Shown here in pieces: positions 1-64,000 of a DNA stretch of 64,000 nucleotides (positions within the stretch are counted from its first letter, which is position 1; every line of letters begins with the position of its first letter). The translations under genes were made by a program, and so were the position numbers. Below the pieces are notes generated by a model. It made no database searches. It had not been told where the DNA came from and saw only the letters and a list, made by a program, of their open reading frames with translations. Source of the DNA: Sistotremastrum niveocremeum HHB9708 (Eukaryota > Basidiomycota > Agaricomycetes > Sistotremastrales > Sistotremastraceae). The DNA is taken from contig KV419457.1 in NCBI GenBank assembly GCA_001630475.1, forward strand, positions 38,458-102,457, in the 5' to 3' direction.

Positions 1-2167
1 CGAAGCTTTGGCCGAGTTTGGATTTGATTATCTCAGAATCCTCGTAGTGGATATACTAGTACTGCACGAGTTCGAAATTGGCGAATGGCTCGGGATTCTC
101 TTACATCTCATTGAAATATTGCGGTCCTACCGTCCTCACATGGTCTGTGAGATGGATAGACGGTATGTTGTGCTTGATGCGTCTTTTCAGTCAAATGTGA
201 TAATCGAATGCCCTAGGTTTCGCCTTGTGCCTACGTTTGGGGACTACACTATCCGCAAGTTTCGCACAGAGGTCTTCGAACCCAAGAGATTGGCGGCTCG
301 CGATTATGAGGATCTTTTTCAGGTAGATTGGCTATGCATCTATCACCTCTGGTCTCCTAATGTACACACAGGTTGCTCTGCCTGTCTTTGAAGGACTCTT
401 CTCGACACCACACGATGACGCCATTGCAAATTTGCTGTTTGCACTATTAGTCGGCCGGCACTCCCTTGCCAAACTTCTATTGCATACAACAACTACCCTC
501 GAAGATCTTAGTGCCGCAACATTAATACTGGGCGAGGCTTTTCGACGGTTTGCAGACATGACGTGCCCGGCCCTGCAGCATCAGTTTATGCTACGGCGAC
601 CCAAATTACATTTCTTCGGCGACTACGTGGAGAACATCAAGCGATATGGCACCTTTGACTCATATACCTCTGGCATTGTAAGTGTATGATTTGCGTTGAA
701 TTGATTTCTGAGTCTGACGGGCTACAGGGCGAGGCATGTCACCGTGGGAAAAAGCGAATGAAGCCACGAACTAACAACAAGAAGATCGAACCGCAGTTGC
801 CAAGCTTATAATTATAGAAGAGAATGTTCGGATTGTCACTCACCGAACCATGTATCAGAGGGTTCGTCGGCAGTCTCAGGCGATTCCGCCAAGTGAAATG
901 GTGAGGGTGCGATATGAGATTGCCGAGAAATTTTACTTGATCACTTACTCGCAAGGATTAAAGGCAAACCCTATGAGTGGAATCATCGGCGATATGAATT
1001 GTCTGATTACGTGGACCTCAAAATGGAAAAGGGAGGCCTATATGTTTACAAGAAACTAAAACTCACTTACACCACGTACGACATGCGCCGTGGAAATGAT
1101 TCTATCAAGCCATTTCTGTCCATCACATCCGACACGATCTCGCTAGCAAAGTCTTTTCATTGTTATATTATGCTTCGACAACAAGATCCAGAAGAAGGAA
1201 AACTGTCGGATCATTTCTTGTATGCTCATGTTCTTGGTATCTTTCATGTAAATGTGCGCCTTCAGTCCTCAAATCAGGCCGATCATTCTCGCATGGACGT
1301 GCTTTGGGTGCGTTGGTTCGCTGGTGACTTGGACGCGCCTGCCGGTGGTGTCATCGGCCGACGTCTGGATCGCATCGGGCATCGAGGACCCTTGTTTCGG
1401 ATTTGTTGATCCTGGGGATGTGATACGAGCATCCCACATTACTGTACCTACATGACCAAAACATACAGGCGTTACGCCGTAACGTTACCAGGAACACAGA
1501 TTTTGACATACTGGCAATGATTTCACCGTAACGATTTGAAAATTTGACATACAAATAGGCTTAAATAATACAGGCCGGCGTAGCCGGCCGCCCAAAATTC
1601 GGAAATCAACATACAGCAGGCCGAGTGAGCGTTATGTCACGCAAATTTGACACATAAATTGTGGGATTTTGACCGTAACGGTATGTCGCGGTCGTGTAGG
1701 TACAGTATACCAGGTTTTAATGGTGGCGGGGTCAGTACTGACGACTTGAGCAGCTCGTTCACGCAGGATTTGGAAGGAGATTTCCGCTACTATTTCGTCA
1801 AACCGTCTGTGTTTATTTGCGAACATCTTGCATGTGAAACTGACATATATACTACAGATACTACATTGATCGAGATATGGAGATGCGTTATCGAGGCAGA
1901 GGACCTGGCCATGTGGATCCGGCACTGAAACTTGCACACCAAGAGTATGTTCTGCCAAAAGATGGCCACCAGGACTCGGCTTCGTCCAGCTCGGTTCAAG
2001 AGGCGTCAAGACTCCGAGGTGATATATCTGGGTCGGACGACGACGAAAACGACGAAGACGACAGCCGCGAAGAATCCGATGATGAAGACGATGCCGACTT
2101 TGCTGAAGAAGACGAGGGGAGCGAATTAGAAGAAGTAGACGAAGTATTTGGAGATTGGGTCGTATAA
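1..2167 (+). pseudogene. Tnp2/CACTA-like transposase, C-terminal relic, cut by window edge
   Basis: This is the C-terminal part of a transposon-associated protein family common in Agaricomycetes (Tnp2/CACTA-like; family name from memory). Visible landmarks in order are a VLHEFEIGEW segment, VPTFGDYTIRKF, LAARDYEDLFQ joined across an intron at 323-371 to VALPVFEGL, FFGDYVENIKRYGT, an intron at 678-727 followed by GEACHR, LTYTTYDMRRGNDSI, MDVLWVRWFAGD, DPGDVIRASH, and DRDMEMRYRGRGPGH before a very acidic tail (about 1990-2164). It is not functional as it stands. The frame shifts near 795 and again near 1385, and a MITE splits it at 1440-1707. The 5' part, with any catalytic residues, lies outside the window. 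Family assignment is fairly firm; superfamily name is less so. Confidence 0.7.
1440..1707. mobile_element. TA-flanked MITE (Tc1/mariner-like) inside the Tnp2-like exon
   Basis: The ends form an 18-bp inverted repeat with one mismatch: tactgtacctacatgacc at 1440-1457 against the complement of 1690-1707. The outermost TA on each side fits a TA target duplication. The interior has no ORF of note and holds palindromic cgttacgccgtaacg. Removing the element and one TA joins DVIRASHI to IPGFNGG in one frame, which matches the order expected in this transposase family. Superfamily is inferred only from the TA duplication and length. Confidence 0.8.
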
Positions 2168-3991
2168 TTAGTGAGGCGATATATTGCGATTAGGAATGAT
2201 ACTATATACACATTGGCGAGCCATCTCTGAAATTCTCTGGCTCATTAATATTGAGTCCATTGGAATCGTTTCAGCTGTACCATGACATCATAATGATGCT
2301 ATTCTGACCAGATTGATACATGGTATTTCTGCTAAGATATTCCAGTTATGATACTTTCAATGAATCGGATCATTTATCCTGAAGGCCTTCTACTCATGAA
2401 GCAGCTATACAACGATCATCATATTAGAAGATAACTGATCAATCTTATGCTACGGATGCCCAGTTTTTTCACTGTCGTCGCCGCCGCTTTCACCATCCGC
2501 AAGCTCTTCGACCACCGACATGTCTTCCTCAAATCCTCCGGCCAAAGCCAATAGCAGTCACCTCAAAATTGCTTGTATTCGACAATGGATCATTATGTGC
2601 CTTCTTGGATAGTTTATTCCGCTCCCTTCTCACTCATTTCGCACCCTTCTCGACCTCATTTGCGCCCTCGGGTTGACTTGAGCTGGCAGCGTCGCCTCCC
2701 GAGTGTGCGATTTCGCCCCGACCTGATGTTCAACGTGCTCAGGCGTCCGTATCTCTTGCCTTCAAGTTGCTGTTACAGAGTCGGGTTCGCTTAGCGTCGC
2801 GGGTTAGATTCGACGCCATCACGGGGTTGAATTTCAGCACAATCACGGGGAATAATCATGAAGAATGTGGGGCGCATTTCGATGGATTAAATGGAGGGGG
2901 AGAAGGGGCCAACAGCGGAATGGTCGTAGATCTGTGTGAGACAACAGTGCAGATTTCCAATACCTGAGACAGCTGATTTCCGGATCTGTACAACAGTCAA
3001 TGAGGTCTTTCCGCTTCAGCGTGAACTGACATGTTAGTATGCAAGCTCCCCGCCCTACTAGCCTGACCCAAGGCTTTTAGAGGGTAGCTCTCCTCCTGTC
3101 GAGTATGCGGCGAGTAGATGGTTGGGCTGCCAATGGAGCAACCTTAGATGCTCGTGCATTTGATGTTGTTCTCAGAAATTCAATCAGTGATCCAATAGGA
3201 TGACTTTGGTCAATCTTCATTCGCGACACAGGACAACAGCCACGTTCATGAATGGCATGCCAGTGCACTCAGTGCATTCAGGGCAGAGCGTCTCGCTAGC
3301 ACGGATCGGTTTCGTGTGAAGAGACAGCGGAAAGACAGGTATAGGCTTTCGCAAGAGCTGAGTACAAGAAAACCAGGGCTGATGGCTGTTTAGATGCTTC
3401 GTAGGGCGAATGCAGCAAGAGGGGGGCAGATTTGCCTTGCTGCGGGGCAATATCCAAAGACGCGTGGGCCGGATTTAGGCAACGCTGGGGGGGGAAATTA
3501 GTCCAAGTCGGTGTCAGAACAGACCTCGGATGGGGCGATATAGAGCATATTTTGGGGCATATTTTTCTTCGAAGGGGCACAACGACCTAACATTGGGGCT
3601 GAAACCATTTGCGCCCCAGCCTGGCAGTGAAATATAAATATGATTTTTCTCATACAACCTCGCCTCATTGACTGCCCAGCAGTCTTGGATGAAAATTCAC
3701 TGTACTGTCCATCACCCATCAGTCCTGAAGCATAACATGCAGCTTTGTTCAGATTTACAGCATTCGGGAGAGAACAGGAAAGGTGATATCAGCGTTTCTG
3801 TTTCGAACCCTGCAACACTCTAACTAGATCCCTATCCCTATCCCAGTCCATCACTGCATTGTACTCTTGCACATTACTTCACGATTCACAGGCTTTCCTG
3901 TAAGTGGAGCCGACTTAACAGGGCCTGCTTAGGATGACGGAAGATACTTCTGGTTATCATGAGTGGAATGTCGCCGTAACTTGCCACGCAC
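2168..3991. other. Intergenic, no supported gene
   Basis: Only short overlapping frames on both strands, none with recognisable domains or consistent splice structure. It lies between the 3' end of the transposase relic and the 3' end of the minus-strand gene that stops at 3992, so it should hold 3' untranslated sequence of both. Confidence 0.5.
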
Positions 3992-6900
3992 TCACATGGA
4001 CGGGAAGGGAATAGCAGGTTTCATCTTCAAGTCCCGAACCTCGGCCGGGTGGAGACTTTCTAACCAAACCCGATTGTAAAAGTTGGAAGGTAACCCACCA
4101 ATGGCCACGCGCTTGCTTGGTCGAGCGATGATTGGGCGGGAACGTGCACGACCGGGGTTACCTTGTTTCACCTTCCCAGGTTGCTCTTCCATGGACCAGA
4201 AATCCACAGCATCTAGATAATCCAAGAGTTCTGAGGAACGCCAGCGCCGCTCTCTAACCAGATACAGTGCGCGTCCTTGATCATCCTTGCCGCTCTCTTC
4301 CGAGCTCATCCCTTCCTGGCCCAGGTCAATTAGCGCAGACAGAAGCCACCTCCAAGCCTCCGCATTGTTCGGATCGCCGCTGATTTTGCGCGTTACTGCT
4401 CTAACTCTTTTGTTGAAGAACTTTAAGTCACTGTTAGTTCAAGACAATTCACTGACGGGGAGCACTAACTCCAGTTCGCCTCGAATTTGGCCTTTGTTGG
4501 GAGGCTTTTTTGAGTTTCCTGGCTTGAATATCCCGGATCACTGGAGCCATGTCTTCATCCATAAAGTCCGCCAGAAGGGCCTTGGCCTTTGATTGCTTTC
4601 TCCATTCGCGTCGTAACTCATCGAACTTGCTTTTGAAGATGGAAGCAATGGCGGGCTTGTCGTACAGTACATACACGGTAGATATATCTGTGTTGCCTGA
4701 GGCGACGTCATCATGAATTTTGTCGACAAAACGATCCATGATATGACGATTCCATGCACTCTCCTTGATAGTCCTGCTGAAGTCCAGCTTGAAAATTGAG
4801 TCATCCTGTAGCTTGTCCAGCTCCGGTAGTGTTCCAAGGTCCAGTTGCCGTGACCGGTGGCAACCGGCAGTCGCAACCGGACCGTGACTGGACCGCAGTT
4901 GCTGGTTGCCTAGGTTCTTGGAAAATCAGGCAACCGGCAACCGCAGTCATGACCGGTCGTGACCGTGGTCGCAACCGAGGACCCTTAAGGGTCCCCAACC
5001 AGGGTACCCAGAGGGTATTTTGGGTCTCAAATGGGTGTTTATGGTGACATATCTGGTATATATTGGTCTCTATATGCATGTACCACATCATATGAGGTGT
5101 ATATACAGCATATATAATACAATAATGATTAAAATATTAATAAAAGACCAGTTGTGACTGGAAAAAGTGGCCATGACTGGTTGCGCAACTGGTCGCAGCC
5201 GTGACCGGTCGCCGGACCGCAACCGCAGTCGCAGTTGCCAGTCATGCCAGATTGTGGACGGCAACCGGACCGGCAGTTGCCAGTCGCACCCTCCGGGGGT
5301 CAAAAGTCCAGTCGTGACTGGACCTCAGAACCCTAAGCTCCGGGTTCCATCGAGGATTCTGCACCTCATCTAGAGTCGGAGACATTAGTAAGTAAAGCTC
5401 TTCAGCAGGACATTTCTCTGGAAGCCCAAGATGATGAGCCAATTGATTGCGTATCAGGGTCTGGCGCAAGTCAGATCATAAGAATGTATGGACAGAAAAT
5501 ATAACGAAAAACCTGATATTGGGTCATCAAACCAGTTCGCGGGCCCGGGACCCCTCCTCGTCGAAATTGACCTTCAGGCCCCGCTTCAACGTTGTTTCCT
5601 CTCCCGGTATCAGAGCCCTGAGCTCGACGGCTCACGCGCTCCGGTCGATTGAGTTGGCTTTGCAGAGCCTCTTGTACTCCTCGTTCAACAATGGACAAAG
5701 TCGATCCCATGTCCTTCATCTGCTGGAGAATGAGTTGAACGCCGGGTGAGGAAGGGGAGGGATCCTCGGAATTAGGGCTAGGAATCCCGGGATTAGGGGT
5801 AGGAACGTATGAAGAAGGCCGCGAAGAACTCGGCGCAGGAGCGCTATTTTCTTGGATAATTGTGGATGAGGACTGTGGAGATGAACGTGGAGGAAGAGGA
5901 GGATTCGTTGAAGATGCTGAGGGCTGATCCTGTGTCACGACATACCCCATTTCTCGAGCTTGCGCTTGCCAAAGTGCAGCTAGCGGAGCAGGGATACTGT
6001 TGAAAAGAGACGACTGAAGCGCCCATGTCAATAGAATACAAAGAAGTATCAGCATGGATTAACTTACCGATATGGATCTGTCGGTGGAATTGGGACAAAA
6101 AGGAGCGGTGTATGTTCCAGGAAGAGGCACTTGAGGGTACGAGCTATGGTGGAGATTGATGTCACGCCGCTGGGATGATCTTTTAACTAGGTTTCGGGCC
6201 TAGGAAGGATAGGACAACTCACTTGGCCTTTGTCTTGCAACTGAACCCTTTCAGGCTGCGCTTCACTCAGACGGACGTTCCTCGTCCTAGGTGTCGCTGC
6301 GTTCTCGGACAGTCCGGTGTTCATGTGTGAAGGCAAGGGGAAACTGAGCTCTTCGTCCACATTCATGAGATCCACTTGAACCGGCGGCCCCAGCTGACTC
6401 GTGTGAGCTTCCGCAGTTGGTGCTGAGCTCTGAAACATTCCAAGAGGTAGAGGAATCTGGGGAGAAACAGGTATGATCGTTCCAGTATTGAAGTCAATGT
6501 GCGGCAATGCTTGTGTCACAGCTTGGAACGCATCAGGGACGGGTCCAGGTTGGCTGGGCGAAGGATGGGATGAGCGGCGAGTGTGCTGGTCATCTAAAGC
6601 GGAATAATCGGGCGTTGGTGGATCAGGAAAATTCTCCTGCACAGGCATGGAAACTGAAGTGCCAGAGCGAGAAGCACCCTGACGATGAAACCCGGGACTC
6701 AAGCGTTGAGGGAGAGGCAGATAGGGGTGGCCTGAGCTTGGTACAGAGTCTCTGGAGGGAGGATGTAGAAAATTGGGTATGAGGTTAAGAGGTGGCGTTG
6801 GACGACTGGGCTTTGGAGGCTCGGGAAAGGCGTCTGGATGGGGCGTCGTCGCACTCGGAGTGCTCAATTGAGAAACGGATTGACGTGGGGATCTATTCCT

Positions 6901-7147
6901 CAGATGTCCAGGACTAGGTTGGAGAAGAGGTCTTTGAAGTCCTCCCAGGGCTCCCGAATGGGCTTGGCTTCTGTTGTTATCCTGCGGATCGCGGTCAGCC
7001 CTACTGAGATGGAATCAACGTAAGTTAGCCAACCTCATAGTCACTCATGGCCAACGAGACAAATAGGTGTTCATTTTCTGAGACACCTTGAAACCCTCCC
7101 GGACCGACGAATTCAAGCACCTCGTCTCTCTCGTTTGGTGAAGACAT
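3992..7147 (-). pseudogene. Pro/Ser-rich Agaricomycete family protein, disrupted by a hAT-like MITE
   Basis: Six exons can be laid out on the minus strand: 7147-7034, 6981-6223, 6169-6068, 6013-5513, 5460-4470 and 4420-3992, with introns of 49-54 bp, all GT-AG. With the MITE and one target duplication removed, exon lengths add up to 792 codons plus stop with every phase matching. The first half is Pro/Ser-rich and probably disordered, followed by a short coiled-coil-like stretch (LILQQMKDMGSTLSIVERG). The C-terminal half is the conserved part: MSSEES, WRSSELLDYLDAVD, and GLPSNFYNRVWLESLHP. I recognise this as a widespread but functionally unassigned Agaricomycete family, often seen near transposons. 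As present, exon 5 is truncated inside the insert. A donor-like GTGAGTG overlaps the stop, so one more exon is possible. Confidence 0.65.
4827..5335. mobile_element. hAT-like MITE, family B, 509 bp
   Basis: Flanked by perfect 8-bp duplications AGCTCCGG at 4819-4826 and 5336-5343. The ends are imperfect inverted repeats: tagtgttccaaggtccagtt at the left and, read from the right end inward, tagggttctgaggtccagtc. TAGTG/TAGGG fits the hAT terminal pattern and the 8-bp duplication fits hAT insertion. The interior is built of short repeats around gcaaccgg and gtgaccgg with an AT-rich centre near 5085-5150. No transposase is encoded, so it must have been mobilised in trans. Confidence 0.87.
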
Positions 7148-7749
7148 ACTTTGGCGTGTCGGGCCGAGTTGCAGGGCGATCACATAGTGCGAGCACCTGC
7201 TATTTATCGCAATTGGAACAATAGCAGATGAGGTTTTGAAGATTTGACGTAGATCTAGCAGTAAGCGACCGCTCGCGCAACCAACAGACGACAGAGATTT
7301 CAAAGCCAAGAAGCCTTTGGTCGAGACTGGACCCTTGAAGTACAAGGATACGCATAGAGGTTAAGCAGTTACCCTACACCTGATAACCGTGTTGCCACCA
7401 ATGTTCTGTCGGAATTCCTCAGTCAAACATCGAACACGGCGTACTCACTGGATCGCGCGTTCGGGTAACGGCGTATCGCACTATGATCCCGATCAAAGAC
7501 CTGGCTATTGTGTCCTCGAGAAACATGGAACCAGGTTTTGTCCTAACGAATCCGACGAAACGAGCGTTTTGTGTCCAGAATCTCCGTTCTCCGAGCTGTC
7601 GATTGCAAGAATAACGGGACGTAACAGTGATCCTTCTGGCGAACCTGCAATTATACTCTCGTACACGAGCCACCGGGCAAGGCTGCTGATTCACACTATA
7701 AAGAGTCCTCGCATCTATCTCCTGGCTTAATGAGCGAGCGACTACTACT
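7148..7749. other. Divergent intergenic region between two genes
   Basis: This 600-bp stretch separates the start codons of the minus-strand gene (7147) and the WD40-like gene (7750), so it should carry both promoters. Frames inside it have no recognisable content. A TATAAA lies 48-53 bp before the WD40 start. Confidence 0.5.
7697..7702 (+). promoter_or_regulatory. Possible TATA box of the WD40-like gene
   Basis: TATAAA within cacactataaagag, 48 bp upstream of the ATG at 7750. The match and spacing are suitable for a fungal core promoter, but nothing in the sequence proves use. Confidence 0.3.
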
Positions 7750-9322
7750 ATGGCTTATCAGTTGAGCGGTCGCCTAAATGCACACCACGGAACGATCCAC
7801 TGCCTCGCTTTTGACAATCATGGTCACTTTCTGTGCTCGGGCGGTTGGTTCACTCTCATACTGAGTGATTTCATTGAAGTAACTTCTGGTCCCGGACAGG
7901 CGATGATCAACGAGCCATCATTTGGTCAATGGACACTAAATCCCAATTTCAAGAATTCTACAACCGGGATTGGGGTGCCATTAGATGTGTGAAATGGCTT
8001 GGGGAGGATGATGTGGGTCGTGAGACATTGGGAATCGGCTGCGAGAGCGGTGCACTGAACGTATATCGTCAAAATCGACACGGAGTATGTGATCTTGCAC
8101 TCTTTTCTACCGTCTCACTGAAAGTTTTGTAGGGAACGTTTTCGCCTCTCTGCTCGATAACTTTGGATACTGGCAGCGTTGAATCCATGGCTTTCGAGCG
8201 TCCGGGAAATTGCCTAGCTGTTGGAGGGGAGACCGGTGACATCAGCATGTTCAAACTCCCAGAAGGAGAAGGTTCGTCCGAAGCTTCTTCTGTCATTCAA
8301 AGTCATTGAATCTCTCCATTGAATTTCAGGCACTCTCGGCCACCTCTGGACTATTCAACTACCTGCTTCAACAAATCAAGAAGGCTACATCATTTGCGAT
8401 CTTCTGTTCTGCCACGATCTGTCTAGTTTGGAAATTTTTTGTAGGCATACAGGCGTAGTGTAGGTTGCTTGTTTCCAAGCTTGATGGTCACACTGATCTC
8501 GTTGTAGATATTCCCTCGATAAAGAATCCGGCATCGTGAAAGTGGGAGGTGAGCGGCACACTAATTCAGCAATGTAAGTAAACACGCCTTGCGCCTATTC
8601 GAGACTTAACTTCTGAGCGCATTTCGCAGTGCCAATGCATCCATTTCCACCGACGAACGCTATATACTGGCAGACAATTTCCTTTCTTCAGCAGGCGTTA
8701 GTCTATACTGCTTCCCCACCATGAAGTTGATGCGCTCTTTCATGATCCATAATAAGTATCTGAATCAGCCGGCTTTTGCTGAGTGCTGTTCCTTGGTTGT
8801 CGCAGGCAGTGAAGATGGCAAAGTTCACGTCTTTAAAACAGAGACTGGACGACACACTGAGACGTTGACGCATGGTCATTTGCCCGTGCAGTCCGTGGCG
8901 ACGTTTTCTTACAGTGATCGCCACGTTATTGTCAGTGGAACCACTGATTTATGCTTCTTTGAAAGACAGTTGGTACGTTGTGATGTGAACGAAATTCGGA
9001 GCGTGCTCATACACTACTCCAGACCAAACCCCTTAACCGTTTGAAGCAGGTTCATCTCTGGGGCTACATCATAGCATTTCTCGTTCTCTGCTCCACGTTG
9101 TACAAGATAACTCCGCGTTGGAGTTTGGCTGGAGAAAAGAAACCTGAAGGCAATTCTGAGGTATCGTTGGATTGTATTTGTTCAGCTCTTTCACCTTTGA
9201 CGTGTTTCATTGCACAGCACCATGGTCCCAGGTCACCAATGTCTCAGCTTCAGTCTCTAATGTCTCCAGCACAGATTGAAGATTTCTGTCAGGCAGGAAA
9301 ACAACTCAACATGGGAGAATAA
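7750..9322 (+). CDS. WD40-like repeat protein with C-terminal membrane anchor
   Basis: Eight exons: 7750-7843, 7900-8084, 8133-8271, 8330-8459, 8508-8573, 8630-8972, 9050-9160 and 9218-9322. All introns are GT-AG, 48-77 bp, and the exons sum to 390 codons plus stop with all phases matching, so the gene looks intact. WD40-type strands are visible: HHGTIHCLAFDNHGHFLCSGG, RAIIWSMDTKSQ, LGIGCESGALNVYR, GSVESMAFERPGNCLAVGG, HTGVVYSLDKESG, and SLVVAGSEDGKVHVF. Near the C-terminus HLWGYIIAFLVLCSTLY is hydrophobic enough for one membrane span, leaving a tail of about 60 residues. The fold predicts a beta-propeller scaffold held at a membrane; the partner and process are unknown. It is one of the few apparently functional genes in this window. 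Confidence 0.8.
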
Positions 9323-9935
9323 CGGTGTTGACGAGGATATGGTAGGCTGTTGCTTCCAAGATCTGCGGCAGAAGGTCCTTGAGAAAACAAATGACGAGTT
9401 CATTAGCGAATCCAGCGGCATGAGTTGATGTGTGTTGCGTGGCCTGTACTGACTTCCGTTAAAGAAAGGACGGGGGCATAACCCCCTGACGATCCTTTGA
9501 TTTGGTCAGATGGGGTTTCCTTAGGTAGTCGGGCTCATATTTAGATATCAATTGCATACCTCCCAGATTTCGAGTACTATGACGTTGAGAGCGAGTTTTT
9601 TTTTCTGGTGTGCAATCATACCATCAAAACGGTCGACATGATCTCGAGGATGTGAGCTCACTTGGAGATGCACCAAGCTGTTGTGCTCAGGTTCACCGAA
9701 GAACTTAGTGGATATCCCGACGGCAAATCGTCGAAAAAATAGCCAGTACTGAACGATCGATGAGCCGGATGCACGGCCGAAAGCTCGGCTCTCTCGGTTG
9801 ATGTCATCCAATGACCAAGCATTACGTCAGTGATTTAGGGCCGGCAAAATCTAGCATCGCCCGGAAAAAGAACCTCAAGCGAATCTACCAATAATACCCC
9901 TGCGTCCTTCTGTTGGACCACCATGTTAGTCGAAC
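9323..9935. other. Region downstream of the WD40-like gene, possible lone exon on minus strand
   Basis: Mostly non-coding. On the minus strand 9811-9548 a frame reads VQYWLFFRRFAVGISTKFFG then SSHPRDHVDRFDGMIAHQ and ends at a donor-like GAG|GTATGC, which could be one exon of an unrecognised gene or a relic. It starts at TTG, and I could not link it to further exons. Confidence 0.3.
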
Positions 9936-10024
9936 GTGTTCTCGTCGCCTCCCTTTTTACTCAAGTCTTCGATCTGTCTCTTATGGTGCTGCAACCAACT
10001 CGATCCGGCTCTCCGTGTCCTCGA

Positions 10025-10150
10025 CCCCAGCCCGATGACTCCTCTATCGCAGTCTCAAGATAGTCACCCCAGCCCGATGACTCCTCTATCGCAGTCTCAA
10101 GATAGTCACCCCAGCCCGATGACTCCTCTATCGCAGTCTCAAGATCGTCA
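10025..10150. repeat. 42-bp minisatellite, three units
   Basis: Three tandem 42-bp units begin at 10025, 10067 and 10109; the first two are identical and the third differs only at its end. Because 42 is divisible by three, the plus-strand frame (within 9936-10313) keeps a 14-residue repeat around HPSPMTPLSQSQDS. That frame has no upstream ATG, so whether it is translated is uncertain. Confidence 0.9.
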
Positions 10151-10313
10151 TGTCAGTAACAGTGTTCTTTGGCACATGGTCAGACGGTCTAGCAACAACT
10201 TCGCGTCGTGTCACCTGTTCTCGCCTTGGCTCGTTGACTTTACGACTGTCTTCGAAAGTCTGCGGATCTCTTTCACGCGACCATCGACGCGCATATATGC
10301 TCCAATTGACTGA

Positions 10314-11800
10314 TTTTCTGCGCTAGTGCATCCGTCATTATCGAGACGAACGATCAAAGGCGAGTATCGTTTTCCATTTCAACTGTCTGTCGGCGCGATT
10401 CACTGTTGACATCCTGATTCAGATATGAGGGCCGTTGTTCAGCGCTGCTCATCTGTGGACCATTTGCCAACGCCAGGATAGGAGGGGTCAGAATTCGAGC
10501 ACGTGATTTCATCCTGCCTTATCCTCGACTGCTATGTTCTCTTCTTCCTCGCGCTCACGTCTTCGAGACGTGTCCAGCTGCTGATCATTCTGCCTCGAAA
10601 TCCACCATCTGCACAAACCTTGTCGCCTGGATATGGCATAGCGCCTTGGAGGAGACTTCACGTAGCACGGGCCTGTGCTCAACGAGGCTACTAGTGCAAA
10701 GGATGCATAAAATTGATCATTCCTGCCAAGTGCTTCGCCAAATATCAGCTGATCCATCCATCAACAGGTATACGACCTCCTCCAACTGAAGAAATCTACC
10801 TCCACTCTCCTCTCAGCTTCGCCAAGAATGACCTGCCGCCGAGGACGAATCGCACTGGTGCGTAATCTATGGTCTCCCTCTCTACTATGCTGAACGGATT
10901 CGCAGGTCTATGAATGTCGCGATCCTCGCATCTCGGTATTCTCCTCTCTCGCTTTTGTGGTTGTTTGCGCATCTGAGTGCATGATGTGACCGGCGCAGCA
11001 TATAGTACCGTCATGTCGGTGAAGTAGGGCGTTATATGCATCTGAGTAGCGACTGATGTTTGAATCCAGGCAACACGAACACGGATTAAGGAGTCTCGAT
11101 GATGTAGAGGCAGATCTGAACTTTTACTACCAAGGCGGTGCGTGCCTATCTCAATCATAAAATCGCTTGTTCACCCGATCCATTCTCAGGGTTGGGAAAT
11201 CCGCAACTGCTTCTCTTCCCTGCACACACTCTTGCTCTCGATGACAGGCTTTTGACAAACACCTCCCTATGTAGGGTCCTGGAGGCCGCAAGGACAAGGT
11301 ATGTTCATTCCATTCTATCTTCTTTTCTGTCTGCATAACGGTTCTAAATAGCTGGCTGCAAAGGGCAATTGATAGCTATTACGAGTGATTTGTAGTTGTC
11401 ACCTCTTGTTTCTACGATTGCGTATATACACTGAGCTCGGAAACTACACATTTTAGGGGGGTTCATAAGCACACTTATTGTAGGCTTTAACCCCACATAG
11501 TCCGGGAGTTTGAAGAAAATTGATATTAAAACATACAGAGTAGGATCACTATCCCGATCCAAAACCACTGGAGTTACGAAGTTATCTCCGAACTTATTTT
11601 TCCGCTATTAATATATTCTATTGGCCCGGATCAATCGTGACCTGCGGAGCGGCAGCCTCTGGGAAGGAGAATGGGGTTTTGAGCCAGTAAGCGAGCGCAC
11701 CTCTTGGTTTTAGCTCACATCGGTGTATTGAAAATCCCATGTTGAGAATATTGTCAGGAATATAGGTCTATTGTCGAGTTTGATCGTACAGTGCTAACTG
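10314..11800. other. Intergenic, no supported gene
   Basis: Short frames on both strands with no recognisable domain, no consistent splice structure and no clear repeat. I see nothing in it that I can annotate. Confidence 0.5.
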
Positions 11801-11808
11801 AGCCAAAC

Positions 11809-12108
11809 TAAGGCCTCCAACGAGTATGTACCTGTGGTACTCAGGTACCTGCGTGCGGGTACCTGCCTGTTTTTTTGGGCCAAAATCCCATACCCGTACT
11901 TGCCAAGTACAGGTACCCATGCAGGTATACCTGCCAAAACTGTCTTGTTTTGTGGTTAAATGGTGAAATTAGAACACTTTGTTGGAGGCAGGTACCTGCC
12001 AAAATGTTCAAGGGCCAAACTCATACCCACGCACGCTAATTTTGGCAGGTACCTGCGCAGGTATACCTGTGGGTACCCTTAAATTGACGATACTCGTTGG
12101 AAGCCTTA
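11809..12108. mobile_element. hAT-like MITE, family D copy 1, 300 bp
   Basis: Perfect 8-bp duplications AGCCAAAC at 11801-11808 and 12109-12116. Terminal inverted repeats of 19 bp with one mismatch start taaggcctccaacgagtat. The TAAGG end fits hAT. The interior is dominated by variants of the palindrome CAGGTACCTG and by GTACC. It has the same length as the copy at 58852 but different subterminal bases. Confidence 0.9.
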
Positions 12109-12116
12109 AGCCAAAC

Positions 12117-13130
12117 AGAAAAATACCACCTGTTGCGTCCTAGTCATTGTCTCGCCGTGGGGCTCTCTCCTCCCGTGACCTCACAACCATCTATCGTCTC
12201 TTTCTGATGCAGACTGCGAAACACGAGTAAATGTAGCTGGGCGACTTGACAGCGACATCGGGAGGTAACGCAATGCTGAGCATGCGATAGATGCAAAGGA
12301 AGCAAGTTAGCAACTGATGAAACAATGTTAGCAGGGATAATGAAGGGACATTGATGACGACGAACGAATAGTAAACTCTCGAGCGCATGACACTCAAGAC
12401 TACGGGGCAGGCATATTGGGAGCACCTGAAATTCAATGCGGGCATTGGTGTGCATCAACATACAACTTGAAAGAGATTTGACCTGAGGACAGGACGCACT
12501 CATGATCAGTACTCAGGTTTTCTACATCTTGCCATCCAACCTAAAACATTTGAAACAGAGTTCCGGAGACGGCATCGTTGAGTCAGATTGGCTTACCAAG
12601 CAGGGACCGTGACAGTCGACACATCGTGTTCAGTCGTGAGAGTGGGATGGCGTGTGTATGTCGACGAGAACGCGGATAATAGTGGACGGAAGGGATGAGC
12701 GCTGTGAGCGGCACTGAGCGCTGAGCGACGAGATGACGCGTAGTTCCCGCTACGTTAGTAAGCGGGTCTGTATACCTGGTCATTAAGGGGTTATCTTAAC
12801 TTAATAAGTACAAAACTGGCGGATTTCGCGGAAACTTTCAAATAATCTTTCAAATAATCTTTTTCCCAAAATTATTTTGGAAAGGCGAGAAAATGGGACA
12901 AGCAACACCTGTTGTGTGTGACTGGTTGTAAGGAGGGGAACAGTAGACCGCTCAGTCCTTTTGCGAAACACCAAGGTATAATGGTTGGGAGTGCAAAAAC
13001 TTCCTGAATGGCGTGGTCCGAGTCTAGCAGCGTTCAAATCACCTCCACTCTTAAGTGCTCGTCGTCGAGACCGAGTGAAAGGTCGTAGCGGGACTTGCTG
13101 CGCGCGCGCAGCTTTTACTGTTATTATATA
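12117..13130. other. Intergenic with small palindromes
   Basis: No supported gene. It contains a short direct repeat tttcaaataatc near 12836-12860, a palindrome ccaaaattattttgg next to it, and a perfect gctgcgcgcgcgcagc palindrome near 13097-13112. Confidence 0.45.
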
Positions 13131-13243
13131 GGTGTACGGTTGGGATAAAAAAACGCACCTTACATAATTTCCTTTTTGAGCTATACTTGTGTGTGCGCCT
13201 CTTGAGAAAAAAAAAATCGAGAGCGCACGAAAAAGGTGCGCTG
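13131..13243 (+). repeat. Dispersed repeat F, copy 1
   Basis: One of four related segments in the window. Shared order is ggtgtac-ggata(a), acgcacctt, a T-rich centre, gtgtgtgcgc, ttgaga, then aaaaaggtgcgc. The acgcacctt and aaggtgcgc blocks are inverted relative to each other, so the unit may be a short inverted-repeat element. No coding content. Confidence 0.6.
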
Positions 13244-14726
13244 ATCAGCTGAGCAGCATTGGCCTGCAACTTGTGTGTGCTTTCCAAGTTTGTTGGTGCG
13301 CACACATGCACAGTTGTCATGTGCGTGTGTTAACATGTTGAAATTCTCGAAGTGAGAAGATGGATTCAAGTCAGGTCAGGTTCTCAAGCTCTGTTACTGT
13401 ACGTGTGTGCGCGTCCGATTTCAAAAACATGAGTTTGGTCTCGCAGACGAAGGTTTTGAGGATTTTGAGCAGTCGAGTCGAGTCGAGGTTTAGTAGTCAA
13501 CACTTCATGCAATTTTGGGGTCACGACAGAGTGATAGAATCAGCTCAATTCAAGTTGGTGTAAGGTGCTAAGACTAATTAGAGGGTGTCAAAGTAATACA
13601 ATAGATGAACAAAGGTCCGAGATTGTGAGGGGAGAGGAGTCTAATGGAAGAACGATGTCATGTCACTCAAGGAAAGAACCGGCCAAGGAGACGATGGCGC
13701 CGTGGTAGAAGGAGGGAAAATGACGGACAGAAGTCTTCAGAACAAACGCACAAGCAAGAGCAAGAAAGAGGATTCTTGAATCAAGCCAAATAGGCAGAAT
13801 CAAAGGGAAATGAAAGCGGGGGATGAGAAATGAAAAATGAAAAATGAAAAATGTGGACGGTCAAAGTTACGGAAAGTCGGTGCGGGAGATGCAGAGTACG
13901 GCGGCACTTGCGCACCTTCATGCGAACAGGTTGATGAGGGTATCAGCCATATCCCACCCAAAATAATGGGTTGGGATATCATCTTTGTTTCGGGCGACGA
14001 GCCTCCGCTTATCCGGAATGTCAATCGGAGCTGGGGCTGGAGCTGGCTGAGGGACATCTGTAGCGACTGGTGCAGAAGAAGATGGATTTAGAGTTCCAAC
14101 GGTGTTGACGGCTGCGAGGGCTGCGCGGTTAGAAGATCGGCGTCGAGGGCTAGATGGCTAACGAACCGGACGATGTGCAGTCTGCCAGCCTCCATGATGA
14201 GGGTTTGGACCTTGGTCCCCACTGCTCTTCGCTTTTCCACGCCCTCGACCTGGATAACCCTTTCAATTCCCTTTCGAGCCCCCAATTCTCAACTAGTCCC
14301 CAACTCTTCATGTAAATCACGAACCGAGATCTTGCGTAGACGTTTCCCGCTGACCGAGGAGCTGGTCTCTTCGATGGGATTTGGTTGATCAGCAATGAGG
14401 AATAGCATGAAGATGAAGACGATCTAGAGCCAGCTGAGATTGAGAATGGTTGACCAAGCAAGATAAGCAACTCGGTACTCAGTCGTCGTACCAGCGGAGG
14501 CTACTACACCATTGCCCATAGAACTGTGAGACGTGTTCCAGCGAAAAAGTCATCTGTGAAAGATTCAACAGGCTAATTGAGAGGGATTTATGGGTCTATG
14601 TTGCCAGAAAACGCGTCTCGACGGGCAAGTTATCGAGGTTCAAGAATCCGAGGGCCACGACTGGGGAGCGGTCAAGTGTATTCAAACTCCGACACCACCG
14701 TTCCTCTTACGACCAAGCTTACGACT
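13244..14726. other. Non-coding stretch with a short tandem repeat
   Basis: No supported gene. Near 13826-13853 a 7-bp unit (gaaaaat) repeats about three and a half times. Frames between 13800 and 14470 on both strands show no recognisable domain. Confidence 0.45.
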
Positions 14727-15450
14727 CGCCAACGACTTACGCATCACCCCAATATTGCCTCTCCTTGCTTAGAAAATCGCAACTCGTTGTGTCTTGATTC
14801 TTCGAAGAAGATCTTAGGGCTGATTTGGTGTGGTTCAAATCCTCATTCGCTCAAGATCCTCGAAGATGAGCCTTGGTTCCCACCAGCCACGTCGACTGTT
14901 CGGCTGCAGTCTCAAGGAGAAGATCACTGGCGATAATATTGGCCTCACCTTCAACATTGGCGGGAACATATCGACTGTATCTCAATTTGCTATACACTTG
15001 ATCTCTGGCGACATCCGTCTCGCCTCGACATCCCTTCGTTCAAGAGTCTAAGTACAAGAACGACACAGAGCTTACTACACCACCCGCCTCTCTTGTCGCT
15101 ATCTCATTTTCCAGTGTACCAAGCTTCCCTTCGATTCCTACATCCAGACCTCCATCGTGATTGGCTCCCCTAAAGCTCATTTACGAGGCCGAGTGCATCT
15201 CCCTCACCCGTGCCCGTTGCGACTAGCCCTGTCGGGACCTCTTCATGGCACTATCGACTCTATGGAGAGGGTCTCCCTGAATCCAAGATCAGAAAGCCAT
15301 CTGTCAACGAGGACGACGGCTCCACTCGTATCTCCCTTATCATCAAACTTTTCTCTGATTTGACGGCGATTTCTTCGATGGCAAAGAGTTCAACAAGACC
15401 GTGAACCCTGACGAGGCCGTTGCCTACGGCGCCGCTGTCCAGGTCTAGGA
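14727..15450 (+). pseudogene. Hsp70 relic, copy 1 (nucleotide-binding domain fragment)
   Basis: Several frames together recall Hsp70. Around 15170-15350 read EAECISLTRAR, then a stretch resembling the strand preceding the last ATPase subdomain (SVNEDDGSTRISLIIKLFSD). At 15355-15450 DGKEFNKTVNPDEAVAYGAA is a clear match to the conserved Hsp70 NPDEAVAYGAA motif. Frames change several times and stops intervene, so it is dead. The upstream part (14727-14950) is not obviously Hsp70 but matches the start of copy 2 at 34466, including RLFGC. The N-terminal phosphate-binding loops and substrate-binding domain are not seen. Confidence 0.7.
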
Positions 15451-15938
15451 TGGAGACGTCGGTGACGTAACACCGCTGTTACCTCCAAAAACATATATTA
15501 TCTGGAAGTTGAATCACATCAACCGCATCACGATCGTGAAGTGTCAGTCTTTCGTCGCGGGACTCGGAGACAACCAAAGCATTTTAGTATATACTATTCT
15601 CTTGTCCATGGGAGTGCCCGCAAGATATACAGCGAGGCTCATTATCACTTGACTGGCTAAGTGTGAAAAAAATCAACTCGATGCTTCAAACCAGCCCATC
15701 GCTTCTTGGTATCCCAGAACTAGCCCATACTTATCAAAAAGCACGCACACAGGAATTGGAGACCTTGTTCATAGTTTGTCAAATGAGGCAAGCGCACCGT
15801 TCAAAAAGGTGTGTGCTACGCGGAGCCTACTCCCGAAGGGAGTATCTTGAAGTCAGCTACGGTTCGAGTACGATCCGACTAAATAGAGGAATGCGATGAT
15901 AAATTCTGGCAGAGACCCCGAGTGTGTGATAAAAAGGT

Positions 15939-16042
15939 GCAGCGCACCTTTTTCGTCTCAAGGAGCGCACACAGAGTAAAATTATAACCTAAAAAGTAAA
16001 TTTTACTACAAGGTACGTTTTTTACCTCTACGGTACACCATA
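15939..16042 (-). repeat. Dispersed repeat F, copy 2
   Basis: Reverse-oriented copy: cgcacctttttcgtctcaa, then gcgcacacagag, a T/A-rich centre, acgttttttacc and ctacggtacaccatac. It lies about 490 bp downstream of the Hsp70 relic. A related sequence also precedes it: ctcccgaagggagtatcttg near 15823 resembles tctccgaaggagaattcttg near 35641. Confidence 0.6.
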
Positions 16043-17510
16043 CGTAGTTTCAATCCAACACACTGACGGTCCTGACCCTCTAGGTATGCGAAACCCCTAA
16101 AAATGTGTGGCTCTCAATCTCACAGTGAGGTACATGACTAGGTGTTTGATTCCTGAATGCGAGCTGGAGTGAACCTGGAATCACCGATCGACGGGATGCA
16201 AGAGGTCTGCAAGGTTTATCAGGTGCTAGCAATAAGCTGTAAGGTGAAGCTATTACTTGAGCTATTACTTGAGCTATTAGCGACTAAGTGATTACAATAG
16301 TGCTCTATCCTTGCCGCCGATGTCAAGTCTTAGATGTTCCTCAGTTCCTGGCAAGATTGCTAATCCCCAGGAGATCTTAGTCAGAGCTGATAACTCTCAA
16401 CTCCTGTTGCCGCCCTTACAATACGTTACGCGTCTTGTGCTAGATTGTGGCAATTTAGCACTGCTGACAATTTTCCCAAGGATTCGATGAGGTGCCAACT
16501 TTTCTACTCAGACTGTCCGAAGTCTCTGTGCGTCTCTCAGAGCTAGAGACGACGTGACCTCAGAACCAACGGCATCTCCACCCTCATCTGTATCCCCAGT
16601 GTAGATCTCTACTCAAGATCTCACTATTCAAATGGAGAAAGAGATACGTTTAGGGAGCCGCTCGAGCTGGGTCTTATCAAAGCCGCTAGTGAGTGCTTGT
16701 GTAACTAATCCAGTCGTCAATTCAGACATACAGTGCTACCCGTGTTCTCAGGTGTCGGACTAGTCTTGGAGATGACCGCGAGACTCTCATCCTGAATTGG
16801 ATGTGTCTTTCGCACCGCGTAGATTACTCGCGTTCTGACATTGAGCGCATGTAGTCTTCACGTTCTCATCATGATCTGATGACGCCCCCCATGTTGATCT
16901 ATGGAATGCCGCCGATCTGCGTGTGTATCGTATGGGAAGATCATCTGTGTCCGTCACCTCAAGTCCCACCTCTATGTAGTCTGCTGCACTTCAGGTGTCT
17001 CGCTCTGACCCCGCAATGTTCTTCCATTGGCGAATCATGTCGAAGCCCCTGCAACGTACTGTACTATTTTGACAACTACGGATTGTCCCATTTCCCGAAG
17101 ACTCGCCGCCGCCTGCTAAAACACAAATTTCCGTGTCCCGAGCTGGACATCCGCCGGGACAAATGGTATGACATCACGCCTACAATAGCAGTCTCTTCAG
17201 TATAGCTTTACATACAAGCGTATTATTGCGTCTCCAAGAATGAAATTGCTCGTAACACAGTTGATAGAGTTATGAGACCTCAAGAGAATTGTACTCAAGC
17301 CCAGCCGCCATTGCACTGATAGCCCCCGCCGCCAAGTTTCATCATGTCCCATGTCCCGCAACCTGTCAGCCGCTCCGCCGCAATGTCTCATTGCTGTCCC
17401 TGTCCAAACCCGTCTCCGGCCTTGTCAAAATGGTACAGTACCGGACATCCGCACTCGAATTCGATTTGAACCTGTCTCTTGGATATTACATGGAAACAAA
17501 TAAAGTAAGT
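16043..17510. other. Intergenic, no supported gene
   Basis: A 12-bp unit gctattacttga repeats about 2.6 times at 16249-16279. No frame has recognisable content. The right part should contain the 3' region of the minus-strand gene ending at 17511. Confidence 0.45.
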
Positions 17511-18777
17511 CTACTTGTGACTGTACACCACTTCCCTCGGTACCCGGGGCCACAAAACCTTTTTAGGATACTCCATCACGTCCACATGCGTCGGGTTCTC
17601 GTTACTATCTGGAGCCCCTAAAGTGTCGAAATCTCTTGTAACTTCTTCTGGGTAGGAGGGCCCCACTGCCACCAGAGATTCCGTGGAAGACGAAGAAAGC
17701 GATCGAAGGACGGTATGTTTTGGCTCAACCCAGTATTCCTCCACCTGTAGGCCCTAGAATTCACTCAGTCAAGCAGGGTACTCGAAAAAGCATCTTGTAC
17801 TTACTGTGCTTCGCTTCACCGCATAATTGAGAGTATAAAATAAGCGTTGATAGAGGTAGAGGTCAGTAGCTCTTTCTCTAAAGTCGATCTCATGATATCG
17901 TTGAAAGGTCGGCCACTGGTCCATGGACCCCCTCCTCTCCTCATCCGTCGCCTTGTCCCACCGAGCCAATATATCAGCATTGTGACATCGAAGAGCCTCA
18001 AAAGGCCAGCTGTAGAAGTTTAAGTATCCAATTCCCACGATGAATAAGATGGCTTACGGAGGGAAAACAGACCTCAAAAGGATCTCAATTTTCTCGTAAT
18101 TTCCAACCTCTAAGGCCGCAACCATATTGCGGTACATTAACTCCCTCCTTTCCCTTCGCAGAAAGCTATGAATTAGTGTCGTCAGTCTATGACCACCATG
18201 GATCTGTTGGGGAGGCCAGTGCGGATCGTCGTTCAAAGAGAACACGGTCTGCCTATGCCCCCGAGACAGCTTGTATTTTGGGAAGAGCCATTGATTGGCA
18301 ACGGCTCTGTTGTGAACGTCCCACCAAAAACGCGATGCAGTACGTGGGTGCCCCAAATGATGACGTTCATTTACACTGTCTGGCGAACTGCAGTCCATCA
18401 GTCAGTAATTATGTCAATAAGTGAGAAAAATAGTCTTACCGATCGAGTTCCCCCTGTAGAAAACAGATGACACGTTTCGTTGCGCGGGACACCCAACGAA
18501 CAGCTCGATTTAATTTGGGCTCATCCTCCGGGCCATAGTCAATCCATCCGATAGCGAACTCGCCATGTTTATAGTCATACTCCTCTCCCGTGTCAATTTG
18601 GGGCAGATCCGCAGCGGCACGTACTGCTAAGTGGACCTCCTGGACAGTAGCAACGCTGTAGCAAGCTCGAGTCTCTACGCCATAGGTGCGGCATAGATCT
18701 TCAATTTCTCGGCCCATGAGCGGATTGGGGAGGGTGAAGTCTCCCAAGGTAAAGTGATTGAAGCCTGGATGCGCCAT
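17511..18777 (-). CDS. Intact four-exon orphan, 371 aa
   Basis: Exons on the minus strand are 18777-18440, 18387-18058, 18009-17805 and 17753-17511, with introns of 48-52 bp, all GT-AG. The phases fit and the total is 371 codons plus stop, starting at a real ATG. I do not recognise the family. The N-terminus (MAHPGFNHFTLGDFTLPNPL) is followed by a mixed helical region; the middle is rich in aromatic and basic residues (RFWWDVHNRAVANQWLFPKY); the last exon is Ser-rich then acidic. No signal peptide, membrane span or catalytic motif stands out. The clean gene structure suggests a functional lineage-specific gene. Confidence 0.7.
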
Positions 18778-20994
18778 AGCAGAGGGAGTTAGATAAGAAA
18801 CCTGGAGTTTTGGAATGGAATGTAGAGGTATTTATGGAAGAAAGTCAGGCTAGAGAGCGTCCTTCCTTCCACAAGCGGAGACGGAGTCCACTGTTCCAAG
18901 TGTGGCTCTCCCCTGGACGCATTGACTGGTATTGAGCACGTCACAAACAGACCCCATAGAAGACACCCCAGAGCGGAAATTAAAAGAGAACGTTAGGAGA
19001 TGGTATAAACAGAGAAGCAGGGATCAACCAATCCCTGATTACCTCAGTGGTTCATCTAGACCAGCCCTGTCGGCAGGGCTCAGATTTCGTATGTACCAGA
19101 AGTCTTCCCATGTCGTGTTCTTTTACATATGATCTCTCAGCTGGCTTCTTCATTATCAATTGTGCCCCTTGAACTTCCCCCCCTATCATTGCCTTGTCTG
19201 TCAAAGGCCCATACGCTCCAGATGCTGTTTCGTTTGCTATCCAGGTGAACGATGAGTTGGCTTTTCTCCCAAGATTCACCACTCAATATGGACGAACCAT
19301 GGAGTGTCAATCAGTGTATCGTGCATGCTTGCACAGACGTCCTGGGACTGATACATCTCTTCCTATAGCTATTGGGCATATGTATACTCCGTTCCATGCG
19401 AATCCTTCTTCCCCGGACCGCTTCGCCAGTTACCCAAAGCAAACGTGTGAGATCAATATACCAATTCGGCGGAAAGCTACTGTAAATCCCATAGGGCCCA
19501 GCTTGAGGATGGACGTCAGATCTGCTATGCCGGCTGCACCAGCTATATCCTGATTCTTCAGGTCAAGTCACAGCTTCATGACTATGTTTCTGATATACGA
19601 TGTATTGTAACCTTAGCATGGATTGATACGAATTTTGGCCATGTTTTCACAAGTTGGGAAAGCATTTGCAAGATTTTCTCCACCGTAGTAAGACATGATT
19701 CAAACACGTGTGGACGATTTGGTTTAGAACCACCTCTGTCTCTCACACAGTCCGGACATTTCCAAGTCAGGATGTATGGAGCGCACGCAAGCCCAGAACT
19801 TTACTCCTTAGTACTTGCTGTCATCGGTGTATTATCCCCAAAGGCGGCTGGCAGGTGTCCCGCCCACTCTGAAATATTATATCAGATGAAGTACTCTGCT
19901 TCTTATATTTCATCATGACTACGTGATACAGGTAGCTGATCAAGGATTTCACAGTTCTTGAGATTCATCACACTCGGTGGTTAGGAGGATGAGCCGGTGT
20001 CGGCGAGACAAAAGGCGGGGACCAACAGGTGGCATACATAAGAACAGTCGAGCGGAGACACAGTGAGGACAGCCAGAGCAGGATCCAGGCAGTCAGCCGT
20101 AGGCTTGGAAAGGACATTAGGCTGGGAGGGTGGTTGTCCGCAACGGACTGATTGTGAGCGACACTTCCAGGACGAAGCCGAGCGATACATGATAGGAGCC
20201 AGAGAGTAGAGGAAGGCTGCGCGCGTAATGGGCCCGTGTGAAGTACGGTCGGTGGGTTCGGGAGGTCACCAGTGAGTTCATGGGGTAGCATAGTCCGGGG
20301 CAGGTCTACCCACGCAGTTTAGAGCTAAGGCAGGTGGGAATAGATCGGAGATTGACTCGCTGTGATTCTCGGGAACCTGTCGTGGACACCATCTCGAGAT
20401 TGTGCCTCATGCATCGGTATATAATATGGAAGCGTTATTCGGGAGGCCGTTGCCATTCTCAAGACACCGTGCGCGGTCAAAGCGGCTGCCGCAGCATGGA
20501 GGAGAGAATGGTTTGTCATGGCGGGGGATGAGATGTCCAGTGGAAGTTGAGGTCTGGGTCAAACAGATGCAAACACTCAGGTCGTTTCGCACTCACGTGA
20601 CCAAAGTCAACTTCCATATCGGACGAAGGCCGGCGATGACATTAATATTGTCACTCGTCACAGGCCGATTTTGTTTCAGAAACTTGGGAACATCAATACA
20701 TGGTGGCAGCGCTGCGCGCCTTGTTATCTCCTCCTCCTGGTCATAGAAAGTCGAATAGCATTTGTATAGTATTCACCATTCTTTAGGTGCAAATCCAGCT
20801 GAGACACTCTTGCAATGAAGTCTTCTTTCTCATTGTTTTTTCTTCATAATAATAATTGATCGTGAGTTCCTATCTTGAGACCCATGTTCAGGTATGGTAT
20901 TAGTTGCCGTATAAATGCTATATTGTTTTGTTCTTCATCCAACAAACGTCGTAGAATATTAGTATTGAACTGCAAGTCCTCGACGTCCTCGGTG
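18778..20994. other. Intergenic, weak frames only
   Basis: A plus-strand frame at 18932-19132 reads TPERKLKENVRRWYKQRSRD and a minus-strand frame at 19282-19052 reads SSFTWIANETASGAYG. Both look protein-like, but I could not connect either to a start, splice sites or a family. 19560-20990 shows nothing I can support. Confidence 0.35.
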
Positions 20995-21313
20995 TTAGAA
21001 CAAGACCTTGAAGGCCATCGCCAGGAGCCACGGAGGTGATAACGCTTCAGCCATCGTCAAGTGCTTTTCTAGCAGTCGCCAGTCTTGGTCGAATTTGTGA
21101 TTGGGGCAAGGTCGACGAAGGGTCTCGAACGTGCTGAAAACCTGGTTGCCTTCGCGGATTTGCACCCGTCCGATTGCGGGATTGCCGGATGCCGAGAGCG
21201 GGTCGAGCGCTCTCCCCAAAGACAGTGACAGGGCGACGGAGCGGCACAACAGAGGCGGATCGTAGATCAAGGATGTCAGAAAGGGAGTATTGCTGAGGAC
21301 AGATGCACGTCAA
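20995..21313 (-). CDS. Possible terminal exon of an unrecognised gene
   Basis: From an acceptor-like CTGTCCTCAG near 21299 a minus-strand frame runs through TSLIYDPPLLCRSVALSLSL, ETLRRPCPNHKFDQDW and LLEKHLTMAEALSP to a stop at 20995. Composition looks like real protein. I could not find a matching upstream exon, and the phase with the open frame just upstream does not fit, so it may be a fragment. Confidence 0.3.
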
Positions 21314-21589
21314 GAACTCGCAGAAAAAGAATAAGATGGCTCCTTTTGAGGCCGAACAAAACCTCGTGTCCCAGGGCAGACAAGGTGGTACGATGACGAT
21401 CGTACGGATCTATGCTGGTGAGTGTCTCGTTTATCTCGTGATTCTGCCATTTTTCTGATGTTTAGCTTCTATGATGGGTTGAAACGGTAAAATCGATTCA
21501 TACGTGAATGACGAAAGAGAACTGCTAGCAAAGTTCGGGTATATAGCTTTAGAGAGATACACAGGTAAGAGAAGAAGAATACAGGGTCA

Positions 21590-22784
21590 TTAGTGGTCAT
21601 GAACAGAGTCGTCACTGCTGCCGGCCTCGTATACCGTGGGCAGCTCGTTGGAGCGGGGTTTAAGGGGACGACGTGAATTGAGTTTGAGTTTGGGCACTTT
21701 GGGTTGGCTCTGACGGGGGGGAATATGCCTCGGCGGTGGTTGAGTAGGAATGCCTGCCTATGCATAGCCAATCAGGACAAGCATCTGGCAATTTAACCAC
21801 GGCACCCATACCTTTCTCAGTTGAAAGTCTACTGCAACCTCAACGCATGCCTTAGCAATTTCCTCTGCCACAAAATGCGACAAATCAGCTGAGAACAGGC
21901 GGTGCACACCATCTATGTGTCGCTTCAAGACAGCCACTGCACTGGGCCGCGCAGCACTGAGATAGAGGGAATGAAAGGCAGCGCGTGACCACATAAACAG
22001 AAATCCGTTGACATCTTCATCCCTGTTCCTCAGCACACTGCTCAGTCGGGTGATTTCCGACTAGCTATGCGGAGGTGGAACTCACTTGTGACCGGTAGCG
22101 CCAGCTTCCTTGGCCGCGCTCCGCTTCAGATCAGCGATCGCAAGGTTGATCAATCCGGGGACGGAGAGAGAATTGAAAGGGTCCATGGAGTTGTTAGAAT
22201 CGTCCGCAGCTTCAACTTGCGGGTAACTCGAGCTTTCTGGTGAGCACGTTAAGGAAGCCACCTAGAGTTTGGGTAATTGGATCAGATGGAGACAGGAAAA
22301 CATAATTGAAAAGAACATTACGGATTTGTTTTGAAAGTCAACAATAGTCTCAAGAGAAGCTTCTGTTATCTCGTTGCATATCAAAGTGAGTTGTGGGACT
22401 TGAGGGCCGAAGCGACGATGCAGGTTCATCAAGCGCCGTTTCAAAATTGTCATCACGCTCAACTCGAGTCCATTGGGATACACGCTGTGAAGTCTGCAGT
22501 GGTGGTATACAGGGACATCTTTGATGAAGATTGTCAAGCACACACCTCTGACGCACTTTGAGAGCGACCCGATCTGTCTCGGCGTTCTCGGACTTATCTT
22601 TGGAGCTAGGCTCGTTGTATAGGCGTTTCATGGTGCTAACAATCAATGGTCGGAAAGCCTGCACATCAGACAGGGGATTGATGCTGTGGTCAGGCAAAGC
22701 ATTGTCAGATCTATGGTCGAGGCAGCGACGTGAGAACTCGTCACGGTATCGCAGATACTACCCAGTGACCTACGTCTGTTCCAT
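21590..22784 (-). CDS. Intact six-exon orphan with an internal duplication, 305 aa
   Basis: Exons: 22784-22774 (11 coding bases from ATG), 22710-22546, 22493-22322, 22261-22086, 22037-21812 and 21757-21590. Introns are 48-63 bp, all GT-AG, and lengths sum to 305 codons plus stop. Two exons carry related modules: LHSVYPNG...ILKRRLMNLHRRF...ITEASLETIVDFQ and FHSLYLSA...VLKRHIDGVHRLF...IAKACVEVAVDFQ, roughly 40% alike by eye. Both end near VDFQ a few residues before a donor, which points to exon duplication. The C-terminus is Pro- and basic-rich, then acidic. I do not recognise the family; the modules are predicted helical. The tiny first coding exon was chosen because it alone gives an ATG in phase. 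Confidence 0.65.
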
Positions 22785-23224
22785 TGGCCCGAAGGCTTTG
22801 TGCGTGTTCGATGACACCGATATTGTGAGAGAATTTTGTCCACTGCGCTGCTTTGGAGGGACCGATGACTAGCGACAGGAGGGGGTTTGCTACGGGCTCC
22901 GGACTTTCCCGAAATTGACGAGGAGCTCGAGCGTGGATCTCAAAACGTCCTTGCCGCAAGTTGCTGGGTCCACCTGATCGTACGGTTTTTTTCAGGAGTC
23001 TCTAGACTAGTTAAGATACTGTACTGAAATAGTCATTAGGACAGAAATATGGAGATGTACACCGCCACGTTGTAGACAGGGACAAGGGACACACCTTGTA
23101 AATATTATGATGAGTAATACATGATATACTAGTATGGTCTTTCGACGTTGCAGGGCATCATAATGTGTTATTTCCGTGTACTTGACAATCCTCTCAACTA
23201 GAGACGCAATTTATCGGTCTATTA
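22785..23224. other. Intergenic upstream of the orphan gene
   Basis: Should contain the promoter of the minus-strand gene starting at 22784. No repeat or gene recognised. Confidence 0.4.
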
Positions 23225-23720
23225 GTGAGGCATGGGACAAGGGGCAAACCGAAGAAATCGGCGCGACACATATTGGGAACAAGCCACTGTCAGTCCGGCT
23301 CGGCAAGTCATCACTGCCTCTTGTTCCTCCTGCACAGACCATTTTCCGCGCCGGCGCTCGAGCTATCGACCGCGGCAGACCTCAAGACTCTGTATGTTGC
23401 CTTTATCGATCTCAGGGTTGCATTCTCATCGACGGACAGACCGTGAGTGTGGACACAAAATCTACAAGCTCCGGCAGAAACGGTCCCATGTCTTCGTATT
23501 ACTCAAGGGAATCCCTCAAGGCGATCCTCCTCTTTCTTCTATATCTGACGATAACGTACGTACTCGCCGGACACCCGCCGGACACTCGTATGCTGTCGAC
23601 ATCATTTCATGGTCGTCAATGTACAGAATCCTGTCATTCACCTTCGGACCCCTGCCACTCCCAATGGCCGTCGTTTTGTTCTCCGGCCAACCCCTCTCAG
23701 CTCGCCTCGCTTTCTTGATA
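23225..23720 (+). pseudogene. Non-LTR (LINE) reverse transcriptase relic
   Basis: Reverse transcriptase landmarks appear in the right order but in different frames: LKTLYVAFIDLRVAFSSTDR (motif A, normally with an AFDxV-type core) near 23385-23444, GIPQGDPPLSS (motif B) near 23509-23538, and HSYAVDII (the YADD position, with one catalytic Asp lost) near 23584-23607, followed by FGPLPLP. Frameshifts and the altered catalytic box make it dead. Sequence up to about 24330 is C-rich and may be the decayed remainder of the same element. Confidence 0.55.
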
Positions 23721-24746
23721 CAAAGCACGCGTTAATCCCTATCTTACTTTTGGCTGCGAAGCCTTTCCCGACGCTCACCAACCCTCCCCCATTTACTCGA
23801 AAACGCTCAGCGTGGATTTCTCCCTCGAACTCTGAGCGTCCCTACCTCCACCCTTACCCCTTCTTTCCATAGAAACATGTACGTCCAACCGCTATGCATC
23901 GCGTCTTCTGCCCTCAAGCTTCGTTACTCAGATAGCCTCGGTCCCTCTCGCCCCGCGTCCCTGGTGGTTCTCTGCAAGTCCACCTGACTCTCCCTCTCTG
24001 GCAGTCACGGACCGGTGGTCTCCATATCGGTCTGATGCCGCACCTGCCCTCGTTGTCACTGCACCCCATCCACCTTGACCACTTTGATCTAGAAGCCAGG
24101 GATGCTTCGCTTTCCCTTGGCTTGGAAGTTTCTACCAGCCACCGCGTCGACGGCTTGTGTTCTCTGGGACAAGTCGGGCCATCTCACCCCTCGCTTCTCT
24201 CTCATCCAATCTTGCCTCCTCATCAAGGCGCCCCTTTATCGCGAATTCTTCACATGCCTTCTGGTAGAGCTCACCCGCCACACACCCTCCTCTGCCCTAC
24301 CCATCCCATTTTACCTTGGATTGCGTAATTTCCGAAGCACCATAGGTGCGAACCTTGGCCTTAGGCACCATCTACACCTCTTACCATGCATTCATTAATT
24401 ATGTCAATCATGATACATTTTGATGTGCATCTGATCCTAGCAGCACGCACACTTAGGTGTCAACTCAGTGACACGGACCCCGCTTTTCGCCTTTCCCGAC
24501 TAGAAAGCGATCTTCCTACCCCCATCCAATCAAGGGAATGCGCACCATCGTGGTCCGAGTCCCGCACGGGGTACAACACTCAGGACCCATTTTCGAACTT
24601 TCTTCTGTTTCGAGCCCTTTTGGGTCATGAATTCCCAGGAGATAGGGGTGTGAAGAGCGAACGGCAACTTACGAATCCCACTCGGCAAACACTCCAGATA
24701 GATAACCACGCCCTCAGTGCCTCCCGTCGCTTGTCTCTCTTTCGTC

Positions 24747-25876
24747 ATGGACGCACATCATGTTCCCGTTCCACAGTACAAGTTCAGGAAACTTGGCTAT
24801 GATGAGGCACAGCCAATCAGAGAGGAGCGTCTCCGGCGGTGCTTGCAGGTGCTTCAAGATGGATATGAGTACGTTCGGTTCAACTGGTGTTACGATGTTC
24901 TCTAATTCACACACTCTATCAGCCCATTTTCCGATATTCCGGAGTCCATTAAGGAAGCCTGGAAAAACAGAAAATTCTCAAAGGAACTGGATGGATTCAA
25001 ACACGAAGCCATTGCTCCTTTTGTTCAAGGAGATGTGTACAAGGAGAACGGAGAACTGATGCTCTTGGATTCAGATCCAGTGTCAACCGCCAGATATTGC
25101 CAACTACTGATTGTGAAGCGCTGCCTGGCCCGGTTTGTCAGCCTAGACGCGCGTGAGCAAATAATCAGGTCGGTATCCTTCCTCTGTATGGTTGCTTCTA
25201 TATTCACACCAATACTTTCAGTGGCATGAAGGCTTTGACACCGGGTGCGAAGAGAACATCTTCACAAGATGCACACCTGGTGATGCTGCAGTCCATGGGT
25301 CCCATCGTTAGCTTAGCCTTGCTCGATAAAGTGGAAAAATACTTCCCCACTTGTTCCTATGTCCTTGATGTGTCTCCTGTGCAACCAGCTCCGGAATTAC
25401 TGGCTTATCTCTACTCTTGTCATTCATCTCTTCTTGCAGAGGCTCTGGCACGTATTCTCCTTCTTTGGTTTCATACATGCTCATGCAGTTTCCCTCAGTA
25501 TAACGTTGTTTCACACCATCAGAAACTTGCCCAAGTTATCGATCACTCTCGTTCCAGCTCAGGCTCCCATAATAGCGTCAAAGATGGCTGGTCAACATCT
25601 TCTCCTCAAACACACTCTCGCCAGGCGTCTTCCAGTACGGTTGCTACGGAGATGAGTGTCCATCAAATGGCTAAGGCAGACCAAGACCCTAGGTATAGCT
25701 CTCTTTTGATTTACTTTTTATCTCATGGTCTGAACATTCTCGACAGAGCTGTGCTTGCTCACTCAGAGCTCGGTGCGCCGGCTGAACAGCTGAATCAGAG
25801 ACTTAATGAGGTTCAGCTGGATACCAAGCCAAGGGGTACCTCTGCGTCGAAGTCTAAGCCAGCAAAACGTGGCTAG
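24747..25876 (+). CDS. Three- or four-exon orphan, about 322-340 aa
   Basis: Exons 24747-24868, 24923-25168 and 25222-25876 fit in phase with GT-AG introns of 53-54 bp, giving 340 codons plus stop. A further in-frame intron (gtatag...gacag, about 25694-25747) is likely, which would shorten it to about 322. The N-terminal half is charged and helical (PESIKEAWKNRKFSKELDG, FVQGDVYKENGELMLLDSDP); the middle is hydrophobic (LLAEALARILLLWFH); the C-terminus is Ser/Lys-rich. Not a family I can name. No motif suggests an enzyme. Confidence 0.6.
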
Positions 25877-27014
25877 ATTAATGACATTTCGATAGAAATG
25901 TGTTCTCTCTCTCTCGCTCCTGCCATTTCAGCATCCCTTTAGCTTGTACTTTGTCGTTTGAATCTTGTAAGATGGCTAAAATAGAATGGCTAGCCTCTAT
26001 GCTCGAGTCTTTGAAAAAATATCCCTGTTGAAAAGCTAATCGCTGCACCTAGTCCCCATCCTCTCCAAGAAACGGTTTTATCACTCTCAACTCTGACTGG
26101 CATTGCACGAGGTTACATGACTTCAAAATCTGACACAGCCTGAACTGGTTTTTTACACGCTCTACTTTGCTCGCTGGCCTGCGGCACGACTGTCCGACCC
26201 GACCTGGGGGGAGAATTCACAGTATTTCCTTGGTTAACACTGCGTTGCCGGACCCACCGGCAACTCAGCTAACATGTTTCTTTCAGGTCCATCATTTCAC
26301 CTAATTTATACCCCTAAGTCGGAGGAATGAGACTCTGAATCACTCTGGAGTTGAAATGGAGGGGAACGGGACCATTTGAGTTTGAGGAACGAGATAGAGC
26401 GTGAACAGTGAATGTATTGGAGGAGCGCATGAATAGTGTACAATGGGAGGATACATTGATACAACGATAGGTCGACAGTAGCTCGCGCAATCGAGCTACT
26501 AGTCTTTATTCACTCGGTCAGATCCCCTCATTCTGAATCGACCTTGTTCAACGTTCAGCACCAACTCATTGACCCTCATCATATATTATTCATTCGTCTT
26601 GGCGCCCTGACAATCAACTTCTGCTTCCCAAATCTGAAAACCGCTTGTCAATAGCCACTCTCGTCCGCTCAAAATCGTCTACTTAGGTCTACATACCCCA
26701 AAAACCCCCCATTTTCGTGCTCGTCCACCTCTTCATCGTTTTGCCACAAAGGTTGATCTGGCGCCCTCTAGGTTCAGTCTGACAGTCATTTGCAACAAAA
26801 ATCATGTTTGCATCTACTCTATTCGTCGAGATATCGCGTTCTGAACATCTGAAGCGCTTAGTAAGCCGCGGCGCGCCTGTCGCGATTTTCGGCCTCCGCC
26901 AATATTTTTGCATACAGCAGTGACCTTGCGTCGGCTGCGCCAGGTCCCGTATTCGAGCATCTTGGACGACTCTGCTCTTCATCTGTCTGCCATTCTTGAG
27001 CCTGAACTTTGGCA
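25877..27014. other. Intergenic, 3' region of one gene and promoter of the next
   Basis: No supported gene. Contains (tc)-rich sequence just after 25876 and a stretch before 27015 that should hold the JmjC gene promoter. Confidence 0.45.
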
Positions 27015-30000
27015 ATGGTCTTTGAACCAAGACTAGCTCGGATTGAACGGGAAATTAAGCAAGCAGCATCTGACCTTGAGTCGAAAGCTTCAAGTTGACG
27101 CTGGGAACTTGGATTGGTGGTATAATGATGATGAGCTCACTGCGCTGCCTAGTCCTACGTCTCCAACAGTACCTTTTCCTACTATCACAGGGAATTCATG
27201 GAGAACATTAGGAGAACTCGATGAAGTAGTGTACCACGAAGTCCATGACGAGAGCGTGGGCGTCGTCGATCTGTCGGTCTTTGAGCAAAAGGAACCCAAG
27301 AAGAAAAGAGGGAGAGCATCGAAAGGAGAGAATAAGAAAGGGAAAGCGAGAGCTACGATGCCAAAGCCCCTACTCGCAATTGCGAACGTGAGTCTTTTTA
27401 TATTCTAAATCTGAGAATTGATTTGAACGTTGGGCTGCAGGAGCTCGCCCGAAGATGCTAGGTAAACTGGAGAAAGCAGAAGAGGCGAAAGCAGATGATG
27501 AAGTGGGATCGAATCATCATGATGAGGAGGCGGAGTCAGGTACGCTTGATTTCTGAGCAAAGGCTCGACGATGACTGTGGCTGACATGCATGCATCTCCT
27601 ATGATAGCCCCCTCGGATGAACTCGTTGAAACACCAAGATCAACATGGAGGACCAAGACGCCTTCAAGCAGAAGCGTTATCAGAGATCGCAGCGTCGACT
27701 CTGAGGACTCCGTCTCTACGCTGCGGTGGCGAAGTATATCTCGACGCAGTAGGAGTCATTTGTCGAAAACGTTCACTCGAGACGTGAGCGTTGAATCGAA
27801 GGACCCCCCAGAGAAATCACTTCAACTCGCAGATCTATCTTGTCTCCCGCCTGTATCCTTGATGCCATTTGCGCCGGTTCGCGAAGCATCGTCACATCTC
27901 CCATCCGATTGCATCCCGGGTTTCACTCGGCGTGACAACGAAGAGCCCCTCATGCTTGGAGGAAGTCAGAGCTCGTCAGGGAGTGAGTCGTTCACAAGCT
28001 TTCTTTTCCTCGTCTGATCGTATCGTGGTCAAGCCCGCTATGTGCCCCACATTGGGCTTAGTATGAAGAATGTGAACCGAGATCATGGCGCTTCTCTTCC
28101 TGATCAGCTAGACGACGAATGGACGACCTTATATGGCAAATTCACCAGACAGGATGAAGAAACCCCTGATGCCCCCGGCATTACCCATATCCCCCCTCGT
28201 GGATCTGCGAGCAAATCCAACCAGTATGGTCCTGAAGTTGAAGATGTTGCAGGAGCAAGGGGTCTACAATCAGAGGCTATTCTCATCGACGGACACTCTG
28301 CGGATGTCCCGCCCACCGCTCGACAAGAAGAAGTGGATTTTATGGCAGACGTTCCTCTCTCGGTTCCTCACTGGTACCTCCTCAACACATGGAATCCGCT
28401 GTCGTCGGCAGCGGCAGTAGAGAACGTCAGTCACAACTATAATGCTGTTGTACGCTCTGCGTTCTAATTCTAGCCTTGGGATTGCGCGGACCATCACTTA
28501 CACCTCCGCCGCTGGTCAAAGACGTCGACGCGATGGATGTTGATCACGAATCATACATACCGCGAAATGTTTCTTCCATCACCGGCAGCTCCGATTCATC
28601 ACGTTCTGTTGATGTGGACGTTCGAATTGTCTCATCAGACAAAGATCGAAGTGAGATTCCCGGTGAAGACTCAATCTCTCGCATCGGCTCCGATGAGTTC
28701 ACCGAACGAGCCTCACGGAAGAAGAATCCCGGCGGAAATCTCACAGGAGTGGTAAGACTCTCTGCTGCGTTGCACATTCGTATACTCAGTTGAGGATGCA
28801 GTCAAAGTCATCATCGTACCAGATCGTCCCAGGAGAAATACTAAAGCTCCGAAACACCCTGGGATGATGGATCACTCAGCTTTGATAGACAGAGCCTTCC
28901 TCGAGATGTGCTCCTCTAGTCCAAGTGTGCAAGAAGAGGTGGCTCGGGGAAATAAAGTTCGAAGCACAAAGTTGAAAAGCACTCCAAAGGGCGGCACAGA
29001 CGATAGCGCTGATATGTCTGGGCTGGTACGTCATTAAGTAATCCCGAGGTGCTCTTCCTCATCCGGCTTTAGACTTCTCGCGACGACCTGCAAGGACACT
29101 GAAAGCGCCGAAGCATGCGGATATGGTGAATAGTTCGTCAATGCTCAGTCTGGAGATGCAGAGGCCGACCTATCAACGACGGACCAGCACAAAGTGGTCT
29201 CGTCCAGAACACGTCGAAGAGTCCGGGACGCGACGGAAGCTCGCCGTACGCCGCCGCTACCGCTAGTGACGGCGAACCCCCTTCACATTGTCATACCAAT
29301 GCCATTTCCCGCGAAATCTCTTCGGGCACCAGTTCAGAATTAGGCAACCAGACAATGAGGGCCTCATCTGAAGACTCCAATGGTTCGATGAACATGGAGA
29401 TCTCAGACGCGGAAGAGCAAGCCTTCACTGGCGAAAACCCGGGGGGTGATAGCTCCAAAAACTCCAAGAATCTACTACTAGGACCGCGCCAAGTCGAGAG
29501 AGCCTCGTCACGTTGTCCAACCTAGCAGCTGCCTGGTGAATCTCCTAAAGGAGAGCAAGCTCCCTGTCTGTATGGCTTGCATTTGGCAAAAGAACAGTCT
29601 GGAAATTTGCCGTTTTCGAGGTTGGAGCTCCTCTTCATGAACATACATTGTCTCATCAACTGACTTGTCCAGGCGTGCGACAACTCGTCTTGAGCCCAAG
29701 TGGAAAAGTCATCAGTTACTCATTCTCTCGGACCCTTGAGGTTGAACCCGTTATGGCTTATCCTGACAGGTGGAACATCAAACCATGGCTCCAACACATT
29801 GACCGGATATTGGCGACGATATTCTCTTTGAAATATATTCAACCCCGCTACCTTCGCAATCAGTCCGTTATGTCTCAAATATTACTACCGCACCTTGAAG
29901 CGGAGTTAGTGCATTCACATCTGGAGCGATCGTCCCGTAAAGCGTTTGAGAAAACATGCAGAGTTACCTGTGGTACGCACCGCTCCCAAGGGATCATCTA

Positions 30001-31647
30001 CGACTCACGATTTGACACAACATCAGATATCTGCATGACGTCGCTGTTCACCTGTACATGACTGTGTCCGCGTTGCGGTCGAGAAATTTGCGGTGATTGC
30101 CACAATCGACTGTTCACAGTCTTCGACGAATACAGGAATAAACTGAAAACAGACCCCGAGTTTGCAAAGAGCATGCGCGGTCCCGCTGCCGCAAAGAACA
30201 AAACATCGTATCTCCACCGGGAAAGGAAATATTATGCTGCCATCTGCGCACAGAGAAGTGTATCCTGCCTCCTCCTGATCAATTTCATCCGATAACCTAT
30301 TTCGAACCTCGAGAACTTCAGGCTGCAGTGTCCGAGATGAAAGCAGAGGTCTTCCGTTCCTCGCATGGAGCGCTGTTGGACGCACCCCCCCCATACCTCA
30401 GCTGGACAAGGAACACATACATCAGAACCCTTTCCTGACCCATCCGGCATTCCGTCCCATTCCCTCCCTGCATTTTGGGTCGAGGATCTTACAGAGCCTA
30501 TGTTCAGCTCTGTCTGGGCATTGGGCGTGCTGATTCTTGTGGATGGTCTAAAGTCTTCGATTAGTGACATGCAGACTCCTCGAGGTCTCATTGCCAAATA
30601 TGGTTAAGAAGAATGTACAATCATGTACTGCGACACCGAGACAACGAAAGAAATCAAAGTAGCTGAGCTTTTCCACACTTTGGCAATGTCGAATCCACAA
30701 TGCGAGAGCATTGTCTAAGGTTGAAGGCAAGGTTCCGGTGGTAGTTTGGTGTTGGCAACTTCTAACGATTGCGTCTTAGGATTGACCTCTGGCTTCGGAT
30801 TTCCAAAACAGCCTTTCCAGATCTATTCCAAGAGTTTCAAGATTTGTCACGATCCCAAGTTATTCTCGTCGGGATGGAGTTCTGAATATTGCGTCATACT
30901 TTCCTACCAACTGTGTTTCTCCCGACATCGGTAACTCCCATCAGCGTTCAGATGATTCCATTCTAAACGCCGTTCTCAGGTCCGAAGATGTATAACGCCT
31001 TTGCCTCTCTTGACGGACCTGGCAGCAATGGATCTACTCGGCTACATACGGACATGGCGGATGCAGTGGAGGTCATGACATACGCGACGGACTCTTCCAA
31101 TAGCTTGGTAGGATTCGCTGCCTAGGATCTCTTCAGGCGCGAAGACTTGGATAAGATACGAAGATTCCTGCGAGAGGAATTCGACCTTGACGCGATTGAA
31201 GATTCAATTCACAAGCAACGGTTCTATTTAGACTCGGAGCTGAGGGAGAAGCTTTATCAGAGGCATAATGTCAGCAGCTTCCGAGTGTATCGGCAGCCAG
31301 GCAAGGCGATATTCATCCCAGCCGGTTGTGCGCATCAGGTGAGATTAAATTTGATAAATTCGGGTCGGATTCTCAATCCTCCCTCTCTATAGGTATGCAA
31401 TATTGCGGAATGCATCAAGGTCGCCGTCAATTCCGTCAGTCCGGAGAACGTTGAACATTGCGCTACCCTTACTCGGGAATTCCGGGAGCAAAATGGGGAA
31501 AGTCTCTGGAAGGAGGACATTCTTCAACTTCGAACGACGATATGGCATGCTTGGAAGGCATGCATCCGGCTCGAAGACAAGCGTCATTCGAACAACGCCA
31601 CCCGACCTATGGATCTTTGGGTTCGATCTATGAAGTCCTACTTTTGA
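27015..31647 (+). pseudogene. JmjC-domain (KDM3-like) chromatin gene with disabling lesions
   Basis: Start MVFEPRLARIEREIKQAASD at 27015. The first half is Ser/acidic-rich with basic patches (EPKKKRGRASK), likely disordered. Cys-rich segments CMACIWQKNSLEICRFRG (about 29574-29635) and CPRCGREICGDCH (30065-30103) look like zinc sites. The JmjC domain follows: SRRDGVLNIASYFP, GPKMYNAFASLDGPG, STRLHTDMADAV (HxD at 31045-31053), PAGKAIFIP-like core and GCAHQ with the distal His at 31333-31335, then an intron at 31339-31392 and VCNIAECIKVAV to the stop at 31645-31647. The family demethylates histone lysines with Fe(II) and 2-oxoglutarate. Lesions: TAA at 30605-30607, TAG replacing the Trp of AAWDLF at 31123-31125, and frameshifts near 30392, 30475 and 30845. 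Either a young pseudogene or partly an assembly problem, since two shifts sit at homopolymers. Confidence 0.75.
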
Positions 31648-34465
31648 TTTTGTCTTCTTGGTTATCTTCTTTTGGCATTGTGCTTTGGGATCTCGAATGC
31701 TGCGATTCGATCTTTGCTTGTATATTCTTGCTATTTCCTTTCCCTCTGTCGCTCCTTGCGTCGTGATGGTTATGTGTATCATATTTTTGTAGCATAGATC
31801 AGTCTAGTCGTGTACATGTATACTCGCAATACTGTTCTCTTCCCGCATTGGCCGAGCTGGCCGCTCCTTTGATTTTTTCGTTTACGTAATCACGCTTAAG
31901 TTCTCTCTGACCGTCACGATTAAGTAGCGGCCTTCTCGGGCTTGTCTGTTTGCTTTTATTACATGTATTAACATCCTGAAGGCTATGGACTGGCAACACT
32001 TGAACTTCGCTGGCCACCCCACGTAGACTGCTAACTTGTGCTGTGGCAGGTGGTACGACATAACTTCACCATCTTCTCGATTCTGAACCGCTAGAAATGT
32101 CGATGGCGTCAAAGCACTCACGGAAGAGCTCTCGAGATCTCAGTGACTGATTGACTTCCCTGATGTGTTCTCTCCTCTCAGGCTCTCAGGGGCGACTCGG
32201 GAGTCGGTACGGAGATCCATATCTACGAAACGCCGTTGCTCGTACCGGTTCGTCGAAGGCCCAGGGCACAGAGGGCATTGCGGTGATCATAAGAGCGGCC
32301 AAGGCTCATCCTGATCTCCATCAGTCGACATTGGAACTTTCATGAGGACTCTCAAGTTTCAACTTAGGCAGCAGAAGAATGCTCTTACCGTAACTCGTGT
32401 ATGGAAGTGCTCTCCGAGAAATCTGGCCTGATAGGATTGAGCTCTAGAAATATTCCATGAAACTGCTCGGGAATCGAGACAGATATTTCAACTTGGTCTT
32501 GTGACATCTGTGTGTCTGATTAAGCCACTGAAGGTGATTAAACTGGTGCGAATTTGCGCTGCTTGGTTTTGGCGCTCAGAACGCCCAAAAATCGGTCGTC
32601 CCTGGATAGGCAACTTGATATACCATCTTGGAAGCTTCAGATCTACTCGGATCACCTGGAGCTGTCACTCCTAGATTCGACCTCTCTTGGTCCCCACACC
32701 GCAGATGCCCTCTTATGCGTCCGTGGCGTTGTTCCTCCGCTTTCACCTTGGTTGTACGGGAAGCTTTCTCCCAGAAACCTTGAATGCTCCGGTTTGCCCA
32801 ACATCGCTCAAGATCGCTTTATATGAGTGGTTTTCTTTCTCCGCACGGGTCGGGGTGTTATTATCAGTCAAAGATGTGAAGACGACTTATACCGGTGACA
32901 GAAGGCCGTCACGATCTCTATTGAGGATGCCAAGCTATACTTTGGCGTCAAACATATCGGATGATTCCTGACACTCACCATTAGTGCTGCCCTGTTCATA
33001 AGCAACATCTGACAAGAATGTAAAGAGAGCTCTGGCGCCATGGCTTGACTTACTAGAGTGCTCAATAAATCGTTGCAGGAGTCGATGGAACGTTCCAAGG
33101 GCCCCTCTATGTCAGTAATACCACCATTGGATCGGCTTGCACCTTTGGATTGCGACGTGAATTAGAGAGATCCAATAAACGGTCAGCATAGCCTTCACAG
33201 GTGATCAGCGCCACCAATCATGAGCCAAGGGCTCTGTCTTGGCCAACTTTTGGGTTAGTTTACTGATGCGCTCGACTGAGCTCAGTCAAGCTACAACGAA
33301 TCAACAGGATAACGTTAACATGGGCCTCTGTTCGGCTTCCCCGCGGATATCTGAGAACAGTGTGTGGATAGGCCGCCCAAAAAGAGGTGTCCTTGATTGA
33401 AATTTAATTCATGAAAGTAAAATCCAGACTGTGACTCTGCAAGTAACTGAGAGAAGTACGTAGCACATCCCCTCCCTCCTGAATGTCAACGTAGAAGAGT
33501 CAACGTAAACATAACGCTTCGCGTTTCCGGCATCTAGACAAACTTTCAAAGTTACTCAATGATCGATATTAACGCGGACCAGTTCCCTCCATCGCGGCCT
33601 GCAGCCGCGTATTGCCATTGCAGGCCAGGTCATTTAACACTGAATGAGCATTATTTTGATACTTGCAGTATCACAGCCTTAGTCTCAAATAGACCCAATA
33701 GACCCCACAAGACTCGCCGAGACTAGTAGTCTTTTCCTCGACCAACAGTGTTCCTCCAACTTGCAGTCATACCCTATCGGGTCATCGCGCTCGATGTCGA
33801 CGATCCGCACAGGAAGGCCCCGATGTTGAGGACGCGACTCTAGTGGGTGGCAGAGCGTGCGCTTACGGCGATGACCTCCACCTCAAACACTGTAAGTGGA
33901 GGACTCGCGCGAGCGAGTCCGTATTCTGTTAGGCGAAGGGGAGTGTAGTGCTTAGAGGTAGATTATGTAATAGTCTATTCCTTCGGATTCTGCTAAGTCC
34001 ATTGGCTGCGACGTCTATCTGCGGCTACGTGCTATTCTCTATCGATTTAAGATCCCGCCCTTACCCGCCCTTGAGTTGTCTAGTTTTTTTTTTTTTCTCG
34101 CGAAGCTAGCAGATACGAGTTAGCGAGAAGCGTGCCCGACCCACCCGGTGAGTCGACGGCGCGCCTCTCGCGACCAGGGGGTGACTCAGCCGTCACCACC
34201 TCTGCTCCCAACCTTACCAGACTCCATCTGCTAGTCTAGTGAGATAGCTGGACGACACCAGGCCTAACAGACTTGACTCGGCGCGTCCAAGCGCCCTCTT
34301 CTCGCTTTCAGAAATTTTGCTGATTCGAGAACTGGTTAGAGCTCTACTAGTACATTGATGAGCGCTATCATATTCCTTTTTATGTCCGTCGGTATGAGAA
34401 CAGCACCCGCAGTCACCTCTGTCCAACGTAGTCCAGCTTTATGTGGATCTTCAGCCCCCACAATC
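31648..34465. other. Long non-coding stretch with weak minus-strand frames
   Basis: A minus-strand frame at 33098-32978 (SIDSCNDLLSTLVSQAMAPE, ending at a donor-like GTGAGTG) and another at 32121-32030 (SALTPSTFLAVQNREDGEVM) could be exons of one unrecognised gene, but I could not connect them. A run of 14 T lies at about 34084-34097. Nothing else is supported. Confidence 0.35.
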
Positions 34466-35440
34466 TCGCCATGGACCTACGCATCGCCCAATATTACCTC
34501 TATATACTTCGCGAATCGCCACTCATGATTCCTTGATTCTTCTCAGAAGATCTTAGGACTGATACTCTACGTCGCAAATCCTCAACCGCTCAAATGCCTC
34601 GAAGATGATCCTTGGTACCCACAGCCACGTCAACTCTTCGGCTGCCGCAGTTCTGAGAAGAACAATCTCGGCGAGCACAACGATCTAGTTCTGAACATCG
34701 GCTGAGATGCACCAGATCCGACCCTCTTGATTTTCGCAGAAGGTGTCCCCAGAATCGAGGCAACAGCGGCTGACATCCGTTTCGGTAATGAAGATTCCGA
34801 CCACTTCTTGAAATACTATAAGTAAACGAACAAAATGGACATATCTCGCATCGCTCTCTTTCGTCTGCGTTCCCGCTTTCCTGCTGAGCCTGCCTTCGCT
34901 GCTGAAGTCCAGACCTTGGTCGTGTCTGACTGTATTCGAGGGTTCGACTCAGAATGCTCCTCCTTCAATCCTACCCCGCTTCAAAGAGTTTAGCCAAGAC
35001 TTTCTCTACAGTACCTCTATTGAGATGGCCCTTTGTGGGACCCGAGACCAATCAACCGTCCATCGGCGAGATCGTATCTGTTGGTGGCTTCACTATTATC
35101 TCCTGTATCATCAAACTCGGCCCCGACTTTGACACTGCTGAGAAAGCCTACAAAGTATCAACCTTGAGGAGGCTCGGGGATGGATCGGCGGCAAGGCATC
35201 AGAGTCTCAGAACACCAAGGATCTTCCCCTCTGGACGCAACTCCACAGGTATCAGGAGCGCCCGTGAATCCATCATTCTCCGAACTCACTCCGTAGCCAT
35301 CAAGGTTGTCCAGAGACCATCCACTACCCGCAAGTTCAGCCGCATCTCAATTCACAAACAAGATCATCGCTCTCCTAAGGGCACGAGTATTTTGTTGTAC
35401 AAGAGGATTGAGACATACTTCTATTCATGCGATTTGACAT
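34466..35440 (+). pseudogene. Hsp70 relic, copy 2
   Basis: Longer than copy 1. In order: LLIFAEGVPRIEATAADIRF (Hsp70 LLTIEEG-like strand), a stop, NKMDISRIALFRLRSRFPAE, FKEFSQDFLYST, PSIGEIVSVGGFTIISCIIK (the VGGSTRIP position) and SESQNTKDLPLW (the TKDLLLLDV linker). Frames change and stops interrupt, so it cannot be functional. The first 200 bp match copy 1 at 14727 at the DNA level but not a recognisable Hsp70 part. The absence of introns would fit a processed copy but cannot be shown from fragments. Confidence 0.7.
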
Positions 35441-35736
35441 AGACTTGGCCCGTACAGTATGGTACCTATGATGCATTCTTTAGTGCAATGCCACATCCGA
35501 TTTTGTTCCATAAACAAGCAATACCATCAGCATGAACTCTGGCCCCCAATCTTTTTTTAGGAAGTCCGACGAAACCATACACACGAGAATTTGAGCTCTT
35601 TTTCCAGATTTTCTGAGTGAGAGGAAAGGTGCATGCGCTTGTCTCCGAAGGAGAATTCTTGAAGCAGCTGTGATCTGAGTGACAACCAACTCAATCAAGA
35701 CATCATAGAATGGATCCTTTCGGGTTCCCTTTCGAT

Positions 35737-35823
35737 TTTCTTGTCTCCAGGAGCACACACACAAAAGGAAGCTATAGTCCAAATGGAAGTTGTAGGTGCT
35801 TTTTTATCCCCACCGTACATCAT
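35737..35823 (-). repeat. Dispersed repeat F, copy 3
   Basis: Reverse-oriented and shorter: ttgtctccaggagcacacac, a short centre, aggtgcttttttatcccc and accgtacatcatag. It follows Hsp70 relic 2 by about 300 bp, the same side and order as copy 2 after Hsp70 relic 1. Confidence 0.6.
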
Positions 35824-35865
35824 AGGAATCACACACTATAACATGCACTCGCAGATAGAACTCCA

Positions 35866-36890
35866 TCAGACGGTCTTAGGCAACTTTGCGTTGCGTCTTC
35901 TGTTCAGTCGTCTCCTTTGGTGCCACTGAGGCTGCTTAGGAAAAAGCTTGTGTGATTTCTTGAAGATCCTGTTTCTCCGCTCCTCTTTTCTGTACCTACT
36001 GCCTGCAAGGTTCGCTCTCCATTTCGAACATGGAGTCTTGGACTTCTTTCTTATCTGACTTCCATAAAAAGCTGGAAAGGAAGCAGAGAATAGCCTAAAA
36101 ATGGTCAAGCAGTCAATAAATCAGAGATACTGCAATCTTACCGAGCGGAATGAACACACTCCGAGATGTGGAGGGCCGTGATCTTGCCAAGGTGTTTCGT
36201 GTCGGTGCAATAAAGATATTCTCCTTGCCTCTTCCACTCTTCCATGTTTCTATTAATACCATCAAGCAATTTCTTTTTGTTTTCCTTCAAAACAATCCCG
36301 CCCTTTATGGCTAAACAGACGCATGCTTGCACGGTTGTGCAGGCAAAGGCCACGTTGAGGACTGTTATCTGCGGGTCGAAAGCCCGCATGTCTATGAGGG
36401 ATTGAGTGACAAGGTGGGTGATCCAGGACGCAGGAGACTGAACATGGGTAGGGGGGAGGCATGATAGTAGACGCAGAGCATCTGTGCAGCCTCGAAATCC
36501 ATGTCGCCTCAGCTCCTGGTCAGAGGGACGGTCCCAGACGAAAAGGGTGATAGGAAGAGGCACATGAGGACGTATGGCAGCGCCGCTCAACAGAGATGTC
36601 TGAGTCTCCTCTTGAGTTCCATGTACCAGGGCACTGGCATTTCCCTCCTAGACCCAAGTAAAAAAGCATACACCAAGGAGAGAAGCAGAATTACGGACAA
36701 ATAGTAGATGCCCTAGTTTCTCTCTTGTCTCCGCGATGTTGAAGGTACAGAGGGAATTGAGAACACTCAGGAGTTTGGTTTGTGATCCAGATATATTCGT
36801 GCGAGGCCGGAAGTCAATGGCTGATCCAGGAACAACATAGCAGTTTTCGTCTGTGAGGCGGAGGAAACTATCTTGGGGCTCATTCAACAT
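35866..36890 (-). CDS. Three-exon gene, paralogue A, 308 aa
   Basis: Exons 36890-36699, 36647-36142 and 36094-35866; introns 51 and 47 bp; lengths sum to 308 codons plus stop. The first intron has a weak donor (GTCCGT) but its position is identical to the paralogue at 55450, where the donor is GTGAGT. The conserved core reads FLRLTDENCYVVPGSAIDF, ISGSQTKLLSVLNSLC, FVWDRPSDQEL, RGCTDALRLLSCLPP, HSPASWI-type and DPQITVLNVAFACTTVQAC. The third exon is strongly basic (KKSKTPCSKWRANLAGSRYR), suggestive of a nuclear or nucleic-acid-binding tail. Family unknown to me. Immediately upstream is segment H, shared with the paralogue. Confidence 0.6.
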
Positions 36891-36912
36891 AGCCCTGGCG
36901 GTGCAAATATAC

Positions 36913-37257
36913 GGACTGCGAAAATTCAGTGTAACGACCCAGCTTTAAAAGTGTGCCCACGAGCTCATCTCTCATGCGTGTCCGAGTCAGCTTGGCAAGA
37001 AGTAGCCGCGATGTTCCGAAAGCTTGGGACAACAGCACAATAGCCCAGCGAGCATGCCAAAAGTACAATAGCGCGGAGATGTTGTATTGATCGCGTTCCA
37101 AGCAGCGCGATGCACAGGTAAGGGCCAGCGCGCTCAGCGCCCAAGCAGCATCTTGCTTGCCGGTGGGCTATTGTGCATTTGCTCGGGCCGACATCGCATG
37201 GGTGATCGATTTTCAATGCATGGATCACGGAGTGATAATAATTGAGTGGACGGGTGG
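36913..37257. repeat. Duplicated segment H, copy 1, 345 bp
   Basis: Differs from 55470-55815 by one indel and two substitutions that I can find. It begins 22 bp upstream of the ATG of paralogue A. A minus-strand frame through it (ERDQYNISALLYFWHARWA, LLLAKLTRTRMRDELVG) is open in both copies but has no good start, so I do not call it a gene. No terminal inverted repeats or target duplications were found. Confidence 0.9.
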
Positions 37258-37315
37258 AACAGGGACGCTATTTAACAGCTGCAGCCTGAGGTGAGTGGAC
37301 GGGAGACAACTCGAC

Positions 37316-38213
37316 ATGGCCCGATTTCGCTCTCATCGTCATCTCCCACAGATCATGCATCGCGTCCGATTTGCTCAAGAACTTCCTCAGGATTTGCGGA
37401 CGATTATGACACGTCGACGTTTCAAACCCATCCAGGCTGATTCCGGTCTCGCCAAGTCGTTCTCTGAGCGTAGAACTCCACACCCAGCCGTACAAGACCA
37501 GCTACCAACTGGGTCGCGTGCCGAACAAAGCTCTGGCACCTCCCTCTATCAGAATCCCTGTGCCATCCCTCCCCTCGCAGTTGAGACACCCGTGCAGGAT
37601 GACATCGTCGCATTGATCCCAAAACCGGCTGGAGAAGCAGGTCGCCCTAATGCAGGTGGATATAGTCTGGAAATTAAGCTCAAAGAGCTCGGCTGGAGAA
37701 CGGCAGAGATAGAGGGCATGCAGGTCAGTCACATTCACGATCTGCGAGAATACATCGGCTCACCACTTTTTCTAGAAACTTATCAAGAGCCTTTGCAACG
37801 TCCACCTAGATACAAGTAAGCCTTACAGCGAACAAGACGCAGATTTAAAGCAGCTCGTCATCAACAAGGTAAGTCCTCAATATTCAGTAAACATCTTCTG
37901 AAGCTCGCAAAGGTCAAGCTATCGTTCCCTATTCTTGAGGCCTATGTCAACATTTGGCCGGTAACGGAGATGATGAAGTCAGTTTTGAAGGCGGCGAGAG
38001 ACAAATTGAAGAGAGAAAAGGTTCAGAAGGCAGCTTCAGTAAACCTTCTGGTGAGCTACAGAGAACTCTTTTCAACCGCTGATTTCCCATGATCCACAGG
38101 GGAACTCTTCTCAGTTAGGCACATCTGGGCCTCCATCTCGGAGAGTGCTCCCACTCCGCGCAGTGAGATCGAGTTCTACAACTTTGAGCGATGACTCAAG
38201 TGTAGGTACTTAA
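37316..38213 (+). CDS. Four-exon gene with an Agaricomycete conserved helical domain, about 250 aa
   Basis: Exons 37316-37723, 37776-37868, 37913-38050 and 38100-38213 join in phase (the third may begin at 37904 instead). The N-terminal half is basic and Pro-rich. The conserved part spans the junctions: GYSLEIKLKELGW, EGMQ joined to KLIKSLCNVHLDTSKPYS, DLKQLVINK, and FPILEAYVNIWPVTEMMKSV. I recognise the last as a short domain (F-P-x-L-x-x-Y-x-x-x-W-P) repeated in many Agaricomycete proteins without known function. The tail is Ser-rich. The start is ATG within 60 bp of the end of segment H, so H may also act as its promoter. Confidence 0.6.
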
Positions 38214-38412
38214 TATTTTGAGTCACTGAAGACAGGTGTCACATGGAACGCACAATCTTGTGGTATAATGCATGCCTCCGATGTTGAAATGGGGTCAATT
38301 TTTGAAAAGCACTTATGTTTGTACCATGATGGAGTACTCGGATCCCTTACAAAGAAATATTGCTGTTGTTAGAGACTTCGGGTCATGTTCTTGTTTATTA
38401 AAAGCTGCAAAG

Positions 38413-38546
38413 TATGATGTACCGTAGGGATAAAACACGCACCTTCCACAGTTGTCCTTTTATGAGTCATAATATGACTGATTTTGAGCTTGATTTTGAG
38501 CGTGCGCGCCGTTTGGGTGAAATTCTCAGAGAGAGCGCGTCGCTCG
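38413..38546 (+). repeat. Dispersed repeat F, copy 4
   Basis: Begins tatgatgtaccgtagggat, then aaaacacgcacctt, tatgag, gtgcgcgcc and gagagcgcgtcg. It is closest to copy 3 at its start and to copy 1 at its end. Confidence 0.55.
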
Positions 38547-40593
38547 GTTTTACTGACCATGGCGGACGTATCAGCACTTGAGAGTCGTATGCAGGGAATG
38601 AATGCAGGGTTGGAATTAGCGTCAACAACCAATCGGTCCCAGCTCCAACATGCAATGCTCCCGCCCTCTTTTATCTGTTTCTGTAGGCGTCCTGGTGTCG
38701 TATGGATAGTAACTAATGCACCTCATATCGGGAAGATACAAATGGTGCGGGTTATGGACCCAGCGATTGGGTAAGGACGTCCTTCTCATTCGGCGCGAGC
38801 ATGGGCCTTGAAGCTTGAAGCTTGACGACATGCATTCCAGGGTCGATTTTGTTGTGTTCCTCGCTCTCACTACGGAATCTAATTCCATCAACCACCTTCT
38901 GAAGACGACGTTTACTGTAGACCGAGAGAAAGTGGGTCAATTTTGGATTTCATGAACATTATTGACTAGAGAATCCTCGGCTGCGCCGAGATTGACCTTG
39001 CCTAGCTTTCCTGTTTGGAAAGCTCCATATTCGCGGAACCCGAGCTGTAGACAATAAATTCACATATCCAGTAAATAATTGTACCACTGTAAATTCAGTG
39101 TAGAATCTCGAAACTGCCGATGACCTGCGGATAATATTGAAGCTACTGTGGTACCTGTACTCATTTACTTCAAATAGTCGCCATTTAGTCGAGATCTATC
39201 AACGGTCTCATAGACTGTCGCAGTCTAAATCGAGGCATTGGATTGGAGAGCTTCGAAACTCTGATGACAAAATCATGAGGCTGGAATTGGAACATTGAAG
39301 AAATGACGAAGGCCGAAGACTTGAGAGGTTGGAGTGCAAATCTCCTCGCAAAGGTCGTTCCGGGAGCTCACCTAGTATACAGGACATTTGTATACAAACT
39401 TGTGCTTGTAGATACGCTGCCCAAAAGGCTGCCGGTGGAGCTCAGATTTAGATCAGCTAATTTAGCTTTGCAGAAAGATCGGGCAACAGACTAGTGAACG
39501 AAGCATGGTTCAACCAGCTGTCTGCGACGACGAACGCTCGATTTCATGCCAGTCCTGTTGATATGAACCTCGAATCCAGCCTTTGAGCTTCAAAGTCAAG
39601 CTAGGCATAAGTGTCGAGCTAATCGTCCGTTTACAAGAACCAGCCGCCCTCTTCGCTAATTGAGCCTCATCTTCAGCCTGAGGCACTCCTGCTGTCAGCT
39701 TCTGGAGTTCGATATAGGATTTCTCAACGATATTGACGGAAACCGCGCCAGTACCATTGATGAACAAGATAAGATGAACCGTACTTTGTCTTCGAACAGC
39801 CGATACCGTCTCCGAGTCGCTTTTGACGAAGTCTGCGTGGGGTGAATGTACAAATCACTGGAGAGCCTTCGATAGTTGCGTAAGAGTCAGCTTAGTGCAT
39901 CCTTTCTTGTACCAGTGGGGCTTGAGTTATGGTCGAACTGAGAAGTCTTTCGAAGCCTCAGATGAAACGAGTCAATGTCGTACTTTCAGTTCAATCAAGA
40001 GCAACAGTGGACAGCGTCAGATAATGCAGAGATCAAAGGAAGATGCAGTCTTTGATCGATGAAATTTTACAATGCTGAATAAGGGCTGCTGACGCTACCG
40101 ATGTCCCATAACATGATGCAGACTGAATGTGTCCATGACGTCGCAATCAGTAAGTTGGGAGAGACAAGCACCTATGAAGAGTATGCCTGAGCAATGTCGG
40201 CTTGATAATTTTACGAGGTCAAAAGTCAGCAGTCGAGATGCTGCGTCTGGTCGTGCTTGTGTTTCGGGGAAAGGGCTGAAGCCTGAGCGTGACTCGAACT
40301 CGGGGACGAAGGGGGCGCCATACAATCTCGACGCGAGTCTTTGCCGACGGATGTACACTCCCGAAAGCCGGTCAGTCAGGAACTGATCACATTGTGGGCC
40401 CCGGGGGTGCAGAGACACCTTGCTAGCAAGGTAGTAAGCTCTGTCTCTCTTTTCAGCTTGGACGCGTCATTGTACGTACGTTCAGGACCGTGCGATGCCC
40501 AAGTGTATAAATCAACAGTCTGACGTGTCACCATTCCCGACACCCCCATCCCTCAGTCCACTTAACGCGCACCACCATGCTACCGAAGAAACC
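38547..40593. other. Non-coding stretch
   Basis: Short frames without recognisable content. A TATAAA at about 40504-40509 lies 85 bp before the ATG of the next decayed ORF. Confidence 0.4.
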
Positions 40594-41621
40594 ATGCCAA
40601 AATCCTCATCTGCTAAGGCATCTCTCGTCAAGAGCACCGTAGCAGCTCTTCGAACAGCTGCTACTCCGTATTCTAAACCCCCCTCATGGATTGACTACCA
40701 CTTCCTCGAGTCCCGACCCGGATTTCACCGTTCGACAAAAGCACAAGTGGACCGTCGGGCATGTCAGAATCAGAGTGGGTCCCTTCAATATCCTTTGTCC
40801 ATACCGAATATTCACAAACGCTCGAAAAGCTCAAGTCGATCTAATGCAGGATGCAGGTCGCAACCAAGCCAGAGTCGTAGAGCATCTCACTTTCTCTTCC
40901 GCTACCAGTCCATCCGTTTCTGCCATCAATACTTAGCTCAGACCGACTCAGCCTCCAGCTGGGGTCACTGACAAACCCCTACTCACTCCTCTGCTGAATC
41001 CGCCGAACCCTGACGTGTACGGCTCCCCCGTGAGCGGGGACTTCGCTAGCGTAGGTGATGACGACACCTACGATCTTGCCAAAGATAGTCGTTCATCTGA
41101 AGACAGAGAGAAAGACGCTATAAGCCCTGGTAATCATGCTGAGGAGCTTGACGATGATGCCTAGGTGACTACGCGAGCGAAGGCAAGGCTACAGGGGAGG
41201 CTGGCGGGTCTGCGAAGGCCAACATTTCTTCAAGCCTCCCTTGACGAAAAATACGGCAGTTCTTTGTCCATTATCCATTCTCTTATTGTTGACTCCCGCA
41301 TCCCACAGTTCACCAAGATTCACCTCACAAGCCCGACCCTTGCAAAGACAATTAAGATCACGCGCTCTTGTTTGCACCATTCATCCTCCTCAGTCGCGGG
41401 CTGATAAGGAAGAGAAACCTGAAGCCAATGATGCCAATCTCCTCCGCGCCCCCAAGAAGCGCACAGCTCTTGCAGATTACAATGACGACTGCTATGACGA
41501 CAGCGACGTCAATGAGGAACCCGAATCAGGGGCCACGCCTCAGAACAATGGTGCTGCGACAGCCCAAGACCTAGACGATTTGGTTGACCGCTTCGCCCTT
41601 AGCGATGGGCGCCGCTCATGA
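40594..41621 (+). pseudogene. Decayed single-exon ORF, probably from a transposable element
   Basis: From MPKSSSAKASLVKSTVAALR the frame shifts at a six-C run near 40678-40683 and continues PDPDFTVRQKHKWTVGHVRI, stops once after SVSAINT, runs on through NPDVYGSPVSGDFASVG to a second stop near 41162, and is followed in another frame by an acidic tail ending DDLVDRFALSDGRRS at 41621. The pieces look like one protein broken by two stops and shifts. Low-complexity ends with a basic middle resemble a retroelement ORF1, but I cannot name it. Confidence 0.4.
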
Positions 41622-41799
41622 TGTCTTCCCCCAAAGCGAGGTCGTCAGCTGTGCCCCGCTGCAATATGGGACAGCAGAAACCGCGGAGAAGACATCCAGC
41701 ATGCCATGATAGCTCGAATTCGTGCTATGGTGAGGTTTTATGTCATGTTGATCATGTCAATTGCAACTAAGGTGAGTTTCATTAGGTCATCGAAGCGGT

Positions 41800-42297
41800 T
41801 TGTAATTTGACATCTGATATGGTGTTATTGCGGTCGGGGACGCGAATGCACGCACCGGAAACCTATCAGCTCAGCCTGCTGATTATCCTCGAATCTCAGC
41901 AGACTACATTGTATGCTCCCGAGGTCGTGCCCTTGTTCACCTGTTGGAACACACCCGATGGGTTATTCTCAATGGTGTACTACATAACTCATCAAACTTT
42001 ACATCGTTCCGGCATCACGCAAAAGCCTTGGTGGATTATGCTCTTCTTTCCTTGGATCTATTCTCTGCCAATGCCTCACTTGCTGTTGCAGGCCGCGATG
42101 AATGGTGTGACCATGCCCGCTTGGTCGTCTCTGTCCCGATCCCCCCGCCCTCTTACCGGACACCGCTGATCTGCATAGATGCCCCGCGCGCACATCCTCG
42201 CCTGTGGCCCTACTATTGCAATCACATGATCAAGCACTCCCTGTCAATGGGGACTGGGCGGCTGTACTATCGTACACGCCCTCTCGCTCTTCCCTGA
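41800..42297 (+). pseudogene. Endonuclease/exonuclease/phosphatase-like relic
   Basis: The frame starting near 41807 (MVLLRSGTRMHAPETYQLSL) must shift near 41930 to continue HTRWVILNGVLHNSSNFTSF, ALVDYALLSLDLFSANASLA and GRDEWCDHARLVVSVP. The order ILNG, FTSF, VDYALLS, W-x-DHA matches the C-terminal part of endonuclease/exonuclease/phosphatase domains, with DH as the catalytic pair. The N-terminal catalytic residues are not visible. Likely the remains of a larger element ORF. Confidence 0.4.
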
Positions 42298-43009
42298 CCA
42301 TAGTATCTTATGATCACTACGCGCGACCTTCATGGGAAAATCGTGCACTCCATACCCTCCCTACAGCCCAGTCGGGCCTCCACACCGCTTCAACTACTTT
42401 TAGACATCCTCTCGTATCCTATGCTTCATCCGTTGCTCGCCTCCTATACCACTGCTGTCTTCGCCCGCTTTAGTCGCTTCTCTATTACACGCCGTGTCTG
42501 ACTTGTATTCTGTGCCTTATGTAGTAATTCATTATGTTTTGTCTGACACGTGCTGTCTCGAATACTGCACCATCTCTTATGTCACGTTCGCTTATGCAGA
42601 TCTCCCCCCACCAGTCCCTGTGTCGGCTCTGAGATTGGGTAACACTTCCCCCCCTTTTGTATGAGCTTACCTGGTTCTGGTCAGTATAACTGTGCGCTCT
42701 GCGAGGTTATACGCAGCCGTTGCTCTCATGAAGGGCGCCACGCAAACACGAACACTATCTGGACGTCGAGCTCTCGATCCCTCAACGTTTCTCTTCTTCG
42801 TTATCGGTATCTGACGACTCCGACCGCTTGCATGCCGTGAGGCCTATCACAAGACATCCTTGTTGCGGCTCCCCAATCCGTGAATATCGATTGCGTACGC
42901 GATCTGAAATCACGTCAAGGCTTGTGCATGGAATCTTCTGTCGTGACTCACGATGGGTCTTTATAAGAACTGTGCGTCCTTTGAGTAGGGGAATCGAACC
43001 AGCCTCGTC
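42298..43009. other. Decayed or non-coding sequence between relic and ORF
   Basis: A frame at 42204-42473 (AVLSYTPSRSSLTIVSYDHY) could be further decay of the same element. The rest shows nothing I can support. Confidence 0.3.
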
Positions 43010-44008
43010 ATGAACGGAATCAATGGAGACCATCTGAACGATCAGTACGCCGTTACTCGACTATTGTACGTTGGCTCACACATCCGCAGAGATCCCTTTG
43101 AGGAAGGCTTCGATGATGCAGTTATCGACGAGAACATCGAAGGGATGGGCCCTGCTCCCCCAGGTACCCCTCCTCCTGTTCCGCAATGGGGTCAGTTGGC
43201 AGGAGGGTTATGGAACAACAATCAGAACGCATGGGTACAAGAAGAGTACGTGCGCTCCCCATCACACGGTTGCCATCGACTAACTCCCCCCCTCAAAAGT
43301 GTTCCTGTCTCACTAGTGTTTCGTGTCACCCGTGCTCGCCTTAACCCATTTTCGCGACTCGATCTAGCTCTGACAATCGGTCAGCGTTTCCTCGAAGTTC
43401 TCGGTGCTGTCACCGAGAACCCGGGGGGGCTGCTCGATGGTCTAGCAGCTAGTCGGGCGGCCGTGGTTGGTCCTGGGCTCGACGCCATCATGCGATGGCA
43501 ACCCATCATTACACACGAGGTCTGGAACGACCCTGCTCAACCCTGCCTTGACTTGATCGCCCATGACGACGATTTTGACACTCTCCACGCCGCTCTTCTC
43601 AACGACGGCTGGGTTCGCAGTATCGAGTCAAACGTTGACGAACAGGTCGACGTGTCCGAATATATGTTCTTTCTCGCCTCAGGACGCTGCCGTAGGATGT
43701 GGACTTATCAGAAGATGGTCGTTACGGATCGACTGAAGTTGCGCGTCACTGACATCGAAGATGTGCAGTCTAGGTATCCGATCGCTTTCTTCTCGCGTTG
43801 CTGCCATCAGCGCGTTTGCACCATCCTGTTTCCAACTAATGCAGGGGGGTTGCGCCCGATCGACAACGCTTTTGACAGGCTCCGTCGCCATTATTTACAT
43901 GACGTCCCGAACATCTTAGTGCCGCCGGAGGCCATCGACGTTCAACTTCGGCGTGTCGATGATAACGTGTTATTTACGGATTTGATTGATCATGCTTTCG
44001 ACGACTGA
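43010..44008 (+). CDS. Open frame of 332 aa, unrecognised
   Basis: Starts at a real ATG and stays open for 332 codons. A possible 57-bp intron (gtacgtgc...caaaag, about 43244-43300) would also keep the frame and join QED to VPVSLVF; that version removes the least protein-like part. Content: acidic N-terminus, a Pro run (PGTPPPVPQWGQ), then RLDLALTIGQRFLEVLGAV, DDFDTLHAALLNDGW, YMFFLASGRCRRMW and a C-terminal helical part. Not a family I know. Its position beside decayed element ORFs suggests it may belong to a transposon. Confidence 0.55.
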   Translation: MNGINGDHLNDQYAVTRLLYVGSHIRRDPFEEGFDDAVIDENIEGMGPAPPGTPPPVPQWGQLAGGLWNNNQNAWVQEEYVRSPSHGCHRLTPPLKSVPVSLVFRVTRARLNPFSRLDLALTIGQRFLEVLGAVTENPGGLLDGLAASRAAVVGPGLDAIMRWQPIITHEVWNDPAQPCLDLIAHDDDFDTLHAALLNDGWVRSIESNVDEQVDVSEYMFFLASGRCRRMWTYQKMVVTDRLKLRVTDIEDVQSRYPIAFFSRCCHQRVCTILFPTNAGGLRPIDNAFDRLRRHYLHDVPNILVPPEAIDVQLRRVDDNVLFTDLIDHAFDD

Positions 44009-44099
44009 GTCGTGTAGTACATATCTTGGTCTATAGTAGACCCCTTGTTAGAGGTTATTAGAATAAAGGGCCTGAATAACCATGCATTAGAATGAAAAT

Positions 44100-44430
44100 G
44101 AATAACGAGTGCCTTATAAGACCTCCGAGTCTTCTGCTGCTCCTCCGCTCTGATATCAAGCTAGGCAATGAGCTAAGATCTGGTAGGTGGGCGAGAAGAG
44201 CTCGGGCATGTGCCCGAGCCTCTGGGTGCGAGGCTCAGATCGTCGACTCACCGGGTGGGCGGGCCCTAGAGCAACTCACTGAGCCTCGCCCAGATCCTAA
44301 CGCACTTCCGCAGCCCAACGAAGGAGCACTATCATAGACTGAATAATATTATCACAATATGGACGTAGATCGGATCGAACACTGAACGAAAGAAAACGAG
44401 ATATATTATCATAGTCACATTGAGGAATCG
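44100..44430 (+). repeat. Dispersed repeat G, copy 1
   Basis: Matches the reverse complement of 55855-56175 along its whole length, with rough identity of 85-90% by eye. A frame inside stays open in both copies with conserved residues (RWARRARACARASGCEAQIV; ALEQLTEPRPDPNALPQP). A near-perfect hairpin cgggcatgtgcccg is present here but is weakened in the other copy. Confidence 0.8.
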
Positions 44431-45681
44431 ACGAGGAGATTAAAATGATTGTATCATGATGCAGAGCATAAAATTATAACAGCTCCAAAGATATTCATCA
44501 GGCGTGGGCGGGTGGGACAATCAGAAATCTAGAATGAATGGACTTGTCGCCAGAATCGTGCGCAGTATGCAGAGCGCGAGTGGTGGTGGTGGTGGTGGTA
44601 TTAGACGGTACTGGGTCCCCAGTGAGAGGCAAGAAGGAGCGCCTACACCAAACAACTACAAACAGGCGACGACTACTATCGCTCCGTCGCCCGAAGACCA
44701 CTGACTTTCTGGGAAAGTCATCCCGAGTCTAAGGGCAGATCTTAAGGCGCCTTGGCAACTTCTTCCGCCAGTGACCACCACGCAGCTTGAGCCTTCGAAA
44801 TAAGTCGAGAAATCATCATGGAGAAGTTCTGACGTTCAATTTCAAATATATAGAGATCGCCATTTTCCTACATACCCCTTTGCTACCACTAGGATACCTG
44901 ATCCTATGCAGCCTCATCCTCACAATCATTAATATGGCAAGCCGAGCGTTGCATAATCCCCAGGCTCCCCAAAAACACTGATTTTTCGATCACATCTTTT
45001 TCCATAATCTGAACTTTCCCCAGGACATGTTTCACCTTTCAGATTTTCAAGGTTTCAAACTTTTGCTTAAAACTTTTCCGCTCAATGATTCCTCTCATCG
45101 ATCCTTCCCCTTCAACCTTTCCCCTCAAACATTTACACCTTTAACTTTCCCCCATGATCTTTTCCCTCAAACTTTCCCTGCACGATGTTTTCCATTAAAC
45201 ATTTTCTTGATGCATCCTAAACACTACAGACTCTCGCCACCTGCCGACTGTACATATCAATGCTACGCGTCCTGAACGTCCTGAGGCACTGTCTGAGTCC
45301 GAGTACCCAACCAAACATAGACAAATATGATTTCACCAAACAAGGAAGCTCATGATTTGGCCTTGTTTGGACGCTACGTCACCCTGCGGCCAAGGCCGCT
45401 AAGTGCATCCAGCCATAATGTGCAAGACATCCCTTCAAGAAAGGTCCGGTGGTAGTCAGATCGTATTCCTTGTAAATATATGTCTATTCATGCTCGATCC
45501 AATGCCTCTGTTTATGTGCCTATCGCTACGATCTGACCAGAGATCACCGATCAGCGTCTCCTCTTTTTCCAATGTAGTGTCATACCTTTTCTCTTTTGCT
45601 AATTTAGCCATGTCTTGGTTGTCCGAGACAAACAGTGATTCCCCGATTGTATAATTGAATATAACCGAGTGTAAATTGAGC

Positions 45682-45714
<33 letters not shown>

Positions 45715-45834
45715 CCGCCGTGTCTCGGCGCTGTTTGCAAATGTGAGACATCCACTCTTGATCTCCGACCATCCGCACCTACTTCGCCATGAATACACCA
45801 TCAGAACCTATTTCCCTCTCCATCAGCGCATCCC
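44431..45834. other. Non-coding with simple repeats upstream of the integrase gene
   Basis: Holds (tgg)6 at 44581-44599, a pyrimidine-rich tract at 45008-45200 with degenerate copies of ctttccc(c)tcaaac, an inverted pair ccaaacaagg/ccttgtttgg near 45336-45372, and (tg)14 at 45682-45710. The transposon's left end should lie in here, but I found no convincing terminal repeat. Confidence 0.5.
45682..45710. repeat. (TG)14 microsatellite
   Basis: Uninterrupted dinucleotide tract, 125 bp upstream of the integrase ATG. Confidence 0.95.
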
Positions 45835-47517
45835 ATGGAGTTTGAGGAGGATCGCTTCCTCCGTCTCTATACCAGTGCACAAGAGTATTGCACTCGTGCC
45901 GAACACCTGTTGGAGCGCTGTCCGCAGGGCAATCCCTTGGACCGAGAACATGTCGAGAGGCGATTACGTGCCTTCATAACATTGTTTATTGGCCTCCAAG
46001 ACCCCCAAGTACCTCGCCTCAACATTCTTGCCGTCCTCGATCTGCTTGTCAACCTTGTGCGACGACTCAGTAACCTGGCCCCTGTGGATGAAGCCCCTGT
46101 CATTCCAGTGATCCGAAATGGTCGACCAGGACGGCCAAAGAAGGACTTACCTTTGCCTGTCATTCTCGACCTTCATCACAAGGGAAGCACGTGGGAGGAT
46201 ATAGCAGAGGTCTTTGTTGTACATCGCACGACCTTACATCGTCATTTCAAGGATGCTGATGTCGAGACCTTTGAACCGTATTCAGATATTGAGGACGAAG
46301 CACTGGATCACATTGTGGACACGTACTTCGGCAATCATCCAGACGACGGCCAACAATTACTCATGGGTCATCTTCGCAGTCTGGGTCACAAAATCCCTCG
46401 GGATAGACTGCGCGCTAGTGTTCATCGTGTAGATGTTCGAGCACTGCGAGAGTTGTGAGCACTACACCAGTCTAATCCACTTGTCAACTGACATCTTTTC
46501 CCAGCCACCAACTCGTAAACTTTCGTCGAGAATATCAGGTCCGTGGTTCGAATGCACTGTGGCACATGGACGGAAACGAGAAGCTCGTGCGTACAGGGTT
46601 CTACGTGCACGGCTGCGTGGATGGATATTCTCGTAAGATAATCTACGTCGAATGTCGCTACAACAAGTTGGCGCGTACCGTCTGGAATTGCTTCGAGCCG
46701 AAAATCGCCGAGTTTGGATGGCCAAGTCGTGGTTGTACAGACTTTGGCACTGAAAACAATGTCGTCGAGCAGAAAATGATTGAGAATTGGGGTGGCGAGA
46801 ACGGTGGTCATTATGCGTATCTGCGTGGAAAGTGAGTCATATGTTTCTTGCACTGGTTATGTGTACTGAGCCTTACTAAGGTCTGTTCATAACATTCTTA
46901 TTGAGCGCATGTGGGGGGATATAGGCAAGACAACTCTTCGTGTGTTCGCGCGTGTTTTGAGGGAGATGAGAGAGCTCGAGATTTTTGAATTGGAAAATCG
47001 GCTCCATCGACTGGCTATGATTGTGGTGTATCAGCCTCGAATCCAGGCCTCCTTGGACGAGGCGCTACTCACCTGGAATGAACATGGTCTCCGTACTACT
47101 CGCCATCGCTCACCGAATGCGCGGTATTCGCTGTCTCGTCAGGCTGCCATCTTGGGAGGATATTGGGAGGCGGATGCTGGTGATGCTCAGGAGCAGGTAG
47201 CCGCAGATCCAGATTACGGTGTGGACGACGGCGAGGATATGGAGGTAGAGGAACCCTATGAAGACGAAGAGATCAACGGACAGGAGGAGGACGACGAAGA
47301 ACCAGACAACGGGGATGGCGAGGAGGATGAGGCGGCATATAATTTGTTAGAAGAGCAGCTCGCATGGGCGCGGACAGTGATCGGTGGCTTGGATGTTATG
47401 CGGCAGGATAATCGGGTCGGCATGAACGTTTATGTCGAGGTACTGACTATGCTTGAGGCACGCGGGGCAGAGGGGCAGAGTCGCCGATGTAAAATCAGTA
47501 TATTTCGAATGTGTTGA
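45835..47517 (+). CDS. DDE integrase-core transposase, 527 aa
   Basis: Three exons: 45835-46454, 46505-46831 and 46881-47517, introns 50 and 49 bp, all phases matching. The N-terminal 200 residues include a basic GRPGRPKK patch and a helix-turn-helix (GSTWEDIAEVFVVHRTTLHR). The integrase core (rve-type) carries the expected acids: Asp in WHMDGNEKL, Asp in CTDFGTENN, and Glu in HNILIERMWGD across the second intron. The C-terminus is very acidic and ends with a conserved helical piece (LEEQLAWARTVIGGLD). This should cut and join element DNA in the nucleus. It resembles the Agaricomycete integrase-catalytic-domain family. It looks intact. Its stop lies 12 bp from the stop of the opposite-strand partner gene. 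Confidence 0.85.
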
Positions 47518-47529
47518 ATACAATTGCCG

Positions 47530-49927
47530 TTAAATCGAAATGAAAGGGAGAGGGAGTTGGGAAGGCAAGATTGGTGCAGTTTGAAACGCCTTACAGTATG
47601 TTTGACAATAAAATTGCGCCACTTTCTGTTGCATGTGGCGAACAACAAGGAGATTATTTGCCTCTGGTGGATGCACAAGCCGGCTACCAAGTTCACGGGG
47701 AGCATTCGGCCACTTGCAGAGGATCTGGCGCGCTGCTTCGAGTGCGGGGATACTGTATCTCCAGATGAGTGAACCAAGTCCGCAATCGCCGGGTGGTTTG
47801 CTGTCGAGGAACATATTGTCACGCGTGGGGAAAGCGCTCCAAATCCGAAACACCATGGCTTCCCTGACCAACTGTTGCTCCGGTGTGATGGTAAGATCTT
47901 TACTGAAGTGGCGATGTAGTCTCACGAAATCATGACGAAATCCGAGCTCGTCAAGCTCCCATAACACTAATCTTTGACTGACTAACTGTTCTTCGGGCTC
48001 GTCGTGATCGAGGGTGTGGCCGAACCAGGCATAGTCACGAAAGTGCGCAAGGGGAGGCACGCCGCCAGGAAGCAATTCGTGGAAGAGCAACAGTGTGTTT
48101 GCACTTTTTGCTTTCTTTTGGGCTTTTCTTCCAGTGAAAGTGGTGGTAGGGCGATCGAGTGGCCCACGTTCAGGGCTATGCGTGAGATAGTCCCGCCACC
48201 CCTGTACACTGATCGATGCTTCATCGGAATCCATGCCTCGAACGCGAGCCAGCCATGCCGGACGAACATGAAGCCAGTTCATGATCATCCGAACCCTTTT
48301 CATGCGATCGTTGACAAGGAATATGTGGGTTGGGGGGAACAGGTAGAGACGTCCGGGGAGCGGAGTGGGCAGAAGGCGAAGGGTATGACATTGGGCAATC
48401 GCAGCAGACCATTCCGGGACATTCTCGGGCAGTTGGAATTCGAGCGGTCCTGCATCATCGTGAGTGGTCGATGACGAGAGATGTTGGAGCCTTGGGTCTA
48501 GGGCAGGACTTCAGTTCAATATCACAGTAGGCTTTATGTGTATGAACTTACAAGGTTGATATCTGTGTGTGCGTGCAGCAGGTTCGCATTCCTGGCGCTC
48601 ATGGGGACTGGGCAGAACCAAAGCGGTGGGAATAGAATTTCTCGACGAGTTGGGCAGGGTTTGGATGGTATATGCGGAGGAGTCCATGGCAAATCGCGCA
48701 TCGTTCTCGTCGATGGCGTCCATGAAGGTTAAGTCGAAGATATCGAAGTCTCCGAGAGATGGCAGCTCCGAAGAAGTGGGGGCCAGGGTTGGTTGTAGGC
48801 AGGACCGAAATGCAGGCACGTTGTTGTCGGTAACGGGTAATGACTTTAGGTGCCATACGGGTACGCCGTGGTGGAAGAGCTGGGCGACCGTCGAGTCCTC
48901 AGTGGTAAGAGCACCAACGTACCAAGTGGTGGAATCTGGGGAGGGAGAGAATGCGCGGTAGTGGATGTTGATGAACTCGATGTACGCGGCAATTTCCAAT
49001 GCAACGCGCTGGATCTGACCCCACAAAATGCATAGCTGCAGGTGGGTAGAATGTTCAGGTAGGAGGAGAATTCTGGAATGGGCGAATTTGATGCGCTGGT
49101 AAAATCGGCGCAGCTGATTACGAGGACATGGTCCGTCCACAAGACCCGCAACGTATCGTGCCTGGCCGCAGAGCATCTCAGTCTGCATGCCTACGAGTCC
49201 GTGCGCTCGATCGGTTAGCAGCCTTCGGTTTGACGAACGCGACTGCAGGGGTTCAGAGACCAGATCTAAGGGTTCCAGGGATCGCCAAAGAAAGGTATAT
49301 TGGCGATACTCCGGATGTAACAGAGTCGGCGTATATGGGAGATGAGGATAGTCCGTCGAATATACTTGAGGCTGGATTCCGGGATCGGCGTAGCCGTAGC
49401 GGCTAGTGTTTGCAAGTCAGGTCACTTAACCGCCAAATAACTGCGACTTAGCCGTAACTTAACCATTTGTGACCTAACCATGGTTAATGGTCATGGCTCA
49501 GAGCTGGTGGTCAAGTCACAGTCATGGACCTCCCCGGAATCCTTGACCGCTTGCCTTGACCAACATGGGTAGATCCTTGTCCACAGCCTTCCCCAGCCCT
49601 TCTGGTGTGTTCTGATTGTCATATACATCATATATGAGGTCCAACAACCTAGATTAAGTAGTAAAAAGTGGATATTTATGACTTTTTTGAGGTCATAACC
49701 GCATTAACCGGTCAAAGTCAGGTCATGGTCACCCAATTTTGGCTTAACCATGACCGTTGGCGGTTATAGGTTACAGCAAAACCCATTAACCATAACCGCG
49801 GTTTGGTTACGGTTAGGGCCTCCGAGGGGCCCATAACCTAACTTAACCCGACTTTCAAACACTAGTAGCGGCCATCAGATCGCATCTGGAGAGAGTAGGA
49901 GGCGGAGAGGTGATAATAATGAGTCAT
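47530..49927 (-). pseudogene. Partner gene of the integrase element, interrupted by a hAT-like MITE
   Basis: Two exons on the minus strand: 49927-48552 (containing the MITE at 49404-49864) and 48497-47530, intron 54 bp. Without the MITE and one 8-bp duplication the total is 624 codons plus stop, starting MTHYYHLSASYSLQ. Landmarks: RLLTDRAHGLVGMQTEMLCG, ALEIAAYIEFINIHYRAFSP, LFHHGVPVWHLKS, a region that is Ser/acidic, NVPEWSAAIAQCHTLRLLP, MIMNWLHVRPAWLARV, QGWRDYLT, and VLWELDELGFRHDFVRLHR. I recognise this as a protein found with the integrase family in Agaricomycetes but know no function. No catalytic motif is evident. The present allele would end inside the MITE; the 534 codons downstream of ATG 49188 remain open and could still be used if a new promoter exists. 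Confidence 0.7.
49404..49864. mobile_element. hAT-like MITE, family A copy 1, 461 bp
   Basis: Perfect 8-bp duplications GTAGCGGC at 49396-49403 and 49865-49872. Ends tagtgtttgcaagtc and, from the right inward, tagtgtttgaaagtc. The interior is built of aaccgt/ggttaa motifs, including palindromic aaccatggtt. No coding capacity. Inserted in exon 1 of the integrase partner gene. Confidence 0.93.
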
Positions 49928-52531
49928 GTTGGGTGAGGATATCACCGTATGAGGGGGCACTTGAGAAATCTCGGCCCTCGCGATATCTCGGGGAGCTGAT
50001 GAGGTAGACAGTGGCCATTAGGTTCTGTACTGTCAAACAGAGCACGAATGCGATCAATACTGACCTGAGAACATCGTGCCAGGGTCATTCATGAAGGCGT
50101 CGATCGCTCGATCGCAGAGAATGCCCTGAGAATTTATCAGGAAATCCGAGGGTGGTAGCGCGGGAAGATCCAAGGACAGGATCTTCAGCACGAAAACCAG
50201 GTCTCTGCCAGCTCAATCCAAATGCAGGATTGCCCTGGGTCAGGGAGAGAGAGATGCGGCAGGGGGGAGGCCGTCGTTCGCGAAAGTCGATCGATATAGG
50301 CCCGCTCGATCGATCGTTTCGGCGCGGGAGCAAAAAACTGCGGAGGCTGAAAGCAAGTTAACACGTCGCAGAAAGAGACACGGATAAGGAATGCCTTGCC
50401 TGTCAGTACGTTCTGGGCGAGACGGCCGGATGTCGTCGTGAAATTGAGGAGAGCACCTTGCAGGCGGAGTTTTGATTCCGTCACGCCAATGAGTGACTCA
50501 CGTCGCGCGGTGCACGGGATCAAATCCACGTGACTACCGTGCTTTTGTGACTGAAATGCATAAGGGGAGACATTCAATCGTAACGCGCGAGCGCTGTGTC
50601 CCCTACTCTACAATGTCCCTTCTCCATCAGGTAAAGATATCGGATTGAACCAGGTACAGAGAAGTGACATTGATTCAAATGAAGCACGATAATAAATTGT
50701 GATCACTTGAGACAGAGTTCAATAAATCATCAGGTATCGTCGGCTTCAATGTTTTCATGTTCCTTACTTTTTCGAGTGGTCTTCTCCTTTTTCCTGGGCC
50801 AGAACCAGCAAAAGCTAATGAGGTAGATGCAGCAACTGACTGTCGCCCCTTTGTCATAGCCGACCCAACATTTTTCGTCTCAGACTCGTCACCAGAGTTC
50901 GTGAATCGTGAGGGCCTTCAGCGACATCGCTTGTTTCGAAGGAGTGAAAGGATGGGGTTCCAAGAGCTTCAAGCATTCCGGCGAGAATAGGTATGTAGCC
51001 TTGAGTGCGTGCATAGCGACCATGAATATGGCAGAGTAAAATTGCTGAGCTCGGCACGACAGACTACGAGACTCGGCAACGGAAAGAAATTGCTTTGCAT
51101 AGCGGTGTCTAGATTTACCCCATAAGTTGACCAAATACCATGACAGACTTCCCAGCGGGCATTTCTCCACGGCATCGTATTGGATTGACGACGCATTGCT
51201 CTGCCATCGGTTGCAGGCATTCGAGGGTTTTGTTTGCCCGATCATGAGGGGAAACTATAGAGTTCATACGTTGATGCTCAGAAAGAAAGTGATGTTGTAT
51301 CAGAGCCTATAGCGATATCGATAAGAGCGCAACGCGCTCAACACTCTGAGATTGGGCCCTTGAAGGAATGCCAAAGACAACCCCCGGAGGAATCACTGTG
51401 TAGCGTCGGATATGAGTCTTGATGTCAATGCTGAGTGTTTCTGGAATATCATGTGTATACGCAACAACAATATCCCTACCAGAAGATGTCGAGGGATCTC
51501 GATGAACGCAACAAAGGGACCGTCAATTTGCTTTCGTCTGAGCAGAGCTTGTAGGGGCCAGAGCTCTCACACGGACAGCATCCGTGACAAACGATCCTCA
51601 ACAGGGATACATTGTGAGCTCTCCCAACTTTGTCTGCTCTGGTACGCCGTGCGCGAGTGGTAAAGGGGTATCCTGTGATTCTCGTCACCATAAGAATTGA
51701 AGTACACTTCAAGTTGATGCCACTCAAGCTTGCAGCATCCGCTCTCTGCGCTCTCGGAGCATTGGATGGCACAATATCAGCGATAGGACAGGATTTTGAC
51801 TTTTTACGAGTAAGAGAATCCTTCACTCTTGGAAGATCCTGGCGATTTAAGCCGATAACATCGGCGGCTGTCCGACACGCCTCGATTATTCAAGGACAAT
51901 GTCAAGATCGACCCATTTTATGTTCTCTCTTCAAATTTTGACAGTCAGGACGGACAGTTGACATGAAACTGTGCCTGTCTGACCTTGAGCAAACAATATT
52001 CCGCAAAGATGAAGACTTATCGGTTGACCACAGGGTCCCGAGCGGCTGAGCGCCGCGGTTAGGGAGGAGTTCACGACCACGTGATCGCATCTGGCTTTCT
52101 TCTCGCCAGCCATCATCGTCCCTCGAACCACCCTCTTGAGCGAACGCCGTCTCTACATTCTTGTAGTCAAGGGATCCACAAGACCTTCGACTCTTCTCTT
52201 GTCCTCATCTTTCCAAAATGCCCAGAGGTCGTTGAACTGGGATGGGTAGAAGTCGTGGCCGCGCTCGGCGTACCATGGCCTCGTCGTCGAAAAATCAGGT
52301 ATGTCAGAACATATGCACAGGACAGATCTCATGTCATCATTCTCAGGATTTATGTACAGAGCACATGCTCTGCGGAAACGATACCGCGGAGTTAAGAAGC
52401 CAACTAGTGTCGAGCTCACCACCATGTATGCAGGAGAAGACGTTGTATCGCGAAGGTGAGACTATATGCTTTCGGATCTTTTCCGCTTTGATCACCTCCA
52501 TGTCTCTGCCCCATTGAGAAGATCACTGTAT
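49928..52531. other. Non-coding or unrecognised sequence
   Basis: Should contain the right end and promoter of the two-gene element near 49928-50600, but no matching terminal repeat was found. A minus-strand frame at 52425-52153 (FSTTRPWYAERGHDFYPSQF, LWAFWKDEDKRR) looks protein-like and may be an exon of an unrecognised gene. 51060-52080 shows only shadow frames. Confidence 0.35.
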
Positions 52532-52539
52532 GGATTACA

Positions 52540-53000
52540 TAGTGTTTGCAAGTCAGGTCACTTAACCGCCAAATAACTGCGACTTAGCCGTAACTTAACC
52601 ATTTGTGACCTAACCATGGTTAATGGTCATGGCTCAGAGCTAGTGGTCAAGTCACAGTCATGGACCTCCCCGGAATCCTTGACCGCTTGCCTTGACCAAC
52701 ATGGGTAGATCCTTGTCTACAGCCTTCCCCAGGCCTTCTGGTGTGTTCTGCTTGTCATATACATCATATATGACGACCAATAACCTAGATTAAGTAGTAA
52801 AAAGTGGAGATTTATGACTTTTTTGAGGTCATAACCGCATTAACCGGTCAAAGTCAAGTCATGGTCACCCAATTTTGGCTTAACCGTGACCGTTGGCGGT
52901 TATAGGTTACAGCAAAACCCATTAACCATAACCGCGGTTTGGTTACGGTTAGGGCCTCCGAGGGGCCCATAACCTAACTTAACCCGACTTTCAAACACTA
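52540..53000. mobile_element. hAT-like MITE, family A copy 2, 461 bp
   Basis: Perfect 8-bp duplications GGATTACA at 52532-52539 and 53001-53008. Same length and orientation as copy 1 and about ten differences by eye, so roughly 98% identical. Confidence 0.93.
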
Positions 53001-53008
53001 GGATTACA

Positions 53009-54598
53009 GCAAGTAGCGCATACTTCACAAGAATGAAAGACCACCGACACCGACACTGGCGCCGAGGAACTGGCGGATACCATCGTGGGTAGTAATCTGA
53101 TCCTCATACCTTTCAAATTCAAGAACTGATCTGTCCGGAAAGATTGGTCAAGGCAGTCGAGAAGCGCAATCTCAAGAGGTCTCAAAGCTGAAGAAGGCTA
53201 TCGCAACAAATCTCAGCGAGCGATTTCCCATCCGCCTTCCCCTCGTTGCACACCCAAACGTCTCGATTGGGATGATCTCAGGTTCGCTATACATCGTCAA
53301 TGCAAGCATGTCAGCGACGCTCGTCTATTTTACTACGGCTCACAAGGGTTTGCAGCACGCACTGTCAAGTTAGGGTTCGACGAATTACTGTGAGACGACA
53401 ATCAGCCGAACAAACACTCGAAGTCACATCCTTTTCATAGTGAGTGTGAAGTGCATATATTGGGGGTTTCCTTGAACTTAATCCACGACAGGCATATACC
53501 ATTGTCGTCAACGGTGAACCCCAAGATCATAGCAACCTTTGAGTTGGTTGCCTCATCCCCCTCTTCAGCATCTTCGTCCGACGCCTCATGTGATCACCCA
53601 CAGTCGTCATCTCGCACAGCCTCATCCCGCCCCTTCTTCATTCAACATCGCCGCCATCAACAGTTGCCATGCTGACGCAATTGCCGCCGCCGCCTCAGCA
53701 ATTCGTCGTGTCGCAGTAGGGTTAGATTCAAGTAGAGGCGGGGGTAGAAGGAGGGGCGAGGGGAGGGAGGATTCTTCCAGTAATAAAGCTCTTTCGGTTT
53801 GTCTTAGCTTCACTCTGTCGGTTTGACGACATTCCGCGTCTGTATTATATATCACATCAGAAATATGTTATTATATTCAAGATTGGCTAAACGATTCTAG
53901 AAAGCGATCCTATTTGATTAATAGAATCTGAGCCGTCAATAGCAATTTGATAGTCGGGGATGAATTGAGAGGAGTATTATCCTCCGTTGGGCCTTGTTAG
54001 CCAACTCGAGTCTTACATATCCCAACAAGGTACTCCCGATCTCAGTCTTGCGCTCTATCATGATTTGAGGTTTTCTAATCACCCAAATATGGGGTTAATT
54101 TGCCATTACACTGTTTATTAGGACTTAGGCCTTAGGGCCCTGACTATTGGTATACACGTACGGTTCTGCTGATAGTTGTGGTCGACGCGACGCGATTGGG
54201 CGAAACTTGCTTGGGATCAGTCCTAACTTGAACAATGTCATCCGCTGAATCCGTGAGGAATATGCACATTTTCTTGCAAAATTGAGCGTTCATGGTTTAA
54301 GAGCATCGATCCTTTCTGTTATGGCATCTTATCTCGAAAATAGAGGTCTATAGTTCAAAACAAAGAGAGATAAGATCACCGTTTTATTACATTATGTATA
54401 TTGGTAACTTCTAATCCTCTGAAATTCTGTTCGGCTTCACTGTACCAACTATGAGTTATTCTCTGTCTAGTTCAAGTCGACCATACAGAATATTCCCAGT
54501 GCCAAGTTAAGTATTTATCAGAAGGAATTAACATAGTCAATCTGAGTCCTCCGTTGTTTGCCTTTCTTATAGCAATATTGTTTCTCGGTTTCTAGCGC
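53009..54598. other. Non-coding, AT-rich toward the right
   Basis: 53200-53380 has a weak frame (FPIRLPLVAHPNVSIGMISG). 53539-53826 encodes only low-complexity Ala/Arg/Gly frames on both strands. 53860-54590 is AT-rich without any supported gene. Confidence 0.4.
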
Positions 54599-55450
54599 TC
54601 ATGCATGTGTTTCAGGAGTTGAGTCAGCTACTGAGAGACAGCTGCATAAGTCCGGGCAATTAAGTCAGCCATTCCGGTGAATAACTGATGAGCTCACCTA
54701 GTCCACTGCAGACACTCCTCAATGTGGAAGGGAGTGATCTTTTCTCTCAAGCAAAAATTCGTAAGATAAACCCATCCATTCCGCTCACGCCAATGTAGCT
54801 CCAACCCATCCTTCATGAAGGCGCAAAGGGATTCTCTATTTTCCACCAAAGTGGTTTCTCCTCTTACTGCCATACAAATGCAGGCTTGGACCTCTGTGCA
54901 GGCAAAGGCTACGTTGAGGATCCTAACCTGAGGATCGAAGGCCCGTATATCTAAGAGAGCTCGAACGATGAGATGAGCGATCCATGACGCCGGAGAATGA
55001 CCATGGTTCGGAGGCAGGCCGGATAGTAGGCGGAGGGTATCTGTACAGCCTTGAAAAGCCGATCGACAGAGCTCCTGATTGGTTGGACGATCCCACAGGA
55101 GGAGTGTGATACAGGGAGGAGGCTCCAAGGGAGCTTTCACGCTCGATCCTGGATTTCTTTGGGGATGATGATCTCGCAAGGCAACGCTGTCTCGTTCCTA
55201 GACCCTGAAAATCAGCCCGCTGAAAAGCCATAGCTGTCTGGGAGCTTGGGCAACTCACGAATAAGAGAGACTCTAGTTTCTGTTTGCTCTTCATGAGATT
55301 GAAGGCACAGACGGAGTTGAGTACTCGTAGAAGCTTCTTCTGTGATCCAGAGATCTCCGTGCGTGAGGGAAGGTCAATGGAACATCCTGGCATAATTAAA
55401 CAGCCTTCGTCCGTTAATCGCACGAAGTGATTTTTCTGATCAAACGGCAT
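54599..55450 (-). CDS. Three-exon gene, paralogue B, 244 aa
   Basis: Exons 55450-55259, 55197-54698 and 54641-54599 with introns of 61 and 56 bp; total 244 codons plus stop. Both intron positions match paralogue A. Core landmarks: FVRLTDEGCLIMPGCSIDL, ISGSQKKLLRVLNSVCAFN, LLLWDRPTNQEL, QGCTDTLRLLSGLPPNHGHS, DIRAFDPQVRILNVAFACTE. By eye it is about half identical to paralogue A. It differs at the C-terminus: the last exon is only 14 codons (CLSVADSTPETHA) and lacks the basic tail of A. Function unknown. Confidence 0.62.
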
Positions 55451-55469
55451 AGTTTTTACTGTGGTACAC

Positions 55470-55815
55470 GGACTGCGAAAAATTCAGTGTAACGACCCAG
55501 CTTTAAAAGTGTGCCCACGAGCTCATCTCTCATGCGTGTCCGAGTCAGCTTGGCAAGAAGTAGCCGCGATGTTCCGAAAGCTTGGGACAACAGCACAATA
55601 GCCCAGCGAGCATGCCAAAAGTACAATAGCGCGGAGATGTTGTATTGATCGCGTTCCAAGCAGCGCGATGCACAGGTAAGGGCCAGCACGCTCAGCGCCC
55701 GAGCAGCATCTTGCTTGCCGGTGGGCTATTGTGCATTTGCTCGGGCCGACATCGCATGGGTGATCGATTTTCAATGCATGGATCACGGAGTGATAATAAT
55801 TGAGTGGACGGGTGG
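55470..55815. repeat. Duplicated segment H, copy 2, 346 bp
   Basis: Nearly identical to 36913-37257. Begins 19 bp upstream of the ATG of paralogue B. Sequence on its far side differs completely from that of copy 1. Confidence 0.9.
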
Positions 55816-55854
55816 GATGACCTTGTTACTGACTGTACTCAGTACTCAATACTC

Positions 55855-56175
55855 AAAGTTTGAGAACATACATCATGTGACTATAATAATGGTATATCTC
55901 GTTTCTGTCATTCGGTGTTCGATCTGATCTGCGTCAATATTGTAATCCTAACATTCAGTCTGTTAGAGCGCTTCTTCGTTTGGGCTGCGGCAGTGCGTTC
56001 GGATCCGGGCGAGGCTCAGTGAGTTGCTCTAGGGCCCGCCCACCCAGTGAGTGGACGATCTGAGCCTCGCACCCAGAGGCTCGGACACATTCCCGAGCTC
56101 TTCTCGCCCATCTGCAGGATCTGAGCTTACTGCCTAGCTCGAAATGAGAGCGGAGGAGCAGCAGAAGTAGATTAT
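55855..56175 (-). repeat. Dispersed repeat G, copy 2
   Basis: Reverse-complement partner of 44100-44430. The conserved frame runs on the minus strand here (SHFELGSKLRSCRWARRARE, ALEQLTEPRPDPNALPQP). It lies 40 bp beyond segment H copy 2. Confidence 0.8.
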
Positions 56176-58843
56176 TCACTTACATCCTGACGGTGAGCGC
56201 GCCGTCAGTCTCTGGCACATTCAAGCGCGATATGGCCCTCAGTGACGATACGCTTGACCTTTCAATGTGCGCTTCGCCAACCACGGAGGTGAACATATAT
56301 ACGCTTCGCGACCGCCTTTTCAGAACATCCCTCCACTGCAAAATGTGTACGGAACTTGTTGAAGAACATTCTTTAAACTGGCCGATTCCATGCAGCTTGC
56401 GGTTTCAGTTGATACGCGAAAAGAAAAATATTGGGTTGGCGGTCCAGGATGGGCATCACTATCAAAATCAAGTAGGTTCCATTTTGGGGTTGGAGGGAAT
56501 TGTGATCGCCGTTGGATGTCGCCAGTTTCGCCTGCCTGTCGTTCAAGGTGGGAGGCTCGGAGAAAACAATAGACTCTGTTATGGATCACTTAAGTCAGCT
56601 TAAACGCCATGCATCACTACCAATCATACCAGGAGGGTTAGTTGTGAAGCCTTGTGACGTGTAGGCTGCATCTTGACATTGTCAGGAGTTGGACTGTCCG
56701 GAAACGATGTACAGTGACTTTGTTGCCTTGCGCAATCTGATGTCGGCCTCAGTGTACCAGAGTGATTCGCGGAAGAAGGATCCATCAGAATGCTATCGCG
56801 TAGATTCCGCAGTAGCTCTAGCAGAGCTCAATGTTAAATATGCGTGAGATTGTACAAATGATGAAAAGATGAATTTCTGTCACTGAAATCACCCAGAGCA
56901 CTTACAACTTCCATGACCGAAAATACGGACGGAAGACCAGCTGCCACGAAGGTCGAGCACGGACAGGACGAAATACACACGCTCCTAGACAAGACTTTCA
57001 GGCACGCACGGCTTCGATAAGGGATGAGAAGCCGATGGCATCTCCTGTAAATAATCACGTGGAGGATCACGTGAGATGTTGAAGGACGTGACTGTTTGCG
57101 CCTGTTAGGAAATCCATAACCTTCCGCTCATGCTCTCATCCTCTGCCTGAACTAGCGGGTCTCTCCTCACTGCTGTGGCAGCCGCTTTGACCGCGCGATG
57201 AGTCTTGAGAACCGCCCAGGCCACCCAAAATAACTTCATACCTTGATAACCCAGATGGCGCATACCCATCCCTCAGATGAACCCTGGCGCATACAGCCTG
57301 TCAGGCAATCAAGTAAGCAGCCTCACTCACCAGGCCTCATTTTCCAACTATGCTCACCCGCTCAGCAGATACTCATCACTGCGCCTCCCCTCCATTCATG
57401 CACGCACGCTTCTTCGCCGCATCCCCTTGCTTGCGGTTGTCCAGAAGGGGCAGACATCATTACTCGGACTGGCATCTGCATCAAGCACATGGTTACATGG
57501 CTGAGATACATCTGTCAGCCCCCTGCTTCCCTTTGAAAATCGACTCACTGGAATCCTGGCCCTCGCTTTCCTGTACCACTTGCTCTCCCGCACTGTCTCC
57601 TCTCGATCCACCTTGAGCAGATATCTTTTTACTCCGTCCTCTCAATAAACCAGCTCTTTGGCCATGCATGTCTCCTCAAGTATGCCCTCCAGATTCTCTA
57701 AAGCCAACCATACTGCACTACGATAGAACTCGAGTTACCTCTAATGACATGTGCAAATATACTGAATACAACGGAACTACTGTATCTCGGATTATATACC
57801 AATAGGTTGAGCTGCCTCCTCAACATCATCGGCCGATCTGTGGCTTGGCCAAAGTCTTCATTGTATTGATCTGCTTCTTGGTCATACCTTGTAGTTACAG
57901 GATTCGGTTTGAGTCTTCGGATGCCTGTCAGCAGCGAGGGGCTGATGGTTGTTGAAGACCAACATATACGCCCGTGTGACGTTTGAGTATGCTCAGCTGT
58001 TGGCGAAGGACACATAAGCCTGTATCACACTTGAGTGAACTACGTCAAGAGTCATGATTCCCGAAAGAACCCTACCAGCATCTTCACGCGGTGCAAGATT
58101 TGGACGAAACACGGAACACTATGCCCTTCACATTGAATCCTTTGACGCAGGCACTTCTTGATTGGACGGCGCGTATGCCCTGGGTGCTGTCATACACTCA
58201 AATCCGTCGGACGCTTCATTGAGAGAAGGGCCGCGAGGAAGCACATAATTTGGAGTCAGTATACCAGATTGATTGAGTTGCGCAGAAGAGCTGAAGTGGT
58301 ACCGTACCACCCCCCGCATACTTTAGGTGCAATTTCATGCCAAATTCAATGTGCCGCTCTGTCATGACGTTCAGTGACAGCAAACATCCTTGAGGACGGT
58401 ATGCTCAGACTAGATGTGCCGAGCCTCAGTCTCCACAATGAGAGAGGTTAACACAGAGAAATGCAAGTTGGCTGACCTTCATTATCTTCAGCATGGTATT
58501 GCGATCGGTCAAATCAATTTCGGTCACTGTTTCGAAAGGCTGAAGCCCGGAAATGTTGTAGGATAACAAAACCTTTGAGAGAGAATGCGCGATGTAGGAT
58601 ACAGGAGGGACTGGTTAAAACCATGCTGGCTGACTTCAAGGCAGGATGTGACTCCGGACGCACTTCTAAGGACGGTTCAAAAAATTTATGTCCTTCCCCA
58701 TGGTCGTTCGTGTGCACTACATCGTAGAGGTAGGCCCGCACGTTCATGAGTTCCTCATCGACCACGATGCATCCTTTGGAGGGAGTTATCTCGGGTGTCT
58801 GTTACAGAATAGATGAGAGCGAAATCACATCTTTATCAGATTG
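56176..58843. other. Mostly non-coding, one weak ORF
   Basis: 56193-56603 (+) is open for 136 codons (TFKRDMALSDDTLDLSMCAS, TLRDRLFRTSLHCKMCTELV) but has no recognisable domain. 56604-58843 has only short frames and no clear repeat. Confidence 0.35.
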
Positions 58844-58851
58844 ATGCCTAC

Positions 58852-59151
58852 TAAGGTTTAACACGAGTCCATACTTGCCATACCTGGGTACCTGTGGCAG
58901 GTACCTCCCTGCTTTTTTCAGGGCCTGAGCTCATACTTGCCTCCAAAAAACCCCCAAAATCAGGTACTCATACCTGGGTACCTGCCTGTTTTCCCTACTA
59001 AAAACAGCAGGTACCTGGTCCAAGTACCTGCTTGGTCAGTGTTTTTTCCAAAAAGTTGATACTTGGTACTTGCCCCTTGCTTAGTAAGCAGGTACCTTGC
59101 CAGGTATACCTGCAGGTACCTGTTTTTTGCCTGGACTCGTGTTAAACCTTA
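58852..59151. mobile_element. hAT-like MITE, family D copy 2, 300 bp
   Basis: Perfect 8-bp duplications ATGCCTAC at 58844-58851 and 59152-59159. Perfect 20-bp terminal inverted repeat taaggtttaacacgagtcca. The interior repeats variants of CAGGTACCTG. Confidence 0.93.
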
Positions 59152-59159
59152 ATGCCTAC

Positions 59160-61812
59160 CGCTTGTAACGCCCCCGTTTGTCGTTATTGTTGTGGTGAGG
59201 CTCTGCCTTGAGGATAAACTTAGTACCTCTCTTCACATGTCCTAGTTCAAGCATATTTAGAAGAGCGAACAAAAAAACTGGTCAGTCGGCGAAGGCAATC
59301 GTGTGGCAGGCGAGACTGGCAAGCCCTAATCAGAGCTCAGTGTCCCATTCGTATGTGAAACCGCTACTCCGGTGATGTTGACTCCTCCCGTCGGGTGCAG
59401 CGACTCATTCTGATCAGTTCGGATGATGAATGCAGCTTTCATGGTACGGAACAGAGTGATCTGGGCAGTCCTGTCAATAATTTCCTCCTAACCAACCACG
59501 CAACGTATGAATTTGAGAGTCCCATCTGTCTCACCTTTCAATATCTCCATCAGTTCTTTGTTTCTTGACATGAGAAATGATCCAGTCGCCACGTCATCCT
59601 ATCAATTTCTTGTGCTTGCTCGTAGTTCGTCTAGGGAAGGAATCAAAGCAACTTTCAAAGTCCAATCGCCCGGGTTTTTGGTTTACCTTGCGTAGCTTCG
59701 CTCTATCAAGCTTTGAGAGATGCGCTATGCATGTCAAGGGACCCACGCTGTCATTCATGGCGATCATCGATGGGAGCACGAGCTGCTTATGAGTGTTCAG
59801 ACGTTCAAGACTGTGCTCACGAAGCTGACGTCATAGACTGGGTCTCGCACAGTAGCCAAAGACCGGTCTTGATACGACGTAGGCTTAGGGATGAGCTATA
59901 CTTGTGATGGGAGGGCTGAGTAAACTGGTACAGATGCGCATTCCACACTGGTAGATTCCATGGCAGGTGAAGGACTGGAACGGGGACCCGGGTGGACTAG
60001 ACACAATCCACCATCACGACCCACTGCTCGTATCGTAAGTCCAAGTTGACAGAAATATTAACGTGATCTCCTCAACCCACGAATAGATGAACGAAAAGAA
60101 ACGAGGTGGAGCACGAATGTGCAAGCGATGAGTACTGTGTTGCGTTGAACGACCACCTTGACAGTTAGCAGAAACTGGGGACATGGTGTCCTAACGAGTG
60201 ACCATTAGCTAAAGATGATATACCCCGAGCTATAGGCGGAAGTAAAACCTGAGGCGCGATCAACTGCAATTTCATGAGTCGATCGCGGATTCGATTAGGC
60301 GCCGGGCCTGGACCACCGAGCGAAACTCTGGCTCCAACGTCAACACACCGGCATCGTCGTCTCTTTCGCGGAGTCGGGTATCTGGAACGTGTCGACGACG
60401 TTGTGGGCGATGATATTGGCCATCAGATTGTATCAACGGAGTGTAGTAGAGTGTCGGCTGGCCCAGCGGGAGCATCGGAGGTCGGAAGCTCACGAAGCCG
60501 AGAATATATATTCTTCAGGCATGATCGATGCATGATCAGGGCCCACCTAGGCACCCCCAGTCAGAAGTGTCGCTATCCGGTCCAATCCGGGACAACTCAG
60601 ATATATTCGGCTAGCACGCGAACTATATTCGGCACCAATGAACTATTGACGAGACGCTCGACCAAGCTCTCGACACAAAAATTGCCTCATGATCATTTTA
60701 GCGGCCTCCGAGCTGAATATACTGCTGTATTTTCGTTTATTTTTCCGAATATGTTGCTGTATTTTCTTTTATTTGTTCGAGTATTCGGGCATTGCCGTCG
60801 AAAGACTTGGTCGTTTTCGCGCGCCCAGTCTCAGCACGAAGATAAAATTTCAACAATTACCTGATCTGGTTTTGTTCGAACTGAATTGGCAAAAGATATG
60901 AACGGCACAGTATAAATCATTTAGATCATTCAGATTGAGTTGGGACCTTCAGTTGCTCCATCAACTGTGCAAATGAAGGAAGAGTTTCGGCTGCTGCGTC
61001 TTCCTGAAGACGACGGAATTGTATGGGAGGAAGCCTGTTGACCCCGAGAGACAAAAGCGGGGTTTCCAGAGACTCTGAAAGAGCTCTCGGCTCCCCTACC
61101 GCATCGCAAGCATCGGCGATGGAAGAGATGACGGCATTGGGAGGGATATTTGTGTTTCCTGAGTCAAATTTGTTTCATACGACATACAATTCAGCTGTGA
61201 CAACGAACCTTTAGCGATCGGCTGACTCTTGTTATTGAGGGGCTGTTTGCCGGGGCCACGACGTTTGATACTAAGAACAGAGAAGAAGATTCTGAGTGAA
61301 ATGAAGAATGAAGAAACTTGCGAGGTCGACGTACAAAAGATCATATTTGCAGCTCAATCCCTTCTTCCAACAGCTACCACAAGGACGATGTTCGTCGCAT
61401 CGTGTCTTAGCTTCTAATAGAACGTTGGTAGTCATATTCTCTAGTTGGTGTAAACGGACTTACTCCGACACTCTTGACATGCTAACTGGGCTTTTCTTTT
61501 TGTAGGGGCAACACCGTTAACGTTATTGGTGCCCACAGCTTCTATTTCCATATTTCAAGGTGGGTGAAGCGGTTGGGAGAGAGTGGGCGCGCTGTCGGAG
61601 ATCGCGTGTTGCACGCAAACGGTGCTTCGGGATGTGTCGGTTCGACGATCGGGCTCGCTTTGATCAATGTTCTCGGATGATGGAAAGAGGGCCGTCAGTA
61701 AATCGAGTGATTCATGATGTGTGGAGCACTAGAGGTGCAACCCTAACGGGCAATACGAGTTGTAGCTTGTCCAATGCTCACTGAACTGGAATTATAGCAG
61801 CATACCCAAGGT
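59160..61812. other. Non-coding with a short tandem duplication
   Basis: A 32-bp unit (gaatatRYtgctgtattttc...) occurs twice at 60715-60746 and 60747-60778. The 196-codon frame at 60274-60864 covers it and is probably chance. Nothing else supported. Confidence 0.4.
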
Positions 61813-61820
61813 ATTTTAGG

Positions 61821-62198
61821 TAAGGATGTTAGATGAGTGGTACCCGGTATTGCATGCCCGGGTACCTGCCACAGGTACCCGCCAAGGACAGGTACCCGTA
61901 CACACAATACCTGCATGTATCAATACCCGGCAGATGCAGGTATTGGTTCTGGGAAATTTTCACCACAGGTACCTGCCTCACCCATAGGTCTTCAGATACC
62001 CCAAATTTTTTATGGCTCCAAATTGCTCAAACAGCTCGAAAAAATTGTTTTAAAAATAGGAAATATATTCTGAATATCTGTGGGTATACCTGACAGGTAG
62101 CAGGTACCCATGTCAAAATACCTGGCAGATGTGGGTATGGATTCTGAATTTCTGCGCAGGTACCCATACCCGCAAGATATACTCGTTTAACATCCTTA
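61821..62198. mobile_element. hAT-like MITE, family D copy 3, 378 bp
   Basis: Perfect 8-bp duplications ATTTTAGG at 61813-61820 and 62199-62206. Ends taaggatgttagatgagt and, from the right inward, taaggatgttaaacgagt. The interior is rich in GGTACC. It is inserted in the family B fragment. Confidence 0.9.
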
Positions 62199-62237
62199 AT
62201 TTTAGGTCTCAAGTGGGTATGGCCACATATTCATCAT

Positions 62238-62337
62238 ACTTCAGAAAAAATTAGACCTATTAATTGTACTTTTGAGTACTTTTTAGTGCTCCTGAGCGCT
62301 CAAAAGTACAATTAGTAGGTCTAATTTTTTCAGAAGT
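62238..62337. repeat. Long hairpin, 39-bp arms
   Basis: Arms 62238-62276 and about 62299-62337 are complementary with two mismatches around a 22-bp loop. It lies inside the family B fragment. Confidence 0.85.
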
Positions 62338-62434
62338 AGTCACAGGCAAAAATGGAAAAAGTCCATTTGTGACTGGACTTTCAGACCCTAGATGAAGAGT
62401 TTAACCAGTCACAATCCCACCACAACCTGTGCTT

Positions 62435-62513
62435 GCCTGCAGTCACGTAGATTGGACTTTGGAACTCTATTTTAGAAGAGAGTTCCAAAGTACAATCTGT
62501 GTGACTGTAGGGC
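62435..62513. repeat. Second hairpin, 34-bp imperfect arms
   Basis: Arms 62435-62468 and 62479-62513 pair at about 30 positions around a 10-bp loop. It lies just outside the right end of the family B fragment. Confidence 0.75.
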
Positions 62514-62529
62514 AAACTGGCAGGCAACC

Positions 62530-62660
62530 TGACAGATTGCCCACAGGTACAGGTACCTGCCTCAAATTTGGAAGTCAAACCCGTATCCGGCAGGTTTCTG
62601 CCCCCCAAGTACCTGCAACCCGTGGGTAGACCCTGCAGGTACCCGTCAACCCATCAATAA
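62530..62660. repeat. GTACCTGC-rich relic, family D-like
   Basis: Repeated caggtacctgc and acccgt motifs like those of family D interiors, without recognisable ends. Shares aaacccgtatccggc-type sequence with 63590-63615. Confidence 0.5.
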
Positions 62661-63567
62661 CGGCAGGAGAGTGGAGAGAGTACGTACATGGGCATTGCAG
62701 TGAGTGGGACTAAAGACCAAATTTATCAATCACACTGGAGGACAAGATGGACGCTACAATGCAAGAGAGACGGGCTCGAATGAGTGGACAAATAGGCAGA
62801 GAAGTGATGTCAACATACGATCTCAAACCAACGTGCCCCAGTATTTGCACTCTATACCTGTTCATGTACACACTTGAGTCCCATGGAGGAAAGCAGGCAA
62901 GGGGGAATTGAGGAATTGATCCAGATGCGGCATCTTGAGGATGAAAGCCGCGTCGTCAAGGGCAAAGGTTCCGACTGGAGGGGTAAATGGCGACGCGTCA
63001 ACAATCGGATGACAAGAGAAACGTAGATGTCGAAGGAAAGTGAGGTGCCATGCAAGGAGAAATCAAAGGCGAGATGAGATAGAGCATGTGGAGGACGCAA
63101 TGTAAGTAAGAAATAGAGTTAGTACAAGAAACGAAATGACGATTTAAAACACACCCAAACACATCATGGCCCTTATCACATCAACGATCATCTTGTCCCA
63201 CCAGACAGCTCCAGAGCCCCGATACTGACACACGAAAGACGATCTTGATTACCCGTGCTTGACTTGAGGAGCCAACGGAAACGACTCAGATGCGAGAGAG
63301 AAAAAGTGGAAATGGGACAAGAGAACTTTGTTGATGACGATTGGAAAGGTCGACAAGAATAGATTTTGGCACGTCCGTGGTGATAACGATGTGAGATATC
63401 GTGAATAGGATGTTAATGGACGAAGGTGATGTGACGCTGAAGCTGCAGAGCCCAAGAGGCGCCCAATCGATGGTCAAGAGTGCCGCTTACGGTCAACACA
63501 CCACGTGATGATGATGATATAATATATTTATGAATTTAAGCAATATATATATTAATTACCGCGGGTA
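62661..63567. other. Non-coding
   Basis: Short frames only; an AT-rich run (tatataatatatt) lies near 63518-63560 just before the next repeat. Confidence 0.4.
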
Positions 63568-63690
63568 TGGCGGGTAACCCGTCGTTCCAGAAATCCAAAC
63601 TCGTATCCGCCGGGTTTGGCTGCGGCAGATACCTAGTGTCGGGTACCTTTTGCGGGTACCCGGGTGACACCCAGCCCATGGGCAACCTTA
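63568..63690. repeat. GGGTACCCG-rich relic, one family D-like end
   Basis: Palindromic gggtacccg repeats. The right end, read inward, is taaggttgcccatgggctgg, consistent with the TAAGG terminus of family D. No left end or target duplication found. Confidence 0.5.
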
Positions 63691-64000
63691 GCCGTAACCT
63701 GACCAGCAGTTATTAGTCACAGGCAAAGAGCGTTCTTCGAGAGAGTAGTCACTGCACATAATACACCAAATTTGCCGGTCCGACCAGATCGTTCTTGTCA
63801 CGTCAGCTCTGCTCCCTCTATGAGTACAGAAATCGTGTTTGATCCAGACAGATTAGAATGGAATTGTCGAAGGAGGTGAGAAGCTGAAGTCATCGCAAGG
63901 AGATTCTGGATGATTGGGGACAGTCCGAGGGCATTGATGACTACGCTGAGGCAATATGACATAGAGTAGTTGAGTGGCTTCTGGAGTAATTGTTGCATCA
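63691..64000. other. Window end, no supported gene
   Basis: A minus-strand frame at 63998-63798 could be part of a gene continuing beyond the window, but nothing in it is recognisable. Confidence 0.3.

Follow-up and report, generated by a model that had tools for sequence, protein, structure and literature searches.

On a 64,000 bp stretch of DNA from Sistotremastrum niveocremeum HHB9708 (the window), an integrase gene on the plus strand (45835–47517 bp) and an uncharacterised gene on the minus strand (47530–49927 bp), here called the partner, were confirmed to converge with 12 bp between their stop codons, as a first-pass annotation of the sequence had described. This arrangement raised the question of what the two genes belong to and what the partner does. 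Analysis of the locus and of its relatives elsewhere in the genome indicated that the pair probably makes up the left half of a large DNA transposon, a fungal member of the IS3EU kind already described. Copies were named after contigs of the same genome (C4, C26, C30, C16, C13 and C64, the last being the window copy). Its parts were as follows.

44933–44956, plus strand: left terminal inverted repeat (TIR), TATGGCAAGCCGAGCGTTGCATAA; outer end of the element, homology to C4 starting exactly at 44933
44957–45532, plus strand: subterminal region with inward-facing TTWCCC repeats, from the repeat count against shuffles
45835–47517, plus strand: probable IS3EU-type DDE integrase/transposase gene, from PF24764 (rva_4), splicing, DDE residues and dN/dS
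47530–49927, minus strand: convergent partner gene, interrupted, from genome matches, alignment and dN/dS
49404–49864: hAT-like MITE of 461 bp within the partner gene, with TAGTG..CACTA ends and the 8-bp target site duplication (TSD) GTAGCGGC
50446–50568: last conserved block, 80% identical to C4; the match ends at about 50568

The region first annotated covered both genes but not the element, the left end of which lies at 44933 and the bounds of which run from TIR to TIR. The third gene and right TIR described below were not found in the 64-kb window. With its partner gene broken and its right half not found, the copy in the window is what is left of a decayed element. Two candidate features to the right of the genes were rejected. 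The only minus-strand TIR match right of the element, at 52736, had 8 mismatches and lay inside a second MITE copy, and the idea that a long-terminal-repeat element is nested beyond 50568 was discarded, as repeats of at least 60 bases were absent between 50300 and 64000.

The integrase gene

The integrase gene proved to be intact. Its three exons (45835–46454, 46505–46831 and 46881–47517), separated by introns of 50 nt and 49 nt, encoded a product of 527 amino acids with a complete set of catalytic residues (D229, D286 and E324), in which 37 residues separated D286 from E324. The Pfam family rva_4 (PF24764) matched the exon 2 frame (1.4e-19) and the exon 3 frame (4.9e-12) above cut-off; the family rve reached 0.04 only. 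Comparison of exon 1 between the window copy and C4 gave a dN/dS of 0.044. Exon 2 had no match in the PDB at E 1, an integrase exon had no relative in the viral contigs searched, and the literature matches listed for rva_4/PF24764 were all unrelated.

The partner gene and its MITE insertion

The partner was represented by two long minus-strand frames (47530–48510 and 48511–49416), within which the coding pieces 47530–48497 and 48552–49403 were separated by an intron (48498–48551) with splice sites read by eye. A further piece, 49865–49927, lay past the MITE and began at the start codon predicted at 49927 in the first-pass annotation, which had already discounted the MITE. This insertion is real: the flanking positions 49403 and 49865 aligned to 796206 and 796213 of C4, where they abut with an 8-base overlap, and the partner gene is therefore interrupted in the window copy. 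Two further copies of the MITE were found, at 52540–53000 in the window and at C62:78742–79202; the C62 copy had 97.2% identity to the MITE in the partner gene and 98.0% to the other window copy, and each of the three had a different 8-bp TSD (flanks read by eye).

Against C4 the partner had a dN/dS of 0.10 in exon 2 and 0.16 in exon 1. Both genes were thus under low dN/dS (0.04–0.16), as measured on a single copy pair, window against C4; C26 against C4 was saturated at silent sites. The partner motifs listed earlier were present in the sequence, and an alignment of 15 family members (C16 and C20 excluded) showed NWL..R..W and WEL.EL..F to be among the best-kept stretches. Thirteen positions were invariant, and these consisted of W, P, L and F plus only one E and one R. 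The view that the partner has no recognisable catalytic motif was borne out, as no catalytic set was visible and nothing in Pfam matched above cut-off. A partner profile searched against the PDB gave a best E of 0.64, to a capsid protein, which was judged to be chance, so that neither search detected an enzyme domain. Single-sequence structure prediction was unusable (mean pLDDT 32). Exon 2 had no relative among the plasmids or viral contigs searched, and no description of the partner appeared among the matches listed in the literature on IS3EU, KDZ, rva_4/PF24764 and basidiomycete integrase elements.

Recurrence of the gene pair

Genome searches revealed 20 clear integrase loci and at least 18 partner loci, both counts being lower bounds. 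Three weak rva_4 loci (C18, C38 and C5; E 0.001–0.002) were left out of the 20; the C5 locus passed the cut-off once taken with its neighbours. Seventeen partner loci were analysed, C88 being excluded as it adjoins a stretch open in all frames that is probably masked. A convergent pair was present at five of the 20 integrase loci, where 0.04 would be expected by chance within 2 kb, and the convergent order thus recurs beyond chance within this genome, a check that the first-pass annotation had proposed for fungal genomes. All five belonged to one integrase clade, which has seven members, and no such pair was found beside the 13 other integrases. At C6 both genes were present on the same strand, 6.8 kb apart. 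The partner gene was broken in two of the five pairs: the MITE interrupts it in the window copy, and in C16 it contains inserted repeats as well as stop codons. The integrase tree grouped C13 with C16 and C4 with C64; the partner tree, built without C20 (a near copy of C33), grouped C13 with C16 and C64 with C4 and C26. The five pair-bearing integrases formed no supported subclade (20/11).

The 12–149 bases between the stop codons in all five pairs, the partly matching trees and the low dN/dS argue for a partner that is obligatory transposition machinery, serving TIR binding, synapsis or target choice, along the lines of the first-pass annotation, which had named a target selector, a DNA-binding cofactor or a regulator as candidates. 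We nevertheless consider this fairly unlikely, as no partner match lay beside 13 of the 20 integrases, the partner family also occurred near an unrelated transposase type, and C30, a complete copy of the element, showed no partner over the 1.1 kb that follow its integrase gene (142481–149500 of C30 lay outside the stretch read).

Pairing was found in one clade of this genome and was not universal: besides C30 there were 12 of the 17 analysed partner loci without a convergent rva_4 integrase, two of them no more than 3 kb from KDZ transposases. These 12 loci, together with the fact that C73, C55 and C12 stand alone with long frames, favour instead a host gene family that was captured once long ago or is merely nearby, the partner being a passenger without element function. 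That reading is unlikely in our view: dN/dS was low between two element-borne copies, and the partner copies of C20 and C33 were 95.5% identical over 3.7 kb. These two copies are on separate contigs, next to a CxC2-like frame, and their near-identity suggests a mobile context there too.

Element ends and the third gene

Both ends were found in four copies (C4, C26, C16 and C30), which were 11.4–17.7 kb in length; far ends were located by a genome-wide pattern search, that of C30 from a stretch of that contig. All four copies had TATG..CATA termini, and seven of the eight ends of complete copies agreed with TATGG..CCATA. The two ends matched each other at 22 (C4), 23 (C26), 21 (C16) and 22 (C30) of the first 25 bases and at 23–27 of the first 30. 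Perfect 6-bp TSDs (CTCGAA, CACACA, CTCCTG and CAGGAC) flanked all four; the test needs both ends, which neither C13 nor the window copy offers. CACACA, from a flank rich in CA, counts for little by itself. C4 and C26 carried the left 24-mer of the window copy at their own integrase-side ends (one position being C or G), and the integrase-side ends of C30, C16 and C13 differed from it by 4, 5 and 6 mismatches respectively. Allowing up to three mismatches, the TIR pattern had seven matches genome-wide and the control none. A search for the far TIR of C13 did not find it, and the control for that search gave one match. Terminal repeats and target duplications, for which the first-pass annotation had proposed a search, were both present. 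TIRs hugging the gene pair itself were rejected, as comparisons of the left and right flanks gave matches of 9–14 bases only.

A third gene lay inside the four copies with both ends and was found at C4, C26, C30, C13 and C16 only, all of this clade. Its product has an N-terminal Cys-rich putative zinc motif, the Cys motif being present in all four copies read, and an acidic middle; its profile had no match in the PDB at E 1. The TIRs, TSDs and third gene rule out the pair as the whole element. Accordingly, the two-component mobile element proposed earlier stood in that its genes travel together, but an element bounded around exactly two genes did not. What had been an unexplained gene pair becomes a mobile element that has bounds and a layout open to testing.

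The subterminal region of the window copy (44933–45532) contained five forward and no reverse TTWCCC motifs, compared with a mean of 0.8 and a maximum of 4 in 500 shuffles, and the 600 bases just outside the element contained no forward copy. Subterminal repeats were not enriched in the four ends of C30, C16 and C13 that were read. The TTWCCC repeats are possible binding sites for the transposase.

Integrase, TIRs, 6-bp TSDs and a length above 10 kb would also be shared by a Polinton/Maverick that has lost most of its genes. This is highly improbable, as the integrase matched rva_4 and hardly rve, the ten frames scanned in C4 and C26 gave no match above cut-off to a polymerase, protease, ATPase or capsid, and the termini were of IS3EU type. 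An rva_4 DDE transposase, TA..TA TIR termini and a 6-bp TSD probably place the element in IS3EU, by Pfam family, termini and TSD length rather than by comparison with Repbase IS3EU proteins; we infer that rva_4 corresponds to IS3EU.

Proposed roles of the three proteins

On balance, we favour a large cut-and-paste IS3EU transposon with the order TIR, integrase, partner, third gene, TIR, of which the pair is the left half and the partner a host-side accessory. The integrase would read inward, with the partner on the opposite strand and the third gene on the partner's strand, in an element of 11–18 kb that makes a 6-bp TSD. The DDE protein would be the transposase, with the TIRs and possibly also the subterminal TTWCCC repeats as its substrates, and a DNA-binding cofactor is the probable role of the third protein. 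In this reading the partner is a selected accessory protein that most likely works in trans and on the side of the host, in protection from silencing or in control of element expression, and would be neither catalytic nor target-choosing. An accessory role is suggested by C30, complete without a detected partner, by the KDZ neighbours, and by the single E and single R among the invariant positions.

Comparison with known systems

IS3EU/GingerRoot elements have TA..TA termini, usually 6-bp TSDs and an integrase-like DDE core (PMC10045372), all of which are shared here; in its available part, that account says nothing of the accessory genes carried by this clade. The superfamily has already been annotated in a basidiomycete mushroom, Ganoderma leucocontextum, where the part of the report available gives repeat counts and not gene content (PMC8955403).

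A close parallel is with rust IS3EU elements bearing TET/JBP genes, which, in the portion of the paper available, have 6-bp TSDs, TAYGG..CCRTA termini, TIRs above 30 bp and an accessory gene that runs opposite to the transposase (PMC12730594). The TSDs, termini and opposite-strand accessory gene are alike; the TIRs differ, matching here at 23–27 of the first 30 bases. The rust elements carry alpha-kinase and TET/JBP genes (PMC12730594), whereas the present ones have the uncharacterised partner and the Cys-rich product of the third gene. At least 11 alpha-kinase matches were present genome-wide, and none fell inside C4, C26, C16 or C30 or in the neighbourhood of C13 and the window copy; no TET domain was found in the window frames or in the C4 and C26 frames scanned. 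Two uncharacterised accessory proteins are thereby added to a superfamily for which passengers described in rusts are alpha-kinase and TET/JBP.

At C20 and C36, genes of the partner family also lay near (1.6 and 3.0 kb, respectively) transposases of the KDZ group (Kyakuja/Dileera/Zisupton), which are unrelated and differ in having 8-bp TSDs, as reported for Zisupton (PMC12730594) and KDZ1 (PMC12810828) in the parts of those papers available. In fungi, TET/JBP genes likewise occur with unrelated transposases and, in the text available, have been proposed to counter silencing (PMC12730594). By analogy, the partner may be an accessory gene that accompanies unrelated transposases, though it differs in having no detectable enzyme domain. 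We tentatively raise the possibility that the partner founds an undescribed helper family common to IS3EU and KDZ transposons, taken up by different elements, like TET/JBP, for its ability to defeat a shared host control, though non-enzymatically. If the partner does ride with both, it would be a candidate for a helper that transposons use generally against the genome defences of fungi.

Recurrence of the convergent gene pair

Relatives of the two convergent genes were sought across the genome (34.7 Mb, 111 contigs), in which the window (C64:38458–102457) runs to the contig end; C4, C26 and similar handles denote other contigs and the copies on them. Introns and gene families indicate that the host is probably a fungus. 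The integrase-type DDE gene of the window was on the plus strand and intact; its three exons were separated by introns of 50 and 49 nt and encoded a 527 aa product carrying DDE residues D229, D286 and E324. It matched the Pfam family rva_4 (PF24764) in the exon 2 frame (1.4e-19) and the exon 3 frame (4.9e-12); the general rve family scored only 0.04 on exon 2. The stop codon of the partner, on the minus strand, was 12 bases from that of the integrase.

The gene pair in the window
45835–47517, plus strand, integrase gene
47530–49927, minus strand, partner gene
47530–48510, minus strand, long partner frame
48511–49416, minus strand, long partner frame
48498–48551, minus strand, short intron between these frames, read by eye
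49404–49864, MITE interrupting the partner gene, ends TAGTG..CACTA, flanked by an 8-bp duplication

The MITE belonged to a hAT-like family of ~460 bp with further copies at 52540–53000 of the window and at C62:78742–79202, each with its own 8-bp TSD. C4 represented the empty site, both MITE flanks aligning there to abutting sequence with an 8-base overlap. Other window repeats (4827–5338, 11800–12108 and 62239–62469) were common to loci on C26, C8, C16, C25 and C46, with identity of up to 99%.

Searching the genome with rva_4 revealed at least 20 clear and 3 weak loci, and at least 18 partner loci were found, 17 of which were analysed. Besides the window, the convergent pair was present on C4, C26, C13 and C16, so that 5 of the 20 integrase loci carried it; the number expected within 2 kb was 0.04. 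The stop-to-stop gaps were 12 (window), 37 (C4), 31 (C26), 136 (C13) and 149 (C16) bases. A maximum-likelihood tree of the 20 integrases contained a seven-member clade (C6, C26, C30, C13, C16, C4 and C64) with support of 100/100. The pair was found in five of these seven and in none of the 13 other integrases (Fisher p 0.0014, to be taken as a guide since related copies are not independent). At C6 there was no tight pair, a partner-family gene lying 6.8 kb from the integrase on the same strand, and the C16 partner gene was disrupted by stops and by repeats that are also present elsewhere in the window. The 1.1 kb following the C30 integrase showed no partner, and two genome-wide partner searches detected none at C30, with C30 142481–149500 outside the sequence read. 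The partner's usual place was instead taken by another open minus-strand frame, of 258 aa or more (C30:141705–142478), which did not match the partner profile. As the five pair-bearing integrases did not form a supported subclade of their own (20/11), partner loss in C30 and separate gain are both possible. A second rva_4 integrase, from the other large clade, was located ~4 kb outside the C26 element (C26:186350–187348).

Nei-Gojobori comparison of the window and C4 gave dN/dS values of 0.044 for integrase exon 1 (dS 0.54), 0.16 for partner exon 1 (dS 0.63) and 0.10 for partner exon 2 (dS 0.31). These ratios indicate that selection maintained both genes during some or all of the period after the two copies split. 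Silent sites between C26 and C4 were saturated and yielded no ratio.

Element ends and complete copies

Homology between the window and C4 began abruptly at 44933, with the sequence TATGGCAAGCCGAGCGTTGCATAA. All six copies compared had a related end on the upstream side of the integrase; the window end was identical to those of C4 and C26 except at one C/G position, and differed from those of C30, C16 and C13 by 4–6 mismatches. A genome-wide search with the end pattern (≤3 mismatches) gave 7 hits against 0 in the control, and these included inverted ends far beyond the pair. Once the far end of C30, located separately, was added, four complete copies, all bounded by perfect 6-bp duplications, were delimited.

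Complete copies of the element (agreement of the two ends over the first 25 bases)
C4:789306–800659, 11354 bp, duplication CTCGAA, 22 bases
C26:170918–182535, 11618 bp, duplication CACACA in a CA-rich flank, 23 bases
C16:675397–693110, 17714 bp, duplication CTCCTG, 21 bases
C30:139023–155279, 16257 bp, duplication CAGGAC, 22 bases

Inward-facing TTWCCC repeats followed some of the ends: those read from the window, C4 and C26 (five in all) had 5–13 each, for which shuffles gave means near 1 and maxima of 4–6, whereas those read from C30, C16 and C13 (four in all) had 1–3 each and were not enriched. A 678 bp right-end remnant with 94% identity to C4 was identified at C8:877615–878291. The far end of the C13 copy was not found in 329501–334136, either at ≤7 mismatches or by pattern. 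In the window, matching ceased at about 50568 and no right TIR within 8 mismatches was found at a fitting place; the right half of this copy may have been deleted, or an insertion may have displaced it past the end of the contig.

A third gene in the element

A multi-exon third gene, on the same strand as the partner, lay in the interval from the partner to the far end. A 269-aa frame from C4 matched only C4, C26, C30, C13 and C16 in the genome (weakest C16, E 0.006) and a 135-aa frame matched C4, C26, C13 and C16; local alignment recovered both query regions in C30. Neither blastn nor tblastn found the gene in the window. All four copies read (C4, C26, C13 and C30) encoded the motif C-x4-C ... 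C ... C-x2-C-x-C-x4-H, and as this was drawn up from aligned C4, C26 and C30, C13 is the sole new test of it. Among 10 frames of C4 and C26, none matched a Pfam family over the cut-off, and no PDB relative was found.

The partner family and its possible role

Alignment of 15 partner members showed 13 invariant positions (5 W, 2 P, 2 F, 2 L, 1 R and 1 E), among which no catalytic set was visible. No Pfam family exceeded the cut-off, the window piece matching DUF7255 at 0.2 and 1 of the 15 members matching PTPS at 0.088; five longer pieces of other members had no Pfam match at E 1, and the best PDB match of the partner profile had an E of 0.64. The partner tree, from which C20 was left out, grouped the five element-borne copies with C6, C12, C73 and C55 (100/100) and, separately, C33, C36b and C71 (100/99). 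Over 3.7 kb of DNA, C20 and C33 had 95.5% identity.

KDZ transposases were located 1.6 kb from the C20 partner-family gene and 3.0 kb from that of C36b; none was among the matches listed near C33 or C71. The KDZ-associated domain CxC2 was detected below Pfam's cut-off in frames beside C20 (0.0043) and C33 (0.00046). Two of the 12 partner loci that lack a convergent integrase lay within 5 kb of the 12 KDZ loci, for which the chance is near 0.0008 under an even spread and truly higher, because transposons cluster.

At C20:56133–60473 and C33:125789–129212 there were dispersed units in which a CxC2-like frame came after a partner-family gene, with a KDZ transposase listed at C20 only, and C36:55485–61292 encoded a 711-aa partner-family protein in a single frame, 3 kb from an opposite-strand KDZ transposase. 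The partner genes at C73:58357–61400 and C55:114518–117724 stood alone, with no integrase or third-gene match listed; they shared ~3 kb of homology that stopped 12 bases past the last sense codon of the partner. At C55:112864–117712 an alpha-kinase hit was 2.6 kb upstream of the partner-family gene on the same strand.

The element is bounded by TIRs and 6-bp duplications, its DDE gene is intact in the window, and accessory genes recur with the integrase, among them the partner at low dN/dS. The DDE protein would move the element by cut-and-paste and the Cys-rich third protein would bind DNA. For the partner, the main rival explanation is that it forms part of the transposition complex. We favour a role as a host-side helper because related transposases appear to manage without the partner, complete copy C30 shows none where expected, and relatives of the partner lie near an unrelated transposase type, KDZ.

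Comparison with known IS3EU elements

IS3EU elements are described as ending in TA..TA and generating TSDs that are usually 6 bp long (PMC10045372), and have been annotated previously in a mushroom (PMC8955403). The termini, duplication length and opposite-strand accessory genes of the present element agree with what is reported for IS3EU, including that of rusts, so that its membership of IS3EU is well supported by anatomy, rather than by a tree with reference proteins. TET-bearing rust IS3EU elements are reported to have TAYGG..CCRTA ends and to carry TET/JBP between the transposase and an alpha-kinase gene of opposite orientation (PMC12730594). Unlike these, none of the 11 genomic alpha-kinase hits was inside the elements described here. 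At C18:478156–482401 and C5:714571–718821, an alpha-kinase hit and a weak opposite-strand rva_4 hit were 3.8 kb apart, an arrangement that resembles the rust layout, and a rust-like IS3EU lineage may therefore coexist in this genome.
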